NCBI GenBank assembly: GCA_030693065.1
Contig: JAUYBL010000024.1
Location: 62,001-126,000 of the forward strand
From: Methylococcaceae bacterium
Lineage (GTDB): Bacteria > Pseudomonadota > Gammaproteobacteria > Methylococcales > Methylomonadaceae
Length of the DNA: 64,000 nt
Direction: 5' to 3'
The notes beneath the pieces are model-generated. The model worked only from the letters and a program-made list of their open reading frames with translations, had not been told where the DNA came from and did not search any database. This document shows, piece by piece, positions 1 to 64,000 of this stretch. The translations under genes and the position numbers were made by a program. How positions within the stretch are numbered: the first letter of the stretch is position 1; each line of letters opens with the position of its first letter.

Positions 1-62
1 TCATGGCAACAAAGTGCCAAACAATATTTGGCGTTATACGACGGCATTTAATATATAAAAAA

Positions 63-92
63 CTTGTTGGCTATCGTTTGATAGCCAACAAG
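63..92 (-). terminator. Perfect 13-bp hairpin with U-tract on the minus strand
   Basis: The arms at 63-75 and 80-92 are exactly complementary around a GTTT tetraloop. Read on the minus strand the hairpin is followed by a run of six T, the shape of an intrinsic terminator. Read on the plus strand there is no T run. It would stop leftward transcription that has crossed the plus-strand gene at 133-945, for example read-through from the surE-pcm-yqaA operon. Confidence 0.55.
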
Positions 93-132
93 TACTTACC
101 AATCTCACTCCTTTTAATTTAGGAGATTCACC

Positions 133-945
133 GTGAACAAGCAGCTGTCATTAGCCATTATCAGTCTCATAATCGGCAACACCCCATGCCGGGCCGAGAT
201 GATTCTGGAAGTCATCCAAGTAAATAATCGCCCCGCTGCCGAAATACAACCTTTGCTGCAACCGCTGCTGGATGCAAACGATCAAGTGATTGCCGATGGC
301 TCCAATTTGATAGTCAAAACCTCATTGGAACGGCTTGCCGAAATAAAATCCTTAATCAGCTCGCTGGACAGTCGCCAGCACAATTTGCTTATCACCGTTT
401 TACAAAATAGCCAGACCAGCGCCGATGAACTTAACGCCGCCGCTCGAGCACGGGTAAACATTCCCGCCAATGACGCATCCAAAACAACAGCCGCAATTTC
501 CGGGCATGTTTATCAAACCCAGGACAAAACGACTCGAGCAAACACCCAAACCATAAGAACGCTGGAGGGAAATGCCGCAGTCATTAAAATCGGTAACAGT
601 ACACCAGTGCAAAATGTGCAAATTTACAACTCAGGTTACGGCTATCCAACGGTATCTAGTAACACCGAATTCATCGATACCAGCACCGGCTTTGCCGTCG
701 TACCAAGATTAACTGGCGACCAAGTAACATTAGAAGTATCACCATGGTCGGAGCGCATGGGCTCAAGAGGCGTTATTCACAGCCAAGCCGCGCAATCAAG
801 TCTACGCGTCAACTTGGGCGAATGGGTGGAACTAGGGGGAATCACTGAAAATAGCTCGCAATCAAATTCCGGCCGGTCTGCCAACATTCGACAAACCGGC
901 ACCAGCCAGATGCATATTTTGATTAAAGTTGAAAAAGTGAATTGA
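133..945 (+). CDS. Small exported secretin-like protein
   Basis: 270 aa starting at GTG, with an AGGAG ribosome site seven bases upstream. Residues 1-21 look like a signal peptide ending in CRA. Residues about 24-85 resemble the N-domain of secretins (a NolW-like module: VIQVNNRPAAEIQPLL, then a conserved pattern of scanning for LIVKTS). The last about 90 residues resemble the beta-rich C-terminal part of a secretin domain (VPRLTGDQVTLEVSP, then LGEWVELGG). Full secretins are 400-700 aa, so this is a shortened relative, probably periplasmic or outer-membrane associated. No type II, III or IV pilus genes are next to it, so no secretion role can be assigned. It stands alone between a terminator-like hairpin and a convergent gene. 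Confidence 0.7.
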   Translation: MNKQLSLAIISLIIGNTPCRAEMILEVIQVNNRPAAEIQPLLQPLLDANDQVIADGSNLIVKTSLERLAEIKSLISSLDSRQHNLLITVLQNSQTSADELNAAARARVNIPANDASKTTAAISGHVYQTQDKTTRANTQTIRTLEGNAAVIKIGNSTPVQNVQIYNSGYGYPTVSSNTEFIDTSTGFAVVPRLTGDQVTLEVSPWSERMGSRGVIHSQAAQSSLRVNLGEWVELGGITENSSQSNSGRSANIRQTGTSQMHILIKVEKVN

Positions 946-992
946 GATCAAAAAACTACGTAATTTAAAAACCCCGTAGGTCTGTTCGGCTC

Positions 993-1574
993 TTAGCCCC
1001 AAAAAAACTTATACAAACCAACGCCGATAATCACCATAGCCACGACTGCCCAACCCAGTCTATCCATATATTCGCGGAGTGTGGCGTCCAGTTTTTCGCC
1101 ACCATAGGCAAGCAGCATTGCCAAAAAGAAAAAACGCGCGCCCCGCCCAATTAAAGAAGCAAAGACAAATGGCAAAAATGCCATACTCAGCGCACCAGCA
1201 GCAATGGTAAAAACTTTATATGGAATTGGGGAAAAACCGGCGATAAATACCGCCCAAAAGCCCCATTTTTCAAACCAGCTTTTTGCCAATTGGTAACTGT
1301 CCCAATAGTGGCTAGATTCCAGCCAAGGCAAAATGGCATCAAATAAAAAATAACCAATCGCATAACCGAACATGCCGCCTGCAACCGAGGCTAACGTGCA
1401 TATCAAAGCAAAGCGCTTGGCTTTATCTGGCCGCGCTAGCGCCATCGGCCCTAACATGACATCCGGCGGTACCGGAAAAAACGACGACTCTGCAAAGCTT
1501 AATACGCAGAGATATTTTTCAGCGTGGCGATGCCTGGACCACTGTATAGCTTTATCGTAAAGTTTTTGAAACAT
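993..1574 (-). CDS. YqaA/DedA-family inner-membrane protein
   Basis: 193 aa from the ATG at 1574, chosen because AGGAAAGGG lies just upstream; an in-frame upstream extension lacks this. The protein has several hydrophobic segments and the motif FAESSFFPVPPDVML followed by GFSPIPYKVFTIAAG. These are hallmarks of the YqaA branch of the DedA/SNARE-associated (VTT domain) family. DedA proteins are lipid scramblase or flippase-like membrane proteins; the substrate of this branch is not established. It follows pcm by four bases and is the last gene of the surE-pcm-yqaA operon. This linkage is common in gammaproteobacteria and suggests envelope or stress maintenance. Confidence 0.85.
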   Translation of the reverse strand: MFQKLYDKAIQWSRHRHAEKYLCVLSFAESSFFPVPPDVMLGPMALARPDKAKRFALICTLASVAGGMFGYAIGYFLFDAILPWLESSHYWDSYQLAKSWFEKWGFWAVFIAGFSPIPYKVFTIAAGALSMAFLPFVFASLIGRGARFFFLAMLLAYGGEKLDATLREYMDRLGWAVVAMVIIGVGLYKFFWG

Positions 1575-1578
1575 AGAC

Positions 1579-2241
1579 TTATCCCTTTCCTGATAAAAAT
1601 GGCACAAAACTGACCGGTTCAAGCTGTTCAAGCTCATAACCACTGTCGGTACGAGTCACTCGTTGTAAGGCCTGATTTCCGGCCCTACCCACCGGAATAA
1701 CCATTACCCCACCAATTGCCAGTTGTTGCAACAGCATATCCGGAATTTCAGGAGGCGCACACGCCACCAAAATGCCATCGAACGGTGCATGTTCCGGCCA
1801 TCCCCAACCACCGTCGCTGTGTAGATAACTGACATTTTTTAGTTTTAAGGTCCACAAACGATCTTTGGCTTTCTGTTGTAACGGCAAGATTCTTTCTACC
1901 GTGTAAACATGATCGACCAATTGGGCCAGCAGCGCCGTTTGATAACCGCAACCGGTACCGACTTCCAACACTTTATGCAAAGTGCCGGATTTTTCCAGCA
2001 GCAGCTCAGTCATTTTCGCCACAATATAAGGCTGGGAAATGGTCTGATTGTAGCCAATAGGCAGGGCAGTATCTTCGTATGCTCTGCTCGCCAATGCTTC
2101 ATCCATAAAAATATGTCGCGGCGTATCCACCATGACATCCAACACTTTATTATTACGAATGCCCTGCTCCGACAAGCGTTTAATCATCCGTTCGCGAGTT
2201 CGCCGCGAGGTCATGCCTATGCCTTGCAGGCTTTTAATCAT
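1579..2241 (-). CDS. pcm: Protein-L-isoaspartate O-methyltransferase
   Basis: 220 aa from the ATG at 2241, which overlaps the surE stop codon as ATGA. This coupling is why I prefer it to the in-frame codon at 2265. The enzyme uses S-adenosylmethionine to methylate isoaspartyl residues formed by protein ageing, starting their repair. Visible marks are the [19 protein letters not shown]-like segment (here [19 protein letters not shown]) and the SAM-binding [16 protein letters not shown]. Length fits the bacterial family. It lies between surE and a YqaA protein. The surE-pcm pairing is classic and linked to stationary-phase survival. Confidence 0.95.
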
Positions 2242-2993
2242 AAATTGTTTTCCCCAGGCAACCATGCCTTTAAATCGTTGATCCGCTCATACCAAGTTAA
2301 ATCAATTTGTAATGGCGTCACCGAAACATAGCCCGCATTGACGGCATAAAAATCAGTCCCCGGCCCCGCATCTTGTTCGCCCCCTGGCGGCCCTACCCAG
2401 TAAATACTACGACCACGTGGATCTTTGCTGCTAATGACTGGCTCAGCTTTATGGCGTTGCCCCAATCGCGTCGCCTGAAAGCCCTTTAAATCTCTATAAG
2501 CCACATCCGGCACATTAACATTCAAAATAGTATCTTGCGGCAAGGGCTGATCTTGTAAGCGTTTTAATAAAGTCACTGCCACCTGCGCAGCGGTATCAAA
2601 ATGCGTTGGATTGCTTCCGACTAACGATATAGCCACGGCGGGCAAGCCTAAAAACCGCCCTTCGGTAGCTGCGGCAACCGTACCGGAATACAACACATCA
2701 TCACCCAGATTCGAACCATGATTGATCCCGGCAAACACCATATCCGGCTCTAGTTGTAACAAGCCAGTGATCGCCAGATGCACACAATCGGTGGGCGTGC
2801 CGTCTACTTTAATAAAGCCATTGCTCTCGTAATGAGCGCGTAACGGCATTTCCAACGTTAACGAATTACTCGCTGCGCTGCGATTTCTGTCCGGTGCCAC
2901 CACCGAAATTTGTGCATGCTCGCGTAATGCGTCGGCCAACATCACCAATCCTTCAGCCAGATAACCATCATCATTACTTAACAAAATGTGCAT
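2238..2993 (-). CDS. surE: 5'/3'-nucleotidase SurE
   Basis: 251 aa from the ATG at 2993, giving the canonical N-terminus [16 protein letters not shown]. The upstream in-frame extension to 3074 would run into the divergent smr gene and is not family-like. SurE is a cytoplasmic, metal-dependent nucleoside 5'-monophosphatase. The Asp pair in SNDDG, the Ser-Asn of AASNSLTL and the Asn of GINHGSNLG are the metal and substrate ligands seen in the family. The stop overlaps the pcm start by ATGA, so the two are translationally coupled. Confidence 0.96.
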
Positions 2994-3067
2994 TATCAAT
3001 CGCTCTAAAGCCAAATAAGCTATAAAATTCGCCATCTTAGCAACAATACCCCACAAAATCAGCTTTC

Positions 3068-3628
3068 GTGACAAAAAAAAGCCTGCCCCCAGAAGATCGT
3101 GATTTGTTTCGTGAAAGCATCGGCGCTGTGCGCGCGGTCAAGAACGACAAGGTCGTGTTAAATACCGAAAAACCACCTCGATTTAAGCCCAAATCTCGAT
3201 TTGTTGATGTTAATGAACACCTGAATACCACGCAATTAGAGCTCGACAATGTCGGCCAGGAAGATTCATTAAGCTTTCTTGGCGACGGGCTGCAACACAA
3301 TGTGCTCAAGAAAATGCGCAAGGGACAGTTTGGACTGGATGCAGAAATTGATTTACATGGCTTGACCAGCAATGATGCCAAACGGCAATTACTGCATTTT
3401 TTACATGCTTGCGTAGAAGACGGCTGCCGCTGCGTGCATATCATTCACGGCAAAGGCTATCGTTCACCCGATAACCAACCGATTTTAAAAAATCACCTGA
3501 ATCTGTGGCTGCGGCAACATAAAGATGTCCAGGCTTTTTGCTCCGCCCCTGTGAAAGCGGGCGGCACCGGCGCGTTGTTCGTGCTGTTGCAGCTGGCGGA
3601 AAAATACAGTCAGCGAGAAGAATATTAA
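3068..3628 (+). CDS. Smr-domain protein
   Basis: 186 aa starting at GTG, divergent from surE. The C-terminal half (about residues 90-175) is an Smr domain: [16 protein letters not shown], then [11 protein letters not shown], then [13 protein letters not shown]. The LDLHG and HGxG motifs are the family signature. Stand-alone Smr proteins of the SmrA/SmrB type are nucleases that act on DNA or on ribosome-bound mRNA. The N-terminal about 85 residues are charged and variable. The ribosome site is weak, so the exact start is uncertain. Length matches the SmrA/YdaL-like group better than MutS2. Confidence 0.88.
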
Positions 3629-4073
3629 CCACTACATAAAAACTTCTACATTGGGGTGCCCGGGACTATCTCCAGTGATGCAATTGATAAGAATACAACT
3701 GTTTAAATTCAAACAACTCTGCTGATCAGGTGTTTCCTTACCAACAAAAGCCCGCCTCTTTTTTAACCCTGCGCCAGTCATTGCGCATAAAAATCACCGC
3801 TTTTTCCAAAAAATATCACGACACAACCAATTGATTTTTATTGTTTTTTAAAAAAGACTTGGTAAGTAAGACTCCCTAAATCGTCCCAAACTAAAGCAAT
3901 GGCATAGAAGCTGCGTAACTAGACTGCATAGTACGGCAGTGTTGCTCTTCAAACATCAACAAGAATTAGCTAGGTTTAGCTGCTAGATCAACTGCCATTT
4001 GTTATCACTCAGAGGTCTTGCCTGTTTATTTAGGCGTACCTTTTTCTTTGATTTTTAGAGGAAGCAGCACTTA
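3629..4073. other. Intergenic region with a possible sigma-54 promoter
   Basis: 445 bases without a convincing gene. At 3900-3914 the sequence TGGCATAGAAGCTGC keeps the GG-N10-GC spacing of a sigma-54 -24/-12 element and matches most of its consensus. It faces the sulfotransferase-like gene at 4074. A short AT-rich run lies at 3835-3855. No tRNA or clear terminator is visible. The promoter call rests on one match only. Confidence 0.3.
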
Positions 4074-5492
4074 ATGGCTATAAAACATCACCGGTTAGCG
4101 CTTTTGTCAATCGCTTTGGCGGCCGTATCAACCAGCACAACATTCGCAGACCCAAGCATTTACCCCACTGGCGTAACCCGCTACGATCCCGGCAAAGCTT
4201 TTAACAGCTATGTTCTGTTTTCCGGCGGTGACAGAAAAACCCATCTGATTGACCTTAATGGCAATGATGTGCATCAATGGGCTAACACCGGTCAACCGCC
4301 ATTTTTTATTGACCCGCAATTAGTGGGCGGACAGCAAGGACACGTGTTGCTGCAATTATCTGGAGCAACCGGTGGAGGAGGCAACAATAAGGAAGCTCAA
4401 TCTATAGGCGAAGTGGATTGGGATGGCAAGGTGGTCTGGCAATGGGGCGGCGCTAAAGCCCAAGACTCCTACGGTGCAGCTGGCAACAGCAATGACACCA
4501 GTGGTTACGGCACAACAATTAGACAGCACCACGACTGGCGCAGGCTGCCGAACGGTAACACCGTCATTTTGATTAATTATGAAAAGCCGGTTAAGGGATT
4601 TAAAGCCGAAAAACTGTTGGATGATGGCATTTATGAAGTTGATCCTAAAGGTCAAGTCGTCTGGAAATGGCACGCTTATGACCACTTGAATGAGTTTGGT
4701 TTTAGCAAAGCCTCATTGAAATACTTACACGACACTTTAGGTCGCGGTAATGACAAAACCAAACCATTTGATTATTTACATTTCAATAACATGTCCGTCG
4801 TTGGCCCCAACAAATGGTTTGATGCAGGCGACCAACGCTTTCACCCTGATAACTTGTTGATCGATTCACGCGAAGCCAATTTTATCGCCATAATCGAGAA
4901 GAAGACCGGCAAAATCGTCTGGCACATTGGCCCTGATTACCCATCAGCTATTTTTGAGAACAAAGTGCCTAGGCCGGTAGACCAAATTAGCGGTCAACAC
5001 GATGCCCACATCATTCCTAAAGGCCTGCCCGGCGAAGGTAATTTGTTGGTGTTCGATAACCAAGGTGAAGCAGGCTATCCACCCGTAAAATTGGGTGTTG
5101 GCGGCCAACTAGGTTCGCGCGTGCTGGAAATTGATCCAACCAAAAAAGAAATTGTCTGGCAATACACCGGAGCTGATTCCGGTCGGCCTAATTACACTTT
5201 TTATAGTTCCTACATCAGCAGTGCGCGCCGTTTGCCTAATGGCAATACACTGATCGATGAAGGTATGAATGGCCGATTCCTCCAGGTCACCAACAAAGGT
5301 GAAATTGTCTGGGAATACATTAGCCCTTACTTCACCGAACCACGCGCCGATGACCCGCAACAAGTAATAAGCAACACCGTATATCGTGCGCAACCGGTGC
5401 CATATGACTGGGCGCCAGCAGGAACACCGCATTCAGAAAAACCGGTCAAAGCCCAGGATATCAGCCAGTTCCGCATTTCTGCTGTCCAGTAA
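4074..5492 (+). CDS. Exported arylsulfotransferase (ASST)-family protein
   Basis: 472 aa from an ATG with a GAGGAAG ribosome site. A signal peptide of about 25 residues ends in TFA-DP. The mature part has repeated beta-propeller-like elements of the form IDxxGxVVWxW (GEVDWDGKVVWQW, YEVDPKGQVVWKW, LEIDPTKKEIVWQYTG, GEIVWEY) and LPNGNT motifs. These are typical of the arylsulfotransferase family, whose enzymes move sulfate between phenols in the periplasm using a sulfohistidine. Candidate active-site histidines lie in RQHHDWRRLPNGN and GQHDAHIIP. The next gene is a sulfatase on the same strand, which supports a role in sulfate ester chemistry. Some family members are not catalytic, so the reaction is inferred. 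Confidence 0.8.
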   Translation: MAIKHHRLALLSIALAAVSTSTTFADPSIYPTGVTRYDPGKAFNSYVLFSGGDRKTHLIDLNGNDVHQWANTGQPPFFIDPQLVGGQQGHVLLQLSGATGGGGNNKEAQSIGEVDWDGKVVWQWGGAKAQDSYGAAGNSNDTSGYGTTIRQHHDWRRLPNGNTVILINYEKPVKGFKAEKLLDDGIYEVDPKGQVVWKWHAYDHLNEFGFSKASLKYLHDTLGRGNDKTKPFDYLHFNNMSVVGPNKWFDAGDQRFHPDNLLIDSREANFIAIIEKKTGKIVWHIGPDYPSAIFENKVPRPVDQISGQHDAHIIPKGLPGEGNLLVFDNQGEAGYPPVKLGVGGQLGSRVLEIDPTKKEIVWQYTGADSGRPNYTFYSSYISSARRLPNGNTLIDEGMNGRFLQVTNKGEIVWEYISPYFTEPRADDPQQVISNTVYRAQPVPYDWAPAGTPHSEKPVKAQDISQFRISAVQ

Positions 5493-5557
5493 GCCGACTG
5501 TTTACCTAGCAAACAACGCCAAAGCCGAGGCTTAGGCGTTTTCTTTGAACTTCAGTT

Positions 5558-6991
5558 TTGGAAACCGCTTTGAGTACATTTAATAAAAACCGTCGTCGCG
5601 TGCTGGGAGGTCTATCGGCACTCTCGCTGGCCTCGCTTACCAGCAATTGGAATTTTGCAACTGCCGCAGAAAAAACGGACAAGCCAAACATTATCTTCAT
5701 TCTTGCCGACGATCTTGGTGTCGGCGATTTAAGTATTTACGGGCAAACGGATTTTCAAACACCCAATCTCGACCAACTTGCGCAACAAGGTTTACGTTTT
5801 ACCCAAGCTTATTCGAACTCCGCGGTCTGCTCGGCAACTCGTTTTGGCTTGATTACCGGCCGTTATCAATACCGTTTACGCGGCGGTTTGGAAGAACCCA
5901 TTGCCGGAGCCTCTGATACCATCGGCTTACCGCCGGAACACCCGACGCTACCCTCGCTGTTAAAGAAAAACGGTTACACCACTGCCTTATTTGGCAAATG
6001 GCATTTGGGATCTTTACCAAATTTCGGCCCGCTCAAAAGCGGCTACGATGTGTTTTTTGGTAACTATGGCGGCGCCATTGATTATTTCACCCACAAGCCC
6101 GGTGTTGGCGATAATGTTAAAGAAGACTTATTCGAAGGCGAAGTGTCAGTGCATAAAGTGGGTTATTACACCGACCTGATTGCCGACCATGCAGTTGATT
6201 ACATCGGAAAACAGGAGGCTACCAAACCCTTTTTCCTGTCTTTGCACTTTACTGCGCCGCACTGGCCTTGGGAAGGTCCGAAAGATGAGGCAACCTCTGG
6301 CGAAATCAAAAGCCTGTTTCATTACGATGGCGGTAATTTGGCGACCTATGCCAAGATGGTCACTTCGCTAGACGCAGCGATTGGCCGCGTTTTGAAAACC
6401 CTGAAAGATCGAGGTTTAGATAAGAACACCATCGTGGTGTTTACCAGCGATAACGGTGGTGAACGCTTCTCAAAAACCTGGCCGTACACCGGACAGAAAA
6501 CTGAATTGCTGGAGGGCGGCATACGCATACCGGCAATTGTGCGTTGGCCAACAAAAATCAAACCTGCGCAAGTGACTCAGCAAGTGGCGATCAGCATGGA
6601 TTGGCTACCGACATTGGTTGCCGCTGCGGGTGGAGAGCCTGATGCCGCCTATAAACCCGATGGTGAAAATCTGCTGCCAGTTATCTTGGGCACTGCCAAA
6701 CTCCAGCAGCGAACTTTATTCTGGCGTTACAAAGCCAATAAACAACGCGCCGTGCGCGCGGGTGATTGGAAATATCTAAAAATCGCCGACAATGAATTTT
6801 TATTTGATGTCGTCAACGATCAGCGTGAACGTGCCAATCTGGCAGAAAAAAATCCCGATGTATTTAATAAGCTCAAACAACAATGGGAAGCTTGGGATGC
6901 GAGCATGTTACCGATCACGAAGGATGTACGGACTCATGCTGTGGATGGCAAAGTTCAGGCAGATCGTTATCGTGCTTTGATTGAAGACTAA
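5558..6991 (+). CDS. Tat-exported arylsulfatase (type I sulfatase)
   Basis: 477 aa. The start is a TTG at 5558 or, equally possible, a TTG at 5570 that has GGAAA just upstream. The N-terminus carries NRRRVLGGLSALSLASL, a twin-arginine type signal, ending near TAAEKT. The core begins PNIIFILADDLGVGDL, with the metal-binding DD. The formylglycine site is CSATRFGLITGRYQYR, a C-x-A-x-R variant common in arylsulfatases, so the Cys is expected to be converted to formylglycine. ALFGKWHLG and FTSDNGG complete the signature. It should hydrolyse sulfate esters in the periplasm. No formylglycine-generating enzyme is in the window. It is 65 bases after the ASST-family gene. Confidence 0.93.
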   Translation: METALSTFNKNRRRVLGGLSALSLASLTSNWNFATAAEKTDKPNIIFILADDLGVGDLSIYGQTDFQTPNLDQLAQQGLRFTQAYSNSAVCSATRFGLITGRYQYRLRGGLEEPIAGASDTIGLPPEHPTLPSLLKKNGYTTALFGKWHLGSLPNFGPLKSGYDVFFGNYGGAIDYFTHKPGVGDNVKEDLFEGEVSVHKVGYYTDLIADHAVDYIGKQEATKPFFLSLHFTAPHWPWEGPKDEATSGEIKSLFHYDGGNLATYAKMVTSLDAAIGRVLKTLKDRGLDKNTIVVFTSDNGGERFSKTWPYTGQKTELLEGGIRIPAIVRWPTKIKPAQVTQQVAISMDWLPTLVAAAGGEPDAAYKPDGENLLPVILGTAKLQQRTLFWRYKANKQRAVRAGDWKYLKIADNEFLFDVVNDQRERANLAEKNPDVFNKLKQQWEAWDASMLPITKDVRTHAVDGKVQADRYRALIED

Positions 6992-7053
6992 AACCGACTT
7001 GGGGCAATTGCATTCGGCGGAACGCTACGCTGTTCCGCCATTCTCTTCGAAAT

Positions 7054-7809
7054 CTACAAGTCCACGCGCATAACTCTGACTGTATCTTTATTAAGGCTGG
7101 GTAATGCGCTTATTGCTTCGCGCAGCTTGGTTTCCCAGCTACGTCTAAGTTGCAGCAAATAATCGTCATCATCGTCAAAGCAATAATATTCGTCAAAGCT
7201 GAAACTGTCTTTGCGGTAAATGAGCATTTCTACCGGTGGCCCGACGCTGGCGTTACTACGGATGGTCGAGTCCATTGACACCAAACAGCAACGCGCGGCT
7301 TCGTCTATCGACGTACCCAATTTAAGAAAACGATCCAATATCGGCTTGCCGTATTTGCTCTCACCAATTTGTAGAAATGGCGTATTGGCGGAACTGGTGA
7401 TGCTGTTACCTTCGGAATAAATCATATATGCGCCATGTGGCTCATCACCGATCTGCCCCGCTAAAATAAAGCTGGCCGAGGGATTAAAAGCTGACTGACC
7501 TTCTGGATTGACGTGTTGTTTTTGTTTTTCGACACTGACATGGCCCAGATAGGCCGCAGCCTCGGACAAACACTCAACATTATTCAGGTTTACGCCGGCA
7601 TCCTTAACTTTATCGCGATGCAACTGCTCCAAGACAGCTTGGGTAGTCGCAAGATTACCGGCGCACAACAACACAATCTTACGGTCATCGCTAGTCTTAA
7701 ATGCATGCATTTTGCCGTGGGTGCTGACGTTATCAATACCCGCATTGGTTCTTGAATCAGAAACCAGAATAAGTCCTTCGTCTATAGAAGCTGCAATACA
7801 ATAAGTCAT
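7054..7809 (-). CDS. Anbu: proteasome-type Ntn peptidase
   Basis: 251 aa. The N-terminus MTYCIAASIDEGLILVSDSRTNAG is that of Anbu (bacterial proteasome homologue, BPH), a relative of HslV and the 20S beta subunit. Removal of Met exposes Thr2 as the expected N-terminal nucleophile. Asp18 and Lys33 sit where the proteasome fold keeps its catalytic Asp and Lys. Anbu assembles into open helical or ring forms and has little known activity on standard substrates. It is the last gene in a minus-strand run with a transglutaminase, an ATP-grasp/alpha-E fusion and others, the established Anbu neighbourhood. The role is inferred to be processing of a peptide or peptide tag made by the neighbouring ligases. 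Confidence 0.93.
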   Translation of the reverse strand: MTYCIAASIDEGLILVSDSRTNAGIDNVSTHGKMHAFKTSDDRKIVLLCAGNLATTQAVLEQLHRDKVKDAGVNLNNVECLSEAAAYLGHVSVEKQKQHVNPEGQSAFNPSASFILAGQIGDEPHGAYMIYSEGNSITSSANTPFLQIGESKYGKPILDRFLKLGTSIDEAARCCLVSMDSTIRSNASVGPPVEMLIYRKDSFSFDEYYCFDDDDDYLLQLRRSWETKLREAISALPSLNKDTVRVMRVDL

Positions 7810-7905
7810 AGAAACGTTCGTTTGTTGTAATTAAATTAAGGTTGTTGATTATCCAGCAAACCAACTCCAACGTCCATGATGTAAAAAGTATAGATTAGCT
7901 ATACA

Positions 7906-8871
7906 TTAATCCAATCTAAGCACATCCACTGATACCGACAGGCTATGTTGCCCACCGCCAAAAGCGATACCTTTCAGTGGTGTGACATCCGTGTAATCGC
8001 GCCCCCAAGCCAAGGTAATATGTTGATCAAAAGGTAAGGTATTATTGGTCGGATCAAACTCCAGCCAACCCGTACCCGGCACATAGACGGCAAACCAAGC
8101 ATGTGACGCATCTGCGCCGACCAATCGTTGCTTACCTGGCGCAGGCAGCGTCTCGACATAACCACTGACGTACCGCGCCGCGATGCCAAAAGAACGCAGG
8201 CATCCTATCGCTAAATGGGCAAAATCCTGACAGACACCACGACGAAAATGCAGCACATCCGATAACGGCGTCGCAATCGTGGTAAAGGTCGGATCATAAG
8301 TAAAATCGGTATGGATACGCTGCATCAAATCCGCGACGACCTCTACCAATGGCCGACCCGGCTCAAATGAGCTTTGTGCGTAATTAGCCAATTCTATACT
8401 TGTCGCTACCATCGGTGAATCCAGTAAATACTGTTTGGCTTCCAATAGCTCATCTTGCACATCGATTTGCTGAGTTTGCCCTTGCGATTGGCTCTGCGTT
8501 TGTCCAGCCATAGACGATGGCGTCGCCCAGCCTACGCTTGACTGACTCTGGCTTTGCAATTGGTCACGCACCTGTTCCCAGGTCACCAAACTAACCAATT
8601 CATTACGAATTTGCCGCGGAAACACGGTCACTTCACTGATGGCGGTAACAGTTAAGCGCTGATGTGTTTGCTGTATTGCAAAATAAGCAACACGATTGCC
8701 GAAAAAATCGCTACGTTCCTGAAAATCACTAGGCTCCGGATTAATTTCGAAGCGACTGGCATGACATTGCTGACGCCAGAAATCACGAGGTTGTAGTCGT
8801 GCTTCATTCTGGCAGAGACCGACCTGCTGACTGTATTGATAGAAGGTGCTGTGGGTTATACGGAATTTCAC
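7906..8871 (-). CDS. Transglutaminase-like cysteine protease (Anbu locus)
   Basis: 321 aa beginning with GTG, whose codon overlaps the upstream ATP-grasp stop as GTGA. Residues 1-85 form the bacterial transglutaminase N-terminal beta domain (MKFRITHSTFYQYSQQV). The transglutaminase core follows with Cys214 in RRGVCQDFAHLA, His257 in DASHAWF and Asp273 in EFDPTNN, a complete triad. A Gln/Ser-rich linker at about 103-136 is low in complexity and unusual. In this locus such enzymes are thought to cleave or transfer at amide bonds rather than cross-link glutamine. Translational coupling to the ATP-grasp/alpha-E gene supports joint function. Confidence 0.92.
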   Translation of the reverse strand: MKFRITHSTFYQYSQQVGLCQNEARLQPRDFWRQQCHASRFEINPEPSDFQERSDFFGNRVAYFAIQQTHQRLTVTAISEVTVFPRQIRNELVSLVTWEQVRDQLQSQSQSSVGWATPSSMAGQTQSQSQGQTQQIDVQDELLEAKQYLLDSPMVATSIELANYAQSSFEPGRPLVEVVADLMQRIHTDFTYDPTFTTIATPLSDVLHFRRGVCQDFAHLAIGCLRSFGIAARYVSGYVETLPAPGKQRLVGADASHAWFAVYVPGTGWLEFDPTNNTLPFDQHITLAWGRDYTDVTPLKGIAFGGGQHSLSVSVDVLRLD

Positions 8872-11429
8872 AAGTCATCCTCTGGTTGCGTCGGCGTCAT
8901 TAATTGAGGCACTTGAGAATGGCTAAAATACGCTTGCGCAATAACGTCATAAAGCTGCCATAACAATTCCGTCATTGCCGATAACAAATTTTCCAGCTCG
9001 CTGTAAACACCCGCTTTGTCGTCAACTTTAACTAATTCAGACACTTTGACCAGCCGTAAGTCGGTATAGGCTCTGAGTATCAAGCATTCTTCTTCGCTCA
9101 ATTGCCCTTTACCGCGTTCTCTGGGCAAATCACTGATATGAGCAGATAACTGGTGCAGTTGATAAGCCAATGAACGCGGGTGAGTTTCATCCATTAATAA
9201 CAGCTCCAGCACCATCGGCAGCTGGATAAAAGAACGATACCGGCGACGATAAATGCTTAAACTATCGGTAGCGACCAACAACGCTTCCAGCAGCTGATTT
9301 TGCAAGGCCAGTTCATGCCGCTGCACCACTGTAGCGCGCAGCAAACCAACCAATGCCAGCGCATGTTCCAAACGACGACCGCTATCCAGCATTAACCAAC
9401 CGGCTTCACGGGTCATGCTTTCCGACGTTAAACCAATAAAGGCAACAAAACCGGTAATTAAATCATCCAGGTATTTTTGCAGTTGTTCCAGATCGCAATC
9501 ATTATTGACAACCCGTTGCTGCCAGCGCCGTTGAATATTATCAACGCAGCGCCAGGTATCCTGAGACCAGACATCACGAATACTAAATGCCGTTTGGGCA
9601 AATGCCTGGATGCTGCTCGCCAGCGTTCCAGCACGATTGCTATTTTTAGCCAGGGCCATTAATTCATTTTGAGGGGTTTCTAACACCGTCGCATTGCTCA
9701 AAATAAACCCAGGATAGGTGCCGGTGATTTGCGTCATTGCACACAACAACACATTGAGGCATTGGCCATCCACTGGATCATCAAGCTCCTGGGCTTCGGT
9801 TAACTTGGGCAGTAACGTGCGCATTAAACGTGCCGACGCTTTGATACGCTCAAGGTGTCTTCCCACCCAAAACAGGTTGTCCGCTGCGCGACTGGTTAAA
9901 GGTTCGGTGACAGCCGACAAGATCACATCCCGGCCCAGTTGAGTCCACAAACTCACCTGCTTGTCCGGCTCATCCGCTAATACCCACGTATCTTTACTAA
10001 TGCCGCCCGCTTGATTGGAGACGATAAAATCATCTTGCTGACGCGCAACCCGTGTCAGACCGCCGGGCATTACTTGGTAACCCTCGCTAGTCGCAACCAC
10101 AAAACTCCGCAACACCGCAAAACGCGGCTCAATACGATGATCTATAAACGCAGGCACGGTTGAAAAGCCAACTTGCTCCTGAGCCACATAACAATGTGGC
10201 TTGGCCATAATAGTGGCCCGTAACTGCTCTTTTTCCTTGCTGCTTAATTGACCGCCAAACAGTGCGTAATTTCCAGTGGTGCGATTGATGGGTTTAATGA
10301 CCATGCGTTCAAGATTCTGCAAGACAAAATCTCTCTCGCGCCGCTGCCCGCACCACCAAGTGGCCACCGAAGGCAACATCAACTCTTCATTTAAAAAGTA
10401 GCGCGATAGCCGAGGTAAAAACGCCAGCAACCCCGGGTTTTCCAGCACGCTACTGCCGAGTGGATTAGCAATCGCGACATTGTTTCGACGCACCGCTTCC
10501 AGTAGTCCAGCCACGCCCAATCGTGAAGAACTGCGAAGCTCCAGCGGGTCACAGAAAGAATCATCCACTCGCCGCAAAATAACGTCGACCGGTTGCAGAC
10601 CATCCAAGGATTTAAGCCAGACGCGACCATCACGCACCGTCAGGTCATCACCTTGAACCAGCGTAAAACCCAGATAAGACGCTAAGTAGGCATGCTCAAA
10701 GTAAGTTTCATTAAGAGAGCCAGGCGTAAGCACCACAATGCGTGGATCTTCTTTATTGTGCGGCGCCAGCTCGGCCAAGCCTTTACGCAGCGCCTTGAAA
10801 AATCCGGACAGCCGATGCGCTTGTGTTTCCCTAAAAATCTCAGGAATTATTCGCGTCATTACGGTGCGATTTTCCAACGCATAACCGGCTCCGGATGGCG
10901 CCTGGCTACGATCATCCAACACCCACATGCGGCCGTTATGACCACGGGCAAGGTTGGCGGAATAGACAGTCAATTGCCGCTGTTTTTCCGGCAGTACGCC
11001 GACACACGGATGCAAAAAACCATCGTGAGCAAACACTAATTCACTGGGCAACAGACCTTTTTTTAACAGTTGTTGCTTGCCGTAAATGTCTCTTAGCACC
11101 AGGTCCAGCAATTCGGCGCGTTGCTTTAGTCCCGCTTCAATCAGCGCCCATTCTTCGCTGCTGATCAGTAGTGGAATGGGATCAAGTCGCCAAGGACGGG
11201 CGAGTTTTTGCGTATCGCCGTATACGTTATAGGTAACGCCGTTTTCTCTTAACAGACGCTGTGCTTCACGGCGGCGCAACTCTAATTGTTCACTGCCGAG
11301 CTTTGCTATAGAGCCCATAAAGCGCTCCCAATGCGGCAGCACTTTGGTTTCTTTGGCGACCATTTCATCGTAAACGCCAAGTTTGGTGGCGTAATATTGC
11401 GCGCCAATATCCCCGTTTGCTTCGCTCAC
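8868..11429 (-). CDS. Circularly permuted ATP-grasp fused to alpha-E domain
   Basis: 853 aa from a GTG with AGGGA upstream. Residues about 70-485 are a circularly permuted ATP-grasp ligase (DUF404/DUF407 type): RPWRLDPIPLLI, VVLTPGSLNETYFEHAYLA, VDVILRRVDDSFCDPLEL, MVIKPINRTTGNYALFG, PGGLTRVA. Residues about 513-840 are an alpha-E (DUF403) helical domain starting SRAADNLFWVGRHLERIK. These ligases are predicted to form amide or peptide bonds, and alpha-E proteins are their usual partners. The loop after the conserved Lys379 reads NRTTGNYALFG instead of the NESGGYGMLVG of the stand-alone copy at 18088-19548. The nucleotide-binding loop has therefore diverged. Confidence 0.92.
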   Translation of the reverse strand: MSEANGDIGAQYYATKLGVYDEMVAKETKVLPHWERFMGSIAKLGSEQLELRRREAQRLLRENGVTYNVYGDTQKLARPWRLDPIPLLISSEEWALIEAGLKQRAELLDLVLRDIYGKQQLLKKGLLPSELVFAHDGFLHPCVGVLPEKQRQLTVYSANLARGHNGRMWVLDDRSQAPSGAGYALENRTVMTRIIPEIFRETQAHRLSGFFKALRKGLAELAPHNKEDPRIVVLTPGSLNETYFEHAYLASYLGFTLVQGDDLTVRDGRVWLKSLDGLQPVDVILRRVDDSFCDPLELRSSSRLGVAGLLEAVRRNNVAIANPLGSSVLENPGLLAFLPRLSRYFLNEELMLPSVATWWCGQRRERDFVLQNLERMVIKPINRTTGNYALFGGQLSSKEKEQLRATIMAKPHCYVAQEQVGFSTVPAFIDHRIEPRFAVLRSFVVATSEGYQVMPGGLTRVARQQDDFIVSNQAGGISKDTWVLADEPDKQVSLWTQLGRDVILSAVTEPLTSRAADNLFWVGRHLERIKASARLMRTLLPKLTEAQELDDPVDGQCLNVLLCAMTQITGTYPGFILSNATVLETPQNELMALAKNSNRAGTLASSIQAFAQTAFSIRDVWSQDTWRCVDNIQRRWQQRVVNNDCDLEQLQKYLDDLITGFVAFIGLTSESMTREAGWLMLDSGRRLEHALALVGLLRATVVQRHELALQNQLLEALLVATDSLSIYRRRYRSFIQLPMVLELLLMDETHPRSLAYQLHQLSAHISDLPRERGKGQLSEEECLILRAYTDLRLVKVSELVKVDDKAGVYSELENLLSAMTELLWQLYDVIAQAYFSHSQVPQLMTPTQPEDDL

Positions 11430-11461
11430 GTTATGTCCCTATTGATTTGCTGTCAGTAGTA

Positions 11462-12766
11462 TCAAGGCCGCTGATCAATATCCTGAAAATGACGTAACGG
11501 TTCACCGACATAAAGCTGACGAGGGCGGGTAATAATCACTTGATCGCCTTTGAGCATTTCCCGCCAGTGCGCCAACCAACCGGGCATCCGACCGATAGCG
11601 AATAGCACCGTGAACATATTGGTGGGTATACCGGCTGCGCGCAGAATTAAGCCGGAATAAAAATCGACATTGGGGTAGAGTTTTCGGGAGATGAAGTAAT
11701 CGTCTTTCAGCGCTAATTCTTCCAGGCGGCGGGCAATATCAAATAAAGGGTCATTGACGCCAGCTTTGTTCAACAGTTTGTCGCATTGTTTTTTTAATAC
11801 CATCGCGCGCGGATCAAAGTTCTTATACACACGATGCCCAAAGCCCATTAGGCGACTGGTGGAGTTTTTATCTTTAGCCTGATTGATAAATTCCGTGCCA
11901 TCACCGCCGTCGGCATGTATTTGCTCCAGCATTTGTATAACGTGCTGATTGGCACCGCCATGACGAGGCCCCCACAGTGCGGAAATACCGGAAGAAGCCA
12001 CCGCATAAACATTCGCCATGCTTGAGCCGGAGGTACGTACCGACGAGGTGCTGCAGTTTTGCTCATGGTCGGCATGCAGAATAAGAAACATATCTATGGC
12101 TCTGACGATGTCTTCATCCAATTCATAATCACGCACCGGCGAGGCAAACATCATATTCAGAAAGTTGCGGACAAACTTAAGCTTATAAGACGGATAAACC
12201 AGCGGCTCGCCAATCGATTTCTTGTAAGAAAACGCTGCGATAGTACGTACTTGGGAAATCAGATTTATAACCACTTGCTGTTCTGTGGCACTATCGAGAC
12301 GATCAGGTAGCGGATAAAACGTCGACAACGATGCCACCATCGTCGCCAATATCCCCATAGGGTGAGAGCCGCGCGGAAAGCCGTTAAAAAAGTGATGCAT
12401 GTCTTCGTGGATAATCGAAGACTCATTGAGGTTGGTGGAAAAATCCAGTAATTGCTGACTGTTAGGAAGCTCGCCATTCAGAAGCAAATAGGCCACTTCC
12501 ACAAAACGTGAATGTTCCGCCAATTCTTCAATCGGGTAACCGCGATAACGCAGAATGCCTTTTTCGCCGTCAATATAAGTGATGGCACTTTCGCAGCTGG
12601 CGGTATTGCCATAGCCTTCGTCCAAGGTCACATAACCGCTTTGATTTCGCAATTTGGAAATGTCGATGGCTTTTTCGCCTTCAACCCCGATCAAAGTAGG
12701 CAATTCGTAAGTTTTATTATCCAGCGTCAACATCGCTGGGGGGAGTTTCTTTAATTTATCGGTCAT
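11462..12766 (-). CDS. gltA: Citrate synthase
   Basis: 434 aa from the ATG at 12766, with GGAG about ten bases upstream. The enzyme condenses acetyl-CoA and oxaloacetate to citrate. Visible family marks are ILRYRGYPIEELAEHSRFVEVAYLLLNG, the active-site segment LILHADHEQNCSTSSVRTSGSS (first 20 residues cited by type), GPRHGGANQHV, MGFGHRVYKNFDPRA and the C-terminal ITRPRQLYVG. Length fits the type I, NADH-sensitive hexameric form. It sits 32 bases upstream of the ATP-grasp/alpha-E gene and downstream of the transglutaminase-DUF2126 gene, all on one strand. That is an unexpected place for a central metabolism gene. It may be the main citrate synthase or a locus-specific paralogue; sequence alone does not decide. 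Confidence 0.96.
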   Translation of the reverse strand: MTDKLKKLPPAMLTLDNKTYELPTLIGVEGEKAIDISKLRNQSGYVTLDEGYGNTASCESAITYIDGEKGILRYRGYPIEELAEHSRFVEVAYLLLNGELPNSQQLLDFSTNLNESSIIHEDMHHFFNGFPRGSHPMGILATMVASLSTFYPLPDRLDSATEQQVVINLISQVRTIAAFSYKKSIGEPLVYPSYKLKFVRNFLNMMFASPVRDYELDEDIVRAIDMFLILHADHEQNCSTSSVRTSGSSMANVYAVASSGISALWGPRHGGANQHVIQMLEQIHADGGDGTEFINQAKDKNSTSRLMGFGHRVYKNFDPRAMVLKKQCDKLLNKAGVNDPLFDIARRLEELALKDDYFISRKLYPNVDFYSGLILRAAGIPTNMFTVLFAIGRMPGWLAHWREMLKGDQVIITRPRQLYVGEPLRHFQDIDQRP

Positions 12767-12810
12767 ATGAATCAATCTCCAAAATTAATGCAATATCCAT
12801 TAATAATTGC

Positions 12811-12878
12811 GTAGGGTACGCATTGCGACCCGTTACAAATGTATTCACCACAATGATGGGTCGCATTGCGTACCCTAC
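12811..12878. repeat. Inverted-repeat element bounded by GTAGGGT
   Basis: Two 21-base arms at 12811-12831 and 12858-12878 are inverted copies with only the central bases differing, separated by 26 bases. The outer ends read GTAGGGTACGC and GCGTACCCTAC. It fills most of the gap between the transglutaminase-DUF2126 gene and gltA and would form a strong hairpin in the transcript. Elements with the same outer bases occur at 46095-46185 and 60155-60240. Confidence 0.85.
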
Positions 12879-12880
12879 CT

Positions 12881-15800
12881 CTATCTATTTCGGTGCCGTA
12901 GATCCATTGTAAACGGATATTCGTGACTCAGCTCCTCCAAGGGCGGCGCCATCGGTCTTGGCACTGCTTCATTGACGGTAAATTTCGCCACTGATTCTTG
13001 GTCGGATGAGGCCACCGGCGGCACGGCCAGCGGTGGTCGCACAATAGCGCCAGGCGTGTGGCCAAAATCCCAAAAGCGGGTAACGCGCCGGGCTTCAGCT
13101 TCATAGCTATTGACCGGAAATGCGTCATAACTACGGCCACCAGGATGGGCAACATAATAAGTACAACCGCCCACTGAATGGCCATTCCAGGTGTCTATCA
13201 CATCAACCACCAACGGCACATGCGGACTGATGGTCGGATGTAATGCGGAAGGCGGTTGCCAGGCGCGATAACGCACCCCGACTACATATTCGCCTTGTCG
13301 ACCGGTATTGCGCATCGACAAGCGTCTGCCATTGCAGGTCAACACATAGCGCCCTTCGGTAAAGCCGGTGACTTTTATTTGTACCCGCTCGACCGATGAA
13401 TCCACATAGCGCGCGGTGCCGGTACTGCTGACTTCTTCGCCCAAGACATGCCAAGGCTCAATCGCAAAACGCATTTCCAGATCAATGCCGTCGACCATGG
13501 TGTTGCCGTAACGAGGAAAGCGGAATTCAAAAAATGGTTCCAGCCATTCCAATTCAAAGCCATAACCGGCACGCTGCAAGTCCTTGGTGACTTGCTTCAT
13601 ATCTTCATGCACATAATGCGGCAGCATAAAGCGGTCATGTAATTCGGTGCCCCAACGCACCAAGTCATGCTTGTAAGGCTCACGCCAAAACCAGGCTATC
13701 AGCGAGCGCAATAATACCGTTTGCACCAATGACATCCGGGCATGCGGCGGCATTTCAAAAGCGCGCAATTCCAAAATCCCCAAGCGCCCGGTCGAGCTGT
13801 CGGGCGAATAAAGCTTATCAATACAAAACTCGGAACGGTGCGTGTTGCCGGTAATGTCGGTCAGCAAATGTCGCAACAGTCGATCGACCAACCAAGGCGC
13901 AGGTACTTCACCTTCAGGCATTTGTTGGAAGGCAATTTCCAATTCATAGAGTTTTTCATCCCTGCCCTCATCAACACGCGGCGCTTGACTGGTCGGGCCG
14001 ATAAACATGCCAGAAAATAAGTATGACAAGCCCGGATGATGCTGCCAGTACGTTACCAAACTGCGTAATAAGTCCGGGCGACGTAATAACGGGCTGTCAG
14101 TCGGTGTTTCCGCGCCCATGGTGATATGGTTGCCGCCACCGGTGCCGGTATGTCGACCATCAAGCATAAACTTTTCCGTGCCCAATCTGACTTGATGCGC
14201 TTGTTCATAAAGAATGGTGGTTTTATCCACCAACTCTTGCCAGCTTTTTGAAGGGTGAATATTTACTTCAATGACGCCGGGATCAGGCGTTACCATTAAT
14301 CGTTCGATACGGTAATCGCGCGGCGGCTCATAGCCTTCCAGTACCACAGGTATCGACAAATTGTCTGCAGTCGCTTCAACCGCTGCAATCAGTTCAAGAT
14401 AATGTTCCAGCAAGGTCAACGGCGGTAGAAAGATATGGATGCGTCCCTCGCGAGCTTCGATACACACCGCAGTATGCGGCACATTGACATGGATGGTTTG
14501 ATCATCTCCTGACTCTTGCTCGGCAAGCTCGGGATGGGTTTTCAGTTTTTTCTCAAGATGACTGTAACGGCGCATGACTTCGCCGTAATAATCGCCGAGC
14601 TCAGGCAGTGCCTCAAACAAGCTTTGTTCCTCCTGGCTATCGCGTTTGTCCGGGGCAACCCAAGGCAGACTTGCCAGCGGCATGCGCATACCCATCGGCG
14701 AATTTCCAGGGATCAAAAACATTTGCCCGCGACGAAAATCCCAAGGCCCGCTTTGCCATTGTTGATTGCTCCAGTCCCATTTAATAGGCAAGGTATAACC
14801 GGCGGGTTTACCTAAATCAGAATCCAGCAATTGCGCCAGTGTCTTACGTTCAATGGAATCTTTTAAATTACTTTTTAACGGGTCGATATTTTCCGGCAGA
14901 GTGCCTTCCTGCCAGAGGTAGTAAAAACTGTCTTCATAACCGGTTTTGATATAGCGCGGTTGCACGCCTAAGCGCAAGGTGAATTGCTTGATAAACTGCT
15001 CGGCCTGCTCAACGGTGTGCCCGTAATCTTTGGTTATATCAGCTAACAAGGCTGGATTACGCCAAACTGGTGCGCCGTCCTTACGCCAGAATATGCCATA
15101 TTGCCAACGCGGCAATGGCTCGCCCGGATACCATTTGCCTTGTCCGTAATGCAACATGGCGCCTTTCGCGAACACATCACGCAGCCGCTTAGTTAACTCA
15201 TTAGCGCGCTCACGTTTGTGTTTGCCATCGGCATCAACATTCCACTCCGCGCCTTCCATATCATCCACGGAAACAAAGGTCGGTTCACCGCCCATGGTCA
15301 AGCGCACATCATCGACCAGTAATTGCCGGTCAACTTGCTGGCCTAATGCATCAATGTGATACCACTGCTCATCGGTATAAGGCTTGGTAACACGCGGATC
15401 TTCATGCAGTCGATCAACAATGTTACTGAATTCAAAGTCCACTTCGCATTTATCGGTGCCGCCAGTGACCGGTGCGGCGCTGGCTGGATCGGGTGTACAT
15501 GCCAGCGGAATATGGCCTTCTCCTGCGAGTAATCCGGAAGTGGGGTCAAGCCCAATCCATCCTGCACCGGGGATGTAGACTTCAGTCCAGGCGTGTAAAT
15601 CGGTAAAGTCCTGTTCTGGGCCAGACGGGCCGTCCAAGGATTTGACGTCAGCCGTCAATTGCACCAGATAGCCGGACACGAATCGCGCCGCCAAGCCCAA
15701 ATGACGGAGTATCTGCACCAGCAACCACGCTGAATCTCGGCATGAGCCGCTCAACTTGGTCAATGATTCCTCACAACTTTGGATACCCACTTCCATGCGG

Positions 15801-16279
15801 ATGTTGTAACTAATCGTTTGAAACACTTTGCGGTTAACATCCACCAGAAAGTCATTGATGGTGCGCTTGCTGAGGTCAAAATCAGCGATCCATTGTTTCA
15901 ATAACGGACCGTCTTCAGTAATTTCCAAGTACGGCTGCAACTCTTTGAGCAACAACTCGTCGTATTTAAATGGATATTGCTCGGCATATTCTTCAACAAA
16001 AAAGTCAAAGGGATTGATGACCGTCATGTCAGCGATGACTTCCACTTCCACACTGAGCTTGGTACATTTTTCCGGGAACACGACCCGTGCCAAAATGTTA
16101 CCGAATGGGTCTTGCTGCCAATTGATGAAATGATCCGCAGGCTCAATGCGCAAGCTGTAGCCTTTGATCGGCGTGCGACTATGCACGGCCGGACGCAATC
16201 TAAAGACGTGTGGCGACAGGGAAACTGATCTATCGAAGTTGTAGACAGTTTTGTGACGGAGTGCTACCCGAATGGTCAT
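12881..16279 (-). CDS. Transglutaminase-DUF2126 fusion (predicted amidoligase)
   Basis: 1132 aa from an ATG with AGGAAAAAATC upstream. Residues 1-100 are a bacterial transglutaminase N-terminal domain. The transglutaminase core has Cys180 (SGSCRDSAWLLVQ), His229 (DLHAWTEVYIPGAG) and Asp245 (GLDPTSG), so the triad is intact. From about residue 300 to the end runs DUF2126, including VRLTMGGEPTFVS, GKWYPGEPLPRWQYG, GGNHITMG and LELRAFEMPPHARM. DUF2126 has been placed by comparative genomics with the glutamine synthetase/GCS-like carboxylate-amine ligases. That assignment is from knowledge of the family, not from residues I can prove. The fused architecture and neighbours match the Anbu-ATP-grasp-alpha-E peptide systems. 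Confidence 0.9.
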   Translation of the reverse strand: MTIRVALRHKTVYNFDRSVSLSPHVFRLRPAVHSRTPIKGYSLRIEPADHFINWQQDPFGNILARVVFPEKCTKLSVEVEVIADMTVINPFDFFVEEYAEQYPFKYDELLLKELQPYLEITEDGPLLKQWIADFDLSKRTINDFLVDVNRKVFQTISYNIRMEVGIQSCEESLTKLSGSCRDSAWLLVQILRHLGLAARFVSGYLVQLTADVKSLDGPSGPEQDFTDLHAWTEVYIPGAGWIGLDPTSGLLAGEGHIPLACTPDPASAAPVTGGTDKCEVDFEFSNIVDRLHEDPRVTKPYTDEQWYHIDALGQQVDRQLLVDDVRLTMGGEPTFVSVDDMEGAEWNVDADGKHKRERANELTKRLRDVFAKGAMLHYGQGKWYPGEPLPRWQYGIFWRKDGAPVWRNPALLADITKDYGHTVEQAEQFIKQFTLRLGVQPRYIKTGYEDSFYYLWQEGTLPENIDPLKSNLKDSIERKTLAQLLDSDLGKPAGYTLPIKWDWSNQQWQSGPWDFRRGQMFLIPGNSPMGMRMPLASLPWVAPDKRDSQEEQSLFEALPELGDYYGEVMRRYSHLEKKLKTHPELAEQESGDDQTIHVNVPHTAVCIEAREGRIHIFLPPLTLLEHYLELIAAVEATADNLSIPVVLEGYEPPRDYRIERLMVTPDPGVIEVNIHPSKSWQELVDKTTILYEQAHQVRLGTEKFMLDGRHTGTGGGNHITMGAETPTDSPLLRRPDLLRSLVTYWQHHPGLSYLFSGMFIGPTSQAPRVDEGRDEKLYELEIAFQQMPEGEVPAPWLVDRLLRHLLTDITGNTHRSEFCIDKLYSPDSSTGRLGILELRAFEMPPHARMSLVQTVLLRSLIAWFWREPYKHDLVRWGTELHDRFMLPHYVHEDMKQVTKDLQRAGYGFELEWLEPFFEFRFPRYGNTMVDGIDLEMRFAIEPWHVLGEEVSSTGTARYVDSSVERVQIKVTGFTEGRYVLTCNGRRLSMRNTGRQGEYVVGVRYRAWQPPSALHPTISPHVPLVVDVIDTWNGHSVGGCTYYVAHPGGRSYDAFPVNSYEAEARRVTRFWDFGHTPGAIVRPPLAVPPVASSDQESVAKFTVNEAVPRPMAPPLEELSHEYPFTMDLRHRNR

Positions 16280-16333
16280 GATTTTTTCCTATTGCCCAAG
16301 AATTACAATCTAATTTGATGATGGATAACTTAA

Positions 16334-16492
16334 GTGAACCTGTAAAACTACGATTAGACTGTTCGACAAGCTCACAGCTAAATGCGAACAGCTACCTAAT
16401 TTAATCAATAAGTTATCCGTTCGTACTGAGCCTGTCGAAACCTGTCCTGAGCGTAGCCGAAGGACATAAATGGTTAATTTTCATAGGTTCTC
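16334..16492. mobile_element. MITE-like element, copy A
   Basis: About 159 bases with imperfect terminal inverted repeats: GTGAACCTGTAAAA at the left and, reversed, GAGAACCTATGAAAATT at the right. Inside are TTCGACAAGCTCA and its near-inverse CGTTCGTACTGAGCCTGTCGAA. The same ends and the same core occur at 58715-58882. There is no open frame for a transposase, so it would need help to move. The right end touches the stop codon of the VOC gene at 16492-16494. Confidence 0.7.
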
Positions 16493-17748
16493 TAAACCCC
16501 AATGGCTTTCTGTGCTTCGGCCTGCATCCGTATTAATTCTTCTTCGACCCCAGCTGCATGCGTTAATTCAGCCACATTGTCTTTAGTAAAAAATCCTTGA
16601 AAGCCGCCAAAACGCTGCACATATTCAATAATCAATGACGAATGCTCGGAAGCACTGGAAAAAATCTGTTTTAAACCCTCTGCTTTTGAACCCACCACAT
16701 CCAGCAAAAAGCTTTTGCCTTGGTCGCGAATGGCATCAACCACAAATTCAATATTTTCTACACCGTTTTGATCGCCGTCTTTAACGGCGAGCGCCATGTG
16801 ATGCAGTCTTGGTCCATAGTTCCTGACAAAATTTTCGGTCGGTGACGGGAAGATTTTGAAATGATTAACAAAATAAGGCGTGTTGTTGGCGGTGAACACC
16901 TTGGCGGGACTGCGTAACTCATCCGTGTAATGGATGCTTTTGGTAACATTAGTCGATGAGTTTTGATCGACAATATCAAATGATCCCCAATAGTAATAGC
17001 TGGAAATCGACAGCCATTCCAAAATCGCCACTTCTCTATTTTGACTGTAAATACGGGTCGCCAAATGATCGACTGGCAAAATCAGCTCATCTATCCCCAA
17101 TGCTTTTTGTCGCTCTTTGGCTGCCTGACATGCTTGGTGGGCATCATCACGAATAGTGCTGACACCCAGCGCATAAATGCGCAGCTCTCCAGGCTCTCTT
17201 TCAAGATAACCAACAATGTTGTGGGTATAAGGGGATGGCTTAATAAACGCAATGTTGCCTGGCAATTCTAACCGACGCACGTCGTCAGGAGAGAAAAACC
17301 GAAAGCCTCTGTTTTGCTGCAATTTGACGACTTCGTGCAGATTGGTCACCCGCAATACTTCACCCATGTAGCGACTGTGCGGCTTGCTTGAGCCGATCGG
17401 AAAGACTTCATTGAGGCTGCGAAAAATCCCCTTGATTTCCTCGTTCTTTACTTCTCGAATCAATAAATCAGGGGAATTCATATCAATACGCAAAATGTGC
17501 GTCCAATGCGACTCGCTTTCCAATGTGACCAGATATTCATAAGGCGACATCAGACATAGTTCACCGATATATTCAATTGACCTGCCTGGGTCTACCGTCA
17601 ACATCATGGCATCGATTTCTTGAATCATACTGCTTAAGCCCAAGCTATCGCGTTCTTCCAGCAGCTTGATTAGGTATTCATTAAAGAATGATGAGTTTTG
17701 TTTGTCACCCTGAACAGGAAACGACAAGGAGTAACTGGTGTTTGGCAT
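16492..17748 (-). CDS. VOC-superfamily Fe(II) dioxygenase, HPPD-like
   Basis: 418 aa from the ATG at 17748. The C-terminal half has the layout of the catalytic domain of 4-hydroxyphenylpyruvate dioxygenase. PVDHLATRI gives His228, YGPRLHHMALAV gives His317 and LIIEYVQRFGGF gives Glu375, which together would form the 2-His-1-carboxylate iron site. The N-terminal half (1-215) is weakly like a degenerate VOC half. Overall similarity to true HPPD looks limited and the substrate is unknown. It lies upstream of the transglutaminase-DUF2126 gene on the same strand and is divergent from the second ATP-grasp gene. It may therefore modify the product or building block of this locus. The open frame continues upstream for 66 codons in hydrophobic sequence, but I see no good start there. 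Confidence 0.75.
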   Translation of the reverse strand: MPNTSYSLSFPVQGDKQNSSFFNEYLIKLLEERDSLGLSSMIQEIDAMMLTVDPGRSIEYIGELCLMSPYEYLVTLESESHWTHILRIDMNSPDLLIREVKNEEIKGIFRSLNEVFPIGSSKPHSRYMGEVLRVTNLHEVVKLQQNRGFRFFSPDDVRRLELPGNIAFIKPSPYTHNIVGYLEREPGELRIYALGVSTIRDDAHQACQAAKERQKALGIDELILPVDHLATRIYSQNREVAILEWLSISSYYYWGSFDIVDQNSSTNVTKSIHYTDELRSPAKVFTANNTPYFVNHFKIFPSPTENFVRNYGPRLHHMALAVKDGDQNGVENIEFVVDAIRDQGKSFLLDVVGSKAEGLKQIFSSASEHSSLIIEYVQRFGGFQGFFTKDNVAELTHAAGVEEELIRMQAEAQKAIGV

Positions 17749-18087
17749 AGTGAGTTCTCTACAAGTTTTAATCTCTAAAACAAGCAAAGCAAGTGCCATA
17801 CCAAGTAACCAATGCATTAATAATAAAGGTTTGAAGCCACTGAATTGGTCGCCGCAATATCTAATCGGTGGGTTTGACGATATAAAGACGCACCAAATTG
17901 AAGCGATGCCAACCCAAAACAGGGCGGTCCATATGGTTTTAGTTAACTACATCTTTAATAATTATCGCCATGTGCGGTTGCCAATTATAAGCGTTAGCTA
18001 AGCAACTCTCTAAATAGAACAAAAATTTCAAGGAAAATAAAAAATGGCACCAATCATGCTTTGTCTTTGTTAAAGACAACTAGCCTT
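17749..18087. promoter_or_regulatory. Divergent control region with a short leader frame
   Basis: 339 bases between the VOC gene (minus) and the ATP-grasp gene (plus), so promoters for both should lie here. The best ribosome site, AAGGA at 18030-18034, serves an ATG at 18044 that opens only a nine-codon frame (MAPIMLCLC) ending at 18073. That stop is 14 bases before the probable ATG of the ATP-grasp gene at 18088. On the minus strand an open hydrophobic frame of 66 codons runs 17946-17749 in phase with the VOC gene. Confidence 0.4.
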
Positions 18088-19548
18088 ATGAATGCCATGA
18101 AATCAATCTGGGAAAACTATAAAACCGACGCCGCTTACGACGAACTGATGAGCTCGGAATTTCAGCCGCGGCAAATTAGTCATCGTCTGTGTCAGTATTT
18201 AAACTCGCTCAATAAAAGCGATATTGATAAACGCAAAATAGCCGCTGAACTGGCTATTTTGGAAATGGGTATCAGTTTTACGGTCTATAGCGATGAAGGC
18301 AACATAGATCGGGCTTGGCCGTTCGACATTATCCCCCGCATCTTAAGTGCTAAAGAATGGCGCACCATTGAAAAAGGCTTAAAGCAACGGTTGACCGCAC
18401 TTAACTGCTTTATAGCGGATGTCTATGGTAATCAAGATTTTATTAAGGCTGGCCTGATGCCCGCTGAGATTATTAACAGCTCAAAAAACTTTCGCAAAGA
18501 ATGCGTAGGCATGAAGCCCCAGCACAATGTTTGGGCAAACATTTGCGGCACCGATTTGGTGCGTGACAAAGACGGTGTGATGTATGTGCTTGAAGATAAC
18601 TTGCGCGTACCTTCCGGTGTGTCCTACATGCTGGAAAACCGGGTAATTACCAAACGTGTTTTCCCTGAACTATTGCAAGACATTGATATTTTGCCTATCG
18701 ACGACTACCCGAGTCAATTGCAAGCCATGCTGACCTCAATTGCCCCAGAGCATATCAGCAAACCACAAATTGTCGTGTTAACCCCTGGTATTTATAACTC
18801 AGCCTATTTTGAACATGCGTATTTGGCCCAGCAAATGGGCGCGCAGTTGGTTGAAGGTGGTGATCTGGTGGTCAACGAAGATGATTGCGTGTACATGCGC
18901 ACCATCGAAGGCCTGGAAAAAGTCGATGTCATTTATCGGCGCATTGATGATGACTTTTTAGACCCGGAAGTTTTCCGCAAAGACTCCTCACTTGGCGTTC
19001 CCGGCTTAATGCGTGCCTGGAAAGCCGGGAACGTGTCGCTAGCCAATGCGCCGGGCGCCGGTGTTGCCGACGACAAAGTCGTTTATGCCTATGTGCCGGA
19101 AATGATTCGTTACTACCTAAATGAAGAACCGTTATTGCCAAACGTGCAGACTTACTTGTGCGACAACCCCGAGCATCTGGAATATGTATTGGCACATTTG
19201 CCGGAGTTAGTCGTCAAACCGGCCAACGAATCAGGCGGCTACGGGATGTTAGTCGGGCCTCATGCCACCGCTAAAGAAATCGCCGCGTTTCGGCAAATTA
19301 TTCAACAGAATCCTCGTAATTATATTGCCCAGCCCACCTTGGCGATTTCAACCGCCCCAACCTTGTGCAAAGGCAAACTCGAACCCAGGCACATCGACCT
19401 GCGGCCTTTTATTTTGCAAGGTAAAAATACTTTTGTGACCGCGGGTGGATTAACTCGGGTAGCACTAAGAAAAGGATCGCTGGTGGTTAATTCCTCACAA
19501 GGCGGCGGCAGTAAAGACACCTGGATTATTAATATGGAGCACAAATAA
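18088..19548 (+). CDS. Circularly permuted ATP-grasp ligase (stand-alone)
   Basis: 486 aa from the ATG at 18088; a TTG at 18061 and an ATG at 18097 are alternatives, and none has a strong ribosome site of its own. DUF404/DUF407 type circularly permuted ATP-grasp: RAWPFDIIPRIL, EKGLKQRL, VVLTPGIYNSAYFEHAYLA, VDVIYRRIDDDFLDPEVF, LVVKPANESGGYGMLVGP, TAGGLTRVALRKGSLVVNSS and GGGSKDTW. The glycine-rich ESGGYGM loop is intact. It is predicted to activate a carboxylate with ATP and join it to an amine. The stop overlaps the start of the alpha-E gene (TAATG), so the pair is coupled. It parallels the fused protein at 8868-11429. Confidence 0.92.
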   Translation: MNAMKSIWENYKTDAAYDELMSSEFQPRQISHRLCQYLNSLNKSDIDKRKIAAELAILEMGISFTVYSDEGNIDRAWPFDIIPRILSAKEWRTIEKGLKQRLTALNCFIADVYGNQDFIKAGLMPAEIINSSKNFRKECVGMKPQHNVWANICGTDLVRDKDGVMYVLEDNLRVPSGVSYMLENRVITKRVFPELLQDIDILPIDDYPSQLQAMLTSIAPEHISKPQIVVLTPGIYNSAYFEHAYLAQQMGAQLVEGGDLVVNEDDCVYMRTIEGLEKVDVIYRRIDDDFLDPEVFRKDSSLGVPGLMRAWKAGNVSLANAPGAGVADDKVVYAYVPEMIRYYLNEEPLLPNVQTYLCDNPEHLEYVLAHLPELVVKPANESGGYGMLVGPHATAKEIAAFRQIIQQNPRNYIAQPTLAISTAPTLCKGKLEPRHIDLRPFILQGKNTFVTAGGLTRVALRKGSLVVNSSQGGGSKDTWIINMEHK

Positions 19549-20486
19549 TGTTATCTCGCTCAGCAGAACGCCTATATTGGCTAGCCCGTTATCTGGAACG
19601 CACTGAAAATATCGCCAGATTGGTCAGTGTCCACATGAACTTATTGATGGATTTACCCAATGGCGTAGAAATGGGTTGGCTGCAGCTGGTACGTATCAAT
19701 TCGTCAGAAAAACAATTTTATGACAAATACAAAGTGGCCAATGAACGCAACGTCACTCGATTTCTTTTGGTCGACGAAAGTTATTACGGCTCTTTATTTT
19801 CGTCTTTAAGCGCCGCAAGAGAAAACATTCGCACTTCCAGAGACTTGCTGCCAGATGAAGCCTGGGAGCAGGTCAATGAAATGTACTTGTTTACCAAAAA
19901 TAATCTCGATTTCGTTTACAACCGCAGCAAACGTATTGAGCTGCTTAACGAGATCCTCAAAGGCTGCCAGCGTTTTACCGGCTTGCTATCCGGCTATATG
20001 AGCCACAACCATCCCTATCGATTTATCCGGTTGGGCAGGAATATCGAACGTGCTGACATGACCAGTCGTATTTTGGATTTGGCGTCCTTACTGCTGGCCG
20101 ATTCGCGTAGTGATGAGATGCGCCAATATGAGACGATTTTATGGGTGAATATCCTGAAGTCACTGAACGCTCAGTTAATGTATCGCCAACACGTCAGGAG
20201 CAGCGTTAATGGTGACGATGTCTTAAACTTTTTATTGTTAAACACCACCCTACCCCGCGCCGTCGGCTGCTGTATTGCTGAAATAGCCGATTGCATCAAC
20301 GCACTCCCGAACAACGATTCATTACCCGAATTACTGGTTAAACTTGAAGCCTATGTGCAGGCCATTAATATACGACAAACAACACAAGCTCAATTACGAG
20401 GAATTCTCGACGACCTACAAAATAAATTGGGCGATCTTCATGACAGCATTTCTAAAAACTGGTTTTTACAAGCCGTTGCTGAATAG
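19548..20486 (+). CDS. Alpha-E (DUF403) domain protein
   Basis: 312 aa, starting within the stop of the ATP-grasp gene (TAATG). The start MLSRSAERLYWLARYLERTENIARL is the signature of the alpha-E family, an all-helical domain always found with circularly permuted ATP-grasp ligases and transglutaminases. The later segment GLLSGYMSHNHPYRFIRLGRNIERADMTSRILDL is also typical (type cited in parts). It probably binds the substrate or presents the growing product to the ligase; no activity is proven. It forms the split counterpart of the C-terminal half of the fusion at 8868-11429. Confidence 0.92.
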   Translation: MLSRSAERLYWLARYLERTENIARLVSVHMNLLMDLPNGVEMGWLQLVRINSSEKQFYDKYKVANERNVTRFLLVDESYYGSLFSSLSAARENIRTSRDLLPDEAWEQVNEMYLFTKNNLDFVYNRSKRIELLNEILKGCQRFTGLLSGYMSHNHPYRFIRLGRNIERADMTSRILDLASLLLADSRSDEMRQYETILWVNILKSLNAQLMYRQHVRSSVNGDDVLNFLLLNTTLPRAVGCCIAEIADCINALPNNDSLPELLVKLEAYVQAINIRQTTQAQLRGILDDLQNKLGDLHDSISKNWFLQAVAE

Positions 20487-20887
20487 CTATCGAATTTAAT
20501 TTTTGATTTTAAGGAACCACCGCAAACCTAAACTCATCCGATGACGTGTAACGCCAATTGACCATAATATAAATTTGGATATATTAGCTTTAACTGATAA
20601 TCACATGAATATCTCTGTAGCGGCGTAATTAAATCACCTAAACCCCTCAAGATTTTTTGTGGCGATTTCGCCCAATTTAGGTGAATTAGCCGCTCGATTC
20701 CTTGCTTATTAAGCCCATAACACCGCCGCTTGATAAGCTTTTGGCTTTCGTGGCATGGCTATCGAGACTAATACGCCAGTCTTAAAAATGAATAATTCAT
20801 TGCAATCGGTTAAAATGGTCCAATTATTAAACAGCTGTCTATTTTTTTAGCAGTTTGTTTTCAGCGTAGCACTTCAGAGGTCATTGT
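20487..20887. other. Intergenic region with a nested stem-loop
   Basis: 401 bases without a gene. At 20621-20692 arms CGGCGTAATTAAATCACCTAAA and TTTAGGTGAATTAGCCG pair with small bulges (TCACCTAAA at 20634-20642 pairs exactly with 20676-20684). An inner GGCG-ATTT-CGCC hairpin lies at 20661-20672. There is no T-run, so it is not a standard terminator. The remainder, up to the multicopper oxidase start, shows no further strong structure. Confidence 0.5.
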
Positions 20888-22621
20888 ATGCGTAAACACT
20901 TGAACACCTTTATCTGGAGCACCTCGTTGCTCCTTATGCATTCTTGGAGTCAGGCCGCGACTGATTTACCTCCATCGATCAAAGTACCACTGGGACCGGT
21001 AGAAGAGGTCTGTTCAGACTTTACGCCTGCTGATTGGCGGAAAGAACAGGAAATTGATGGTGTAAAGATTCAAGCCTCACATTTGTGTGATCCTGACAAT
21101 CCAGCGGACATTGCCGCCTTCGTCAAGGGCACCAATGGCATCTCGATGGCAACACTGATGCAAACGCAACTGGCTGCCGATGCGATCACTATGTCTGACG
21201 ATATGGATGGTGACGGCGACCCGGATAAGATCATCATCAAACTTGAAGTGGTTGAACTTAACGGCCGCTCCCCCGATGTAAGAGACCCGATCACCACCTT
21301 TGACATTGCCCCCGGCGTTCAGCCGACATTTTGGGTTTATGCCCCGAAAACACGGGACATGTCCACCCGTAGTCTTTACGAATCTATCGCTAATCCGTTG
21401 CTGCGTGTACCCTCACCGGTTATTCGTGTGGAACAGGACGATGTAGTTTGGCTAGTGCTTGAAAACACCCATTACTTGCCACATTCCATTCACTTACACG
21501 GTATTGACCACCCGTTCATGGATCATGGTGGCGGTGGTAATGATGGCGTGGGCCAAACCAGTGAAATGGATGTTATGCCTGGGCAAAGCAAAACTTACGT
21601 GATCAAACCCCGCCAACCCGGCACGATGTATTACCACTGCCACGTACAGCCGCACACCCACATACCAATGGGCTTACAAGGCATTTTTGTCGTTGAGGAA
21701 AATCGTCCCAACAACTGGCCGCAAACTCTTAACGTTGGTGCTGGCCAAGTTCGCCATCCGTCAGTGGCCGTCCTGGAAAAATATGCTCGGGAATATGATC
21801 TGCATTACGAAACTGCTGATAAGGAATTGCATGAGTTAGTCGCTAGATCGGCAAACGATCCACGTCTAATTGCCAAGCACATGAACATGGAATACGACAT
21901 CACTGATGCCTCCGATGATTATTTCATGCTGAACGGGCGTTCCTTCCCTTACACTTTAAGGGAATCTTTGATTGAAATGGAAGAAAATCAAAAGGTCAAA
22001 TTGCGTGTATTAAATGGTCATACGGAATCCATGGCATTACATATTCATGGTCACAAACCTACCATCACCCATTATGATGGTGTCGATAACGGCCCAGGTT
22101 CGTATATTCAACGCGACGTCCATGGCATGGTGCCTGCTCAACGAATCGATCTTGAATTAAGCGGCGTAGATGATGGCTTAAATAGCTTTGGGCAAGGCAT
22201 TTGGATGTTCCACGACCATGTCGAAAAAGCCTTTACCACCAACGGCGTTGGCGAAGGCGGCGATATTAGCTTAGTCGTTTACAAAGGTTTTCTTGACGAA
22301 AAGGGCATTCCGACAGCCCACGGCATGAGCCTTGCTCCATATTTCACCAAGGAATTCTGGCAACGAAATTACCCTGTCTGGCAAGATTATGATGTCTGGA
22401 GCAGCTTAGGTCTTCCTGATCCCAAAGCAGCCTATGAGCCTGCCAAAACTGCTGTCCAGAACATCGTCCCCCAAAGAACAGCAGCCGATGCTTTAAAACA
22501 AGAAGAGGGATCGGCGCTGGCAAAGTTGTTTTATGGAATTTTACTGGGTCTATTTGGCTATGTGTTGATTGTTAACCGTCAGATAATTATTGATCGTACG
22601 CGTGCTTTGATTAAACGCTAA
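20888..22621 (+). CDS. Membrane-anchored multicopper oxidase
   Basis: 577 aa from ATG. Residues 1-24 are a signal peptide and residues about 545-565 a C-terminal membrane helix, so it is anchored facing the periplasm. Copper motifs are IHLHG (202-205), YYHCHVQPHTHIPMG (HCH 250-252, with the type 1 Cys251), ALHIHGHKP (about 384-391) and MFHDHVEKA (440-448). The Cys sits in the first cupredoxin domain while the second lacks it. This layout is typical of two-domain multicopper oxidases and relatives of nitrite reductase. A DMDGDGDPDK stretch at 105-114 looks like a calcium-binding loop. Electron donor and role (copper or metal oxidation, laccase-like) are not evident. A strong terminator follows. 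Confidence 0.9.
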   Translation: MRKHLNTFIWSTSLLLMHSWSQAATDLPPSIKVPLGPVEEVCSDFTPADWRKEQEIDGVKIQASHLCDPDNPADIAAFVKGTNGISMATLMQTQLAADAITMSDDMDGDGDPDKIIIKLEVVELNGRSPDVRDPITTFDIAPGVQPTFWVYAPKTRDMSTRSLYESIANPLLRVPSPVIRVEQDDVVWLVLENTHYLPHSIHLHGIDHPFMDHGGGGNDGVGQTSEMDVMPGQSKTYVIKPRQPGTMYYHCHVQPHTHIPMGLQGIFVVEENRPNNWPQTLNVGAGQVRHPSVAVLEKYAREYDLHYETADKELHELVARSANDPRLIAKHMNMEYDITDASDDYFMLNGRSFPYTLRESLIEMEENQKVKLRVLNGHTESMALHIHGHKPTITHYDGVDNGPGSYIQRDVHGMVPAQRIDLELSGVDDGLNSFGQGIWMFHDHVEKAFTTNGVGEGGDISLVVYKGFLDEKGIPTAHGMSLAPYFTKEFWQRNYPVWQDYDVWSSLGLPDPKAAYEPAKTAVQNIVPQRTAADALKQEEGSALAKLFYGILLGLFGYVLIVNRQIIIDRTRALIKR

Positions 22622-22647
22622 AGCGTCGACTTTGCTGCAAATAAAAA

Positions 22648-22680
22648 GGGCGGCCATCCTAAAGATGGCCGCCCTTTTTT
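22648..22680 (+). terminator. Rho-independent terminator of the multicopper oxidase gene
   Basis: An 11-base perfect stem (22648-22658 with 22664-22674), loop CTAAA, followed by six T and a second T-run. It is preceded by an A-run, so it may also work for the convergent lipoprotein gene ending at 22706. Confidence 0.92.
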
Positions 22681-22705
22681 GATGTTTTTTTAAATCCTCT
22701 AAAAA

Positions 22706-23872
22706 CTAAAATTCATCTTTAGTTTGCTTTAAGTTTTTTAACTTTCCCAACACCCGGTTTGCCCGATCAATATGGGCTTTCAATTGCTCATTTTGCGGAT
22801 CCAAAATACGCGCCTCTTCCCATTTTTGCATAGCTTGTTCGTATTGCTGCCGACTGTATGCTTGAGTGCCCTCTTCAATTAAACTCTGTACATGACGCGC
22901 GATGTGCTGATCAAGCTTTTCACTCAGAGACTGAAATTCAGGGTTATTAATGTTAAGTTTTTCCAGGTCTTTCCGTAGCTTGATAGCCACTACAAAGTTA
23001 CTGCTTTCGCAAGCATTTTTGAAGTCGATCAACAACTGCCCACCCAACACTTGTTTTTGCGCCACCGCTTTGGCCACTTCTTGTTTTTGCTTTTTCTTAA
23101 CCTGCTTTTGAGCTAGTTTTTGCTCCTCTTCATTTTTTAACTGTTGTTCCAAATCAATACGTTGTTGCTCGGCCCTAGCTCGCTCTTCCTCCTCGGCTAA
23201 CAATTCCTGCAACCTTGCATCAGCGATCTTTATATCAGGTGTAGAAGAAAGCTTTACCGCCAACGGCAAAGTGCGCTTAGCCAACGCTAAGTCTCCAGCC
23301 GCTAACGCATGCCGACCATATTCAGCTAAGTCATTGGCAATCTTATCGGCTTCTTCAATCTTATTTTCTAAGGCATGCCTGGCAAACCAATCTTTGGGAT
23401 CGGTAGCCGCCACCCTTTCTTTAATCAGTAATTGCTTGTGCATCGACTCGCCATCAGCAATCAACAAATCCAAACGCAATTTAGCTAAGCTAATTTCTTG
23501 CATTTGTAAGAGTTGCTTTTGCCCTTGTTGCAGTTTTTCGCTATTCGGAAAGTGCGCTAATGCTTCGTTGTACAACTCTAACGCCGATCGCCAATCATCC
23601 TTAGCGGCTGCTTTATCAGCTGATGTGATAATCTGCTGCTCATATTGACGCGCTTGCTCAATAACTTTGCCTTGTAATTGCTGAGGATTGGTTACTTCTG
23701 GATTAGGATGTTCCTGTAAGTCAGCCACTAAGGCTAAAGCGCTGGTGTATTCTTGCTTATTTAGAAAATAATCAACCTGTTCATCAATGCTGCCAGAAGG
23801 TGCTAGAACAGTAGCGCAGCCAACGAGATGCGTTAGCACAACGACAGATAATGCCTTGGGGGTAAACTTCAT
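22706..23872 (-). CDS. TPR/coiled-coil lipoprotein, cyclase partner
   Basis: 388 aa. The N-terminus has a lipobox at LVGC (Cys19), so a lipoprotein is likely. TPR-like helical repeats appear at about 28-110 and 325-375 (EEGTQAYSRQQYEQAMQKWEEARILDPQN is a typical TPR pair, cited in part). A long charged coiled coil rich in Glu, Lys and Gln spans about 225-275. The start overlaps the stop of the upstream cyclase gene by four bases (ATGA), so the two are coupled. I do not recognise a named family. It probably acts as a periplasmic scaffold or sensor partner for the cyclase. Confidence 0.8.
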   Translation of the reverse strand: MKFTPKALSVVVLTHLVGCATVLAPSGSIDEQVDYFLNKQEYTSALALVADLQEHPNPEVTNPQQLQGKVIEQARQYEQQIITSADKAAAKDDWRSALELYNEALAHFPNSEKLQQGQKQLLQMQEISLAKLRLDLLIADGESMHKQLLIKERVAATDPKDWFARHALENKIEEADKIANDLAEYGRHALAAGDLALAKRTLPLAVKLSSTPDIKIADARLQELLAEEEERARAEQQRIDLEQQLKNEEEQKLAQKQVKKKQKQEVAKAVAQKQVLGGQLLIDFKNACESSNFVVAIKLRKDLEKLNINNPEFQSLSEKLDQHIARHVQSLIEEGTQAYSRQQYEQAMQKWEEARILDPQNEQLKAHIDRANRVLGKLKNLKQTKDEF

Positions 23873-25395
23873 ACTGCTTCTTCCGAGTATTTGAGTATTT
23901 CGTAGAGTCTTGATTTAACGAGATGGCGACGCAAGCCGATGATGTCTACAACAACAAACGTTGCCAAGGGTTGAGCTGAGCCGCGTAAAGTAACGACACC
24001 AGCAGGCTGGCATTGAATATGACCATTTTTTTGAATGGCTTCGTTGGTCGTATCGCTAATCAGCACACCACCCGGCAAAGCCGCGCCGGATAAGCGAGAG
24101 GCTATATTAACCGCACGTCCCATGACCGTATAGTCCATGCGTTCAGATGAGCCAATATTTCCGGCAAGCATGCTACCGCTGTTCACACCGATATGAAACA
24201 TAAGCTCAGTTAAACCGAGAGACTTACGCTTTTCATTAAGCACAGCCACCATGTCCTGGATTAGTACCGCACATTCAACTGCATGCTGGGCATGCAGATC
24301 ATCTTGACCAGGCGCACCAAATACTGCCATGACACAATCGCCAATATATTTATCAATATGCCCATGGTACATATGCACAATCTCAGCTATATAGCCAAAG
24401 TACTCATTGAGCAAGTCGCTTACTTCATCAGGAGGCAACTTTTCCGATAATGCCGTGAAACCGACAATATCCGCAAACAGCACGCTAGCATTTACGCTAC
24501 GACCACCCAGGTCAGCTAAGTCACTATTTCCTAATAATTCTTTCGCAACCTTAGGGGCAACATAGCGAGAGAATGTTTGTTCGACACGCTCCTTTTCCAG
24601 TAATTTTTCAGACATCTCGTTCATTGCTGTCATCAGTTGCCCAAGTTCGTCACTGCGTCGTCCATTAAAACGAATTTGATAATCCCCGGCAGCAATGGCC
24701 TTGCTGGCATTCACCAATTGATGTATGGGGCGTGACAAGCGTTTGCCCAAAATGATTGATGCGATAAAGCCCATCAATACGAGCAGCATGGTTGCTATCG
24801 CAACGGTTTGAAGTGTCTGCTCTTTAGCTGCTTCCAACTTAGTTCTATCAAGGCCAATAAAGGCATAACCGACAATGGTGTCCTTCACTTGCATGGGATT
24901 GAGCAAACCTACCAAAATTTTGGATTTGTCCTCAGCGTCTAAAGTTACATTGTAATGAAACATGGACTCGTGACCGGCATTGGAGCCTATTGTTGCCTCC
25001 CCTGGCAAGGGTCCGGCATTAACCACAGGCTTTAAATCTACCGTATAAATCGCCGCCGCATCGAGTAATTCGTTCTGTTCAACCAAATTATTAACTACGC
25101 CGGTTAAAGTTAAATTGTCATCGGCTAATAAAGGTTCTTCTGCGATTTGCCCAAGCAATCGAACAACAGTAGTACTGGAATCGATCATCTGCCGTTCAAG
25201 TATATCGGTCTGATCTCGACCTATCACTACCCCCAAAGTCACCATGCCGCAGGTAATAATGATGGTAAAAATCTCAGCCAGTTTATAGGCAATAGGCAAA
25301 TGAATCGACAGGACGGCGTACCAAAGTCGCTGCCACAACACGATCGGCATTTTTAACAAAGAAACCAAGCCTTTCAAAGCCACACACTCCAACAA
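23869..25395 (-). CDS. Membrane class III adenylate/guanylate cyclase with HAMP
   Basis: 508 aa; the start is uncertain (TTG at 25395, or the ATG at 25350). A membrane helix at about 36-58 and another at about 195-215 flank a periplasmic sensor region. A HAMP domain follows (GKRLSRPIHQLVNASKAIAAGDY). The class III cyclase domain covers about 290-480. The metal-binding aspartates are in LFADIVGFTALSE and YIGDCVMAVFG. It should make a cyclic nucleotide in response to an external or membrane signal; the base (A or G) cannot be told. It is followed directly by its overlapping lipoprotein gene. Such cyclase-lipoprotein pairs occur in other proteobacteria. Confidence 0.9.
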   Translation of the reverse strand: MLECVALKGLVSLLKMPIVLWQRLWYAVLSIHLPIAYKLAEIFTIIITCGMVTLGVVIGRDQTDILERQMIDSSTTVVRLLGQIAEEPLLADDNLTLTGVVNNLVEQNELLDAAAIYTVDLKPVVNAGPLPGEATIGSNAGHESMFHYNVTLDAEDKSKILVGLLNPMQVKDTIVGYAFIGLDRTKLEAAKEQTLQTVAIATMLLVLMGFIASIILGKRLSRPIHQLVNASKAIAAGDYQIRFNGRRSDELGQLMTAMNEMSEKLLEKERVEQTFSRYVAPKVAKELLGNSDLADLGGRSVNASVLFADIVGFTALSEKLPPDEVSDLLNEYFGYIAEIVHMYHGHIDKYIGDCVMAVFGAPGQDDLHAQHAVECAVLIQDMVAVLNEKRKSLGLTELMFHIGVNSGSMLAGNIGSSERMDYTVMGRAVNIASRLSGAALPGGVLISDTTNEAIQKNGHIQCQPAGVVTLRGSAQPLATFVVVDIIGLRRHLVKSRLYEILKYSEEAV

Positions 25396-25512
25396 TTCAA
25401 AACTAAGCTAGTAAGAAAACTTCCCGCTTTAATATAAAGCGATTGACATCAAAAACCTTCAGCCATTTATACCCGTTAGATAATTATGCTGCAACCTATT
25501 GTTGCCTTGAAT

Positions 25513-25558
25513 ATTCTAATGTATATTTCAAACGTATATTTGAAACAAGCATTAGAAT
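25513..25558. promoter_or_regulatory. 46-bp nested dyad, likely TetR operator
   Basis: ATTCTAATG at 25513-25521 pairs with CATTAGAAT at 25550-25558, and inside TTTCAAA at 25526-25532 pairs with TTTGAAA at 25539-25545. Both dyads share the exact centre 25535.5. It ends 12 bases before the TetR start codon, as expected for an autoregulated repressor operator controlling the efflux operon. Confidence 0.75.
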
Positions 25559-25570
25559 AATCATAAAATC

Positions 25571-26227
25571 ATGACTAAAACGCCACCAGCAAAAACACGT
25601 GAACGCTTACTAGAGACCGCGTGCCGACTATTTGCCGAAAAAGGCTATCAAGACACGACTATTGCTGAAATTTGCGAACGGGCAGAAACCAATATCGCCT
25701 CGGTTAACTATCACTTTAGGGATAAAACCAACTTGTATCTGGAAGCGTGGCGCCATGCTTTTCAAGAAGACTTAAAAGCTTATCCGCCTGACGGTGGATT
25801 AAACGCAGATACACCGGCAGAGCAACGCCTGGATATTCGCATCAAATCGTTAATAGCACGCATAGCTGACCCCAATTTGCATTTTTTTGCCATCGTTCAT
25901 AAAGAGCTGACACAACAAACCGGCTTGTTAGACAAAATCATGACCGAGGAAATCAATCCGCAACGTCAAGCGATGATTGCCTTGGTTAAAGAGTTGTTAG
26001 GCCCGGGGGCCACCGACAAACAAATCCAATTCTGTCATGCCAGCATCAGCGGGCAATGTATGCACATGATGCAAGCTAAAAATATGAAATTAAACGCCGA
26101 AACGCGTCGCTTTGTGATGGATTTAAAAGATGCCAAAGCTTATGCCGAGCATGTAGTGCAATTCTCTCTGGCGGGCATCAAAGCCATGCGCGCGAAAATT
26201 GAGGCGAATACTGGAGAACAGTTATGA
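25571..26227 (+). CDS. TetR-family repressor of the RND operon
   Basis: 218 aa. An N-terminal helix-turn-helix domain reads TRERLLETACRLFAEKGYQDTTIAEICERA, then NIASVNYHFRDKTNLYLEAW (both cited as family signatures). The C-terminal ligand domain resembles the CerR/DUF1956 group. The gene leads an operon with an outer-membrane factor, a membrane fusion protein and an RND pump; its stop overlaps the next start by ATGA. It most likely represses this operon by binding the dyad at 25513-25558 and is released by a pump substrate. No ribosome site is obvious before ATG. Confidence 0.92.
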   Translation: MTKTPPAKTRERLLETACRLFAEKGYQDTTIAEICERAETNIASVNYHFRDKTNLYLEAWRHAFQEDLKAYPPDGGLNADTPAEQRLDIRIKSLIARIADPNLHFFAIVHKELTQQTGLLDKIMTEEINPQRQAMIALVKELLGPGATDKQIQFCHASISGQCMHMMQAKNMKLNAETRRFVMDLKDAKAYAEHVVQFSLAGIKAMRAKIEANTGEQL

Positions 26228-27645
26228 GACTTTCATCACCTCGATTTGGGTTGGCATTGTTACTGTCAGCAACACTAAGTGCCTGCTCAGTAGTCGTAAA
26301 AGATGTACCTACGCCCGTGGCTTTGCCGGACAAATTTTCCGCGTCCGGCCAACAAAAAGTAGCTGAGCAATGGTGGTTGGCCTTTAACGACCCGGCTCTG
26401 AATAAGCTGATTTCACAGGCGTTATCTGACAATTTCACACTACGGGCAACGTTTAACCGACTGGAACAAGCACAAGCCATTGCCAAGAAAAGCGGCGCCG
26501 AACTTATTCCCCTGCTCAACAACAATAACAGTGTCCTACAAAGAAATAGCGCCCAAACCACTAGCCAAGGCAACACCGTTCAATCAACTATCAACACATT
26601 TGCCCTAGGCTTTGCGGCTAGCTATGAAATTGATTTATGGGGCCGCATTCGCTCAAACATTCACGCCTCAGAATTAGATGTAAAAGCCGCTGAAGAAGAT
26701 TTATCAAGCGCCGCTATTAGCTTATCCGCGGAAATTGCCAGCACTTGGTACAAATTGCTAGAACAAGAACAACAACTTAAATTATTAGATCAGCAAATTA
26801 CTATCAACCAAAACAACGTCTCGATGGTAACCACGCGCTTTCGGCTTGCTCAAGCCACTGCCGCTGATGTTTTCCAACAAACGCAGCTCTTGCAATCAGC
26901 CATTGGTAATCGCTTAACGGTGATCGCCAACATTAACGTCTTCAAAAACCAGCTTGCGGTTTTGGTCGGTAAGGCACCGGGAACAATTCCGCTTGCAGAA
27001 TCCACTCCCTTGCCGAATTTACCCAGCCTTCCAGACACAGGTTTAAGTGCAGATTTAATTAACAAACGCCCCGACCTGCGTCGCGCTTACTTTCGGGTGC
27101 AAGCGTCAGACCAACGTATTGCCTCGGCTATTGCCGATCGCCTACCAAAACTCAGTTTATCGGCCAGCATTGATACTAATGCCCCTGATTTACAGTCATT
27201 ATTTAATAACTGGCTAGCGACTATTGCCGGCAACTTGGTCACTCCGATTATTGATGGCGGCAGACGAGTTGCCGAGGTCGAACGCAATCAAGCCGTTTCC
27301 GCCGAAGCGCTAAACAATTATGCAACCACACTACTTAACGCCAGCAAAGAAGTTGAAAACGCCTTAATACAAGAGCATCAACAAAACCAATTTCTAAGCA
27401 ACCTTGATGAACAAGTACGTCTGGCACAACTAGCCACTGCGCAGATTCAATCACGTTATGTGAATGGCGCGATTGATTTCCTTAGATTGTTGACTGCTCA
27501 ACTTAGCCAGCAAAACCTGGAACGTAATCGTTTATCGGCACAACAACAACTGATTGATTACCGAATCAATCTCTACCGGGCCTTGTCCGGTGGTTTTCCA
27601 CTTAACTACCCCGTCACTACTGATAAAACTTCGACCAATGGCTAA
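26224..27645 (+). CDS. Outer-membrane efflux lipoprotein (NodT/OprM family)
   Basis: 473 aa. Signal peptide with lipobox LSAC (Cys20), so it is a lipid-anchored TolC-like channel. It shows the two repeated OEP domains (QWWLAFNDPALNKLI near the start, GFAASYEIDLWGRIR, and INKRPDLRRAYFRVQA). It is the outer channel of a tripartite RND pump with the two following genes. It overlaps the TetR gene by four bases and the following fusion-protein gene by eight. Confidence 0.94.
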   Translation: MRLSSPRFGLALLLSATLSACSVVVKDVPTPVALPDKFSASGQQKVAEQWWLAFNDPALNKLISQALSDNFTLRATFNRLEQAQAIAKKSGAELIPLLNNNNSVLQRNSAQTTSQGNTVQSTINTFALGFAASYEIDLWGRIRSNIHASELDVKAAEEDLSSAAISLSAEIASTWYKLLEQEQQLKLLDQQITINQNNVSMVTTRFRLAQATAADVFQQTQLLQSAIGNRLTVIANINVFKNQLAVLVGKAPGTIPLAESTPLPNLPSLPDTGLSADLINKRPDLRRAYFRVQASDQRIASAIADRLPKLSLSASIDTNAPDLQSLFNNWLATIAGNLVTPIIDGGRRVAEVERNQAVSAEALNNYATTLLNASKEVENALIQEHQQNQFLSNLDEQVRLAQLATAQIQSRYVNGAIDFLRLLTAQLSQQNLERNRLSAQQQLIDYRINLYRALSGGFPLNYPVTTDKTSTNG

Positions 27646-28831
27646 TAAATTTAAAACCCTATTACCTGCCGCATTAATTATTTTGCTGGTTGTGGCTATC
27701 GCAGGCTACTGGTTAACCAACAAACCGCGTGCTGATCGCAAACCTACTGAAAATTTTGCGCCGCTGGTTGAACTGACAAGCCCAGAAATTAAAAACCATC
27801 AAACTTCAATTTTTGCTATGGGCACAGTCATTGCCTCGCAAAACGTCAATTTGACACCGCGCATCAGTGGCATGGTGGTAGAAATCAGCCCCAATTTTAT
27901 TGAAGGCGGTATGTTGAAAAAAGGCGAGCCGCTGGTACAGCTCGACCCCACCGACTACTTGCTAGCTATCAAACAAAAAGAAAACGAAGTCGCCAAAGCG
28001 CAATTCAATTTAAAACTGGAACAAGGTCAGCAAGCGATTGTTAAGCGCGAATACCAATTACTGGGGACCAATCTTAACGACCAGGAACAAGAATTGGTAT
28101 TACGCAAACCCCATCTAAACTCAGCCAAAGCCGCCCTTGCAGCCGCCGAAGCCTCATTAAAACAAGCGCATTTGGACTTGGAACGCACTAAGCCTGTTGC
28201 CCCTTTCAATGCGATTATCGTCACCCGTAATGCCAATCTCGGGGCGTGGATGCCGGCATTTTCCACCGGTACACCATTGGCTCGATTAGTCGGCACCGAC
28301 AGCTTCTGGATTAACGCTTCCATCCCAGTCGATAAATTGTCCGCAATCAACATTCCCGGCATCAACAGCGACAAAGGCTCACTGGTAAAAATTAGCTACG
28401 AAACCGGCTGGGGAGCTAACGTTTATCGCACCGGCAAAGTTAAAAGACTGCAAGCAGAAATAGAACCGGAAGGGCGGATGGCAAAAGTTATTGTTGAAGT
28501 CGAAGATCCGTTAGCGCAAAAACCCGCCAACAAAAATGCCCCGCCGTTAATGCTGGGTAATTACGTTCGCCTTGAAATAGTAGGGCATGAGTTAAAAGAC
28601 GTATTCATCCTGCCGGAAGCACTATTGCATGAAGGCAAAGAAATCTGGCTATTAAATGACCAACAACTGGAAATTCGTCCTATCAATCCAACCTGGACGG
28701 AACCCGGCTTTGTATACTTGAGTAAAGATCAGTTACCCGAATCTGCACAAATCATCAGCAGCGATCTATCTACACCCGTAGCCGGGATGAAACTTCGCAC
28801 CAAACCTTCAGCTCAACCTGCTAAACCATAA
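27638..28831 (+). CDS. RND membrane fusion protein (HlyD family)
   Basis: 397 aa from the ATG at 27638, which lies inside the end of the outer-membrane factor gene. An upstream in-frame extension would merely overlap that gene. A single N-terminal membrane helix (LLPAALIILLVVAIAGYWL) is followed by the lipoyl/hairpin and beta-barrel parts (GTVIASQNVNLTPRISG, GEPLVQLDPTDYLLA, LDLERTKPVAPFNAIIVTRN in family order). It links the inner-membrane pump to the channel in the periplasm. The pump gene starts one base after its stop. Confidence 0.93.
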   Translation: MANKFKTLLPAALIILLVVAIAGYWLTNKPRADRKPTENFAPLVELTSPEIKNHQTSIFAMGTVIASQNVNLTPRISGMVVEISPNFIEGGMLKKGEPLVQLDPTDYLLAIKQKENEVAKAQFNLKLEQGQQAIVKREYQLLGTNLNDQEQELVLRKPHLNSAKAALAAAEASLKQAHLDLERTKPVAPFNAIIVTRNANLGAWMPAFSTGTPLARLVGTDSFWINASIPVDKLSAINIPGINSDKGSLVKISYETGWGANVYRTGKVKRLQAEIEPEGRMAKVIVEVEDPLAQKPANKNAPPLMLGNYVRLEIVGHELKDVFILPEALLHEGKEIWLLNDQQLEIRPINPTWTEPGFVYLSKDQLPESAQIISSDLSTPVAGMKLRTKPSAQPAKP

Positions 28832-28832
28832 C

Positions 28833-31800
28833 ATGCAAACATCAACAATTTCGGAACAAAAGGGCCCTATTCGCTGGATGGCAAAGCATGGTGTTGCTGC
28901 CAATCTATTGATGGCAACACTGATCGTCGGTGGCTTAATTTTTATGAAAAGCATCGGCCAGGAAGTCTTTCCTGAGTTTCAGTTAGACATCGTCAGTATC
29001 AATGTTGCTTATCCGGGCGCCAGTCCGGATGAAGTCGAAAAAGGCATTATTCTTGCCATTGAAGACGCGGTTAGCGATTTAGATGGTGTTGATGAAATCA
29101 ATTCGACCGCAAAAGAGGGCGTCGCCAGAGTGCTGGTAAGCGCCGAGCGCGGCGCAGATGTTCAACTGTTAGTTCAAGACATTCAGAAAGAAGTCGATCG
29201 CATCACCACCTTTCCCGACGATGCTGAAGAACCGCAAATAAAAGTATTAAATCCACGGCGCCCAGTGATGTCACTGGTGCTATATGGCCAAGCTAAAGAT
29301 ACTGTGCTGCACGAGTTGGCTGAGCAATTTCGCGAACAGTTGTTACAAGATCCAAACATTTCACAGGTGGAACTGGAAGGCATCAGGCCGATGGAAATCA
29401 GCATTGAAGTGCCACAGGAAAATCTGCGTCGCTATAAATTATCGCTGTCAGACATTGCCACACGCGTACAAAATGCCAGCGTCGATTTACCTGCAGGTAG
29501 TGTCAAAACTACCGGCGGCGAGATTTTGATTCGCATGAAAGAGCGCAAAGATGTGGGGCAGCAATTTGCCAATATCCCCATCATCAACGCCGCCAATGGC
29601 AGCATGGTGCTATTAAGTGACATTGCCAACATTCATGACGGTTACCAAGATACCGATTACGTCGCGACATTTAATGAGCAACCAGCCGTCATGGTGCAGG
29701 TTTACAACGTCGGCGACCGCTCCCCCACGCAGGTATCGGAATCGGTTATCGGTTTATTACCCAAGGTCAACCAGCAATTACCTGACGGGATTAAAGCGGA
29801 AATTCGCTACGATGCCTCAGTAGATTACACCGACCGAGTCAACTTATTGCTGAAGAATAGTGCCCAGGGTCTTATCTTAGTGTTTTTGTCATTGGCGCTA
29901 TTTTTAGAAATGCGTTTGGCATTCTGGGTAATGATGGGTATACCCACGGCATTCTTAGGGGCTTTTTTATTTTTACCCTTGTTTGGCGTTACGCTCAACA
30001 TGATTTCCTTGTTTGCGTTCATCATCGCGCTAGGCATCGTGGTCGATGATGCCATCGTTATCGGTGAAAATGTTTACGAGTATCGCCAAAAAGGCTTAAC
30101 TACAATGCAGGCTGCCATTGAGGGCGCACGAGAAATGGCCGCACCGATCACCTTTAGTATTTTGTCTAACGTCGCCACCTTTATTCCGTTGTTTTTTATT
30201 CCAGGCGAAATGGGCAAAATCTTCTTCATGATTCCTATCGTGATTATTACGGTGTTTTTGTTATCCCTGGTTGAAGCCTTGTTTGTACTACCTAATCACC
30301 TTGGTCATTTGGCCTATCGGAAAAGATCCGAGCCGAAAGGTTGGATACATACCCAGCAACATCGCTTCAGTAATCACTTCAAGCACTGGGTACAACATAG
30401 TTACGGCAATTTTTTAGATCATGTGCTGCGGCATAAATATTTAACCATCGTCATTTCCTTTGGCTTATTGGTATTGACCTTGGTGTTCGCTACCAGTGGT
30501 CGTATGGGCATGTCGGCATTTCCAAAACTAGATTCAGATTTTGCCAAAGTGACCGTATTGATGCCCTTCGGTACGCCATTAGAAAAATCCCAAGCCGTGG
30601 CCGATTACATCACTGCCAAAGCCAGAGAAACCGGCAATAGCCTGCCCAATGGCGAACAACTTATTCGCGGTATTTTTGCGGAAATAGGTAAAACAGACAG
30701 CAATAAAATTGAACTGCGCGTCTATCTGGCGCCAGCAGAAATTCGCGATAAGATCATTAATACCGAAGGCTACACCGATAAATGGCGCAACACGGTGGGA
30801 GAAATAAGCGGAATTGATTCCATGCGTTTTGAATCTGATGCCGGTGGTCCAGGCGGTGGCGCGGCTATCACTATCGAATTAAATCATACCGACAACACCA
30901 TCCTGACCAAGGCCGCCAAAGAACTAGCGGTTGCTTTAGCAGGTTACCCGATGGCAAAAGATATAGTCAGCGGCGCCAAACCAGGTAAACAACAATTAGA
31001 TTTTAAAGTACTCCCAGAGGGCAAAAGCTTGGGTTTAACTGCACAAAATGTTGCTAGGCAAGTACGCAATGCCTTTTATGGTGCCGAGGCAATTCGCCAG
31101 CAACGCGGAAGAAATGAACTAAAAGTCATGGTGCGCTTACCAAAAGATGAACGCAGCACTGCCACCAATATCGATGATTTATTGATCTGGACCAATAACG
31201 GCAAAGAAATTCCGCTTCGGGAGGTTGTTGAAATTGATCGCGGCCGCGCGTATACCGAAATCGAACGCCACGATGGTCACCGTAACATACAAGTTACTGC
31301 CGATGTCACACCACGACCTAAGGCTGGTGAAATTATCAATGATCTGGAGCGTACTGAGCTACCTCGGTTAATCGAGAAATATCCAGGACTGAATTACAGT
31401 TTTCAGGGGCAACAAGCGGCCATGGGCGACAGCATCAGTAGCCTTAAATTAAGTTTTGTATTTGCAGTGCTCGGCATTTATGCGCTGTTAGCCATTCCTT
31501 TTCAAAACTATATATTGCCCTTGGTAGTATTGGTGAGTATTCCGTTCGGTGTGGTCGGGGCGATTTGGGGGCATTTATTGATGGGCTATGACTTAAGCAT
31601 CATCAGCCTGCTGGGTATCGTCGCATTATCAGGGGTCGTGGTTAATGATGCCCTGGTTTTGATCGATCATGCCGCGCATTTACGTAGAACCAGCAATGTA
31701 AACGCGACTGAGATTATTAAAATGGCGGCAATTCAACGTTTTCGGCCAATCATTTTAACCACGCTCACCACCTTCGGCGGCCTGATGCCAATGATTTTGG

Positions 31801-31964
31801 AAACTTCACGACAAGCAAAGTTACTAATTCCGATGGCAATTTCACTTGGCTTTGGCATCGTGTTTGCAACATTGATTACACTAATTTTGATACCATCTCT
31901 ATACTTAGTCGTTAACGATATTAGCGATACGTTCAAAACTAAAAAACTCCCCTCATCTTCTTAA
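28833..31964 (+). CDS. RND efflux pump, AcrB/HAE1-like
   Basis: 1043 aa, the usual length for the family. Twelve membrane helices are expected: one at about 20-35, then blocks at about 340-500 and 860-1030. The periplasmic loops are in between. The proton-relay aspartates are in ALGIVVDDAIVIGENVYEY of helix 4. A second block carries SLLGIVALSGVVVNDALVLID. Some relatives are multidrug pumps, others export lipids or siderophores; the substrate is not visible. It is the last efflux gene of the tetR operon. An exported GH17-type enzyme starts 18 bases later and may be co-transcribed. Confidence 0.95.
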   Translation: MQTSTISEQKGPIRWMAKHGVAANLLMATLIVGGLIFMKSIGQEVFPEFQLDIVSINVAYPGASPDEVEKGIILAIEDAVSDLDGVDEINSTAKEGVARVLVSAERGADVQLLVQDIQKEVDRITTFPDDAEEPQIKVLNPRRPVMSLVLYGQAKDTVLHELAEQFREQLLQDPNISQVELEGIRPMEISIEVPQENLRRYKLSLSDIATRVQNASVDLPAGSVKTTGGEILIRMKERKDVGQQFANIPIINAANGSMVLLSDIANIHDGYQDTDYVATFNEQPAVMVQVYNVGDRSPTQVSESVIGLLPKVNQQLPDGIKAEIRYDASVDYTDRVNLLLKNSAQGLILVFLSLALFLEMRLAFWVMMGIPTAFLGAFLFLPLFGVTLNMISLFAFIIALGIVVDDAIVIGENVYEYRQKGLTTMQAAIEGAREMAAPITFSILSNVATFIPLFFIPGEMGKIFFMIPIVIITVFLLSLVEALFVLPNHLGHLAYRKRSEPKGWIHTQQHRFSNHFKHWVQHSYGNFLDHVLRHKYLTIVISFGLLVLTLVFATSGRMGMSAFPKLDSDFAKVTVLMPFGTPLEKSQAVADYITAKARETGNSLPNGEQLIRGIFAEIGKTDSNKIELRVYLAPAEIRDKIINTEGYTDKWRNTVGEISGIDSMRFESDAGGPGGGAAITIELNHTDNTILTKAAKELAVALAGYPMAKDIVSGAKPGKQQLDFKVLPEGKSLGLTAQNVARQVRNAFYGAEAIRQQRGRNELKVMVRLPKDERSTATNIDDLLIWTNNGKEIPLREVVEIDRGRAYTEIERHDGHRNIQVTADVTPRPKAGEIINDLERTELPRLIEKYPGLNYSFQGQQAAMGDSISSLKLSFVFAVLGIYALLAIPFQNYILPLVVLVSIPFGVVGAIWGHLLMGYDLSIISLLGIVALSGVVVNDALVLIDHAAHLRRTSNVNATEIIKMAAIQRFRPIILTTLTTFGGLMPMILETSRQAKLLIPMAISLGFGIVFATLITLILIPSLYLVVNDISDTFKTKKLPSSS

Positions 31965-31982
31965 AATCCGTTACGGAGCCGT

Positions 31983-33008
31983 ATGAAACACGCGTTATCA
32001 ATTCTGATTTGTTTATTATTGTTGCACTGGCAAAGCGCCTTAGCTGCCGAGCCACTGCCGCCAGAACTAATTAAGAAAACTAATGTTGCAGCCGCACCTA
32101 ATAAAATCCAAGGCCCCCTGCAATGCGCTGCATTCAGTCCTTATGTAGGCAACCTTTCCCCTGACAATGGCCCTGCCCCATCCAGAGAATTGATTGATCA
32201 ACTGCTCGATAAATTGGTTAAGGAAACGCCATTTCGCTGCATTATGACCTACGGCGTTACCGGCGGATTGGAATATACCTTTGCCGCAGCTGAAGCCAGG
32301 CATCTGAAGGTAATTTCCATAATCTGGCTAGATAAAGATATTGCCGCGAACACTAAATCCATCGAGAGCGGTATAGACGTCGCCAAAGCCTTCCCGAACA
32401 CCATCGTTAAATTAAGCTGCGGCTCCGAAGTAAGAACCCGCCATGGTTACGAATTTGACGGCGAAATCACTCGCTGTATTGATGACTTACATAAAGCCGG
32501 CGTCACTCAACCTATCACCACTATCGATACTTGGTGGGAATGGTGCGATAGAAAAACCCCTTGCAAACCCACCATTTTTGCCAAAAAAGTCGATTGGATT
32601 GGCGCGAACATTTTTCCTTGGTGGGAAAACAAACATGCAGACTTATACCCCTGCACCACTGCCAGCCAAGCGGCTAATTTTCATATCGCCAGGTTAAAAG
32701 ACTTACGCAAAACCTATCGTAAAAAAGACGTCATCGTCACCGAATTTGGCTGGCCCAGCGGCCCTAAAGGTAAGTCTGAAAAAAACATTCATACCAAACA
32801 GCAATGCGGCATTGCTAGCAAAAAAAATCAATTGCTAGTGGTAAACCAGACCTTTAAGCAACTGGCTAAGCAAAAATGGTCGGGCGTAGTATTTGAAGCC
32901 TTTGAAGAAAACTGGAAACCCAGCAACGAAGGTAACTTCGGAAAATATTGGGGCCTCTGCCAAGGCAAACCGCCTTATTCTTGCCAAAAAGGTTTGGCAA
33001 TTAAATAG
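31983..33008 (+). CDS. Exported GH17-type beta-1,3-glucanase-like protein
   Basis: 341 aa. Signal peptide ending near ALAAEP. The pattern fits glycoside hydrolase family 17 of proteobacteria: VKLSCGSEVRTRHGYE (Glu149 likely acid/base), DWIGANIFPWWEN, VIVTEFGWPSGPKG (Glu254 likely nucleophile) and VVFEAFEENWKPSNEGNFGKYWGL (cited in part). It should act on beta-1,3-glucans in the periplasm or outside. Some relatives remodel osmoregulated or envelope glucans. Several Cys residues suggest disulfides. The gene lies 18 bases after the RND pump, so it may belong to that operon. Confidence 0.85.
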   Translation: MKHALSILICLLLLHWQSALAAEPLPPELIKKTNVAAAPNKIQGPLQCAAFSPYVGNLSPDNGPAPSRELIDQLLDKLVKETPFRCIMTYGVTGGLEYTFAAAEARHLKVISIIWLDKDIAANTKSIESGIDVAKAFPNTIVKLSCGSEVRTRHGYEFDGEITRCIDDLHKAGVTQPITTIDTWWEWCDRKTPCKPTIFAKKVDWIGANIFPWWENKHADLYPCTTASQAANFHIARLKDLRKTYRKKDVIVTEFGWPSGPKGKSEKNIHTKQQCGIASKKNQLLVVNQTFKQLAKQKWSGVVFEAFEENWKPSNEGNFGKYWGLCQGKPPYSCQKGLAIK

Positions 33009-33037
33009 GAACAAGGATTTAGAACCCTTAACTAAAC

Positions 33038-33075
33038 GGCCTCGAAGCAAATAATGTTTCAATAGCTTCGAGGCC
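33038..33075. repeat. 11-bp perfect hairpin after the glucanase gene
   Basis: GGCCTCGAAGC at 33038-33048 and GCTTCGAGGCC at 33065-33075 pair exactly around a 16-base loop. There is no T-run after either side, so termination would be Rho-dependent if at all. It may protect the 3' end of the message. Confidence 0.6.
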
Positions 33076-33150
33076 ACTCAGGCAGCTGACAGCGTCCCTC
33101 TAAACTAAAAACCAGCGGGACCGTTAAAAATCACAGGGAAAGTACCAGCC

Positions 33151-34260
33151 ATGAACGCACTAGCGACTATTCAACAAACTTATCGCACTGCAAACACTCG
33201 TATCGACAATCTACCAAAACTGCTTAACGCATTAAACCGGTGGTATCTCGACAACCCTAGTAATAATTACCTTCACCCCTGTGTTATCGATGGCAAAGCC
33301 GCATTGGTTTGCCAGAGTGATTTAAAACGCAAATCCGAACAAGCTTTTACCGACCTACAAGCTATTGCCGCTCACTTTCAGCTTTATTTAAAGGAAGATG
33401 GTCGATCTCATCAGACGGCTGATGATCTTACTAACCGTAGAACCAGTATTTGTTTGGTACTAACTTTTTATTTAGGCGTGTTGGCTTCTTCAAGCCTGGT
33501 GCGTGCAGATAATTCTGCAAGTCCGGCAAGTTCAAGCCCTGCTGTTGCCACTCAAACCATGCTTGTAAACGTTGCAACCAGCCAAAGCGGCAAAAAACTG
33601 ATCCAGTTAAGGAATACTCGACCACCGAAGGCAAGTGAAGTATTGGCTGCTTACGCTAAAAAATCGCCTAGTCTGATCATTGATACCCAAGCGGAAGCTA
33701 AAATAAAAAGCTTTTTGACGGCGACATATAAACCAGAGACTGGCGATCCTGCCCATATTGGTAGCGATCTTGTCGAAATTGCCCGCTACTACGCAAAATA
33801 TCCACTGGTTGTCGATCTTCTGGACGAGTTAAAAGATAAAAAACTGGTACTCAAATATAAGCAAAACAACTGGCAAGCCCAAGCGTGGGGCAATGAGTTT
33901 GCGGTCGACAGTGTCACCATTTCTTTCGACACTCGAGTCGCCGTAAAACTGTCAAATTCTGCCGATTGCCATGCCAACCCGGCTTGCAACATCTCGCCGG
34001 CGGATGCGCTGCTACATGAACTCTTGCATGCAAAACTGATGTTGATAGACAGCAGACACTTTATCGAAATTGGCGGCATGCAACAAACGCTCTACCCCTT
34101 TGAACATGAACGTGAAGTAATAGCCCAAGAAAATCAGCTTTATCACCAAATGAATCAGCAAGACAGCTTGTCACGCCCGTTGCGTAATCGACATAACGGC
34201 GAGCTGTATCATGTGAGCTGTGCGGCCTGTTTACCTGAAGAAATGCTTGCAGCAAATTAA
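33151..34260 (+). CDS. HELLH zinc metallopeptidase with internal membrane helix
   Basis: 369 aa. Residues 1-95 are soluble and have no signal. A single hydrophobic segment at 99-118 is followed by a Ser/Ala-rich linker. Residues 285-340 contain LLHELLHAKL, an HExxH zinc motif (289-293), and FEHEREVIAQENQLYHQ, which resembles the E/TEN-type element seen in M91 (NleD-like) effector peptidases. The layout suggests a cytoplasmic N-domain, a membrane anchor and a peptidase on the far side. No secretion apparatus or partner is nearby. The zinc motif is clear but the family assignment is inferred from the motif alone. Confidence 0.75.
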   Translation: MNALATIQQTYRTANTRIDNLPKLLNALNRWYLDNPSNNYLHPCVIDGKAALVCQSDLKRKSEQAFTDLQAIAAHFQLYLKEDGRSHQTADDLTNRRTSICLVLTFYLGVLASSSLVRADNSASPASSSPAVATQTMLVNVATSQSGKKLIQLRNTRPPKASEVLAAYAKKSPSLIIDTQAEAKIKSFLTATYKPETGDPAHIGSDLVEIARYYAKYPLVVDLLDELKDKKLVLKYKQNNWQAQAWGNEFAVDSVTISFDTRVAVKLSNSADCHANPACNISPADALLHELLHAKLMLIDSRHFIEIGGMQQTLYPFEHEREVIAQENQLYHQMNQQDSLSRPLRNRHNGELYHVSCAACLPEEMLAAN

Positions 34261-34357
34261 TTCAACACTTCATTGCACTTCAGAAAATTGATTTTGAACT
34301 AGTCCAACGCTGGAAGAAGTCTCTACAAATCCCCCATGCTTAACCTATCTAAACGGG

Positions 34358-34825
34358 TTAATACGCTACTTTGCTAATTTGGGCTGTCCACACAGCAAAA
34401 GGTTGCTGAGCATTGTTTAGCTTAAGTTGCCGCATTGCAATGCTACGTTCGGCAGGCGCTTTGGAAAACTCATCGTAGATAAAACTATCATCAAAATTAG
34501 CAGCGGCTGCATCGAATCGACTACAGGCAAAATAGACTGCGGTAATTCTGGACCAATAAATGGCCCCAAGACACATTGGACAGGGCTCACAGCTTGCGTA
34601 CAAAATGCAATCAGTGAGCTTAAAATCGTTAAGTTTTTTGCAGGCGGCCCTAATAGCTAATATTTCAGCGTGGGCGGTGGGATCTACTTGTTGAGTGACG
34701 CGATTGCCACTGGCGGCGATAATCTGCCCATGCCGAACAATCACCGCCCCATAGGGGCCACCTTGCCCGGTGTTGACATTTTCTACCGCCAGATCCACTG
34801 CTTGCTGCAAGTAATGTTGATGCAT
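34358..34825 (-). CDS. guaD: Guanine deaminase (cytidine deaminase fold)
   Basis: 155 aa. It closely follows the Bacillus-type guanine deaminase: VNTGQGGPYGAVIV, DPTAHAEILAIRAACK, ILYASCEPCPMCLGAIYWSRI and FDAAAANFDDSFIYDEF. Zinc ligands are His52, Cys79 and Cys82, and Glu54 is the proton shuttle. It converts guanine to xanthine in purine salvage. TadA-type enzymes share the motifs but not the C-terminal DDSFIY segment. It begins right after the metA stop. Confidence 0.9.
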   Translation of the reverse strand: MHQHYLQQAVDLAVENVNTGQGGPYGAVIVRHGQIIAASGNRVTQQVDPTAHAEILAIRAACKKLNDFKLTDCILYASCEPCPMCLGAIYWSRITAVYFACSRFDAAAANFDDSFIYDEFSKAPAERSIAMRQLKLNNAQQPFAVWTAQISKVAY

Positions 34826-35890
34826 CTAAAGTCCAAGCGGATTATTGGGATCTACGCCATCCATAAACGGCAAGCGCCGATCTTGATTGGTCAGCTGATA
34901 GATTTTACCCAACCAGTTGTTGATCAATGCTTTTGCGGTATCGCGCCAAGTGTTATCGATAAACTCCAGCACTTGGCTTTCCGGAAACTCGTCCAGGCGT
35001 TGCCCTGCTAATCTAGCAGCTCTGACGTGCTGTTCATAATTAGTGAAAATCGCTTGCACTATCGGATTGAAATAATGCTCAGGAAATGGCGGATATTCAT
35101 CGACTTCCGCCCGATAAAAACGCAGCACCTCGCGTTTGTATTCTTTTAACAGACTAATGTCGTCATATTCCGGATGCCCTTGAAAAAACACGATGCGAAA
35201 ACCATCGGCGCTGACGGCCAGATGCACGCCGGCTTCTTTACTGGCAGCCAGCACTTTAACGCCATGTTGTTCCATGTCACTTTGGAACACTTCATTAAAA
35301 CGTGAATGCGGCACATCAAAGCGGGTGTTGATGTCAGCCACTAAGGGATGACTGCGATCAGTCAATTTATGGGCATATACTCCCCAACGCTTAGCAGGCA
35401 AACGCGTGCGCTCAATGCCGTAACAAAATTGCATCACCGCATGGGTCGCCAGACACGAACACAGCACGGAAGTGACATTGTCTTTAGCCCAGAAAAACAC
35501 TTCAGTCAGCGGTTGCCAAAAATCTTCATCCTGCAAGCGAGGGCCCGTCACGTTGGCGCCGCTAATAATCAGCGCATCCAGGCCATCGCGTTTAATTTGT
35601 TCAAATGACTCGTAATAGGTATCGATATGCGCCTGGGCCTCAGGGCTTCTTTTTAAGCCATTGACGGTAAAGGGATGGACGTGGAACTGGACTATTTGGT
35701 TACACGCACCCAGTAACCTAAAAAACTGCCGCTCGGTCGCTTCAAGAGCCGCATCCGGCATCATATTCAATAAGCCGATATGCATTTCCCGTATATCTTG
35801 ATTACGGGCGCGCTCCGGGCTGAGTATTTCCTCGCCTTCTTCTTTAAGACGTTGAAAAGTCGGTAAATTAGTGTGCGCAACTAAAGGCAT
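34826..35890 (-). CDS. metA: Homoserine O-acyltransferase, MetA family
   Basis: 354 aa. MetA catalyses the first committed step of methionine synthesis, acylating homoserine. Visible marks: LLNMMPDAALEATERQFFRLLG, the nucleophile in LCSCLATHAVMQFCYGIER, and FFQGHPEYDDISLLKEY carrying the catalytic His and Glu. It is longer than the Escherichia form (309 aa) because of a C-terminal extension. Whether it prefers succinyl- or acetyl-CoA cannot be decided here. It is followed directly by guaD and preceded by a P-loop gene on the same strand. Confidence 0.95.
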   Translation of the reverse strand: MPLVAHTNLPTFQRLKEEGEEILSPERARNQDIREMHIGLLNMMPDAALEATERQFFRLLGACNQIVQFHVHPFTVNGLKRSPEAQAHIDTYYESFEQIKRDGLDALIISGANVTGPRLQDEDFWQPLTEVFFWAKDNVTSVLCSCLATHAVMQFCYGIERTRLPAKRWGVYAHKLTDRSHPLVADINTRFDVPHSRFNEVFQSDMEQHGVKVLAASKEAGVHLAVSADGFRIVFFQGHPEYDDISLLKEYKREVLRFYRAEVDEYPPFPEHYFNPIVQAIFTNYEQHVRAARLAGQRLDEFPESQVLEFIDNTWRDTAKALINNWLGKIYQLTNQDRRLPFMDGVDPNNPLGL

Positions 35891-35899
35891 ATCAGCGGC

Positions 35900-36745
35900 T
35901 CAAGATTGCTTGCCAAGTGCATCGGCAATCAATTGAATAAAATCTTGCTCATTATTTACTTTAGCCACGGCATTGGCATCAACGGTATAACCGTATTGAT
36001 CGGCAATCGCCTGATAACGGGGCAGCCTGGATTTAAACAACTCGGGAAATATCCAGGTAACAAATTCATCCGGGGTAATGTCATTAGCGGATGTCAGATT
36101 TTTTAACCGCATAAATTCTGCCAGCTTGTCATCAAGAAATGCCTCGCGGTAATACAGCGGTTTAGGATCGGATTTGGCGCGCTGAATGATGGTTTGTTCC
36201 AACTCTGGCGGAATTTTAATGTAAATAATTAGCGTCTCTTGTGCCAGTGTATCAAGCACTTCCTGACTATCAAGCTCGCAGACGCTACCACCGGCATCGT
36301 TAATAAAATGATGGTAGCCGTAAATATCTTCGGCTTTATGAATAAACTCCGGCACGTCCAACATTGCCGCAATTTCAGCTTGGTGATGAAGCTTTTGACG
36401 ACGTTTAAACTCAGATAAAGACAGGCCGCCTAATTCAGCATTGCCCAATTTGCTAAGGAACGTCGACACTGGCGCCAAGTTGTCGACAGTAATGTTGTTA
36501 TTGATAGAAATAGAATCCGACAGCAACAACTTACGCAAGAATGGCACCTGCATTGCTTGGCGCTTGATGTTATCCAGAATCGGCTCACCAAGATATTTGG
36601 TACCGATCCGGTAATCGCCCGAATAATGGAACCAGTTAGCTTTGGGCAATTTATTGGCTAGCGTAGTCTTACCTGCTCCCGACATGGCCAGCAAAGTAAT
36701 CCGTTTTGATGGCCAGTCGAGAAATTGTTGTGGCGTCATTTTCAT
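35900..36745 (-). CDS. P-loop ATPase/kinase-like protein, conserved hypothetical
   Basis: 281 aa. A Walker A motif, AMSGAGKTTLANKL, is at residues about 20-33. Further marks are GYHHFINDAGGSVCELD and YIKIPPELEQTIIQRA, which look like a Walker B/lid arrangement of small kinases. I do not recognise a named function. It lies between metA and a small acidic gene on the same strand; the 15-base gap upstream suggests co-transcription with the acidic gene. Confidence 0.75.
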   Translation of the reverse strand: MKMTPQQFLDWPSKRITLLAMSGAGKTTLANKLPKANWFHYSGDYRIGTKYLGEPILDNIKRQAMQVPFLRKLLLSDSISINNNITVDNLAPVSTFLSKLGNAELGGLSLSEFKRRQKLHHQAEIAAMLDVPEFIHKAEDIYGYHHFINDAGGSVCELDSQEVLDTLAQETLIIYIKIPPELEQTIIQRAKSDPKPLYYREAFLDDKLAEFMRLKNLTSANDITPDEFVTWIFPELFKSRLPRYQAIADQYGYTVDANAVAKVNNEQDFIQLIADALGKQS

Positions 36746-36760
36746 GCAATCGTTTCCTAA

Positions 36761-37060
36761 TCAATCCAGATAAGTATCAAGGTCCACATCTTCAGGGTTG
36801 GGTTTGTGTTCATCGGTATCGGAGTAACCTAAATCGTCGCTTTCAATGCCGTCAAACGGCGCGGTCCAGTCCTCGGGATCTTCGATGTAATCGAAAGTAG
36901 AGCCATACCAACTGTCACGATCATATTCACCGATGTCGCCGTTTAAATATTGCACCTCAATTGAATCATCGCTGTCTTCAATCGACACCACTTTAAACGT
37001 GAGATTATTTTCCAGGTCTTTATACCAATTGCCAATAATTGGATCAGTTACAGTTGTCAT
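36761..37060 (-). CDS. Small acidic conserved protein
   Basis: 99 aa, about one third Asp or Glu. The start MTTVTDPIIGNWYKDLENN and the central VVSIEDSDDSIEVQYLNGDIGEYD (in part) suggest a small beta-rich domain like a Tudor or SH3 fold, with a disordered acidic tail. It resembles a family of unknown function (DUF6763-like; from memory). It precedes the P-loop gene and may be its partner. Confidence 0.7.
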   Translation of the reverse strand: MTTVTDPIIGNWYKDLENNLTFKVVSIEDSDDSIEVQYLNGDIGEYDRDSWYGSTFDYIEDPEDWTAPFDGIESDDLGYSDTDEHKPNPEDVDLDTYLD

Positions 37061-37314
37061 GTCTTGCCTCTGTGCTAATGGTTAGGGAGTTTTGCCGACG
37101 CGTAGCAACGGTTACTGCATGGTGGACTAGGTCGGCCTTCTATCTGTTAACAAAGTATTTATAGAGGATGCCCCCTCTTCTTGCAAGCCTGCACTCTTCT
37201 GGAGCAGGATTCAACATAACGCAGTAAGGTTGGAAATAAAGTAAAATTTACTAATTTTGCAAACGCTGTTTACACCATATTTAATCAAAAAAATATTTCA
37301 AGGCACTTTCGACT

Positions 37315-37662
37315 ATGAATTCTCATCCGCTTACATCCGCTCCAGCTAATGATATTTTTTCTTCTACTTTTCTGATTGGAAACGTTGGCGCGCCGTTTGT
37401 GATTGGCTTAGCAGTCGGCTATTTCGCCAAGAAAATGCTACGAACCGTGTTGTTTTTAGCGGGTGCCGCGATTGTACTGTTATTTGTTGCCGAGTATTAC
37501 GGGGTCGTCAATATCTCTAATGCTGACTTGCAACACGCCGCCGACTCCGCTACGGAAGCGGCTAAAAGCTCTGGCGACTTTCTCGTTCATCGTCTAACCA
37601 GCATCACCAGTCAAGGTGCCAGCGCAGCGGGTGGTTTTTTTGTCGGCTTTAAGTTGGGTTAA
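37315..37662 (+). CDS. FUN14-family small membrane protein
   Basis: 115 aa. Two or three hydrophobic segments with glycine patterns: VGAPFVIGLAVGYFAKKMLR, then TVLFLAGAAIVLLFVAEYYG, and a C-terminal GGFFVGFKLG. The GYxxKK motif and short length fit the FUN14 family of bacterial membrane proteins. Function in bacteria is unknown. It sits alone in front of the ars operon. Confidence 0.75.
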   Translation: MNSHPLTSAPANDIFSSTFLIGNVGAPFVIGLAVGYFAKKMLRTVLFLAGAAIVLLFVAEYYGVVNISNADLQHAADSATEAAKSSGDFLVHRLTSITSQGASAAGGFFVGFKLG

Positions 37663-37706
37663 ATTCTAAAGCCCAAGCAAACTTAGCTTAAGGAATCTCT
37701 CCTGCA

Positions 37707-37759
37707 CAAGATTTATTAATCTTGCACCAATTCCATATTTCAAATATTATTGAAACATG
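37707..37759. promoter_or_regulatory. ars promoter region: hairpin and ArsR-type operator
   Basis: A 7-base perfect inverted repeat lies at 37707-37713 and 37718-37724. An AT-rich dyad CATATTTCAA...TTGAAACATG spans 37734-37759 and contains TTTCAA at 37738-37743 and TTGAAA at 37750-37755. It covers the start codon of arsR, as in many autoregulated ArsR operators. No clear ribosome site precedes arsR. Confidence 0.55.
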
Positions 37760-38089
37760 GAAACAAAAACTATCGTCACTGCACTTGCCGCACTCGCCCA
37801 GGATTCACGCCTCGCTATTTTTCGCCTTTTGGTTCAAACCGGTCCTGAAGGCTTGGCCGCGGGCAAAATCAGCGAAGCCTTAGGCATCGCCCCGTCTTCG
37901 TTGTCCTTTCATATGAAAGAACTTACCTTCGCTAATCTGGTCGTCTCAACACAACAAGGTCGTTTCATTATTTACTCGGCAAATTTTCAGGCCATGAACG
38001 ACTTAATCGCATTTTTAACAGAAAACTGCTGCGGCGGTGAATCCTGCGGCACAAGCTGTGCGCCTGATTGCCCAACTGAACAGCAATAA
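37757..38089 (+). CDS. arsR: ArsR-family arsenite-responsive repressor
   Basis: 110 aa. A winged-helix domain reads LAQDSRLAIFRLLVQ, then GISEALG-like KISEALGIAPSSLSFHMKEL. It lacks the classical ELCVCDL metal site. Instead the C-terminal tail has Cys91, Cys92, Cys97, Cys101 and Cys105, so arsenite is probably bound at the tail as in AfArsR-type repressors. It is the first gene of the ars operon and should repress it until As(III) binds. Confidence 0.93.
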   Translation: METKTIVTALAALAQDSRLAIFRLLVQTGPEGLAAGKISEALGIAPSSLSFHMKELTFANLVVSTQQGRFIIYSANFQAMNDLIAFLTENCCGGESCGTSCAPDCPTEQQ

Positions 38090-38131
38090 TCACTCTCTGT
38101 CCTCTATATCCAGACATAAGGAACATTCGCA

Positions 38132-38506
38132 ATGAAAAAACTCGAAATTTATGAACCCGCCATGTGCTGCTCTACCGGTGTCTGCGGCGTAGATGTTGAT
38201 CCGGTATTGGTGCAATTTGTTGCCGATCTGCAATGGCTGAGCGAACAAGGCGTTTCCGTCAGCCGCTACAACCTGTCGCAAGAACCGCAGGCATTTGCCA
38301 CAAATACAGATGTTGTCAAAGAAATGGAAGCTGGCATGGATAGACTGCCTATCGTCGTAGTGGACGGGCAAATCGCATCTACCGGCGTGTATCTGTCTCG
38401 CGCACAATTTGCGCAAAAATTAGGCATTACGCCCGAACAAACCAAATCTAAGCCGCACATTAAAATTGAAGAAGGCTGCTGTAAACCCAGCGGCGGTTGC
38501 TGCTAA
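38132..38506 (+). CDS. arsD: Arsenite metallochaperone ArsD
   Basis: 124 aa. ArsD hands arsenite to the ArsA ATPase and weakly represses the operon. Cys12, Cys13 and Cys18 in AMCCSTGVCG are the binding triad. Two more Cys pairs close the protein (GCCKPSGGCC). PxxxVDGQIASTGVYLSR is family-typical. Forty-two bases separate it from arsR; its end overlaps nothing and arsA begins 29 bases on. Confidence 0.96.
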   Translation: MKKLEIYEPAMCCSTGVCGVDVDPVLVQFVADLQWLSEQGVSVSRYNLSQEPQAFATNTDVVKEMEAGMDRLPIVVVDGQIASTGVYLSRAQFAQKLGITPEQTKSKPHIKIEEGCCKPSGGCC

Positions 38507-38535
38507 TTTTAAGTGACGACATCAAGGATACGAGC

Positions 38536-40290
38536 ATGGCACTGCCAACAGTCAACACCCGCTATTTATTTTTTACCGGCAAGGGCGGCGTCGGCAAAAC
38601 ATCGCTATCCTGCGCAACCGGCATAGCGCTGGCTGAAGCCGGTAAACGCGTGTTGATTGTCAGCACCGACCCGGCCTCAAATCTCGATGAAGTATTAGCG
38701 GTCAATTTGACATCAACGCCTGTTGCGATTCCTGACGTGCCGGGGCTGTTTGCCCTGAATATCGATCCTGAAGCGTCCGCCCAAGCTTACCGCGAACGCA
38801 TGGTTGCGCCATACCGCGGCATATTGCCAGCCGCGGCGATTCAGAGTATGGAGGAGCAATTCTCCGGCGCCTGCACGGTGGAAATTGCCGCGTTTGATGA
38901 GTTCTCCGCACTGATCGGTACACCTGAAAAAACCCGGGAATTCGACCATGTTATTTTCGATACCGCACCCACCGGCCATACGCTGAGGCTGTTGTCGTTA
39001 CCTTCTGCCTGGAATGGCTTTATTGAATCCTCAACAGGTGGCGCCTCTTGTTTAGGCCCACTAGCAGGACTGGAACAACAACGCCATCTGTACGCGGCGA
39101 CCGTGGCACAACTGGCCGACCCCAAACAAACTACTGTAATTCTGGTCAGTCGCGCGGAAACTGCATCGTTACGAGAAGCCGAGCGGACTTGCTCTGAACT
39201 TAAAGACCTGAATATCTGCAATCAGGTATTAGTAATCAATGGGTTGTTCCAAGCTAAAACACCCGGCGATATTATTGCCGACGCGATGACCCAACGAGCG
39301 CAACAAGCACTGGCTGCCATACCCGATAAACTGGCAGCTTTGCCACGCTTTGTCACGGCATTCATGCCCAAAGGCTTGGTTGGCATTACTGCATTGCAGG
39401 CGCTGTCAAAACCGGAAGCTGCCGATGAAGACATATCTATCCCGCAAACGCCAATCCCGGCGCTACCATCGCTACACAAATTGATCGACGACCTTGAAGC
39501 AGGCGGTGTTGGCGTGATCATGACCATGGGCAAAGGCGGCGTCGGTAAAACCACAGTGGCTGCGGCAATTGCCACCTCATTAGCCTTGCGCGGCCACAAG
39601 GTGTTGTTATCCACTACCGATCCAGCAGCGCATGTTGCCGCCGCGATTGAAACACCGGTGCCGGGTTTATCGGTAAGCCGCATCGACCCGCAAGTGGAAA
39701 TTGAGCGCTACCGGCAAGACATCCTGGCTAAAGCCGGGGCAAATCTTGATGCCAGTGCCAAAGCAATGCTGGAAGAAGACTTGCGCTCGCCCTGCACTGA
39801 AGAAATTGCGGTATTCCGCGCTTTTGCCAATGCTGTCGCCGCGGGCAAAGAGTGCTTTGTCGTACTGGACACCGCACCGACCGGCCACACCATTTTATTA
39901 CTGGATGCCGCCGAAGCTTATCACCGCGAAGTGCAGCGAGTGCAAGGCGATATACCCGAAGCGGTGCGCCAGCTGTTGCCTCGCTTACGCGACCCGGCAT
40001 TTACTCGGGTAATCGTCACCACATTAGCAGAAGCCACGCCAGTGCATGAGGCCGAACGCCTACAACAAGACTTGCTCCGCGCCGGTATCATGCCTTATGC
40101 CTGGGTTATCAACCAAAGCCTGTTAGCCAGCGGCACACACGATCCGCAACTGGCCCAGCGCGGACAATATGAAATCCCTTTTATCCGCAAAGTTGCCGGG
40201 CAATTATCTACGCGCTGCGCATTAATTCCCTGGCTGGCGGAAGCGCCGATTGGCGGCAAAGGCTTGGCGCAGATGACGGAAGTTTTGTAA
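38536..40290 (+). CDS. arsA: Arsenite pump-driving ATPase ArsA
   Basis: 584 aa from the ATG at 38536, which has AAGGA upstream. It is a tandem duplication: Walker A FTGKGGVGKTS in the first half and MGKGGVGKTT in the second, each with DTAPTGHT switch motifs. It couples ATP hydrolysis to arsenite export. With ArsD as chaperone it usually drives ArsB; here an Acr3-type permease is downstream. Confidence 0.96.
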   Translation: MALPTVNTRYLFFTGKGGVGKTSLSCATGIALAEAGKRVLIVSTDPASNLDEVLAVNLTSTPVAIPDVPGLFALNIDPEASAQAYRERMVAPYRGILPAAAIQSMEEQFSGACTVEIAAFDEFSALIGTPEKTREFDHVIFDTAPTGHTLRLLSLPSAWNGFIESSTGGASCLGPLAGLEQQRHLYAATVAQLADPKQTTVILVSRAETASLREAERTCSELKDLNICNQVLVINGLFQAKTPGDIIADAMTQRAQQALAAIPDKLAALPRFVTAFMPKGLVGITALQALSKPEAADEDISIPQTPIPALPSLHKLIDDLEAGGVGVIMTMGKGGVGKTTVAAAIATSLALRGHKVLLSTTDPAAHVAAAIETPVPGLSVSRIDPQVEIERYRQDILAKAGANLDASAKAMLEEDLRSPCTEEIAVFRAFANAVAAGKECFVVLDTAPTGHTILLLDAAEAYHREVQRVQGDIPEAVRQLLPRLRDPAFTRVIVTTLAEATPVHEAERLQQDLLRAGIMPYAWVINQSLLASGTHDPQLAQRGQYEIPFIRKVAGQLSTRCALIPWLAEAPIGGKGLAQMTEVL

Positions 40291-40292
40291 GA

Positions 40293-40414
40293 ATCACTTT
40301 ACTTAATCCATTTAAGCGCACAAAGGCAATAAAGTGATACGGGTATTAATTCGTATCCATGGCTTAGCTCCTTCTCGGCAATTGCTCCTGCATTGCCCTA
40401 CTACCTACGTCCAT
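40293..40414. repeat. Hairpin and dispersed-repeat fragment between arsA and arsC
   Basis: An exact 9-base inverted repeat (ATCACTTTA, 40293-40301 and 40330-40338) lies just after arsA. At 40374-40414 a 41-42 base segment is the inverse of part of the MITE copy at 58809-58850, with about 35 of 42 positions equal. The 243-base gap makes arsC possibly a separate transcription unit. Confidence 0.55.
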
Positions 40415-40533
40415 GTAGGCATCCAGAGGGAGAGGGCTTTTCTATGCACATTAAAGATATGTGCCTAGATTAGCCGCTGGAGAGGGGCATTGCGCTTCGC
40501 CCTGAACAATTCAAATAAATTAAGGAAATTACA

Positions 40534-41025
40534 ATGACCCAACCACCCTTAAACATCCTGATTCTATGTACCGGTAACTCCTGCCGCAGCATTCTTGGCG
40601 AAGCGCTGATCAACCATCTGGGCGGCGACCGCTTTCGTGCCTTCAGTGCCGGCAGTCATCCGACCGGCCAAGTCAATGCCAACGCACTGGCAACACTGGC
40701 ACGACACGGCTTGCCGACCGACGGCTACAGCAGCAAATCCTGGGATGTGTTCACCGAAGACCAAATCGACATCATGATTTCAGTGTGCGATTCCGCGGCT
40801 GGCGAGAGCTGCCCGGTTTATTTAGGCAAAGCTGTGCGCGGCCATTGGGGCTTGCCTGATCCTGCCCATGTGTCTGGCAGCCCGGAAATTATTGAAGCAG
40901 CCTTTGAAGCAACTTACCAAGCCTTGGAAAAACGCATAGCGCAATTATTGGCCTTACCGGTCGAAAGCCTCTCCAAGCAAGGACTCACCGCAGCCTTAAA
41001 CAAAATCGGCACGGAAACGCCATGA
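40534..41025 (+). CDS. arsC: Arsenate reductase, low-molecular-weight phosphatase type
   Basis: 163 aa. The P-loop [14 protein letters not shown] near the start and the Asp in [10 protein letters not shown] mark an LMW-PTP fold ArsC that reduces arsenate to arsenite. Additional Cys residues ([10 protein letters not shown]) fit the thioredoxin-coupled mechanism. An upstream SD (TTAAGGAAATTACA) precedes ATG. It overlaps acr3 by ATGA. Confidence 0.94.
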
Positions 41026-42089
41026 ACAACAATCAACTTGAACCAAGTCCCAAGCATTTAGGTTTTGTAGAACGCTTTCTGACGCTATGGATTTTTACAG
41101 CGATGGCAGGCGGCGTAGGTCTCGGCTATTTTGTCCCTGATGTCACCCAATGGTTAACCCGTTTTCAGGTCGGCACCACTTCGATTCCGATTGCCATCGG
41201 CCTGATTCTGATGATGTACCCGCCGCTGGCCAAGGTGCGTTATGAAGAATTGCCCTTAGTATTCAAAAACACCAAAGTCTTGATTCTGTCCTTGGTACAA
41301 AACTGGATTATCGGCCCCGTTTTGATGTTTACGCTGGCGGTAGTTTTCCTGCGCGATTACCCCGAATACATGGTGGGATTGATCATCATCGGCCTGGCGC
41401 GCTGCATCGCGATGGTCTTGGTATGGAATGACCTGGCCGAAGGCGACACCGAATACTGCGCCGGTTTAGTGGCGTTCAACTCCATCTTCCAGATGCTGTT
41501 TTTTTCGGTTTACGCCTACGTGTTCGTGACCGTACTGCCTGACTGGCTCGGCATCGCCTCGGGTCTGGAAGTTAAGATCACCATGCTGCAGGTCGCCGAA
41601 AGTGTGGTGATTTATCTGGGCATCCCATTTTTTGCCGGTATGTTTACGCGCTTGGTGCTGGTCAGACTCAAAGGCGTACAGTGGTATGAAGAAAAATTCA
41701 TCCCCAAAATCAGTCCGATCACCTTAATAGCGCTGCTGTTCACGATCTTGGTGATGTTCTCCCTCAAAGGCGAAATCATCGTACAACTGCCGCTGGATGT
41801 AATACGCATCGCCGTGCCGCTGGTGATTTACTTTGTCATAATGTTTTTGGCCACGTTTTATATGTCGGCCAAAGCGGGCGCAAGCTACCCGGTGAGTGCA
41901 ACCCTGGCATTTACCGCCAGCGGCAACAATTTTGAACTGGCGATTGCTGTGGCCGTGGCCGTGTTTGGTTTGCAATCAGGTGAGGCATTTGCGGCGGTGA
42001 TCGGGCCGCTGGTGGAAGTCCCGGTGTTGATAGGTTTGGTTAAAGTGGCGCTGTTTTTTAGGCGGAAGTATTTTTTGCAGGTGAACTGA
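41022..42089 (+). CDS. acr3: Arsenite permease, ACR3 family
   Basis: 355 aa with about ten membrane helices. The ACR3 signature includes [16 protein letters not shown] (the critical Cys) and [21 protein letters not shown]. It exports As(III) using the proton gradient, possibly aided by ArsA. Coupled to arsC by a four-base overlap. Confidence 0.95.
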
Positions 42090-42487
42090 TTTTACGCGCA
42101 GTTTAGATTTTAAAATTATTGTGTCGCACGCGACGATTTTTTAAATCGGGTTCCCGCACCCGAAGGCGGGATACTTTCTTTTGCGCAGCCAAAAGAAAGT
42201 ATCCAAAGAAAAAGCCGCCCGGATACCGCTTATTTCCTGCGCGCTGCCGTTGTCATCGAGGGTTGCCAAATGGGGCTCCTGCCCCATTGCCAACTCACGG
42301 CATCCTTGCCGTGCCCCTATGGGCTATTCCCGATGACAACGTCAGTGCTCGGCGCGATATACGGGAGTTACGCTGCGGGAACATCAGCGATTAAATGAGC
42401 AAATCTGGTTAAGCCCTTTCATAACTCAAGAAAAAATGGCAAAAAGTTGATTTCGTTCGTGGTGAGCTTGTCGAACCATGAACGAAA
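42090..42487. repeat. Structured repeat region: several strong stem-loops
   Basis: No gene. The weak terminator-like GTCGC-AC-GCGAC plus six T at 42123-42142 could end the ars operon. A 15-base perfect stem lies at 42169-42183 with 42190-42204 (loop CGCAGC). An 11-base pair CGTTGTCATCG/CGATGACAACG (42248-42258, 42331-42341) encloses two inner hairpins: AATGGGG/CCCCATT (42269-42275, 42282-42288) and CACGGC/GCCGTG (42296-42301, 42308-42313). The whole looks like a compact dispersed repeat rather than coding DNA. Confidence 0.75.
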
Positions 42488-42492
42488 TCAAC
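42446..42492. repeat. 13-bp hairpin with TGAGCTTGTCGAA core
   Basis: GTTGATTTCGTTC at 42446-42458 pairs exactly with 42480-42492; the loop holds GGTGAGCTTGTCGAACC. The core TGAGCTTGTCGAA is shared with the MITE copies at 16334-16492 and 58715-58882. It overlaps the last bases and stop of the RES gene. Confidence 0.7.
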
Positions 42493-43177
42493 ACGCCACT
42501 TTCTGATAAACATCCGTAATTTCCCGCCCATTCCACACATAACAATAATGCGCACCTTGCCGTACCGGCGACAAAATCCGAGGCCGAAAAACCGCAACAC
42601 ACTCACCACCTGAACAACGCACACTGTCATAAACAATGCCGTTTGAGCCGGATATGCGCAAATCTCTCGCCAAGTTTTGGGCAGCGCCATAGCGACTTAT
42701 CTCAGGTGTATAAATATCCGCCATCTCGGATTGCCTGCCACGAATATCGTGTAAATCAGCATCCAGATCGGATGCATAACTGCGCATGTCAATTTCTATC
42801 GGCGGCTCATTTGTCGCGGCTAAAAACAAGGCTCGATGGAACTTAGTCTCCGCTATCGCCGTCGCAATATCGGCCGCGGCATAGTAAACGCCGTAACTGC
42901 CATCGGTAAAACGGCTGCCTTCCGGATTAAGATGGGTGAAAGCCGCCATAATCGGCGTGGTGCCCGGCCCAGAAATACGCTCATCCGGCGGCACCAGGTT
43001 AATTTCCCCGGCTTCATCGCGCAAACGGTCATTGGTGAGCGCTTCGATGGCAAACACAATATCCAGATCTTCCGGCGCAGTGACACGATCGAATAAACCC
43101 GTAGGCGGAAACCGGCTGGGCACCAAGCGCCAGCAAGGCGTCCAGCTGATGTGGCTTAATGGCGGCTGAAAACTCAT
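42488..43177 (-). CDS. RES-domain toxin (NAD+-degrading)
   Basis: 229 aa. The RES motif order is present: WRLVPSRFPPTGLFD (Arg), RFTDGSYGVYYAAADIATAIAETKFH (Gly, Tyr, Glu) and SGSNGIVYDSVR (Ser-Asn-Gly). RES toxins are NAD+ phosphorylases or glycohydrolases that deplete NAD+. It begins within the stop of the Xre/MbcA-like antitoxin gene (ATGA). The stop lies in the hairpin at 42446-42492. Confidence 0.92.
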   Translation of the reverse strand: MSFQPPLSHISWTPCWRLVPSRFPPTGLFDRVTAPEDLDIVFAIEALTNDRLRDEAGEINLVPPDERISGPGTTPIMAAFTHLNPEGSRFTDGSYGVYYAAADIATAIAETKFHRALFLAATNEPPIEIDMRSYASDLDADLHDIRGRQSEMADIYTPEISRYGAAQNLARDLRISGSNGIVYDSVRCSGGECVAVFRPRILSPVRQGAHYCYVWNGREITDVYQKVAC

Positions 43178-43578
43178 GACCAGCCGCGCTGCCCGTCCAG
43201 ATATTGCCGCACCACATACAGGTCGGCAACATGGCCTGTCAGCATGCGTTCAAGCGCCGATTTGCCTTGAAAAGGTATCGCCGAATTGGGCCGTTTTAGC
43301 CATTGATCGGCCGCATCCGCTTTCGGTAACAACACCTGCAAGGCTTTATAAATGCCGAAAATATACGAAAGCCGCTCTAATTTATCCGGACCAAGCTTGG
43401 CCGATTCCGGCTGCTTCTTCCACTTAAAATATGTACTCCGGGAATCCAAGCCCAACAGCGTCATCGCCTCGTCGGCATTAAGACTCCACGCGGTCGCAAT
43501 ATTAAAAAACGTGAGTAAGGCCGCGTTGGAAACCTTGGCGCTTTCGGAAGGAAATTGAGCGGCGGCAAGTGATAACAT
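43174..43578 (-). CDS. Xre/MbcA/ParS-type antitoxin of the RES pair
   Basis: 134 aa from the ATG at 43578, chosen for the AGGAG site seven bases upstream. It has a DNA-binding N-terminal half with an HTH-like LNADEAMTLLGLDSRSTYFKW and a C-terminal DUF2384 toxin-binding part (LERLSYIFGIYKALQVLLPKADAADQWL, cited in part, and LERMLTG). It neutralises the RES toxin and should repress the operon at the palindromes at 43595-43641. Confidence 0.9.
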   Translation of the reverse strand: MLSLAAAQFPSESAKVSNAALLTFFNIATAWSLNADEAMTLLGLDSRSTYFKWKKQPESAKLGPDKLERLSYIFGIYKALQVLLPKADAADQWLKRPNSAIPFQGKSALERMLTGHVADLYVVRQYLDGQRGWS

Positions 43579-43594
43579 GGGGTATCTCCTGATA

Positions 43595-43641
43595 TAAGTT
43601 TGCTTATAAATTTTATGCAAACTTAAGTCTATTAATAGACT
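43595..43641. promoter_or_regulatory. Two palindromes, toxin-antitoxin operator
   Basis: TAAGTTTGC at 43595-43603 pairs with GCAAACTTA at 43617-43625. Right next to it is a perfect 16-base palindrome AGTCTATTAATAGACT at 43626-43641. Both lie directly upstream of the antitoxin start, where an autoregulating Xre-type antitoxin would bind. Confidence 0.7.
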
Positions 43642-43687
43642 TTGTCAAGAGGGGCTTTTATACTATTGCAAAGTAAGCGAAAGAGCC

Positions 43688-44731
43688 ATGAATCATGACG
43701 TTCAGAATCCTAGATACAGCTACTCTGGATATTTTACAGAAACTTTAATAACTATATTGTTAAGCCGACGACATACATATCCTTATATCCAACCAACAGG
43801 ACTATTTCTCTTGATCAAGCCGAAACGACATCATTGGTGGCCAATGGCCCAGTCCCGCCACTGGACAGACTCTAAAGGCCTTGTCTACGTCGCCCGAGGT
43901 AACGGCACGATGTTTCGTGCAAACCCATTGAACATCGGCGTCGAGTCAGAGCTCTATACACGGTTTAGCGATGAAGGCGATAAGGACACATCCGTCGAAG
44001 AGTGGTTCGCCGAAACGATCGACGGTCCTGTCTCCATGATGATCAATCATATATTGGATCCTTCCAACACCGGCCGCCATCCCTTTCGATGTGATCCGAG
44101 AAAGGCCAAAATAGCGAAAGATTTAGGCTTCCGCGTGAATCCATACGTTGATAGGGTACACATACCTTCAGACATCAGGCAGGCGGTTGCAAGCTACGTC
44201 GCGGCCTTGCTGGTTCGACATCCAAACTATCTGGCGAAGCTTATCGATTTCCACACAGAAGAAGACTCTAAGCCCCATGAGATCAAAGGCCGCGCACTGG
44301 ACAACATGCTTGATCTATATCGGGTATACGCTGACCGGATTGCGAATGCCGTGTTCTTGATAACCCGGCGTGACGACTCGGTAGAGTACATCTACGCCGA
44401 TGGAGGAATCATGGTCAAAGAACCATGGCGACATGAATACGGTATTCCGTTTGACATTCACGCGCCTCTAACGCCGGACTTTGCGCTCCAGGTACTTCCT
44501 GTTCCTTTGTCTGAGGATTTGTATACTGCTGCCATTATGGACGCCACCAATCAGGGCGTGGCACGCCAGAACAGGATTATCCTAGGCGGTGCTCAGCGCT
44601 TTGTCTTTTCGCGGCAGCCTCCGCCCCTCAAATTCATCGCCGCGAACTTTGGGAAGCCTGCTCCGAAGAACATATGGTATCGCATTGAGAACGGCCGACT
44701 TGAGAGTGGCTACGACCCTAATAGATCGTAG
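43688..44731 (+). CDS. DUF4238-like protein
   Basis: 347 aa from ATG at 43688; the first about 45 residues are not family-like, so the real start may be a later TTG. The motif KRHHWWPMAQSRHWTDSKGL, a run of ELYTRFSDEGDKDTSVEEWFAE and a C-terminal QNRIILGGAQRFVFSR follow the layout of DUF4238 proteins. These are often found near mobile or defence genes and have a putative nuclease-like core. No function is proven. It is divergent from the RES/Xre pair. Confidence 0.6.
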   Translation: MNHDVQNPRYSYSGYFTETLITILLSRRHTYPYIQPTGLFLLIKPKRHHWWPMAQSRHWTDSKGLVYVARGNGTMFRANPLNIGVESELYTRFSDEGDKDTSVEEWFAETIDGPVSMMINHILDPSNTGRHPFRCDPRKAKIAKDLGFRVNPYVDRVHIPSDIRQAVASYVAALLVRHPNYLAKLIDFHTEEDSKPHEIKGRALDNMLDLYRVYADRIANAVFLITRRDDSVEYIYADGGIMVKEPWRHEYGIPFDIHAPLTPDFALQVLPVPLSEDLYTAAIMDATNQGVARQNRIILGGAQRFVFSRQPPPLKFIAANFGKPAPKNIWYRIENGRLESGYDPNRS

Positions 44732-44847
44732 AATACGCAGAACAGAAGCGCATCGTTCGCGATTTATGCGCCTCCTAATCGGCACATCCTACGAAATACC
44801 CAGCCTGACAAACTAGGTTCGAGGCCTGTTTTCCAAAAAAGGAGACA

Positions 44848-45090
44848 ATGTCCAACATGAATAATATTTCTATTACCGACATTCTTGAGCTTCCGGCACA
44901 GGAGCGTATTCGTCTGGTTGAACTTATTTGGGACAGTGTTGCTGCGGTTCCTGAAGCCGTGGAAGTTTCCCCTGCGCTAAATGCTGAGCTCGAAGTACGT
45001 CTGAAGGAATTCGAGAAAAACCCGGAAGCGGGTTATTCCTGGGATGAAGTTAAATCACACCTTCAAGATAGCTCATGGCGTTCCGCATAA
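44848..45090 (+). CDS. Addiction-module antitoxin, TIGR02574 type
   Basis: 80 aa, with a GGAG site upstream. The pattern ILELPAQERIRLVELIWDSV and NPEAGYSWDEVKSHL is characteristic of the TIGR02574 addiction-module component that pairs with a RelE/ParE toxin. The next frame starts inside its end at 45075 but is broken after 24 codons, so the antitoxin appears to have lost its toxin. Confidence 0.85.
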   Translation: MSNMNNISITDILELPAQERIRLVELIWDSVAAVPEAVEVSPALNAELEVRLKEFEKNPEAGYSWDEVKSHLQDSSWRSA

Positions 45091-45149
45091 AATTTCTTCG
45101 GGAACGCTACGTGAAAGTGATAAAGCTCAAGCTTCGAAATACACATTAA
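45075..45149 (+). pseudogene. Truncated RelE/ParE-like toxin start
   Basis: The frame ATG GCG TTC CGC ATA AAA TTT CTT begins MAFRIKFL, like the first strand of ParE toxins, and overlaps the antitoxin end by 16 bases, as real toxin genes of this type do. It stops after 24 codons at 45149, and the sequence turns AT-rich right after. It looks like a toxin gene cut by insertion or deletion. Confidence 0.5.
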
Positions 45150-45166
45150 TCAAAAAATCAATAAAG

Positions 45167-46057
45167 ATGAAATTTAAGAATAAATTTATGAAAAAAATAA
45201 TGTATGTATTGATTTTTGGTTTTCTTATCTCAGAATGTGGAGCTAAAAACCATGCTTCTGGAGCTGCTAAAAAATCAGATATTGCTTTAGAAAAAATGAT
45301 ACATGAAATAGATGAGCGTCAAGAAAGCAGATTAAATGAAGCATTTTTACCCAATGAAAATGGACATTTTTCAGGTATACATAAAACATATCATTCGAAT
45401 GGAAATATAAAAAGTGAGACGATGTACAAGAATGGTAAGCAAAATGGATTAGCAATTTGGTGGGATGCTCCAGGACAAAAAGGCAGAGAAAGAAACTACA
45501 TAGATGGAAAACTTAATGGATTAGAAACGGAGTTTCATGTGAATGGGCAAAAAATGATTGAAACAAACTATAAGAATGGCAAGAAAGATGGATTAATGAC
45601 AATATGGAATGATCGTGGGCAGAAAAAACAGGAAAAAAACTATAAAAATGGGAAGGAAGATGGGCTATCTACTATGTGGGATGACAACGGACAGAAAGAA
45701 TTAGTAACAAATTATAAAGATGGCAAGAAAGATGGATCTGAAACATTCTGGTATAAAGGGCGTGAGAATAAAAGCCTTTTCAAAGACGGAAAGGAAATAG
45801 ATTTAGATGTAATGGCAATGCAAGAAATAAAAAATCGTTGTCAAATCCAAATGGGCGAACATGGATTCGCAATAGTGAAAGCATGTGTAGATCAAGATTT
45901 TGAAGCACTTCATGCACTTCAACTTGGTTTATATATAGAAAAACACGAAGCCATTACCACACGATGCACCAACAAAATGAAAGGGCATGGATGGGCAATA
46001 GTTAAAGCATGTGCAGATCAAGATATTGGAGCTGAAGATGCATTGCGCAAATATTAG
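45167..46057 (+). CDS. MORN-repeat protein with duplicated C-terminal motif
   Basis: 296 aa from the ATG at 45167 (an ATG at 45188 is possible). An N-terminal hydrophobic segment (IMYVLIFGFLISECG) suggests export. Residues about 75-200 hold five or more MORN_2-type repeats (YKNGKQNGL, YIDGKLNGLE, YKNGKKDGL, YKNGKEDGL, YKDGKKDGS). The C-terminus has two copies of a RCxxxMxxHGxAIVKACxDQD motif. MORN_2 proteins can bind surfaces or act as antitoxin-like partners; no role can be fixed here. Its A+T content and codon use differ sharply from the neighbours, which points to transfer. Confidence 0.8.
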   Translation: MKFKNKFMKKIMYVLIFGFLISECGAKNHASGAAKKSDIALEKMIHEIDERQESRLNEAFLPNENGHFSGIHKTYHSNGNIKSETMYKNGKQNGLAIWWDAPGQKGRERNYIDGKLNGLETEFHVNGQKMIETNYKNGKKDGLMTIWNDRGQKKQEKNYKNGKEDGLSTMWDDNGQKELVTNYKDGKKDGSETFWYKGRENKSLFKDGKEIDLDVMAMQEIKNRCQIQMGEHGFAIVKACVDQDFEALHALQLGLYIEKHEAITTRCTNKMKGHGWAIVKACADQDIGAEDALRKY

Positions 46058-46094
46058 GACCGTAGGATGTGCGAGCTAATGACATAAGCTCGTA

Positions 46095-46185
46095 GGTAGG
46101 TTGGTTTGGCTGGTGATAACCAACCCAACATTTAACCGATTTTCTTGAAATGTTGGGCTGCAAAAAGCATGCATCCCAACCTACC
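46095..46185. repeat. Nested inverted repeat (GTAGG...CCTAC)
   Basis: GGTAGGTTGG at 46095-46104 pairs with CCAACCTACC at 46176-46185. Inside, CCCAACATTT at 46124-46133 pairs with AAATGTTGGG at 46148-46157. It sits between the MORN gene and the dbpA stop and may serve as a terminator for both. Confidence 0.75.
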
Positions 46186-46188
46186 CGC

Positions 46189-47577
46189 CTAATCCCACTG
46201 CGACTTCCGAACGTTAAAACTACGTCCTTTAATTTTGCCGTTTCTTAAACAGGCCAGCGCTTTGTCGGCACTGCCGCGTTTTACCGCCACATATGACTGT
46301 TTATCGAACAAATCGATTTTGCCTACATCAGCACCGGGAATGCCTGCGGTGCCGGTTAACGCGCCTAAGATGTCGCCGGGACGGACTTTATCTTTGCGAC
46401 CACCGTCGATCCACAAGGTCACCATCGGCGGTTGAAAGCGCTGCTCATCAGTCAATTTAAACGGCGCGACTTCATCCCACTTGGCGGGATGCCCTTGATA
46501 GTCCTCGATGGCTTTAATGCGCGGCAATTCGGCTTCGATGCATAAGCTCAGCGCTAAACCTTTTTTACCGGCACGGCCGGTGCGACCGATGCGGTGTACG
46601 TAGATTTCCGGATCCCAGGGCAGTTCATAATTGATCACGGCCTGCATGTCTTTAATATCCAGACCTCTTGCCGCGACATCGGTGGCGACGAGAATCGAGC
46701 AGCTTTTATTGGCAAAACGCACCAGCACTTGATCGCGATCCTTTTGTTCCAAATCGCCATGAATGGCTTGCACGGAAAAGCCTGCCTGCGACAAATGGCT
46801 AGCCACATCCTGGCAATCCCGTTTGGTATTGCAGAACACCACGGTGGATTCCGGACGGTGATACGCCAACAGATAGCCCAAAGCATTAAGCCGTTTGGAT
46901 TTTTCAGTCTGGTAGAAAAGCTGGTCAATATCGCTGTCGTGATGGCTGGTTTCGATACTGACAGACACCGGTTTGAACTGAAACTTCTGACTCATTTCCC
47001 GGATCTGCTCGGCGTAGGTCGCTGAAAACAGTAAGGTTTGCCGGTGCGTGGGGGCGTAGGAAATGACATCGGTAATTGCTTCTTCAAAGCCCATATCGAG
47101 CATGCGGTCGGCCTCGTCCAGCACCAACACTTTGAGATTACTCAGCTTTAAACTACGTTTACGCAGATGCTCTTGTAATCGACCCGGCGTGCCCACTACG
47201 ACGTGAACACCATGTTCCAAGGAACCAAGCTGCGGGCCGAAAGGGACGCCGCCGCATAAGGCCAATACTTTAATGTTTTGGGTGAAGCGTGCTAAGCGGC
47301 GGATTTCCTTACAGACCTGGTCGGCAAGTTCGCGCGTGGGGCACACTACCATCGCCTGTACTCTAAAGCTGCTTAAATCCAGTCTAGATAACAAGCCGAT
47401 ACCGAACGCTGCGGTTTTGCCGCTACCAGTCTTGGCTTGGGCAATCACATCCTTACCCTCAAGAATATGGGGCAGGCTTTCGGCCTGAATGGGTGTTAGA
47501 TGGGTGTAGCCCAAGGATTCGATATTTTCGAGCAGGGCGGGTTTTAACGGTAACGTTGAAAATTCTGGCGTATTCAC
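46189..47577 (-). CDS. dbpA: ATP-dependent RNA helicase DbpA
   Basis: 462 aa starting at GTG. All DEAD-box motifs are present: AQAKTGSGKTAAF, PTRELADQV, TPGRL, VLDEADRMLD, SAT, and HRIGRTGRAGK. The C-terminal about 75 residues (TLWIDGGRKDKVRPGDILGALTG) are the DbpA RNA-binding domain that targets 23S rRNA helix 92. It acts in late 50S ribosome assembly. Confidence 0.95.
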   Translation of the reverse strand: MNTPEFSTLPLKPALLENIESLGYTHLTPIQAESLPHILEGKDVIAQAKTGSGKTAAFGIGLLSRLDLSSFRVQAMVVCPTRELADQVCKEIRRLARFTQNIKVLALCGGVPFGPQLGSLEHGVHVVVGTPGRLQEHLRKRSLKLSNLKVLVLDEADRMLDMGFEEAITDVISYAPTHRQTLLFSATYAEQIREMSQKFQFKPVSVSIETSHHDSDIDQLFYQTEKSKRLNALGYLLAYHRPESTVVFCNTKRDCQDVASHLSQAGFSVQAIHGDLEQKDRDQVLVRFANKSCSILVATDVAARGLDIKDMQAVINYELPWDPEIYVHRIGRTGRAGKKGLALSLCIEAELPRIKAIEDYQGHPAKWDEVAPFKLTDEQRFQPPMVTLWIDGGRKDKVRPGDILGALTGTAGIPGADVGKIDLFDKQSYVAVKRGSADKALACLRNGKIKGRSFNVRKSQWD

Positions 47578-47683
47578 AAAGACTCTTTTAATTCAGTAAG
47601 ATGCGGCAAAAGGCAGCATTGAGCTTGCCATGATAACAGAGTTGAACACCGCCCTGCCCTAACCCAATAGATCATTTGGATAG

Positions 47684-48445
47684 CTATATAAATCCATGCA
47701 GTCCGCGTTTGGATTTAACCGCCAGCCAGTCTTTGAGTTGCTTTAACTCCTCGGTTTCCTCCAATCCATCCAGGCTTTGTTTGCTTCTTAACAAACGAAA
47801 TGCATCTGATAGCACTTTATAGCGATCCCCCGTGATGCCTGCCCGCCTTAAACCGACGGTGTTCAACTTGTAATGCCGGGCCGGGCGACCACCAATCAGC
47901 ATAAAGGGAATGACATCCATATTAAGTCCGGTAGTACCTTGGACAATGGCGTAGGAGCCGATTCTGCAAAACTGATGCGCAACGACATTGCCTCCCATGA
48001 ATACGTTATTACCAACTTCAACATGGCCGCCAATCGCAACATTGTTGGCAAATATGGTGTTATTACCGACGTTGCAATCGTGCGCAACGTGGCTGTTATT
48101 CATAAAAAAGCAGCCAGAGCCAATGCGTGTCTCGGCATGTTCTTTGGAGGCGCGATGGGCGGTGAAGCCTTCTCTGAATACGTTGTTATCGCCAATAATT
48201 AACCAAGAGTCTGTTTCCGGCTTAAATCCGGTATCTTGCGGCAAACCGCCTAATACCGCGTGGGGATGCAGAATATTGCCGTCGCCCATTTTGACATGGC
48301 CATGGACAACCGCATGAGCACCAATCTGACAATTCGCGCCCAATACGGCACCGGTTTCGATGACCGCAAAAGGCCCTACAGTGGCGTTGTCGCCTAGAGT
48401 AACGTCTGGCGCGATGAAGGCGGTCGGATGTATATGTTGAGTCAT
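47684..48445 (-). CDS. lpxA: LpxA-family acyltransferase
   Basis: 253 aa with AGGATAA before ATG. A left-handed beta-helix of hexapeptide repeats covers residues about 4-185. VAHDCNVGNN carries His122, matching the catalytic base of LpxA. The C-terminal helical part (about 190-253) fits UDP-GlcNAc acyltransferases. LpxA starts lipid A synthesis. The gene is alone here, downstream of xerD, not with lpxD-fabZ-lpxB as usual, so it may be a second LpxA-like enzyme. Confidence 0.85.
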   Translation of the reverse strand: MTQHIHPTAFIAPDVTLGDNATVGPFAVIETGAVLGANCQIGAHAVVHGHVKMGDGNILHPHAVLGGLPQDTGFKPETDSWLIIGDNNVFREGFTAHRASKEHAETRIGSGCFFMNNSHVAHDCNVGNNTIFANNVAIGGHVEVGNNVFMGGNVVAHQFCRIGSYAIVQGTTGLNMDVIPFMLIGGRPARHYKLNTVGLRRAGITGDRYKVLSDAFRLLRSKQSLDGLEETEELKQLKDWLAVKSKRGLHGFI

Positions 48446-48449
48446 CTTC

Positions 48450-49334
48450 TTATCCTCTTGGATGATGTTTTGAATGTAATTCTTTTAAGCGTTCCCGGGC
48501 GATGTGCGTATAAATCTGTGTGGTCGATAAATCCGAATGCCCGAGCAAAAGCTGCACAACGCGCAAGTCGGCGCCATGATTTAACAAATGTGTGGCAAAA
48601 GCATGCCGCAAAGTGTGCGGCGACAATTCTTTATTGATTCCGGCTGTTTTAGCATGGCGTTTTATAATGTGCCAAAAAGCTTGCCGGGTCATGCCGTCTG
48701 CCCGATTGGTTACGAACAGAAAATCACATTGACGTTCACGAAGCAGCTTTTTTCTGGCCTGCTCCATGTAACCTTCTAACCAACTCATTGCCTCTTGTCC
48801 CACCGGCACCAAGCGCTCTTTATTGCCTTTGCCGATAATTCTTACCACACCTTGCCTGAAACTAATGTGTTCGAATTTTAACGTGACCAATTCAGACACC
48901 CTAAGCCCTGTGGCATAAAGCATTTCCAGCATGGTTTTATCTCTGAAGCCAAGCGGGTTGGTGGTTTCAGGTGTATTTAACAATAATTCGACGTCTTGCT
49001 CGGAAAGCGAGATAGGCAGCGGACGGCCTATGTGGGGAGATTCAATCAGTGCGGTTGGATCAATTGTGAGATTGTTTTCTCTAAGGTAATAACCGTAAAA
49101 GCGCCGCAAACTGGAAAGTATCCGCGCTGATGATCTGTTGCCGATACCGTCTTTATAACGACTGGCGAGAAATCCGGAAAGATCGCCACCATCGACTTCC
49201 AACATAGATTTTCCTGCCAGCCATTTAGCAAAAATGTTCAAATCGCTACGATAGGCCGATAGGGTGTTATCACTCAAGCCCTGCTCTGCCCAAGCGGCAT
49301 CGAGAAACTGCTCAATCAAAAAAGTTGGACTCAT
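48450..49334 (-). CDS. xerD: Site-specific tyrosine recombinase XerD
   Basis: 294 aa. The N-terminal SAM-like domain is followed by the catalytic domain with Arg in TGLRVSELV, HTLRHAFATHLLNHGADLR and the Tyr in TTQIYTH. It resolves chromosome dimers at dif with XerC. It overlaps ogt by ATGA and precedes lpxA by four bases. Confidence 0.94.
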   Translation of the reverse strand: MSPTFLIEQFLDAAWAEQGLSDNTLSAYRSDLNIFAKWLAGKSMLEVDGGDLSGFLASRYKDGIGNRSSARILSSLRRFYGYYLRENNLTIDPTALIESPHIGRPLPISLSEQDVELLLNTPETTNPLGFRDKTMLEMLYATGLRVSELVTLKFEHISFRQGVVRIIGKGNKERLVPVGQEAMSWLEGYMEQARKKLLRERQCDFLFVTNRADGMTRQAFWHIIKRHAKTAGINKELSPHTLRHAFATHLLNHGADLRVVQLLLGHSDLSTTQIYTHIARERLKELHSKHHPRG

Positions 49335-49825
49335 GCCTGGGTTGCTTCAAATTCCAGCAATTTAATTTTGATATTCATTAATTCGCCTTGCGTTTGCCCG
49401 CAATACCCGCCCATCCCTGATACTGAAACAACCCGATGACAGGGAATAAAGAATGGATAGGGATTGTCACGACAAGCATTACCGACAGCGCGCGCAGATG
49501 AGCCGATTTTTTTAGCCAAGGACGAATAGGTCATTGTTTCACCTAAGGGGATCTGACAAAGCTCATTCCACACCCGATTTCTGTAATCACTGCCTTGCTT
49601 TAGCAGTTTTATGTGCATGGGAACGCTGGTATTCAAGCAATAATCTGCCACTTGATGTCGCAAGTAATGCTCCATGAGTTGGGTGCGAACATCATCGTTC
49701 GTCCAATCCACATCGAAGATAACACCTTGCTGACTATGGACAACAAGATTACCAGCCGGTGTTTGAATTTGTATCACCTCATCCGGACCGGACGTGCTGT
49801 CTACCCACTCGATTATGATTGGCAT
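49331..49825 (-). CDS. ogt: Methylated-DNA-protein cysteine methyltransferase
   Basis: 164 aa. The C-terminal domain has the active site FFIPCHRVVSVSGMGGY, with the acceptor Cys in PCHR. It removes O6-methyl groups from guanine in a suicidal reaction. The N-terminal about 75 residues are a variable domain. Coupled to xerD. Confidence 0.92.
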   Translation of the reverse strand: MPIIIEWVDSTSGPDEVIQIQTPAGNLVVHSQQGVIFDVDWTNDDVRTQLMEHYLRHQVADYCLNTSVPMHIKLLKQGSDYRNRVWNELCQIPLGETMTYSSLAKKIGSSARAVGNACRDNPYPFFIPCHRVVSVSGMGGYCGQTQGELMNIKIKLLEFEATQA

Positions 49826-49893
49826 GATTCAGGGATCCTTGCAATGCTTGACCTAACAGAAATGCATATCGCATTGCTGTAATTCAAGACACA

Positions 49894-49921
49894 AAAAAGG
49901 CAGCTCAAAGGCTGCCTTTTT
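49894..49921 (-). terminator. Terminator of the rpsP-rplS operon
   Basis: An 11-base arm AAAAAGGCAGC (49894-49904) pairs with GCTGCCTTTTT (49911-49921), loop TCAAAG. T-runs on both strands make it work in either direction, ending rplS transcription. Confidence 0.9.
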
Positions 49922-49939
49922 ATTGCACATCAAGAAAAA

Positions 49940-50281
49940 TTAAAGCTTTTCTTTGATACGTGCTGCTTTACCAGTCAAATCACGCAAGTAGTACAACTTA
50001 GCACGGCGAACGTCACCGCGACGTTTAACTTGAATTTCGCTGATAATTGGGCTGTGTGTTTGGAAAACACGCTCAACACCAGTACCGTAAGATATTTTTC
50101 TTACTGTAAAAGCTGAATTCAAACCGCGATTACGCTTTGCAATCACGACGCCTTCAAATGCCTGAATTCTTTCGCGCTCGCCTTCTCTAACCTTAACTTG
50201 AACGATAACTGTATCACCAGGACCAAATTCAGGAATTTGTTTAAGCTGTTCAGCTTCTAATTGTTTAATAATATTGCTCAT
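49940..50281 (-). CDS. rplS: 50S ribosomal protein L19
   Basis: 113 aa from the ATG at 50281, since AGGT lies six bases ahead; the ATG at 50287 is too close to it. [19 protein letters not shown] and the central [27 protein letters not shown] are those of L19 (cited in part). Last gene of the rpsP-rimM-trmD-rplS operon. Confidence 0.97.
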
Positions 50282-50289
50282 TACCATAC

Positions 50290-51033
50290 CTATTTAACTT
50301 CAACTTCGTTTTTAAATTGTTTAAGCAGAAACTCCTGTTCTGCAGTCAACTGTTTTTTTTCTAATAAATCAGGTCGTCTCTGCCACGTTCGTCCCAGAGA
50401 CTGCTTCATTCGCCAACGGCTTATCTCTGCATGGTTTCCACTCAACAACACGTTTGGAACGGAATGTCCTCCAAGCTGTTCGGGTCGAGTAAAGTGAGGA
50501 CAATCCAGCAATCCATCTACATGAGAATCCTGATCTGCTGAATCCGCATCGCCAAGCACTCCAGGAAGCAAGCGGGTTATGGCATCAACCACAACAAGCG
50601 CTGCAAGCTCACCACCACTGATCACATAATCTCCAAGTGACCATTCTTCATCACAATCTAACTGAACAAAACGTTCATCAATCCCTTCGTAACGCCCGGC
50701 AACCAAAATCAATTGCGACAATTGACTAGCATCCGATAATAATGCTTGGGTAATCGGCTTGCCTTGAGGACTTAAGTAAATTACTTTCTTGTTGCCGCTA
50801 CTTAACTTTTTTGCTTGGGTAATCGCGTCATGCAAAGGCTGGTATTTCATTACCATTCCTGGACCACCACCATAGGGGCGATCATCCACAGTGCGATGAA
50901 CATCGAGAGCGTAATCTCGAGGATTCCAAAGATTTAAACTTACAATTCCTCGTTCTATTGCTCTGCCCGTTACTCCATAATTCGCGGCACCGAATACCAA
51001 CTCTGGAAATAGCGTTAAAACATCAAAACGCAT
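50290..51033 (-). CDS. trmD: tRNA (guanine-N1)-methyltransferase TrmD
   Basis: 247 aa. SPOUT-fold methyltransferase forming m1G37 in tRNA. Motifs: [41 protein letters not shown] and [17 protein letters not shown]. It lies nine bases upstream of rplS. Confidence 0.97.
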
Positions 51034-51041
51034 ACGGGTAA

Positions 51042-51548
51042 TTAAAACTCTGGATCCCAGTCAACAATCATTTTACCGGCGACAAGATCAATGCTAATTA
51101 TTGTCTGATCTAATAGAAACGGAATTGCTCGTTCCCTATCACCTTTAACAAAAATAACGTCGTTGGCACCTGTCTCAAGAAGATTTTCAATTTTACCAAA
51201 TTGAACACCTTGAACATTTTCGACATCTAAACCTATAAGGTCAGACCAATAATACTCATCTTCAGAAGGCGCTGGCAGTTGTTCGGACTTTATAAATACT
51301 TCCCAGCCCATTAGACTGGCGGCTTTATCTCTATCGTTGATACCTTCAAGCTGGGCGACAATTGTTTTACTCTGAAGCTGCCCATCCAGAACAAGTATAG
51401 ATTTCTCTTCATGGCCTTTTTTAAGTAACCATGGAGAATAAACAAGGATATTGTCGCGAGGATCGGTATAAGAAAATACCTTAACCCAACCTTTAACTCC
51501 AAAAACGCCTGAAATTTTCCCAACGCTTATTAATTGTTGAGGCAACAA
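51042..51548 (-). CDS. rimM: 16S rRNA processing protein RimM
   Basis: 168 aa. N-terminal barrel [23 protein letters not shown] and C-terminal PRC-barrel part with [15 protein letters not shown]. It helps 30S subunit maturation and binds S19. It sits eight bases upstream of trmD. Confidence 0.95.
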
Positions 51549-51551
51549 AAC

Positions 51552-51803
51552 TTAAGCGACAGCCTTAGTAGCGTCTTTAATCAATTTTGCAACGCGTTCA
51601 GAAGTTTGGGCACCAGTTGCTTTCCAATAATCAACGCGAGCAGTATCTAAACGTAATCTTTCTTCATTGCCGCGAGCAACAGGGTTAAAAAACCCAACTC
51701 TTTCAATATACCGACCATCACGACCGCTTCTACTATCGGTGACAACAACATGATAAAAAGGGCGATTTTTTGCGCCTGTCCTAGTTAGACGAATGGTTAC
51801 CAT
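51552..51803 (-). CDS. rpsP: 30S ribosomal protein S16
   Basis: 83 aa from the ATG at 51803, with GAGGAAATTTG upstream. [21 protein letters not shown] is the S16 start (first 20 only considered). First gene of the operon. Confidence 0.97.
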
Positions 51804-51928
51804 CAAATTTCCTCAAAACATTTAGTCAGTATTAATCCGCGCATTGTACGCGATTTTCTATAGATGTGAAGAACAAATTAACCCTCACATCATCTCCGTT
51901 GATTCTATTTCTACTCTTCAAATAAATA

Positions 51929-53284
51929 TTAGCGCCTAATGCCTCGAACATTGCTCTTTATGCCTCGCATCATATTTGCCATGTTGCCGGCTTTAAACTT
52001 TTTCATCATTTTTTGCATCATCAAAAATTGCTTGAGGATACGATTAACATCTTGCAATTCCTGACCACAACCTGCGGCTATGCGTTTTTTTCTATTACCC
52101 TTAATCAAATCAGGGTAGCGTCTTTCCTGCATTGTCATGGAATTTATTACCGCAACCTGCCGTGCAAGCATCTTGTCATTTACTTTGTCTTTCATTTCTT
52201 GCGGGATGGAATTAATACCAGGCAATTTATCAAGCATTGAACTTACGCCTCCCATATTTTGCATCTGCTGCAACTGCTCGCGAAAATCCTCCAGATCAAA
52301 ACTTTTGCCTTTTTGTATTTTTTTCGCAAGCTTCTCAGCCTTTTCTTTGTCGACTTTTTGCTCAATTTCCTCAATTAAGCTTAATACATCGCCCATCCCC
52401 AAAATACGAGATGCTATACGATCTGGATGAAATAACTCTAAGGCATCCGTTTTCTCACCAACACCAATAAACTTAATCGGCTTGCCGGTAATCGCGCGAA
52501 TAGACAATGCAGCCCCTCCACGCGCATCACCATCAGCCTTGGTAAGAATAACGCCTGTTAATGGCAACGCATCATTAAAGGCCTTTGCAGTTATTGCTGC
52601 ATCCTGCCCGGTCATACTATCGACAACAAAAAGAGTTTCAATTGGATTTATTGCCGCATGCAATTCTTTGATTTCCCCCATCATCTCATCATCAATATGA
52701 AGACGACCGGCAGTATCAATGATAATTACATCAAGAAATTTGTGCTTTGCAGCCTCAATAGCATTTCTCGCTATATCTACAGGCTTTTGAGTTATATCAC
52801 TTGCAAAAAAATCCAGAGAAAGATCATTCGCCAGCGTTTCTAGCTGTTTGATAGCAGCAGGACGATAAATGTCCGCACTAACAACGCCAACTTTCTTCTT
52901 TTGATTTGTTTGTAACCAACGACCTAATTTAGCAACGGTAGTTGTTTTACCAGCCCCCTGCAAACCCGCCATAAGAATGACTGCAGGTGGTGCGGCTCTA
53001 AGGTTGAGCCCCTCATTGGCCTCACCCATCACACTAATCAGCTCTGATTGAACAAGCTTAACTAGCGATTGCCCTGGCGATAAACTATCTTGAACTTCTT
53101 TCCCTAAAGCACCTTCCTTGATTCGCTCAATAAAGTCGGTGACCACCGGCAAAGCTACATCAGCCTCAAGCAAAGCCATACGCACTTCGCGCAAAGTCTC
53201 CTTGATATTGCTCTCAGTCAAGCGACCCTGACCCTTAATTTTTTTAAGCGTACTACTTAATCGATCGGTTAAATTATCAAACAT
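51929..53284 (-). CDS. ffh: Signal recognition particle protein Ffh
   Basis: 451 aa from the ATG at 53284, giving MFDNLTDRLSSTLKKIKGQG. N-domain, then a GTPase with GLQGAGKTTTVAKL, DTAGRL and TKADGDARGGA. The C-terminal M-domain is Met-rich (MMQKMMKKFKAGNMANMM). Binds 4.5S RNA and signal sequences at the ribosome. Divergent from the YpjD gene, a conserved arrangement. Confidence 0.97.
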   Translation of the reverse strand: MFDNLTDRLSSTLKKIKGQGRLTESNIKETLREVRMALLEADVALPVVTDFIERIKEGALGKEVQDSLSPGQSLVKLVQSELISVMGEANEGLNLRAAPPAVILMAGLQGAGKTTTVAKLGRWLQTNQKKKVGVVSADIYRPAAIKQLETLANDLSLDFFASDITQKPVDIARNAIEAAKHKFLDVIIIDTAGRLHIDDEMMGEIKELHAAINPIETLFVVDSMTGQDAAITAKAFNDALPLTGVILTKADGDARGGAALSIRAITGKPIKFIGVGEKTDALELFHPDRIASRILGMGDVLSLIEEIEQKVDKEKAEKLAKKIQKGKSFDLEDFREQLQQMQNMGGVSSMLDKLPGINSIPQEMKDKVNDKMLARQVAVINSMTMQERRYPDLIKGNRKKRIAAGCGQELQDVNRILKQFLMMQKMMKKFKAGNMANMMRGIKSNVRGIRR

Positions 53285-53441
53285 ATCAGCGTCTTTATTG
53301 AACGTTAAGAAAATCAATCACTAACACAAATGCGCTAGGACTATTCGGGCGCATATATTAACATAGCCTTCGGACCCTTTGCACTCACGGCGACTACCTC
53401 GCAAGGCCTTCTCTGCCAGCCAGTCAACCAACACAAAGATA

Positions 53442-54239
53442 ATGAACACCATTGTTATTGCTATTTTTTCCATCGCCACCTATCTACTAAGTGCGATTTT
53501 AATTACAAGGCACATATCCCAAAGCGCTACCAACCGCACGTCTATTTATTTAGCATGGCTAGCGATATGCGGGCATGCTGCTTACATAGTTCTTATTTTT
53601 AAAGAAAACGATGGCTTCAATTTCAGCTTTACCAGCACAGCATCATTTATTGCTTTCATTGTTAGCTTGATCTTACTGATTGCCGCAATCGACAAACCCG
53701 TGGAAAAACTGGGTATTGTGTTATTTCCCACTAGTGCACTCATGCTTGGTTTAGCCGCGACAACTAGCAGCCAACCGCATTTCTTGCGCACTTATAACTG
53801 GGAGATGGGCACACACATTCTTACTTCGATAGTTGCTTTTAGCTTATTAAATATCGCCGCATTGCAAGCCATTTTACTTGCCATACAAAATCAACAACTA
53901 AAAAGCCATCCTCCCAAACGCCTGATTCGCTCCTTACCATCCTTGCAAACGATGGAGTCATTATTATTTCAAATGATCACTGCAGGCTTACTGTTCTTGA
54001 CCGTCTCGCTTATCACAGGCTTCATATTTGTAGACGACTTATTTGCTCAACATCTTGCCCATAAAACTGTTTTATCACTTACAGCCTGGATAATTTTCTC
54101 TAGTCTTTTATTAGGCCGAATTCGCTACGGCTGGAGAGGAAAAACTGCCATCCGCTGGACACTGATAGGTTTCGGAGCCCTGCTACTGGCCTATTTTGGC
54201 AGCAAGTTAGTTTTGGAATTAATACTAAGAAGAAATTAA
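53442..54239 (+). CDS. YpjD/CcsA-like cytochrome c assembly membrane protein
   Basis: 265 aa from the ATG at 53442, where the hydrophobic segments begin. About eight membrane helices. TYNWEMGTHILTSIVAFSLL-like and HKTVLSLTAWIIFSSLLLGRIRYGWRGKTA match the cytochrome c assembly (CcmC/CcsA) fold of YpjD proteins (cited in part). The WRGKTA motif and the His in GTHILTSI and AHKTVLS may bind heme. Function of YpjD is not firmly known; it is routinely next to ffh. Confidence 0.85.
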   Translation: MNTIVIAIFSIATYLLSAILITRHISQSATNRTSIYLAWLAICGHAAYIVLIFKENDGFNFSFTSTASFIAFIVSLILLIAAIDKPVEKLGIVLFPTSALMLGLAATTSSQPHFLRTYNWEMGTHILTSIVAFSLLNIAALQAILLAIQNQQLKSHPPKRLIRSLPSLQTMESLLFQMITAGLLFLTVSLITGFIFVDDLFAQHLAHKTVLSLTAWIIFSSLLLGRIRYGWRGKTAIRWTLIGFGALLLAYFGSKLVLELILRRN

Positions 54240-54254
54240 CCGCCTTACTGCCAG

Positions 54255-55298
54255 CTACTTAGAAAAAGCAATAAACCGCCGGTACGGCGAACCATGCTTC
54301 CAAGTAATCGCTTCAGTGTAATAGTGCAACAGCGCTAAATACCCCAGCAACCCCAGAGTAATCGCTTTGCGAATATCTACACCAAATAGCGTTTGGGTGA
54401 TAAAGCTAACCATTGCATCACCATAAGACTGCAACATAAACGCCAACGCAAATGACAGCACCGGCAAAACCACAAAGACATGAATGCCGCAACGTTCGGT
54501 CAGTCGATACAGTGGATTTTGCGGATGCTGGTGATGGCGATTGTAATCATGAGTGACATAGAAGACATACGCAGTCGTATCATGCACCAGCCGCGGCACC
54601 AAAATCGCGAAAAAATAATACTGTTGCAAATAAAAATAAAAGCTGCTGACCACCAGCAACACGTTGGCCCATAAAAACCACCTACCAAACGAAGTCTTCA
54701 CATATCTCTGACATATCAGCGCAGCCAACACTACACCAGCACATAACACTGCAGCACTCTGCTTAAGTAAACCGGCCTGCTGTACATCCAAGATATTTTT
54801 TAAAAAAATACCTATGTAAATACAAATACCTGCTGCCACACTTAACCACAACAACACATGAAAGGCCCAGTTCGGTAGAGTACATACGCCACGACCTATA
54901 CCATGTTGCTGTTTAAGCACATGAAACACCGTCCATGAAGCGACAATGATGTACAGCACCTTATAAGGAATAATCAAACTACCAACACCGAAAACCATGA
55001 ATACAGCCAAAGTCATTAATAAGATATTGCGCTTATAAAATTGCAGATATTCAGTATTACTGGCCAACACAATCGCACTGGCAATAATGTGCGGGGTACC
55101 AAACAAAATCTGAAATAAAATAAAATGATTGGGACTGGACGGCAAATGCGCTTGCAAATAGCCCTGCCAAAACCAGCTATCAACGCCTTGCAACAGCAAG
55201 CAAAGCGGGATAATGACATACAATCCAAGCAATAATCGAAACGACACAGTCAACTTATTCTCAGCAAGCAACGGTTGTGTGAGGGTAGTCGCAGACAT
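54255..55298 (-). CDS. Polytopic membrane protein with conserved histidines
   Basis: 347 aa, about nine hydrophobic segments. Histidine motifs are spaced like a membrane di-metal site: LFGTPHIIAS, WTVFHVLKQQHGIG, VPRLVHDTTAYVFYVTHDYNRHH and LHYYTEAITWKHGSPYRR. This recalls membrane di-iron or Brp/Blh-like oxygenases, but I do not recognise the family. It is convergent with the YpjD gene and isolated from its other neighbours. Substrate unknown. Confidence 0.7.
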   Translation of the reverse strand: MSATTLTQPLLAENKLTVSFRLLLGLYVIIPLCLLLQGVDSWFWQGYLQAHLPSSPNHFILFQILFGTPHIIASAIVLASNTEYLQFYKRNILLMTLAVFMVFGVGSLIIPYKVLYIIVASWTVFHVLKQQHGIGRGVCTLPNWAFHVLLWLSVAAGICIYIGIFLKNILDVQQAGLLKQSAAVLCAGVVLAALICQRYVKTSFGRWFLWANVLLVVSSFYFYLQQYYFFAILVPRLVHDTTAYVFYVTHDYNRHHQHPQNPLYRLTERCGIHVFVVLPVLSFALAFMLQSYGDAMVSFITQTLFGVDIRKAITLGLLGYLALLHYYTEAITWKHGSPYRRFIAFSK

Positions 55299-55385
55299 AA
55301 GATGAGCTCTCCAAGTGACAATTTATAGCTCGATATAAGTTACACTGAACGCACAAAAACCTGAAACAACTCTTACAAAATACCC

Positions 55386-55811
55386 ATGCCATTCACCTTA
55401 CACACTCGTCTACAGCAAGATTGCATTACCGTTGGCCGCTTCGATTTATGCCGATTATTGATGATGAACGACAGCCTGTATCCCTGGTTTATTTTGGTGC
55501 CAGAAAAAGCCGACATCAGTGAAATTTACCAACTTAACCAAGCTGAACGCAGTTTGTTAATTGAAGAATCAAGCTACCTTGCTGAACACCTGGCGCTTCT
55601 GTATAAGGCTGACAAGATGAATGTAGCAGCTATCGGCAACATGGTGCCGCAACTACACATTCATCACATAGTCCGATATCGAACAGATAAGGCCTGGCCA
55701 GGGCCGGTGTGGGGAAAGTTTGATGTTGTTCCACTGACGGAACAGCAAATCAGTAAGCACTTAATCCTTGTTAAAGACCGGTTAAGTACATCGCTTCGAC
55801 AAATGGACTAA
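55386..55811 (+). CDS. HIT-family hydrolase
   Basis: 141 aa. LYPWFILVPEKADISEIYQL and VPQLHIHHIVRYRTDKAWPGPVWG (cited in part) are those of a proteobacterial HIT subgroup that splits dinucleoside polyphosphates or related nucleotide conjugates. The triad reads H-I-H-H-I, so the third histidine of the usual HxHxH is displaced. Start by the first ATG after a weak ribosome site. It is convergent with the FliL-like gene and overlaps it by four bases. Confidence 0.85.
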   Translation: MPFTLHTRLQQDCITVGRFDLCRLLMMNDSLYPWFILVPEKADISEIYQLNQAERSLLIEESSYLAEHLALLYKADKMNVAAIGNMVPQLHIHHIVRYRTDKAWPGPVWGKFDVVPLTEQQISKHLILVKDRLSTSLRQMD

Positions 55812-56215
55812 TCGACCAGTATTTCGGTAAAAAACACATCCCTAAAACCATCGCTGTTTTCCAGCTTTTCCAAGGCCTTGCGTATCGTAGTTACAGTTTC
55901 CTGACGTAAGGCTTCACGCTGTTCCATGGTTTGCAGTTGATCGGAAGCGCGACCGGTGTAAAGCATGATCAATTCGTGCCGTAATGCCGGCATATGTTTT
56001 TTTATTTTAGCGACGGGCTCTGCACCTTCAACTAACAACTGAACATTGATCATCAGGTATTTGCGGGGCTCGTTCAAATTAACAGTAAACTTGGGGGTCA
56101 TTTCCAGATATTCTATAACCGGCCCAGAGCCCTCTTCCTTTTTTTCGCCGCCACTATTAGCAACAGCAAAGAAAGGCATCAGTAATAGGCTTAACAATAA
56201 AACAATTATTCGCAT
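55808..56215 (-). CDS. FliL-like exported protein
   Basis: 135 aa from the ATG at 56215, with GGAG six bases upstream. A signal peptide (MRIIVLLLSLLLMPFFAVA) precedes a FliL domain (FTVNLNEPRKYLMINVQLLVEG, then ILVD at the end). FliL sits around flagellar stators. No flagellar genes are here, so this orphan copy could have another stator or envelope role. Stop overlaps the HIT gene end. Confidence 0.8.
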   Translation of the reverse strand: MRIIVLLLSLLLMPFFAVANSGGEKKEEGSGPVIEYLEMTPKFTVNLNEPRKYLMINVQLLVEGAEPVAKIKKHMPALRHELIMLYTGRASDQLQTMEQREALRQETVTTIRKALEKLENSDGFRDVFFTEILVD

Positions 56216-56289
56216 AGCTAACTCCATACTCATCAAAAATGTGCTTTGAGTATAGGTCAACTGTAAATTTTTTTATCCGAACCCACGTA

Positions 56290-57297
56290 ATGACAAACAA
56301 ACTCGCCATCGGCCCGATAATGTTAGACATCCAGGGCCTAACTCTGGATGCTGTTGACAAAGAAAAACTGAACCATCCCAACACCGGCGCAATCATCCTG
56401 TTTTCACGTAATTATCAAGATCCTGAACAGGTAACCGAATTAATCAAAAATATCCGTGCTGCACGCAATGGCGACATCTTGATTTCCGTAGACCAAGAAG
56501 GCGGGCGGGTACAACGTTTTCAACAGGGGTTTACCCGCTTGCCACCCGCAGCCCGCTTTCTTGATGCGCCTGATTTGGCTAAACCAGCAGGCTGGCTGAT
56601 GGCGGCGGAATTGCTGGCTGTCGGAGTCGATTTCAGTTTTGCACCAGTGCTGGATATTGATTGCGGTGTTAGCGAAATTATCGGCAATCGTTCATTTGCC
56701 ACCCACCCTGCTCAAGCAACAAAACTGGCTAGCGACTTCAGAAATGGCATGAATGAAGCAGGCATGGCGGCAACCGGCAAGCACTTTCCTGGGCACGGCG
56801 CCGTAGCCTTGGACTCTCACCTGACTCTGCCAATCGATGACAGAGATCTGGACGCAATCCGCGCCAAAGACCTGCTGCCGTTTAAGCAACTGATAGCCGA
56901 AGGCTTGGAAGGCATTATGCCCGCGCATGTGCTATATCCACAGATAGATCCAAACCCAGCCGGTTTTTCCAAATTCTGGCTGCAAGACATTTTGCGCAAA
57001 GAACTGGCGTTTGACGGGGTAATTTTCAGTGACGATTTAAGCATGGAGGGCGCCGCCTCTGTGGGCGATTTCCCCACACGCGCCAAATTGGCTCAACAAG
57101 CCGGTTGCGATATGATTTTGGTCTGTAACAATGCGGCCGCCGCTGAGCAAGTGTTGGAATCGCTGCCCGTTACTAAAAACCCAGTCAGAGAACAACGCCT
57201 TAAACGTATGCAAGGCAAGCCAGCTCTCAACAGAGAACAATTGCTTCGCACTGAAAAATGGCAACAATTTTCTAATCTTATCAACTCACTTAATTAA
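56290..57297 (+). CDS. nagZ: Beta-N-acetylhexosaminidase NagZ
   Basis: 335 aa from the ATG at 56290, where MTNKLAIGPIMLDIQGLTL begins. GH3 family. SVDQEGGRVQRFQ, GKHFPGHGAVALDSH (His of the catalytic loop) and VIFSDDLSMEGA (the nucleophile Asp) are typical. It removes GlcNAc from recycled muropeptides in the cytosol. Followed by hpt and mtnP as in pseudomonads. Confidence 0.96.
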   Translation: MTNKLAIGPIMLDIQGLTLDAVDKEKLNHPNTGAIILFSRNYQDPEQVTELIKNIRAARNGDILISVDQEGGRVQRFQQGFTRLPPAARFLDAPDLAKPAGWLMAAELLAVGVDFSFAPVLDIDCGVSEIIGNRSFATHPAQATKLASDFRNGMNEAGMAATGKHFPGHGAVALDSHLTLPIDDRDLDAIRAKDLLPFKQLIAEGLEGIMPAHVLYPQIDPNPAGFSKFWLQDILRKELAFDGVIFSDDLSMEGAASVGDFPTRAKLAQQAGCDMILVCNNAAAAEQVLESLPVTKNPVREQRLKRMQGKPALNREQLLRTEKWQQFSNLINSLN

Positions 57298-57298
57298 T

Positions 57299-58590
<1,292 letters not shown>

Positions 58591-58973
58591 ATTTTGAAAA
58601 TGTTGTAACTATTCACCGAATCCAAGGGGCGAATTTATTCGCCTCGAGAGCTTCGATGCTGTCCGGCGGGACCAAATATAGGTAAGTGCAACAGAAGCCA
58701 CCTATAAATCTAATGAGAACCTCTAAAAATTATCCATTCATGCTTCGACAAGCTCAGCACGAACGGATAAGTCACTGATTTAAATAGATCACCGTTCCCA
58801 CTCGACTGCATGGATGTAGGAGATAGAGCAACGCAGGAGCAGTTGCCGAGAGCTTGTCGAAGTGCAATTTTTAGAGGCTCCCTAATGCTTATGTTCCCTT
58901 TTCCGGAATTTTTCAGCACTGGCTAGACTCTTTCAACCTCGAACAGCAAGCCCAGATCTTTATCGTTAATTTC
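58591..58973. other. Intergenic region mostly occupied by MITE copy B
   Basis: 383 bases between mtnP and rlmF (convergent). 58715-58882 is the MITE-like element. The remaining flanks hold no gene or clear terminator. Confidence 0.6.
58715..58882. mobile_element. MITE-like element, copy B
   Basis: 168 bases with terminal inverted repeats GAGAACCTCTAAAAATT (58715-58731) and, reversed, GGGAGCCTCTAAAAATT (58866-58882). Inside are TGCTTCGACAAGCTCAGCACGAACGG (in part shared with copy A) and a segment shared in inverse with 40374-40414. No coding capacity. Confidence 0.75.
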
Positions 58974-59969
58974 TCATTGCCAGCGCGCACGCCCCCAAGA
59001 ACGGCGCTGCTCTGCATCCAAAAAAGTCCATGCCACCAAGCGGCTCTTTTTTTGCCCCTGCGCCATCTCTATCGTTCTAAAATCTTGCACTCTCGCTTTT
59101 TTCAGTGCGCGGTAGACGCCGGGCAGACTGGCAGACTTTGAAATCAGCGTGGTAAACCATAAGCAACGGCCAGAAAATACAGCGCTCTCAGCAATCATAC
59201 GGCAGACGAACGCTTCTTCGCCGCCGTCACACCACAACTCCGCGCCCTGCCCGCCAAAATTCAACACCGGTTTTCTGGCGACTGCTTTGCCAAGATTCTT
59301 CCATTTGCGTTGCGTTCCCGCCAGTGCGTCGGAGGGTGAGGCATGAAAAGGCGGATTGCACAGCGTCACATCAAACACTTCGTCAGCCTGAATAATGCCC
59401 TTAAAAATAAAACTACTGGAAGATTGCAGCCGCAGCTCAATCGCCTCGCTTAATCCTGGATTGGCATCCAGAATGCGTTGCGCATTGGCGAGCGCGGCCG
59501 GATCAATATCGCTGCCGACGAACTGCCAGCCATAGCAACGCTGGCCAAGCAGCGGATAAATGCCGTTCGCACCGGTGCCGATGTCGAGCGCTCGCGCGCA
59601 AGACGGCACTAGACCTAAGTTATTTTCAGCCAATAAATCCGCCAGATAATGTAAATAATCCGCCCGGCCCGGAATCGGCGGACAAAGATACTGCGCCGGA
59701 ATATCCCAACTGGTAATGCCATAACAATCCAATAAAAGCGCCCGATTCAGCGCCCTGACCGCAGCCGGATTGGCAAAATCAATGGATGCATCACCATAAG
59801 CATTGGCCGATACAAAGGCCGCCAACTCTGGGCTGGCCGTGATGAGTTGCGGGAAGTCATAACGCCCCCGATGCAGATTGCGCGGATGCAAAGCGAGTTT
59901 TACTGCCTTTACGGAAGCGGATCGTTTAGCTGGCTGCTGAAAAGCGCGCTTTGATTTTTCCCGATTCAT
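58974..59969 (-). CDS. rlmF: 23S rRNA m6A1618 methyltransferase RlmF
   Basis: 331 aa. [33 protein letters not shown] (SAM loop), and the catalytic LCNPPFHAS fit RlmF (YbiN). It methylates A1618 of 23S rRNA. The basic N-terminus and the [11 protein letters not shown] stretch are also family-typical. Confidence 0.95.
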
Positions 59970-59985
59970 GTCATAGCCAGCTCAA

Positions 59986-60048
59986 CTAGGGCCTCCGCCG
60001 ATTTCCAATCCTTTGCAGTGCTTTGTTTTCGTCCCACTCATATTCCAT
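59986..60048 (-). pseudogene. BrnT toxin remnant
   Basis: From the ATG at 60048 the frame reads MEYEWDENKALQRI, like the start of BrnT (DUF497) toxins, then goes out of register and stops after 20 codons. No brnA is present. A hairpin element and an attC-like site lie just upstream, so the gene was probably cut by rearrangement. Confidence 0.5.
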
Positions 60049-60154
60049 AAAAACTCTTATTTTTGATTTTACAACACTCGCGACTTGTAAGGCAGTGGCG
60101 TCGTGGATTCGCCGATTGGCAATCCGCCATTCATCCACGTTACCGGGGTTTTTC

Positions 60155-60240
60155 GTAGGGTGGGCAAGCGTCTTTTTGCTTGCCCACCAATTATGCCAAA
60201 GTCTGCGTGGGCAAACGATACAGCCGTTTGCCCACCCTAC
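60155..60240. repeat. Nested inverted repeat (GTAGGGTGGGCAA ends)
   Basis: GTAGGGTGGGCAA at 60155-60167 pairs exactly with 60228-60240. Each half also folds alone: GTGGGCAAGC with GCTTGCCCAC, and GTGGGCAAACG with CGTTTGCCCAC. It is a cruciform-like repeat of the same general kind as 12811-12878 and 46095-46185. Confidence 0.85.
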
Positions 60241-60294
60241 CCGGCTAATGAAATCCAATCAGAAATCTCTCCGGTTATGTTGTGTGCCCCTTAT

Positions 60295-60347
60295 GCATAA
60301 CGCCGTGCTCAACGGAAAATTCGTCCGAGTGCAGCACTTTGTTATGT
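60295..60347 (-). other. attC-like integron recombination site
   Basis: Read on the minus strand: ACATAAC (60347-60341), then AAAGTGCTGCACTCGG, a short centre, TTGAGCACGGC and GTTATGC (60301-60295). The outer 7-base boxes are inverse copies (6 of 7). The inner arms GTGCT-CA/TGAGCAC pair with one extra unpaired G, a known mark of attC folded sites. The stop codon of the upstream gene lies in the first box, as in true cassettes. Confidence 0.75.
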
Positions 60348-61108
60348 GCCATCTCGTTGCTTGATATGACCTTGTGTTTCGGTTGGGATTAAATCAGCGT
60401 AAAGCTCCTCTAATTCTTTTGGTTTAGTAATTAGTTCTTCAGCAATAAAATTTAAAATACCAAATAACTTTTGAGCAATTTCAGTATTGTCTTCCAAGTT
60501 TATTTGCCCAGGATGAACGGCATTATTGCCTATTACTCTTAGCAAATCTAAAGCTTGCTGTATTTTCGGGCTCATACCTTCAGCTACTAACGCCTTTATA
60601 TCGTCGTTTATGTTCTTACCACTCTTGCCTACTTGTTCCAATAGTTTTTGAAGAGCTAAGCGTAATAGAGCGGTAGCGCCTTTTGGTGAGTCTATAAGAA
60701 TTGAAGAAGCCTCAATGTAAAGAGCTCTAATGTCTTCGTTTAAGTCATCATTTGGTGGTGGAAGTGTCGTTTTTTTAGGATAAACGATTACTTTGTTTAC
60801 CCACAATGTAAATTCTTCACATGAAGAGCACGTGGCTATTGAAAATCCCCTAGGCACAAATTTGTAAAAATTATTTTTAAACCCATCATCAATTTCTTTT
60901 AAGAAACCGACTATCTGTGTTTGAGCGTAATCACCAATACTTGGCCTGTAATCCAAGTAGAGATGATGAAAAATTCCTGTTGCCGTGCTACTTGCATTAT
61001 TCGCAGTAAACCACTCTTGGCTTGCAACTGTATTGCAGTGTGGACATTGAAATTTCTTATTTCCATACTCAGGTATCATTAATTACTCCGTAAATTTACC
61101 TCACATAA
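60296..61108 (-). mobile_element. Probable single integron gene cassette
   Basis: A GTTATGT core on the minus strand at 61109-61103 lies just upstream of the DUF4145 gene, and the attC-like site ends with GTTATGC at 60301-60295. The unit in between holds one gene with its stop in the attC box and very short 5' spacing, the layout of a gene cassette. No integrase gene is in the window. Confidence 0.6.
60342..61079 (-). CDS. DUF4145 protein with zinc ribbon (cassette gene)
   Basis: 245 aa. An N-terminal zinc-ribbon (CPHC near residue 12, CSSC near residue 85) is followed by a DUF4145 helical domain: ALYIEASSILIDSPKGATALLRLALQKLLEQ, GMSPKIQQALDLLRVIGNNAVHPG, NFIAEELITKPKELEELY (each a family hallmark, cited in part). 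DUF4145 occurs alone or in restriction and defence proteins and may bind nucleic acids. The stop TAA is part of the attC box, so the gene appears to be carried as a cassette. Confidence 0.88.
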   Translation of the reverse strand: MIPEYGNKKFQCPHCNTVASQEWFTANNASSTATGIFHHLYLDYRPSIGDYAQTQIVGFLKEIDDGFKNNFYKFVPRGFSIATCSSCEEFTLWVNKVIVYPKKTTLPPPNDDLNEDIRALYIEASSILIDSPKGATALLRLALQKLLEQVGKSGKNINDDIKALVAEGMSPKIQQALDLLRVIGNNAVHPGQINLEDNTEIAQKLFGILNFIAEELITKPKELEELYADLIPTETQGHIKQRDGT

Positions 61109-61174
61109 CAAATAATTATATGGTTTCTGTATATCTTCTCCTATCGGATGATATACAACGAAACCGCCTTACAA

Positions 61175-62206
61175 CTATTTCCTGGGTTCCCGCTTGCGCA
61201 TTCTTTGCGGCACCGGAACTGCTGGCTCGGGCTTCTCATCCTGAAATTTTTCCGGAGTCATGCCGGCAAATTCAAACAACAATTCCAGCTCTTTGCCGTT
61301 AATTTCGTAATGGGCTTTAGCTTTTAGCCGTTCCGGCAATACTACCGGTCCATAACGCACACGAATCAATCTGCTGACGGTAACGCCTTGTGATTCCCAT
61401 AAACGCCTGACTAAACGGTTTCGGCCTTCGCTGACAATAACGTGATACCACTTGTTGGCACCTTCGCCGCCATAAAAACGAATTTCATCAAATTTGGCTT
61501 TGCCGTCTTCCAGTTCCACGCCCTGTTTGAGCAGCGCTAAGGTGGCCTCTGGTACATCACCTAAAATACGCACGGCATATTCACGTTCAACTTGGGACGA
61601 TGGGTGCATCAAGCGATTCGCCAGTTCGCCGTTATTGGTGACCAGCAATAACCCAGAGGTATTAATGTCTAAGCGTCCGACGGAAATCCAGCGTGCCGTG
61701 AGCAGTTTCGGCAACTGGGTAAAAATTACCGGGCGGCCTTCCGGATCACGGCGAGTAACCACTTCGCCGGTAGGTTTGTGATACAGCAACACGCGAGTGG
61801 GTTGCAGGGCAAACTTTTCCCAATTAATAATTCTTTCGTTAAGCAGCAAGCGATCGCCATCTCTTAGACGGTCGCCAAGCTTAACGGGGTGCCCGTTAAG
61901 CGTCAGCTTACCTTCGTCTATCCAGCGCTCAATTTCTCGCCGGGAACCAACGCCGCCGCGCGCCAGCACTTTTTGGATACGCTCGCCGCCATCGACTGGC
62001 TCGGATTTTTTCGGCCTAGGCGCAGATTTAGCTGCTGATTTATCTGCAGGTTTATTGTCGGATTTGGCTTTATTTTCAGCCAACTGCTCTTGATAACGTT
62101 TAGCTGAGCCCGGCTTGCTCTTGGTTGGTTTCTGCGGCCGCTGTGTTGATTTTTGTGTCCTCGAGGGACTCTTCGGTGGCTTGTTGCCTGGTTTGTTGTT
62201 GCTCAC
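61175..62206 (-). CDS. rluB: 23S rRNA pseudouridine synthase RluB
   Basis: 343 aa starting at GTG with CAGGTAGACA upstream. A basic Lys/Pro/Ser-rich N-tail is followed by an S4 domain (RIQKVLARGGVGSRREIERWI) and the RsuA/RluB core with the catalytic Asp in SVGRLDINTSGLLLVTNNG. Makes pseudouridine 2605 in 23S rRNA. The start lies 107 bases inside the end of scpB. Confidence 0.94.
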   Translation of the reverse strand: MSNNKPGNKPPKSPSRTQKSTQRPQKPTKSKPGSAKRYQEQLAENKAKSDNKPADKSAAKSAPRPKKSEPVDGGERIQKVLARGGVGSRREIERWIDEGKLTLNGHPVKLGDRLRDGDRLLLNERIINWEKFALQPTRVLLYHKPTGEVVTRRDPEGRPVIFTQLPKLLTARWISVGRLDINTSGLLLVTNNGELANRLMHPSSQVEREYAVRILGDVPEATLALLKQGVELEDGKAKFDEIRFYGGEGANKWYHVIVSEGRNRLVRRLWESQGVTVSRLIRVRYGPVVLPERLKAKAHYEINGKELELLFEFAGMTPEKFQDEKPEPAVPVPQRMRKREPRK

Positions 62207-63350
62207 TGTCTACCTGCTTATGTAGTTGACTATTATCTGCCGCCAAATCAAGGTTTTGTATTTCTTGTAAGGTAGGCAGTTCGGTTAATGATTCAATATT
62301 AAAATAATCCAGAAATTGTTTGGTGGTGCCGTATAAGCCGGGCCTGCCCGGCACTTCTTTGTGTGCTATCACGCGTACCCATTCGCGTTCTAATAAGGTT
62401 TGAATGATGCTGGAGCTAACGCTGACACCGCGAATATCTTCAATTTCGCCACGAGTCACCGGCTGCCTATAGGCAATAATCGACAAGGTTTCCAGTAAAG
62501 CGCGTGAATATTTCGGCGGTTTTTCCTCAAATAACCGAGACACCCAGCGCGATAATTCTATTTTCACTTGAAAACGGTAGCCGCTAGCCAGTTTTTTTAA
62601 TTCGACTGGCCTTGTTTTATGCTCTTCAATAATTGCATCAATCGCCAGTTGAATATCTAGCGAATCCGGCTGCTCAATTTCCGGAAATACTTGCTGTATT
62701 TGTTTGACCGTCATTGGCCGATTGGCAGCAAATAAAATGGCTTCAACGATGCGCTTTAATTCCATATTACATTCAGGTGCTTCAATGATGGACGTTACCC
62801 GCTCGGTTACCGGCAAGTTGACAGCTTCCAACTGCCCGCGTGGGCTGGGAGTGTCGCAATTGATAGGGAGCCTACGCGACCGACTGCCGAATTTAGCATA
62901 ACTACCTAATTTGCTCGCAGGGATTGGGTCACTTGGTAGCGGCTCGGCGACAATCTTAATAATCTCATTGACTGCGTTGTCAATTGGAAGCCTGCGCGAC
63001 CGGCTGCTGAATTTAGCATAACGACCTAATTTACTCGCCGGGATTGGGTCACTCGGTAACGGCTCGGCGACGATGTTAATGGTTTCATTGGCGGCTTTGT
63101 CAGTGACGGGTTTACGTACTCGCGGTTTCGCGGGTGGTTTAGGCGTAACCGCTGCTGGCTGCGGTGATAATTCGGATTTCGGCGAAGGGCTCGGACTGGA
63201 TGATGTCGATGAGTCGCTCTTTGCTGAGTTCGAGGACGGCCAAAAACGTGACGACGACTCCGTGTCGGCCTTCTTTTCGGATAAATAGTTGCGAGAAAAG
63301 GAGACTATCTTCTCCTTCAAGGTTTGCCAAAATGGTTGCCATTCGTTCAC
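62100..63350 (-). CDS. scpB: Condensin subunit ScpB with unusual N-terminal extension
   Basis: 416 aa by the longest frame (GTG at 63350, no good ribosome site). The family core begins near Met196 (ATG at 62765): MELKRIVEAILFAANRP, YRFQVKIELSRWVSRLFEEKPPKYSRALLETLSIIAYRQPVTRGEIEDIRGVSV (in part) and EVPGRPGLYGTTKQFLDYF. Before it lies a 195-residue extension rich in Ser, Pro and Lys that includes two 40-residue tandem repeats. The first part overlaps scpA by 212 bases. Which start is used is not settled, but the repeats show coding constraint. ScpB forms the SMC-ScpAB chromosome organiser. Confidence 0.88.
   Translation of the reverse strand: MNEWQPFWQTLKEKIVSFSRNYLSEKKADTESSSRFWPSSNSAKSDSSTSSSPSPSPKSELSPQPAAVTPKPPAKPRVRKPVTDKAANETINIVAEPLPSDPIPASKLGRYAKFSSRSRRLPIDNAVNEIIKIVAEPLPSDPIPASKLGSYAKFGSRSRRLPINCDTPSPRGQLEAVNLPVTERVTSIIEAPECNMELKRIVEAILFAANRPMTVKQIQQVFPEIEQPDSLDIQLAIDAIIEEHKTRPVELKKLASGYRFQVKIELSRWVSRLFEEKPPKYSRALLETLSIIAYRQPVTRGEIEDIRGVSVSSSIIQTLLEREWVRVIAHKEVPGRPGLYGTTKQFLDYFNIESLTELPTLQEIQNLDLAADNSQLHKQVDSEQQQTRQQATEESLEDTKINTAAAETNQEQAGLS
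62861..63100 (-). repeat. Two 120-bp tandem repeats inside scpB
   Basis: The units at about 63100-62981 and 62980-62861 encode NETINIVAEPLPSDPIPASK... and NEIIKIVAEPLPSDPIPASK.... Most base differences between the copies are silent, so they have been kept as protein. Confidence 0.85.
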
Positions 63351-63960
63351 GGACAGATAAGGGCTCTTTGGTAATTTGATGGTGAGTTAGGTTACTGGCG
63401 CGTTTCAGTACATCTTGAAATGCCAGCAGAATTTCTTTTAATTGGACATCAGGGTGATTTATTTGCCCCTGTTGCACCGTCGAAGTATCGATAGTACAAG
63501 CAAATATATCTCGCTCATCGCGAGGTAGCTGGTCCAGTTCTTCGGCTGCTTGTTTAATCTGTTCGTATTCTTGCAGCCTGCGAATTAGAGTAGCTCTTGG
63601 GTCCTCTTCTTCATCTTCCAGCTCAGGCTGACGAGGCAATAACATTCTGGATTTTATTTCCGCCAATAACGCGGCCATCACTAAATATTCCGCGGCCAGC
63701 TCCAAATTTAACTCGCTCATCATCTGAATGTAAGCGATATATTGATGGGTAATCTGGGCAATCGGGATGTTAACGATGTCGACGTTTTGGCGCCGGATTA
63801 AATACAGCAATAAGTCCAGTGGGCCTTCAAACAACTCCAGGAACACTTCCAACGCATCGGGTGGAATATATAAATCGTCAGGGAGCAGATGAAAAGGTGC
63901 GCCATTGACGATGGCAAGTGCTGGCGGTTCTGAAGCAAGCTCCACCGTATTTTCTTGCAT
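63139..63960 (-). CDS. scpA: Condensin subunit ScpA
   Basis: 273 aa from the ATG at 63960; a TTG seven codons earlier is less likely. ALEVFLELFEGPLDLLLYLIRRQNVDI is the ScpA kleisin start (in part), EYLVMAALLAEIKSRMLLP follows, and the C-terminal winged helix ends TFLAVLELSKERLIDIIQSE. Works with SMC and ScpB in chromosome segregation. Its last 212 bases overlap the scpB frame. Confidence 0.94.
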   Translation of the reverse strand: MQENTVELASEPPALAIVNGAPFHLLPDDLYIPPDALEVFLELFEGPLDLLLYLIRRQNVDIVNIPIAQITHQYIAYIQMMSELNLELAAEYLVMAALLAEIKSRMLLPRQPELEDEEEDPRATLIRRLQEYEQIKQAAEELDQLPRDERDIFACTIDTSTVQQGQINHPDVQLKEILLAFQDVLKRASNLTHHQITKEPLSVRERMATILANLEGEDSLLFSQLFIRKEGRHGVVVTFLAVLELSKERLIDIIQSEPFAEIRIITAASSGYA

Positions 63961-64000
63961 TCGAAAATCTGCAGCCTGCAAAAATTAACTCACAAACCCA

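What the first reader, a model, noticed from the sequence alone, without database searches (positions are those of the whole stretch)
60295..61109. Gene cassette with attC but no integrase
The DUF4145 gene ends inside an attC-like site with inverse end boxes and an unpaired G in the stem, and a matching GTTATGT core lies at its start. This fits an isolated cassette (a cluster lacking integrase), next to toxin-gene debris.
Basis: partly seen in the sequence, partly recalled or inferred. Interest (0 to 1): 0.65.

Follow-up and report, generated by a model that had tools for sequence, protein, structure and literature searches.

The report
Integron cassette at stand-alone attI site
A methane-oxidising bacterium carries a probable anti-phage gene as a single integron gene cassette, sitting at a stand-alone copy of an integron docking site; its relatives carry up to 19 such docking sites per genome, most sampled ones with no integrase gene beside them, and matching sites hold different genes in sister species.

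Summary
A covariance model of attC sites, built without this genome, scores 60295-60347(-) at 32.6 bits (E 6e-6), the only hit in 64 kb. The cassette is 60301-61108 (808 bp); its R'' box (ACATAAC, holding the stop codon) complements its own start (GTTATGTG). No intact integron integrase exists in the genome, only a truncated one on another contig. The gene matches the PD-T7-4 anti-phage family (PADLOC E 6.5e-74); a 57%-identical homologue is a cassette in a Vibrio jasicida array.

New here: the ~50 bp before the cassette belong to a conserved family of attI-like sites, strong (E<=1e-6) in 51 of 201 family genomes, up to 19 per genome. In one complete genome a copy sits ~130 bp from a long (462-aa) integron integrase, as an attI should. 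Most sampled copies have no integrase beside them; 17 of 40 have an attC within 2 kb downstream on the same strand. At three orthologous sites sister species carry different cargo, homology ending at G|TT. I read the window as a frozen one-cassette member of a dispersed, integrase-less attI platform. Recombination is inferred, not shown.

The parts
60342..61079 (-). Cassette gene: 245-aa DUF4145 protein, PD-T7-4-type anti-phage family
   Evidence: Pfam PF13643 E 1.3e-14; PADLOC PD-T7-4 E 6.5e-74; solved relative 9y9c E 4.4e-43
60295..60347 (-). attC site: R'' ACATAAC 60347-60341, R' GTTATGC 60301-60295, exchange point between G60301 and T60300
   Evidence: independent covariance model 32.6 bits, E 6e-6; folding
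60301..61108 (-). Whole cassette as it would be excised (808 bp), from TTATGTG to the G of R'
   Evidence: matching cores at both ends; homology with sister species ends at this left boundary
61102..61159 (-). attI-like site: inverted arm TGTATATC 61157-61150, repeat GATATACAG from 61135, core TTG|TTATGTG
   Evidence: R2 model (window not in training) 36.3 bits, E 2.7e-10; shared with G001; inter-repeat stretch lost relative to full copies
61175..62206 (-). Upstream neighbour, rluB-like pseudouridine synthase; anchor gene of the orthologous site in G001
   Evidence: Pfam PF00849 and S4; 94% identical protein in G001
58974..59969 (-). Downstream neighbour, rlmF-like RNA methyltransferase; bounds the variable gap in both sister species
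   Evidence: Pfam PF05971 E 3e-125

Best explanation
The feature is one integron gene cassette (attC plus a PD-T7-4-type anti-phage gene) inserted by an integron integrase at an attI-like site that stands alone behind rluB. The site belongs to a family of attI copies scattered through the genomes of this methanotroph family; its cognate enzyme, found beside copies of the site in relatives, is a long integron integrase with about 150 extra N-terminal residues. Such an enzyme, acting in trans or formerly present at the locus, exchanged cassettes at G|TT (inferred). No intact integrase remains in this genome, so the cassette is now probably fixed; it is expected to protect against phage (inferred from its family).
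For: Shown: independent attC model; homologue as a cassette in a Vibrio array; intron end at the R'' of the Marinomonas homologue; no intact intI. attI-like flank: 32 pattern matches in 41 relatives against 3 for the reversed pattern; window copy found by a model made from others, E 2.7e-10; copy beside a long intI followed by four attC in G539; copy beside an intI N-terminal fragment in G007; attC downstream on the same strand at 17 of 40 copies, 0.08 expected; different cargo at three orthologous sites with the break at G|TT.
Against: 23 of 40 attI-like sites have no attC detected within 2 kb, and the G001 cassette has none that the model sees. Some copies lack G|TT. The window copy has only one of the two direct repeats and may be inactive. 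Long integrases only 54% identical to the G539 one have attI regions that the model does not hit, and the type-A copies (the window's kind) were not seen beside an intact intI. All models were made here and E-values are rough.
Confidence: 0.75

Rival explanations
1. Off-target insertion: an integrase put the cassette into an ordinary chromosomal attG site, and the 5' flank is just an AT-rich target.
For: Single cassettes at non-attI sites are known (Loot et al. 2024, cited in PMC12690207 and PMC12444791). A canonical integron once existed in the genome on C1.
Against: attG sites are scattered and weakly conserved, whereas this flank belongs to a 65-200 bp conserved family with repeats found beside a long intI.
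Confidence: 0.1
2. Local decay: a complete integron with the long intI stood behind rluB and lost intI and all cassettes but one; the many stand-alone attI copies are likewise independent relics, not used in trans.
For: One copy keeps 173 residues of intI (L138) and another its start region (L191); truncated long integrases occur.
Against: Most sampled copies have no intI trace within 2.5 kb; up to 19 copies per genome would need as many full integrons; type-A copies carry 150 bp or more of conserved non-coding DNA where intI should start.
Confidence: 0.35
3. The flank is a regulatory or transposon-end repeat unrelated to integrons that happens to precede these genes.
For: Inverted arms and direct repeats could be an operator or an element end; one copy lies upstream of clpB with no cassette; left of some copies is a hairpin with CTACACATAG repeats.
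Against: attC sites lie only downstream and on the same strand; cargo differences start at G|TT; position beside a long intI.
Confidence: 0.08

Closest known systems
SALIN / CALIN (single or clustered attC lacking integron integrase; IntegronFinder 2, PMC9024848; PMC12690207)
   Same: attC site with a cassette gene and no intI nearby
   Different: The array keeps an attI-like site, which that definition neither requires nor looks for; IntegronFinder does not detect attI outside class 1
Sedentary chromosomal integron (Vibrio, Xanthomonas)
   Same: Chromosomal, cassette-borne accessory gene, relatives with intI and arrays
   Different: One integrase next to one attI there; here many attI-like sites per genome, most sampled ones without intI
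attG insertion (Loot et al. 2024)
   Same: Cassette at a chromosomal place without intI
   Different: attG sites are not a conserved repeat; this flank is
Delta-attI-type cassettes of class 1 integrons (PMC12901181)
   Same: attI-gene-attI order also seen here in G437 and, partly, G008
   Different: Chromosomal, different attI family, no resistance gene seen
PD-T7-4 anti-phage system (PMC9519451)
   Same: Profile match at E 6.5e-74
   Different: Carried here as an integron cassette; no paper in the held library joins the two

Membership tests
integron gene cassette | attC with complementary R'' and R' boxes and an imperfect stem with an extra base | tested here: met
integron gene cassette | attC scored above background by a structure model | tested here: met
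   E 6e-6 in the window, 3.7e-4 in the genome; model built without this genome
integron gene cassette | both ends at G|TT, R'' complementary to the cassette's own start | tested here: met
   ACATAAC pairs with GTTATGT
integron gene cassette | gene family occurs in cassette arrays elsewhere | tested here: met
   Vibrio jasicida array
integron gene cassette | excised and integrated by an IntI | not testable with these tools
   needs a recombination assay
complete integron | intI next to the array | tested here: not met
   no intact intI in the genome
SALIN | single attC, no intI nearby | tested here: met
   only attC in the 64 kb window
attI site | core G|TTRRRY with repeats upstream | tested here: met
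   TTG|TTATGTG and GATATACAG; one of two repeats lost
attI site | lies beside intI, divergent | tested here: inconclusive
   not met in the window; met for one copy in G539, and with intI remnants in G007 and weak repeats in G415
attI site | bound and cut by its IntI | not testable with these tools
   needs gel shift and cleavage assay
attG site | non-attI, non-attC target without a conserved repeat | tested here: not met
   flank is a conserved multi-copy family
PD-T7-4 anti-phage family | profile match | tested here: met
   PADLOC E 6.5e-74
PD-T7-4 anti-phage family | protects cells from phage | not testable with these tools
   needs a plaque assay

The most novel reading that the evidence does not exclude
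These methanotrophs run a dispersed integron: a long integron integrase, resident or incoming, serves many stand-alone attI sites scattered behind core genes, each a small slot for one or a few exchangeable cassettes, and the attI spreads as part of attI-flanked units (attI-X-attI-Z in G437, attI-X-partial attI-Y in G008, attI-Y in G415).
Probability: 0.4. Interest if true: 0.85.

Novelty: new variant of a known kind. Interest (0 to 1): 0.68.

Why it matters
IntegronFinder 2 does not detect attI outside class 1 because such sites are poorly described (PMC9024848), so an array that keeps its own attI but no integrase is filed as a bare CALIN or SALIN. A conserved multi-copy attI would turn some of these 'remnants' into candidate landing pads served in trans, change how cassette mobility is counted, and give a testable case of an integron whose docking site is scattered over the chromosome. 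It also places a PD-T7-4-type defence gene among integron cassettes.

Tried and rejected
Rfam at gathering cut-offs: nothing in the window. The flank motif as a plasmid or phage repeat: chance-level plasmid matches only, no viral contig. Fold prediction of the DUF4145 protein: mean pLDDT 57, too poor for a fold search, so a HEPN-type fold was not tested. 'Toxin debris' at 59986-60258: no Pfam match. Sigma-70 promoter in the attI-like site: none found. The attI of the truncated intI on C1 as the source of the flank: it does not resemble it. Canonical-length intI loci as the source: no model hits. attG chance insertion: disfavoured by the conserved flank. Two family searches failed on wrong coordinates and were not repeated. 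The open paper library gave nothing on orphan or solo attI or on PD-T7-4 in integrons; subscription papers are not held.

Full report
OBSERVATION. On the minus strand the DUF4145 gene (60342-61079) ends with TAA inside ACATAAC, the R'' box of a 53-base site that closes with GTTATGC (60295-60347). I built an attC covariance model from 24 sites taken from integrase-linked arrays of relatives and from a Vibrio jasicida array, leaving out this genome. It gives one hit in the window, this site, at 32.6 bits, E 6e-6. In the whole genome it finds nine candidates, among them the HNH cassette beside the truncated integrase and five sites on contig C25. As single-stranded DNA the bottom strand folds better than the top, as expected of an attC.

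NO INTEGRASE. The integron-integrase model finds no full match in the 99.93% complete genome. The only integron-type remnant is an IntI N-terminal piece of 107 aa on C1, followed by an attI-like gap and an HNH cassette with an attC (34.8 bits). The gap does not resemble the flank of the window cassette. Of 41 genomes searched, 23 have an integrase above the cut-off.

THE GENE. The protein has a DUF4145 domain and matches the PADLOC model PD-T7-4 at E 6.5e-74; a solved DUF4145 protein, 9y9c, is a sequence relative at E 4.4e-43. Homologues are rare: 3 of 369 genomes of the class, counting this one. One, 57% identical, is a cassette in a Vibrio jasicida array, with its stop codon next to or in R'' in the same way. 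Another, from Marinomonas, is 88% identical and its CACATAA end abuts the 3' end of a reverse group II intron, which fits the habit of attC-targeting group IIC introns (established knowledge; the intron class was not tested here).

THE 5' FLANK. In sister species G001 the same place behind rluB holds a different gene, and the shared sequence runs up to TTG|TT and then stops. A pattern made from this flank, not including the GTT, found 32 places in 41 genomes against 3 for the reversed pattern; many are followed by G|TTRRRY and an unrelated gene. A sequence model made from 17 other copies finds the window copy at E 2.7e-10 and strong copies (best E<=1e-6) in 51 of 201 family genomes, up to 19 per genome at E<=0.1; the weak single hits there may be chance. 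Full copies span about 150-200 bp with two direct repeats GATATACNG and an inverted arm; the window, G001 and one G424 copy have lost the stretch between the repeats.

WHY attI. In G539, a one-contig genome, a copy lies about 130 bp from the start of a 462-residue integron integrase, divergent from it, and is followed by four attC. In G007 a copy keeps the first 173 residues of such an integrase at the same spacing; two loci of G415 whose integrase parts are 86-87% identical show the repeats at that spacing too, with weak model scores. The model hits none of the canonical-length integrase loci. The long enzyme has about 150 extra N-terminal residues without a Pfam match. Three further intI-linked attI regions carry TATACGGAAA-type repeats. 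More distant long integrases (54% identical) have attI regions that share only ATAACTTG|TT by eye.

ASSOCIATION AND EXCHANGE. Of 40 copies, 17 have an attC within 2 kb downstream on the same strand, where 0.08 would be expected from the genome-wide rate; none lies upstream or on the other strand, except one that belongs to a neighbouring copy. In three orthologous groups (window/G001; G008/G415/G437; G014/G460) the DNA before G|TT is 91-95% identical over about 700 bp and the DNA after it is unrelated in the compared pairs. In the second group gene X stands first in G008 and G437 but is missing in G415, where gene Y, second in G008, directly follows attI; in G008 the junction before Y reads GGTTAATTACTTG|TTAAAG, a partial attI. 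This looks like cassette-level gain and loss, perhaps through attI-flanked units such as the delta-attI cassettes of class 1 integrons (PMC12901181).

READING. Shown: a genuine attC by an independent model, a cassette gene by homology, no intact integrase, a conserved attI-like flank, cargo differences at orthologous sites. Inferred: that the flank is an attI of the long-integrase group, that an integrase acted there in trans, that the window cassette is now fixed, and that the gene protects against phage. Two readings of the stand-alone copies remain open: landing pads used in trans, or relics of many decayed integrons. The species differences favour some activity after the species split but do not say where the integrase gene then was. 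The host has a methane/ammonia monooxygenase subunit A gene, so it is taken as a methanotroph; genome names were not available.

LIMITS. Both models were made here and their E-values are rough; more than half of the copies have no detected attC; the structure prediction failed; the held literature lacks subscription papers, including the original attG report. Recombination needs the bench.

Noticed in passing
L009 (G000:C1:74000-84445), 5666-6855: Degraded canonical integron in the same genome: 107-aa IntI N-terminal piece behind tilS, attI-like gap, HNH-endonuclease cassette with attC (34.8 bits), then REP-type transposase genes.
   Followed up: partly
G000:C25:113732-114420 (-) and 138692-140040 (+) (L126, L127): Two integrase-less attC clusters (2 and 3 sites) in the same genome, not preceded by the attI-like site.
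   Followed up: partly
L167 (G437), L131 (G008), L155 (G415): At one orthologous site: attI-X-attI-Z, attI-X-partial attI-Y and attI-Y in three species; suggests attI-flanked units can move.
   Followed up: partly
L128, L143, L185, left of the attI-like site: Some copies are preceded by CTACACATAG-type repeats and a long hairpin (AGGGGTCGCTATG...CATAGCGACC), a possible left end of a larger element.
   Followed up: no
L013 (Marinomonas), 6543-6612 and 4782-4851: Reverse group II intron 3' ends (Rfam RF00029); one abuts the R'' of the DUF4145 homologue.
   Followed up: partly
L233, L234 (G459): Long intI whose attI core is followed at once by a GC-rich hairpin (CCCGGCGGCTTCGCCGCCGGG) instead of a cassette start.
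   Followed up: no
L195:1549-2937 (-) (G539): Long integron integrase with about 150 extra N-terminal residues of unknown fold; similar ones in G424, G442, G459 and G005.
   Followed up: partly
window 60155-60245: Inverted repeat around GTAGGGTGGGCAA / TTGCCCACCCTAC in the gap after the attC, REP-like.
   Followed up: no
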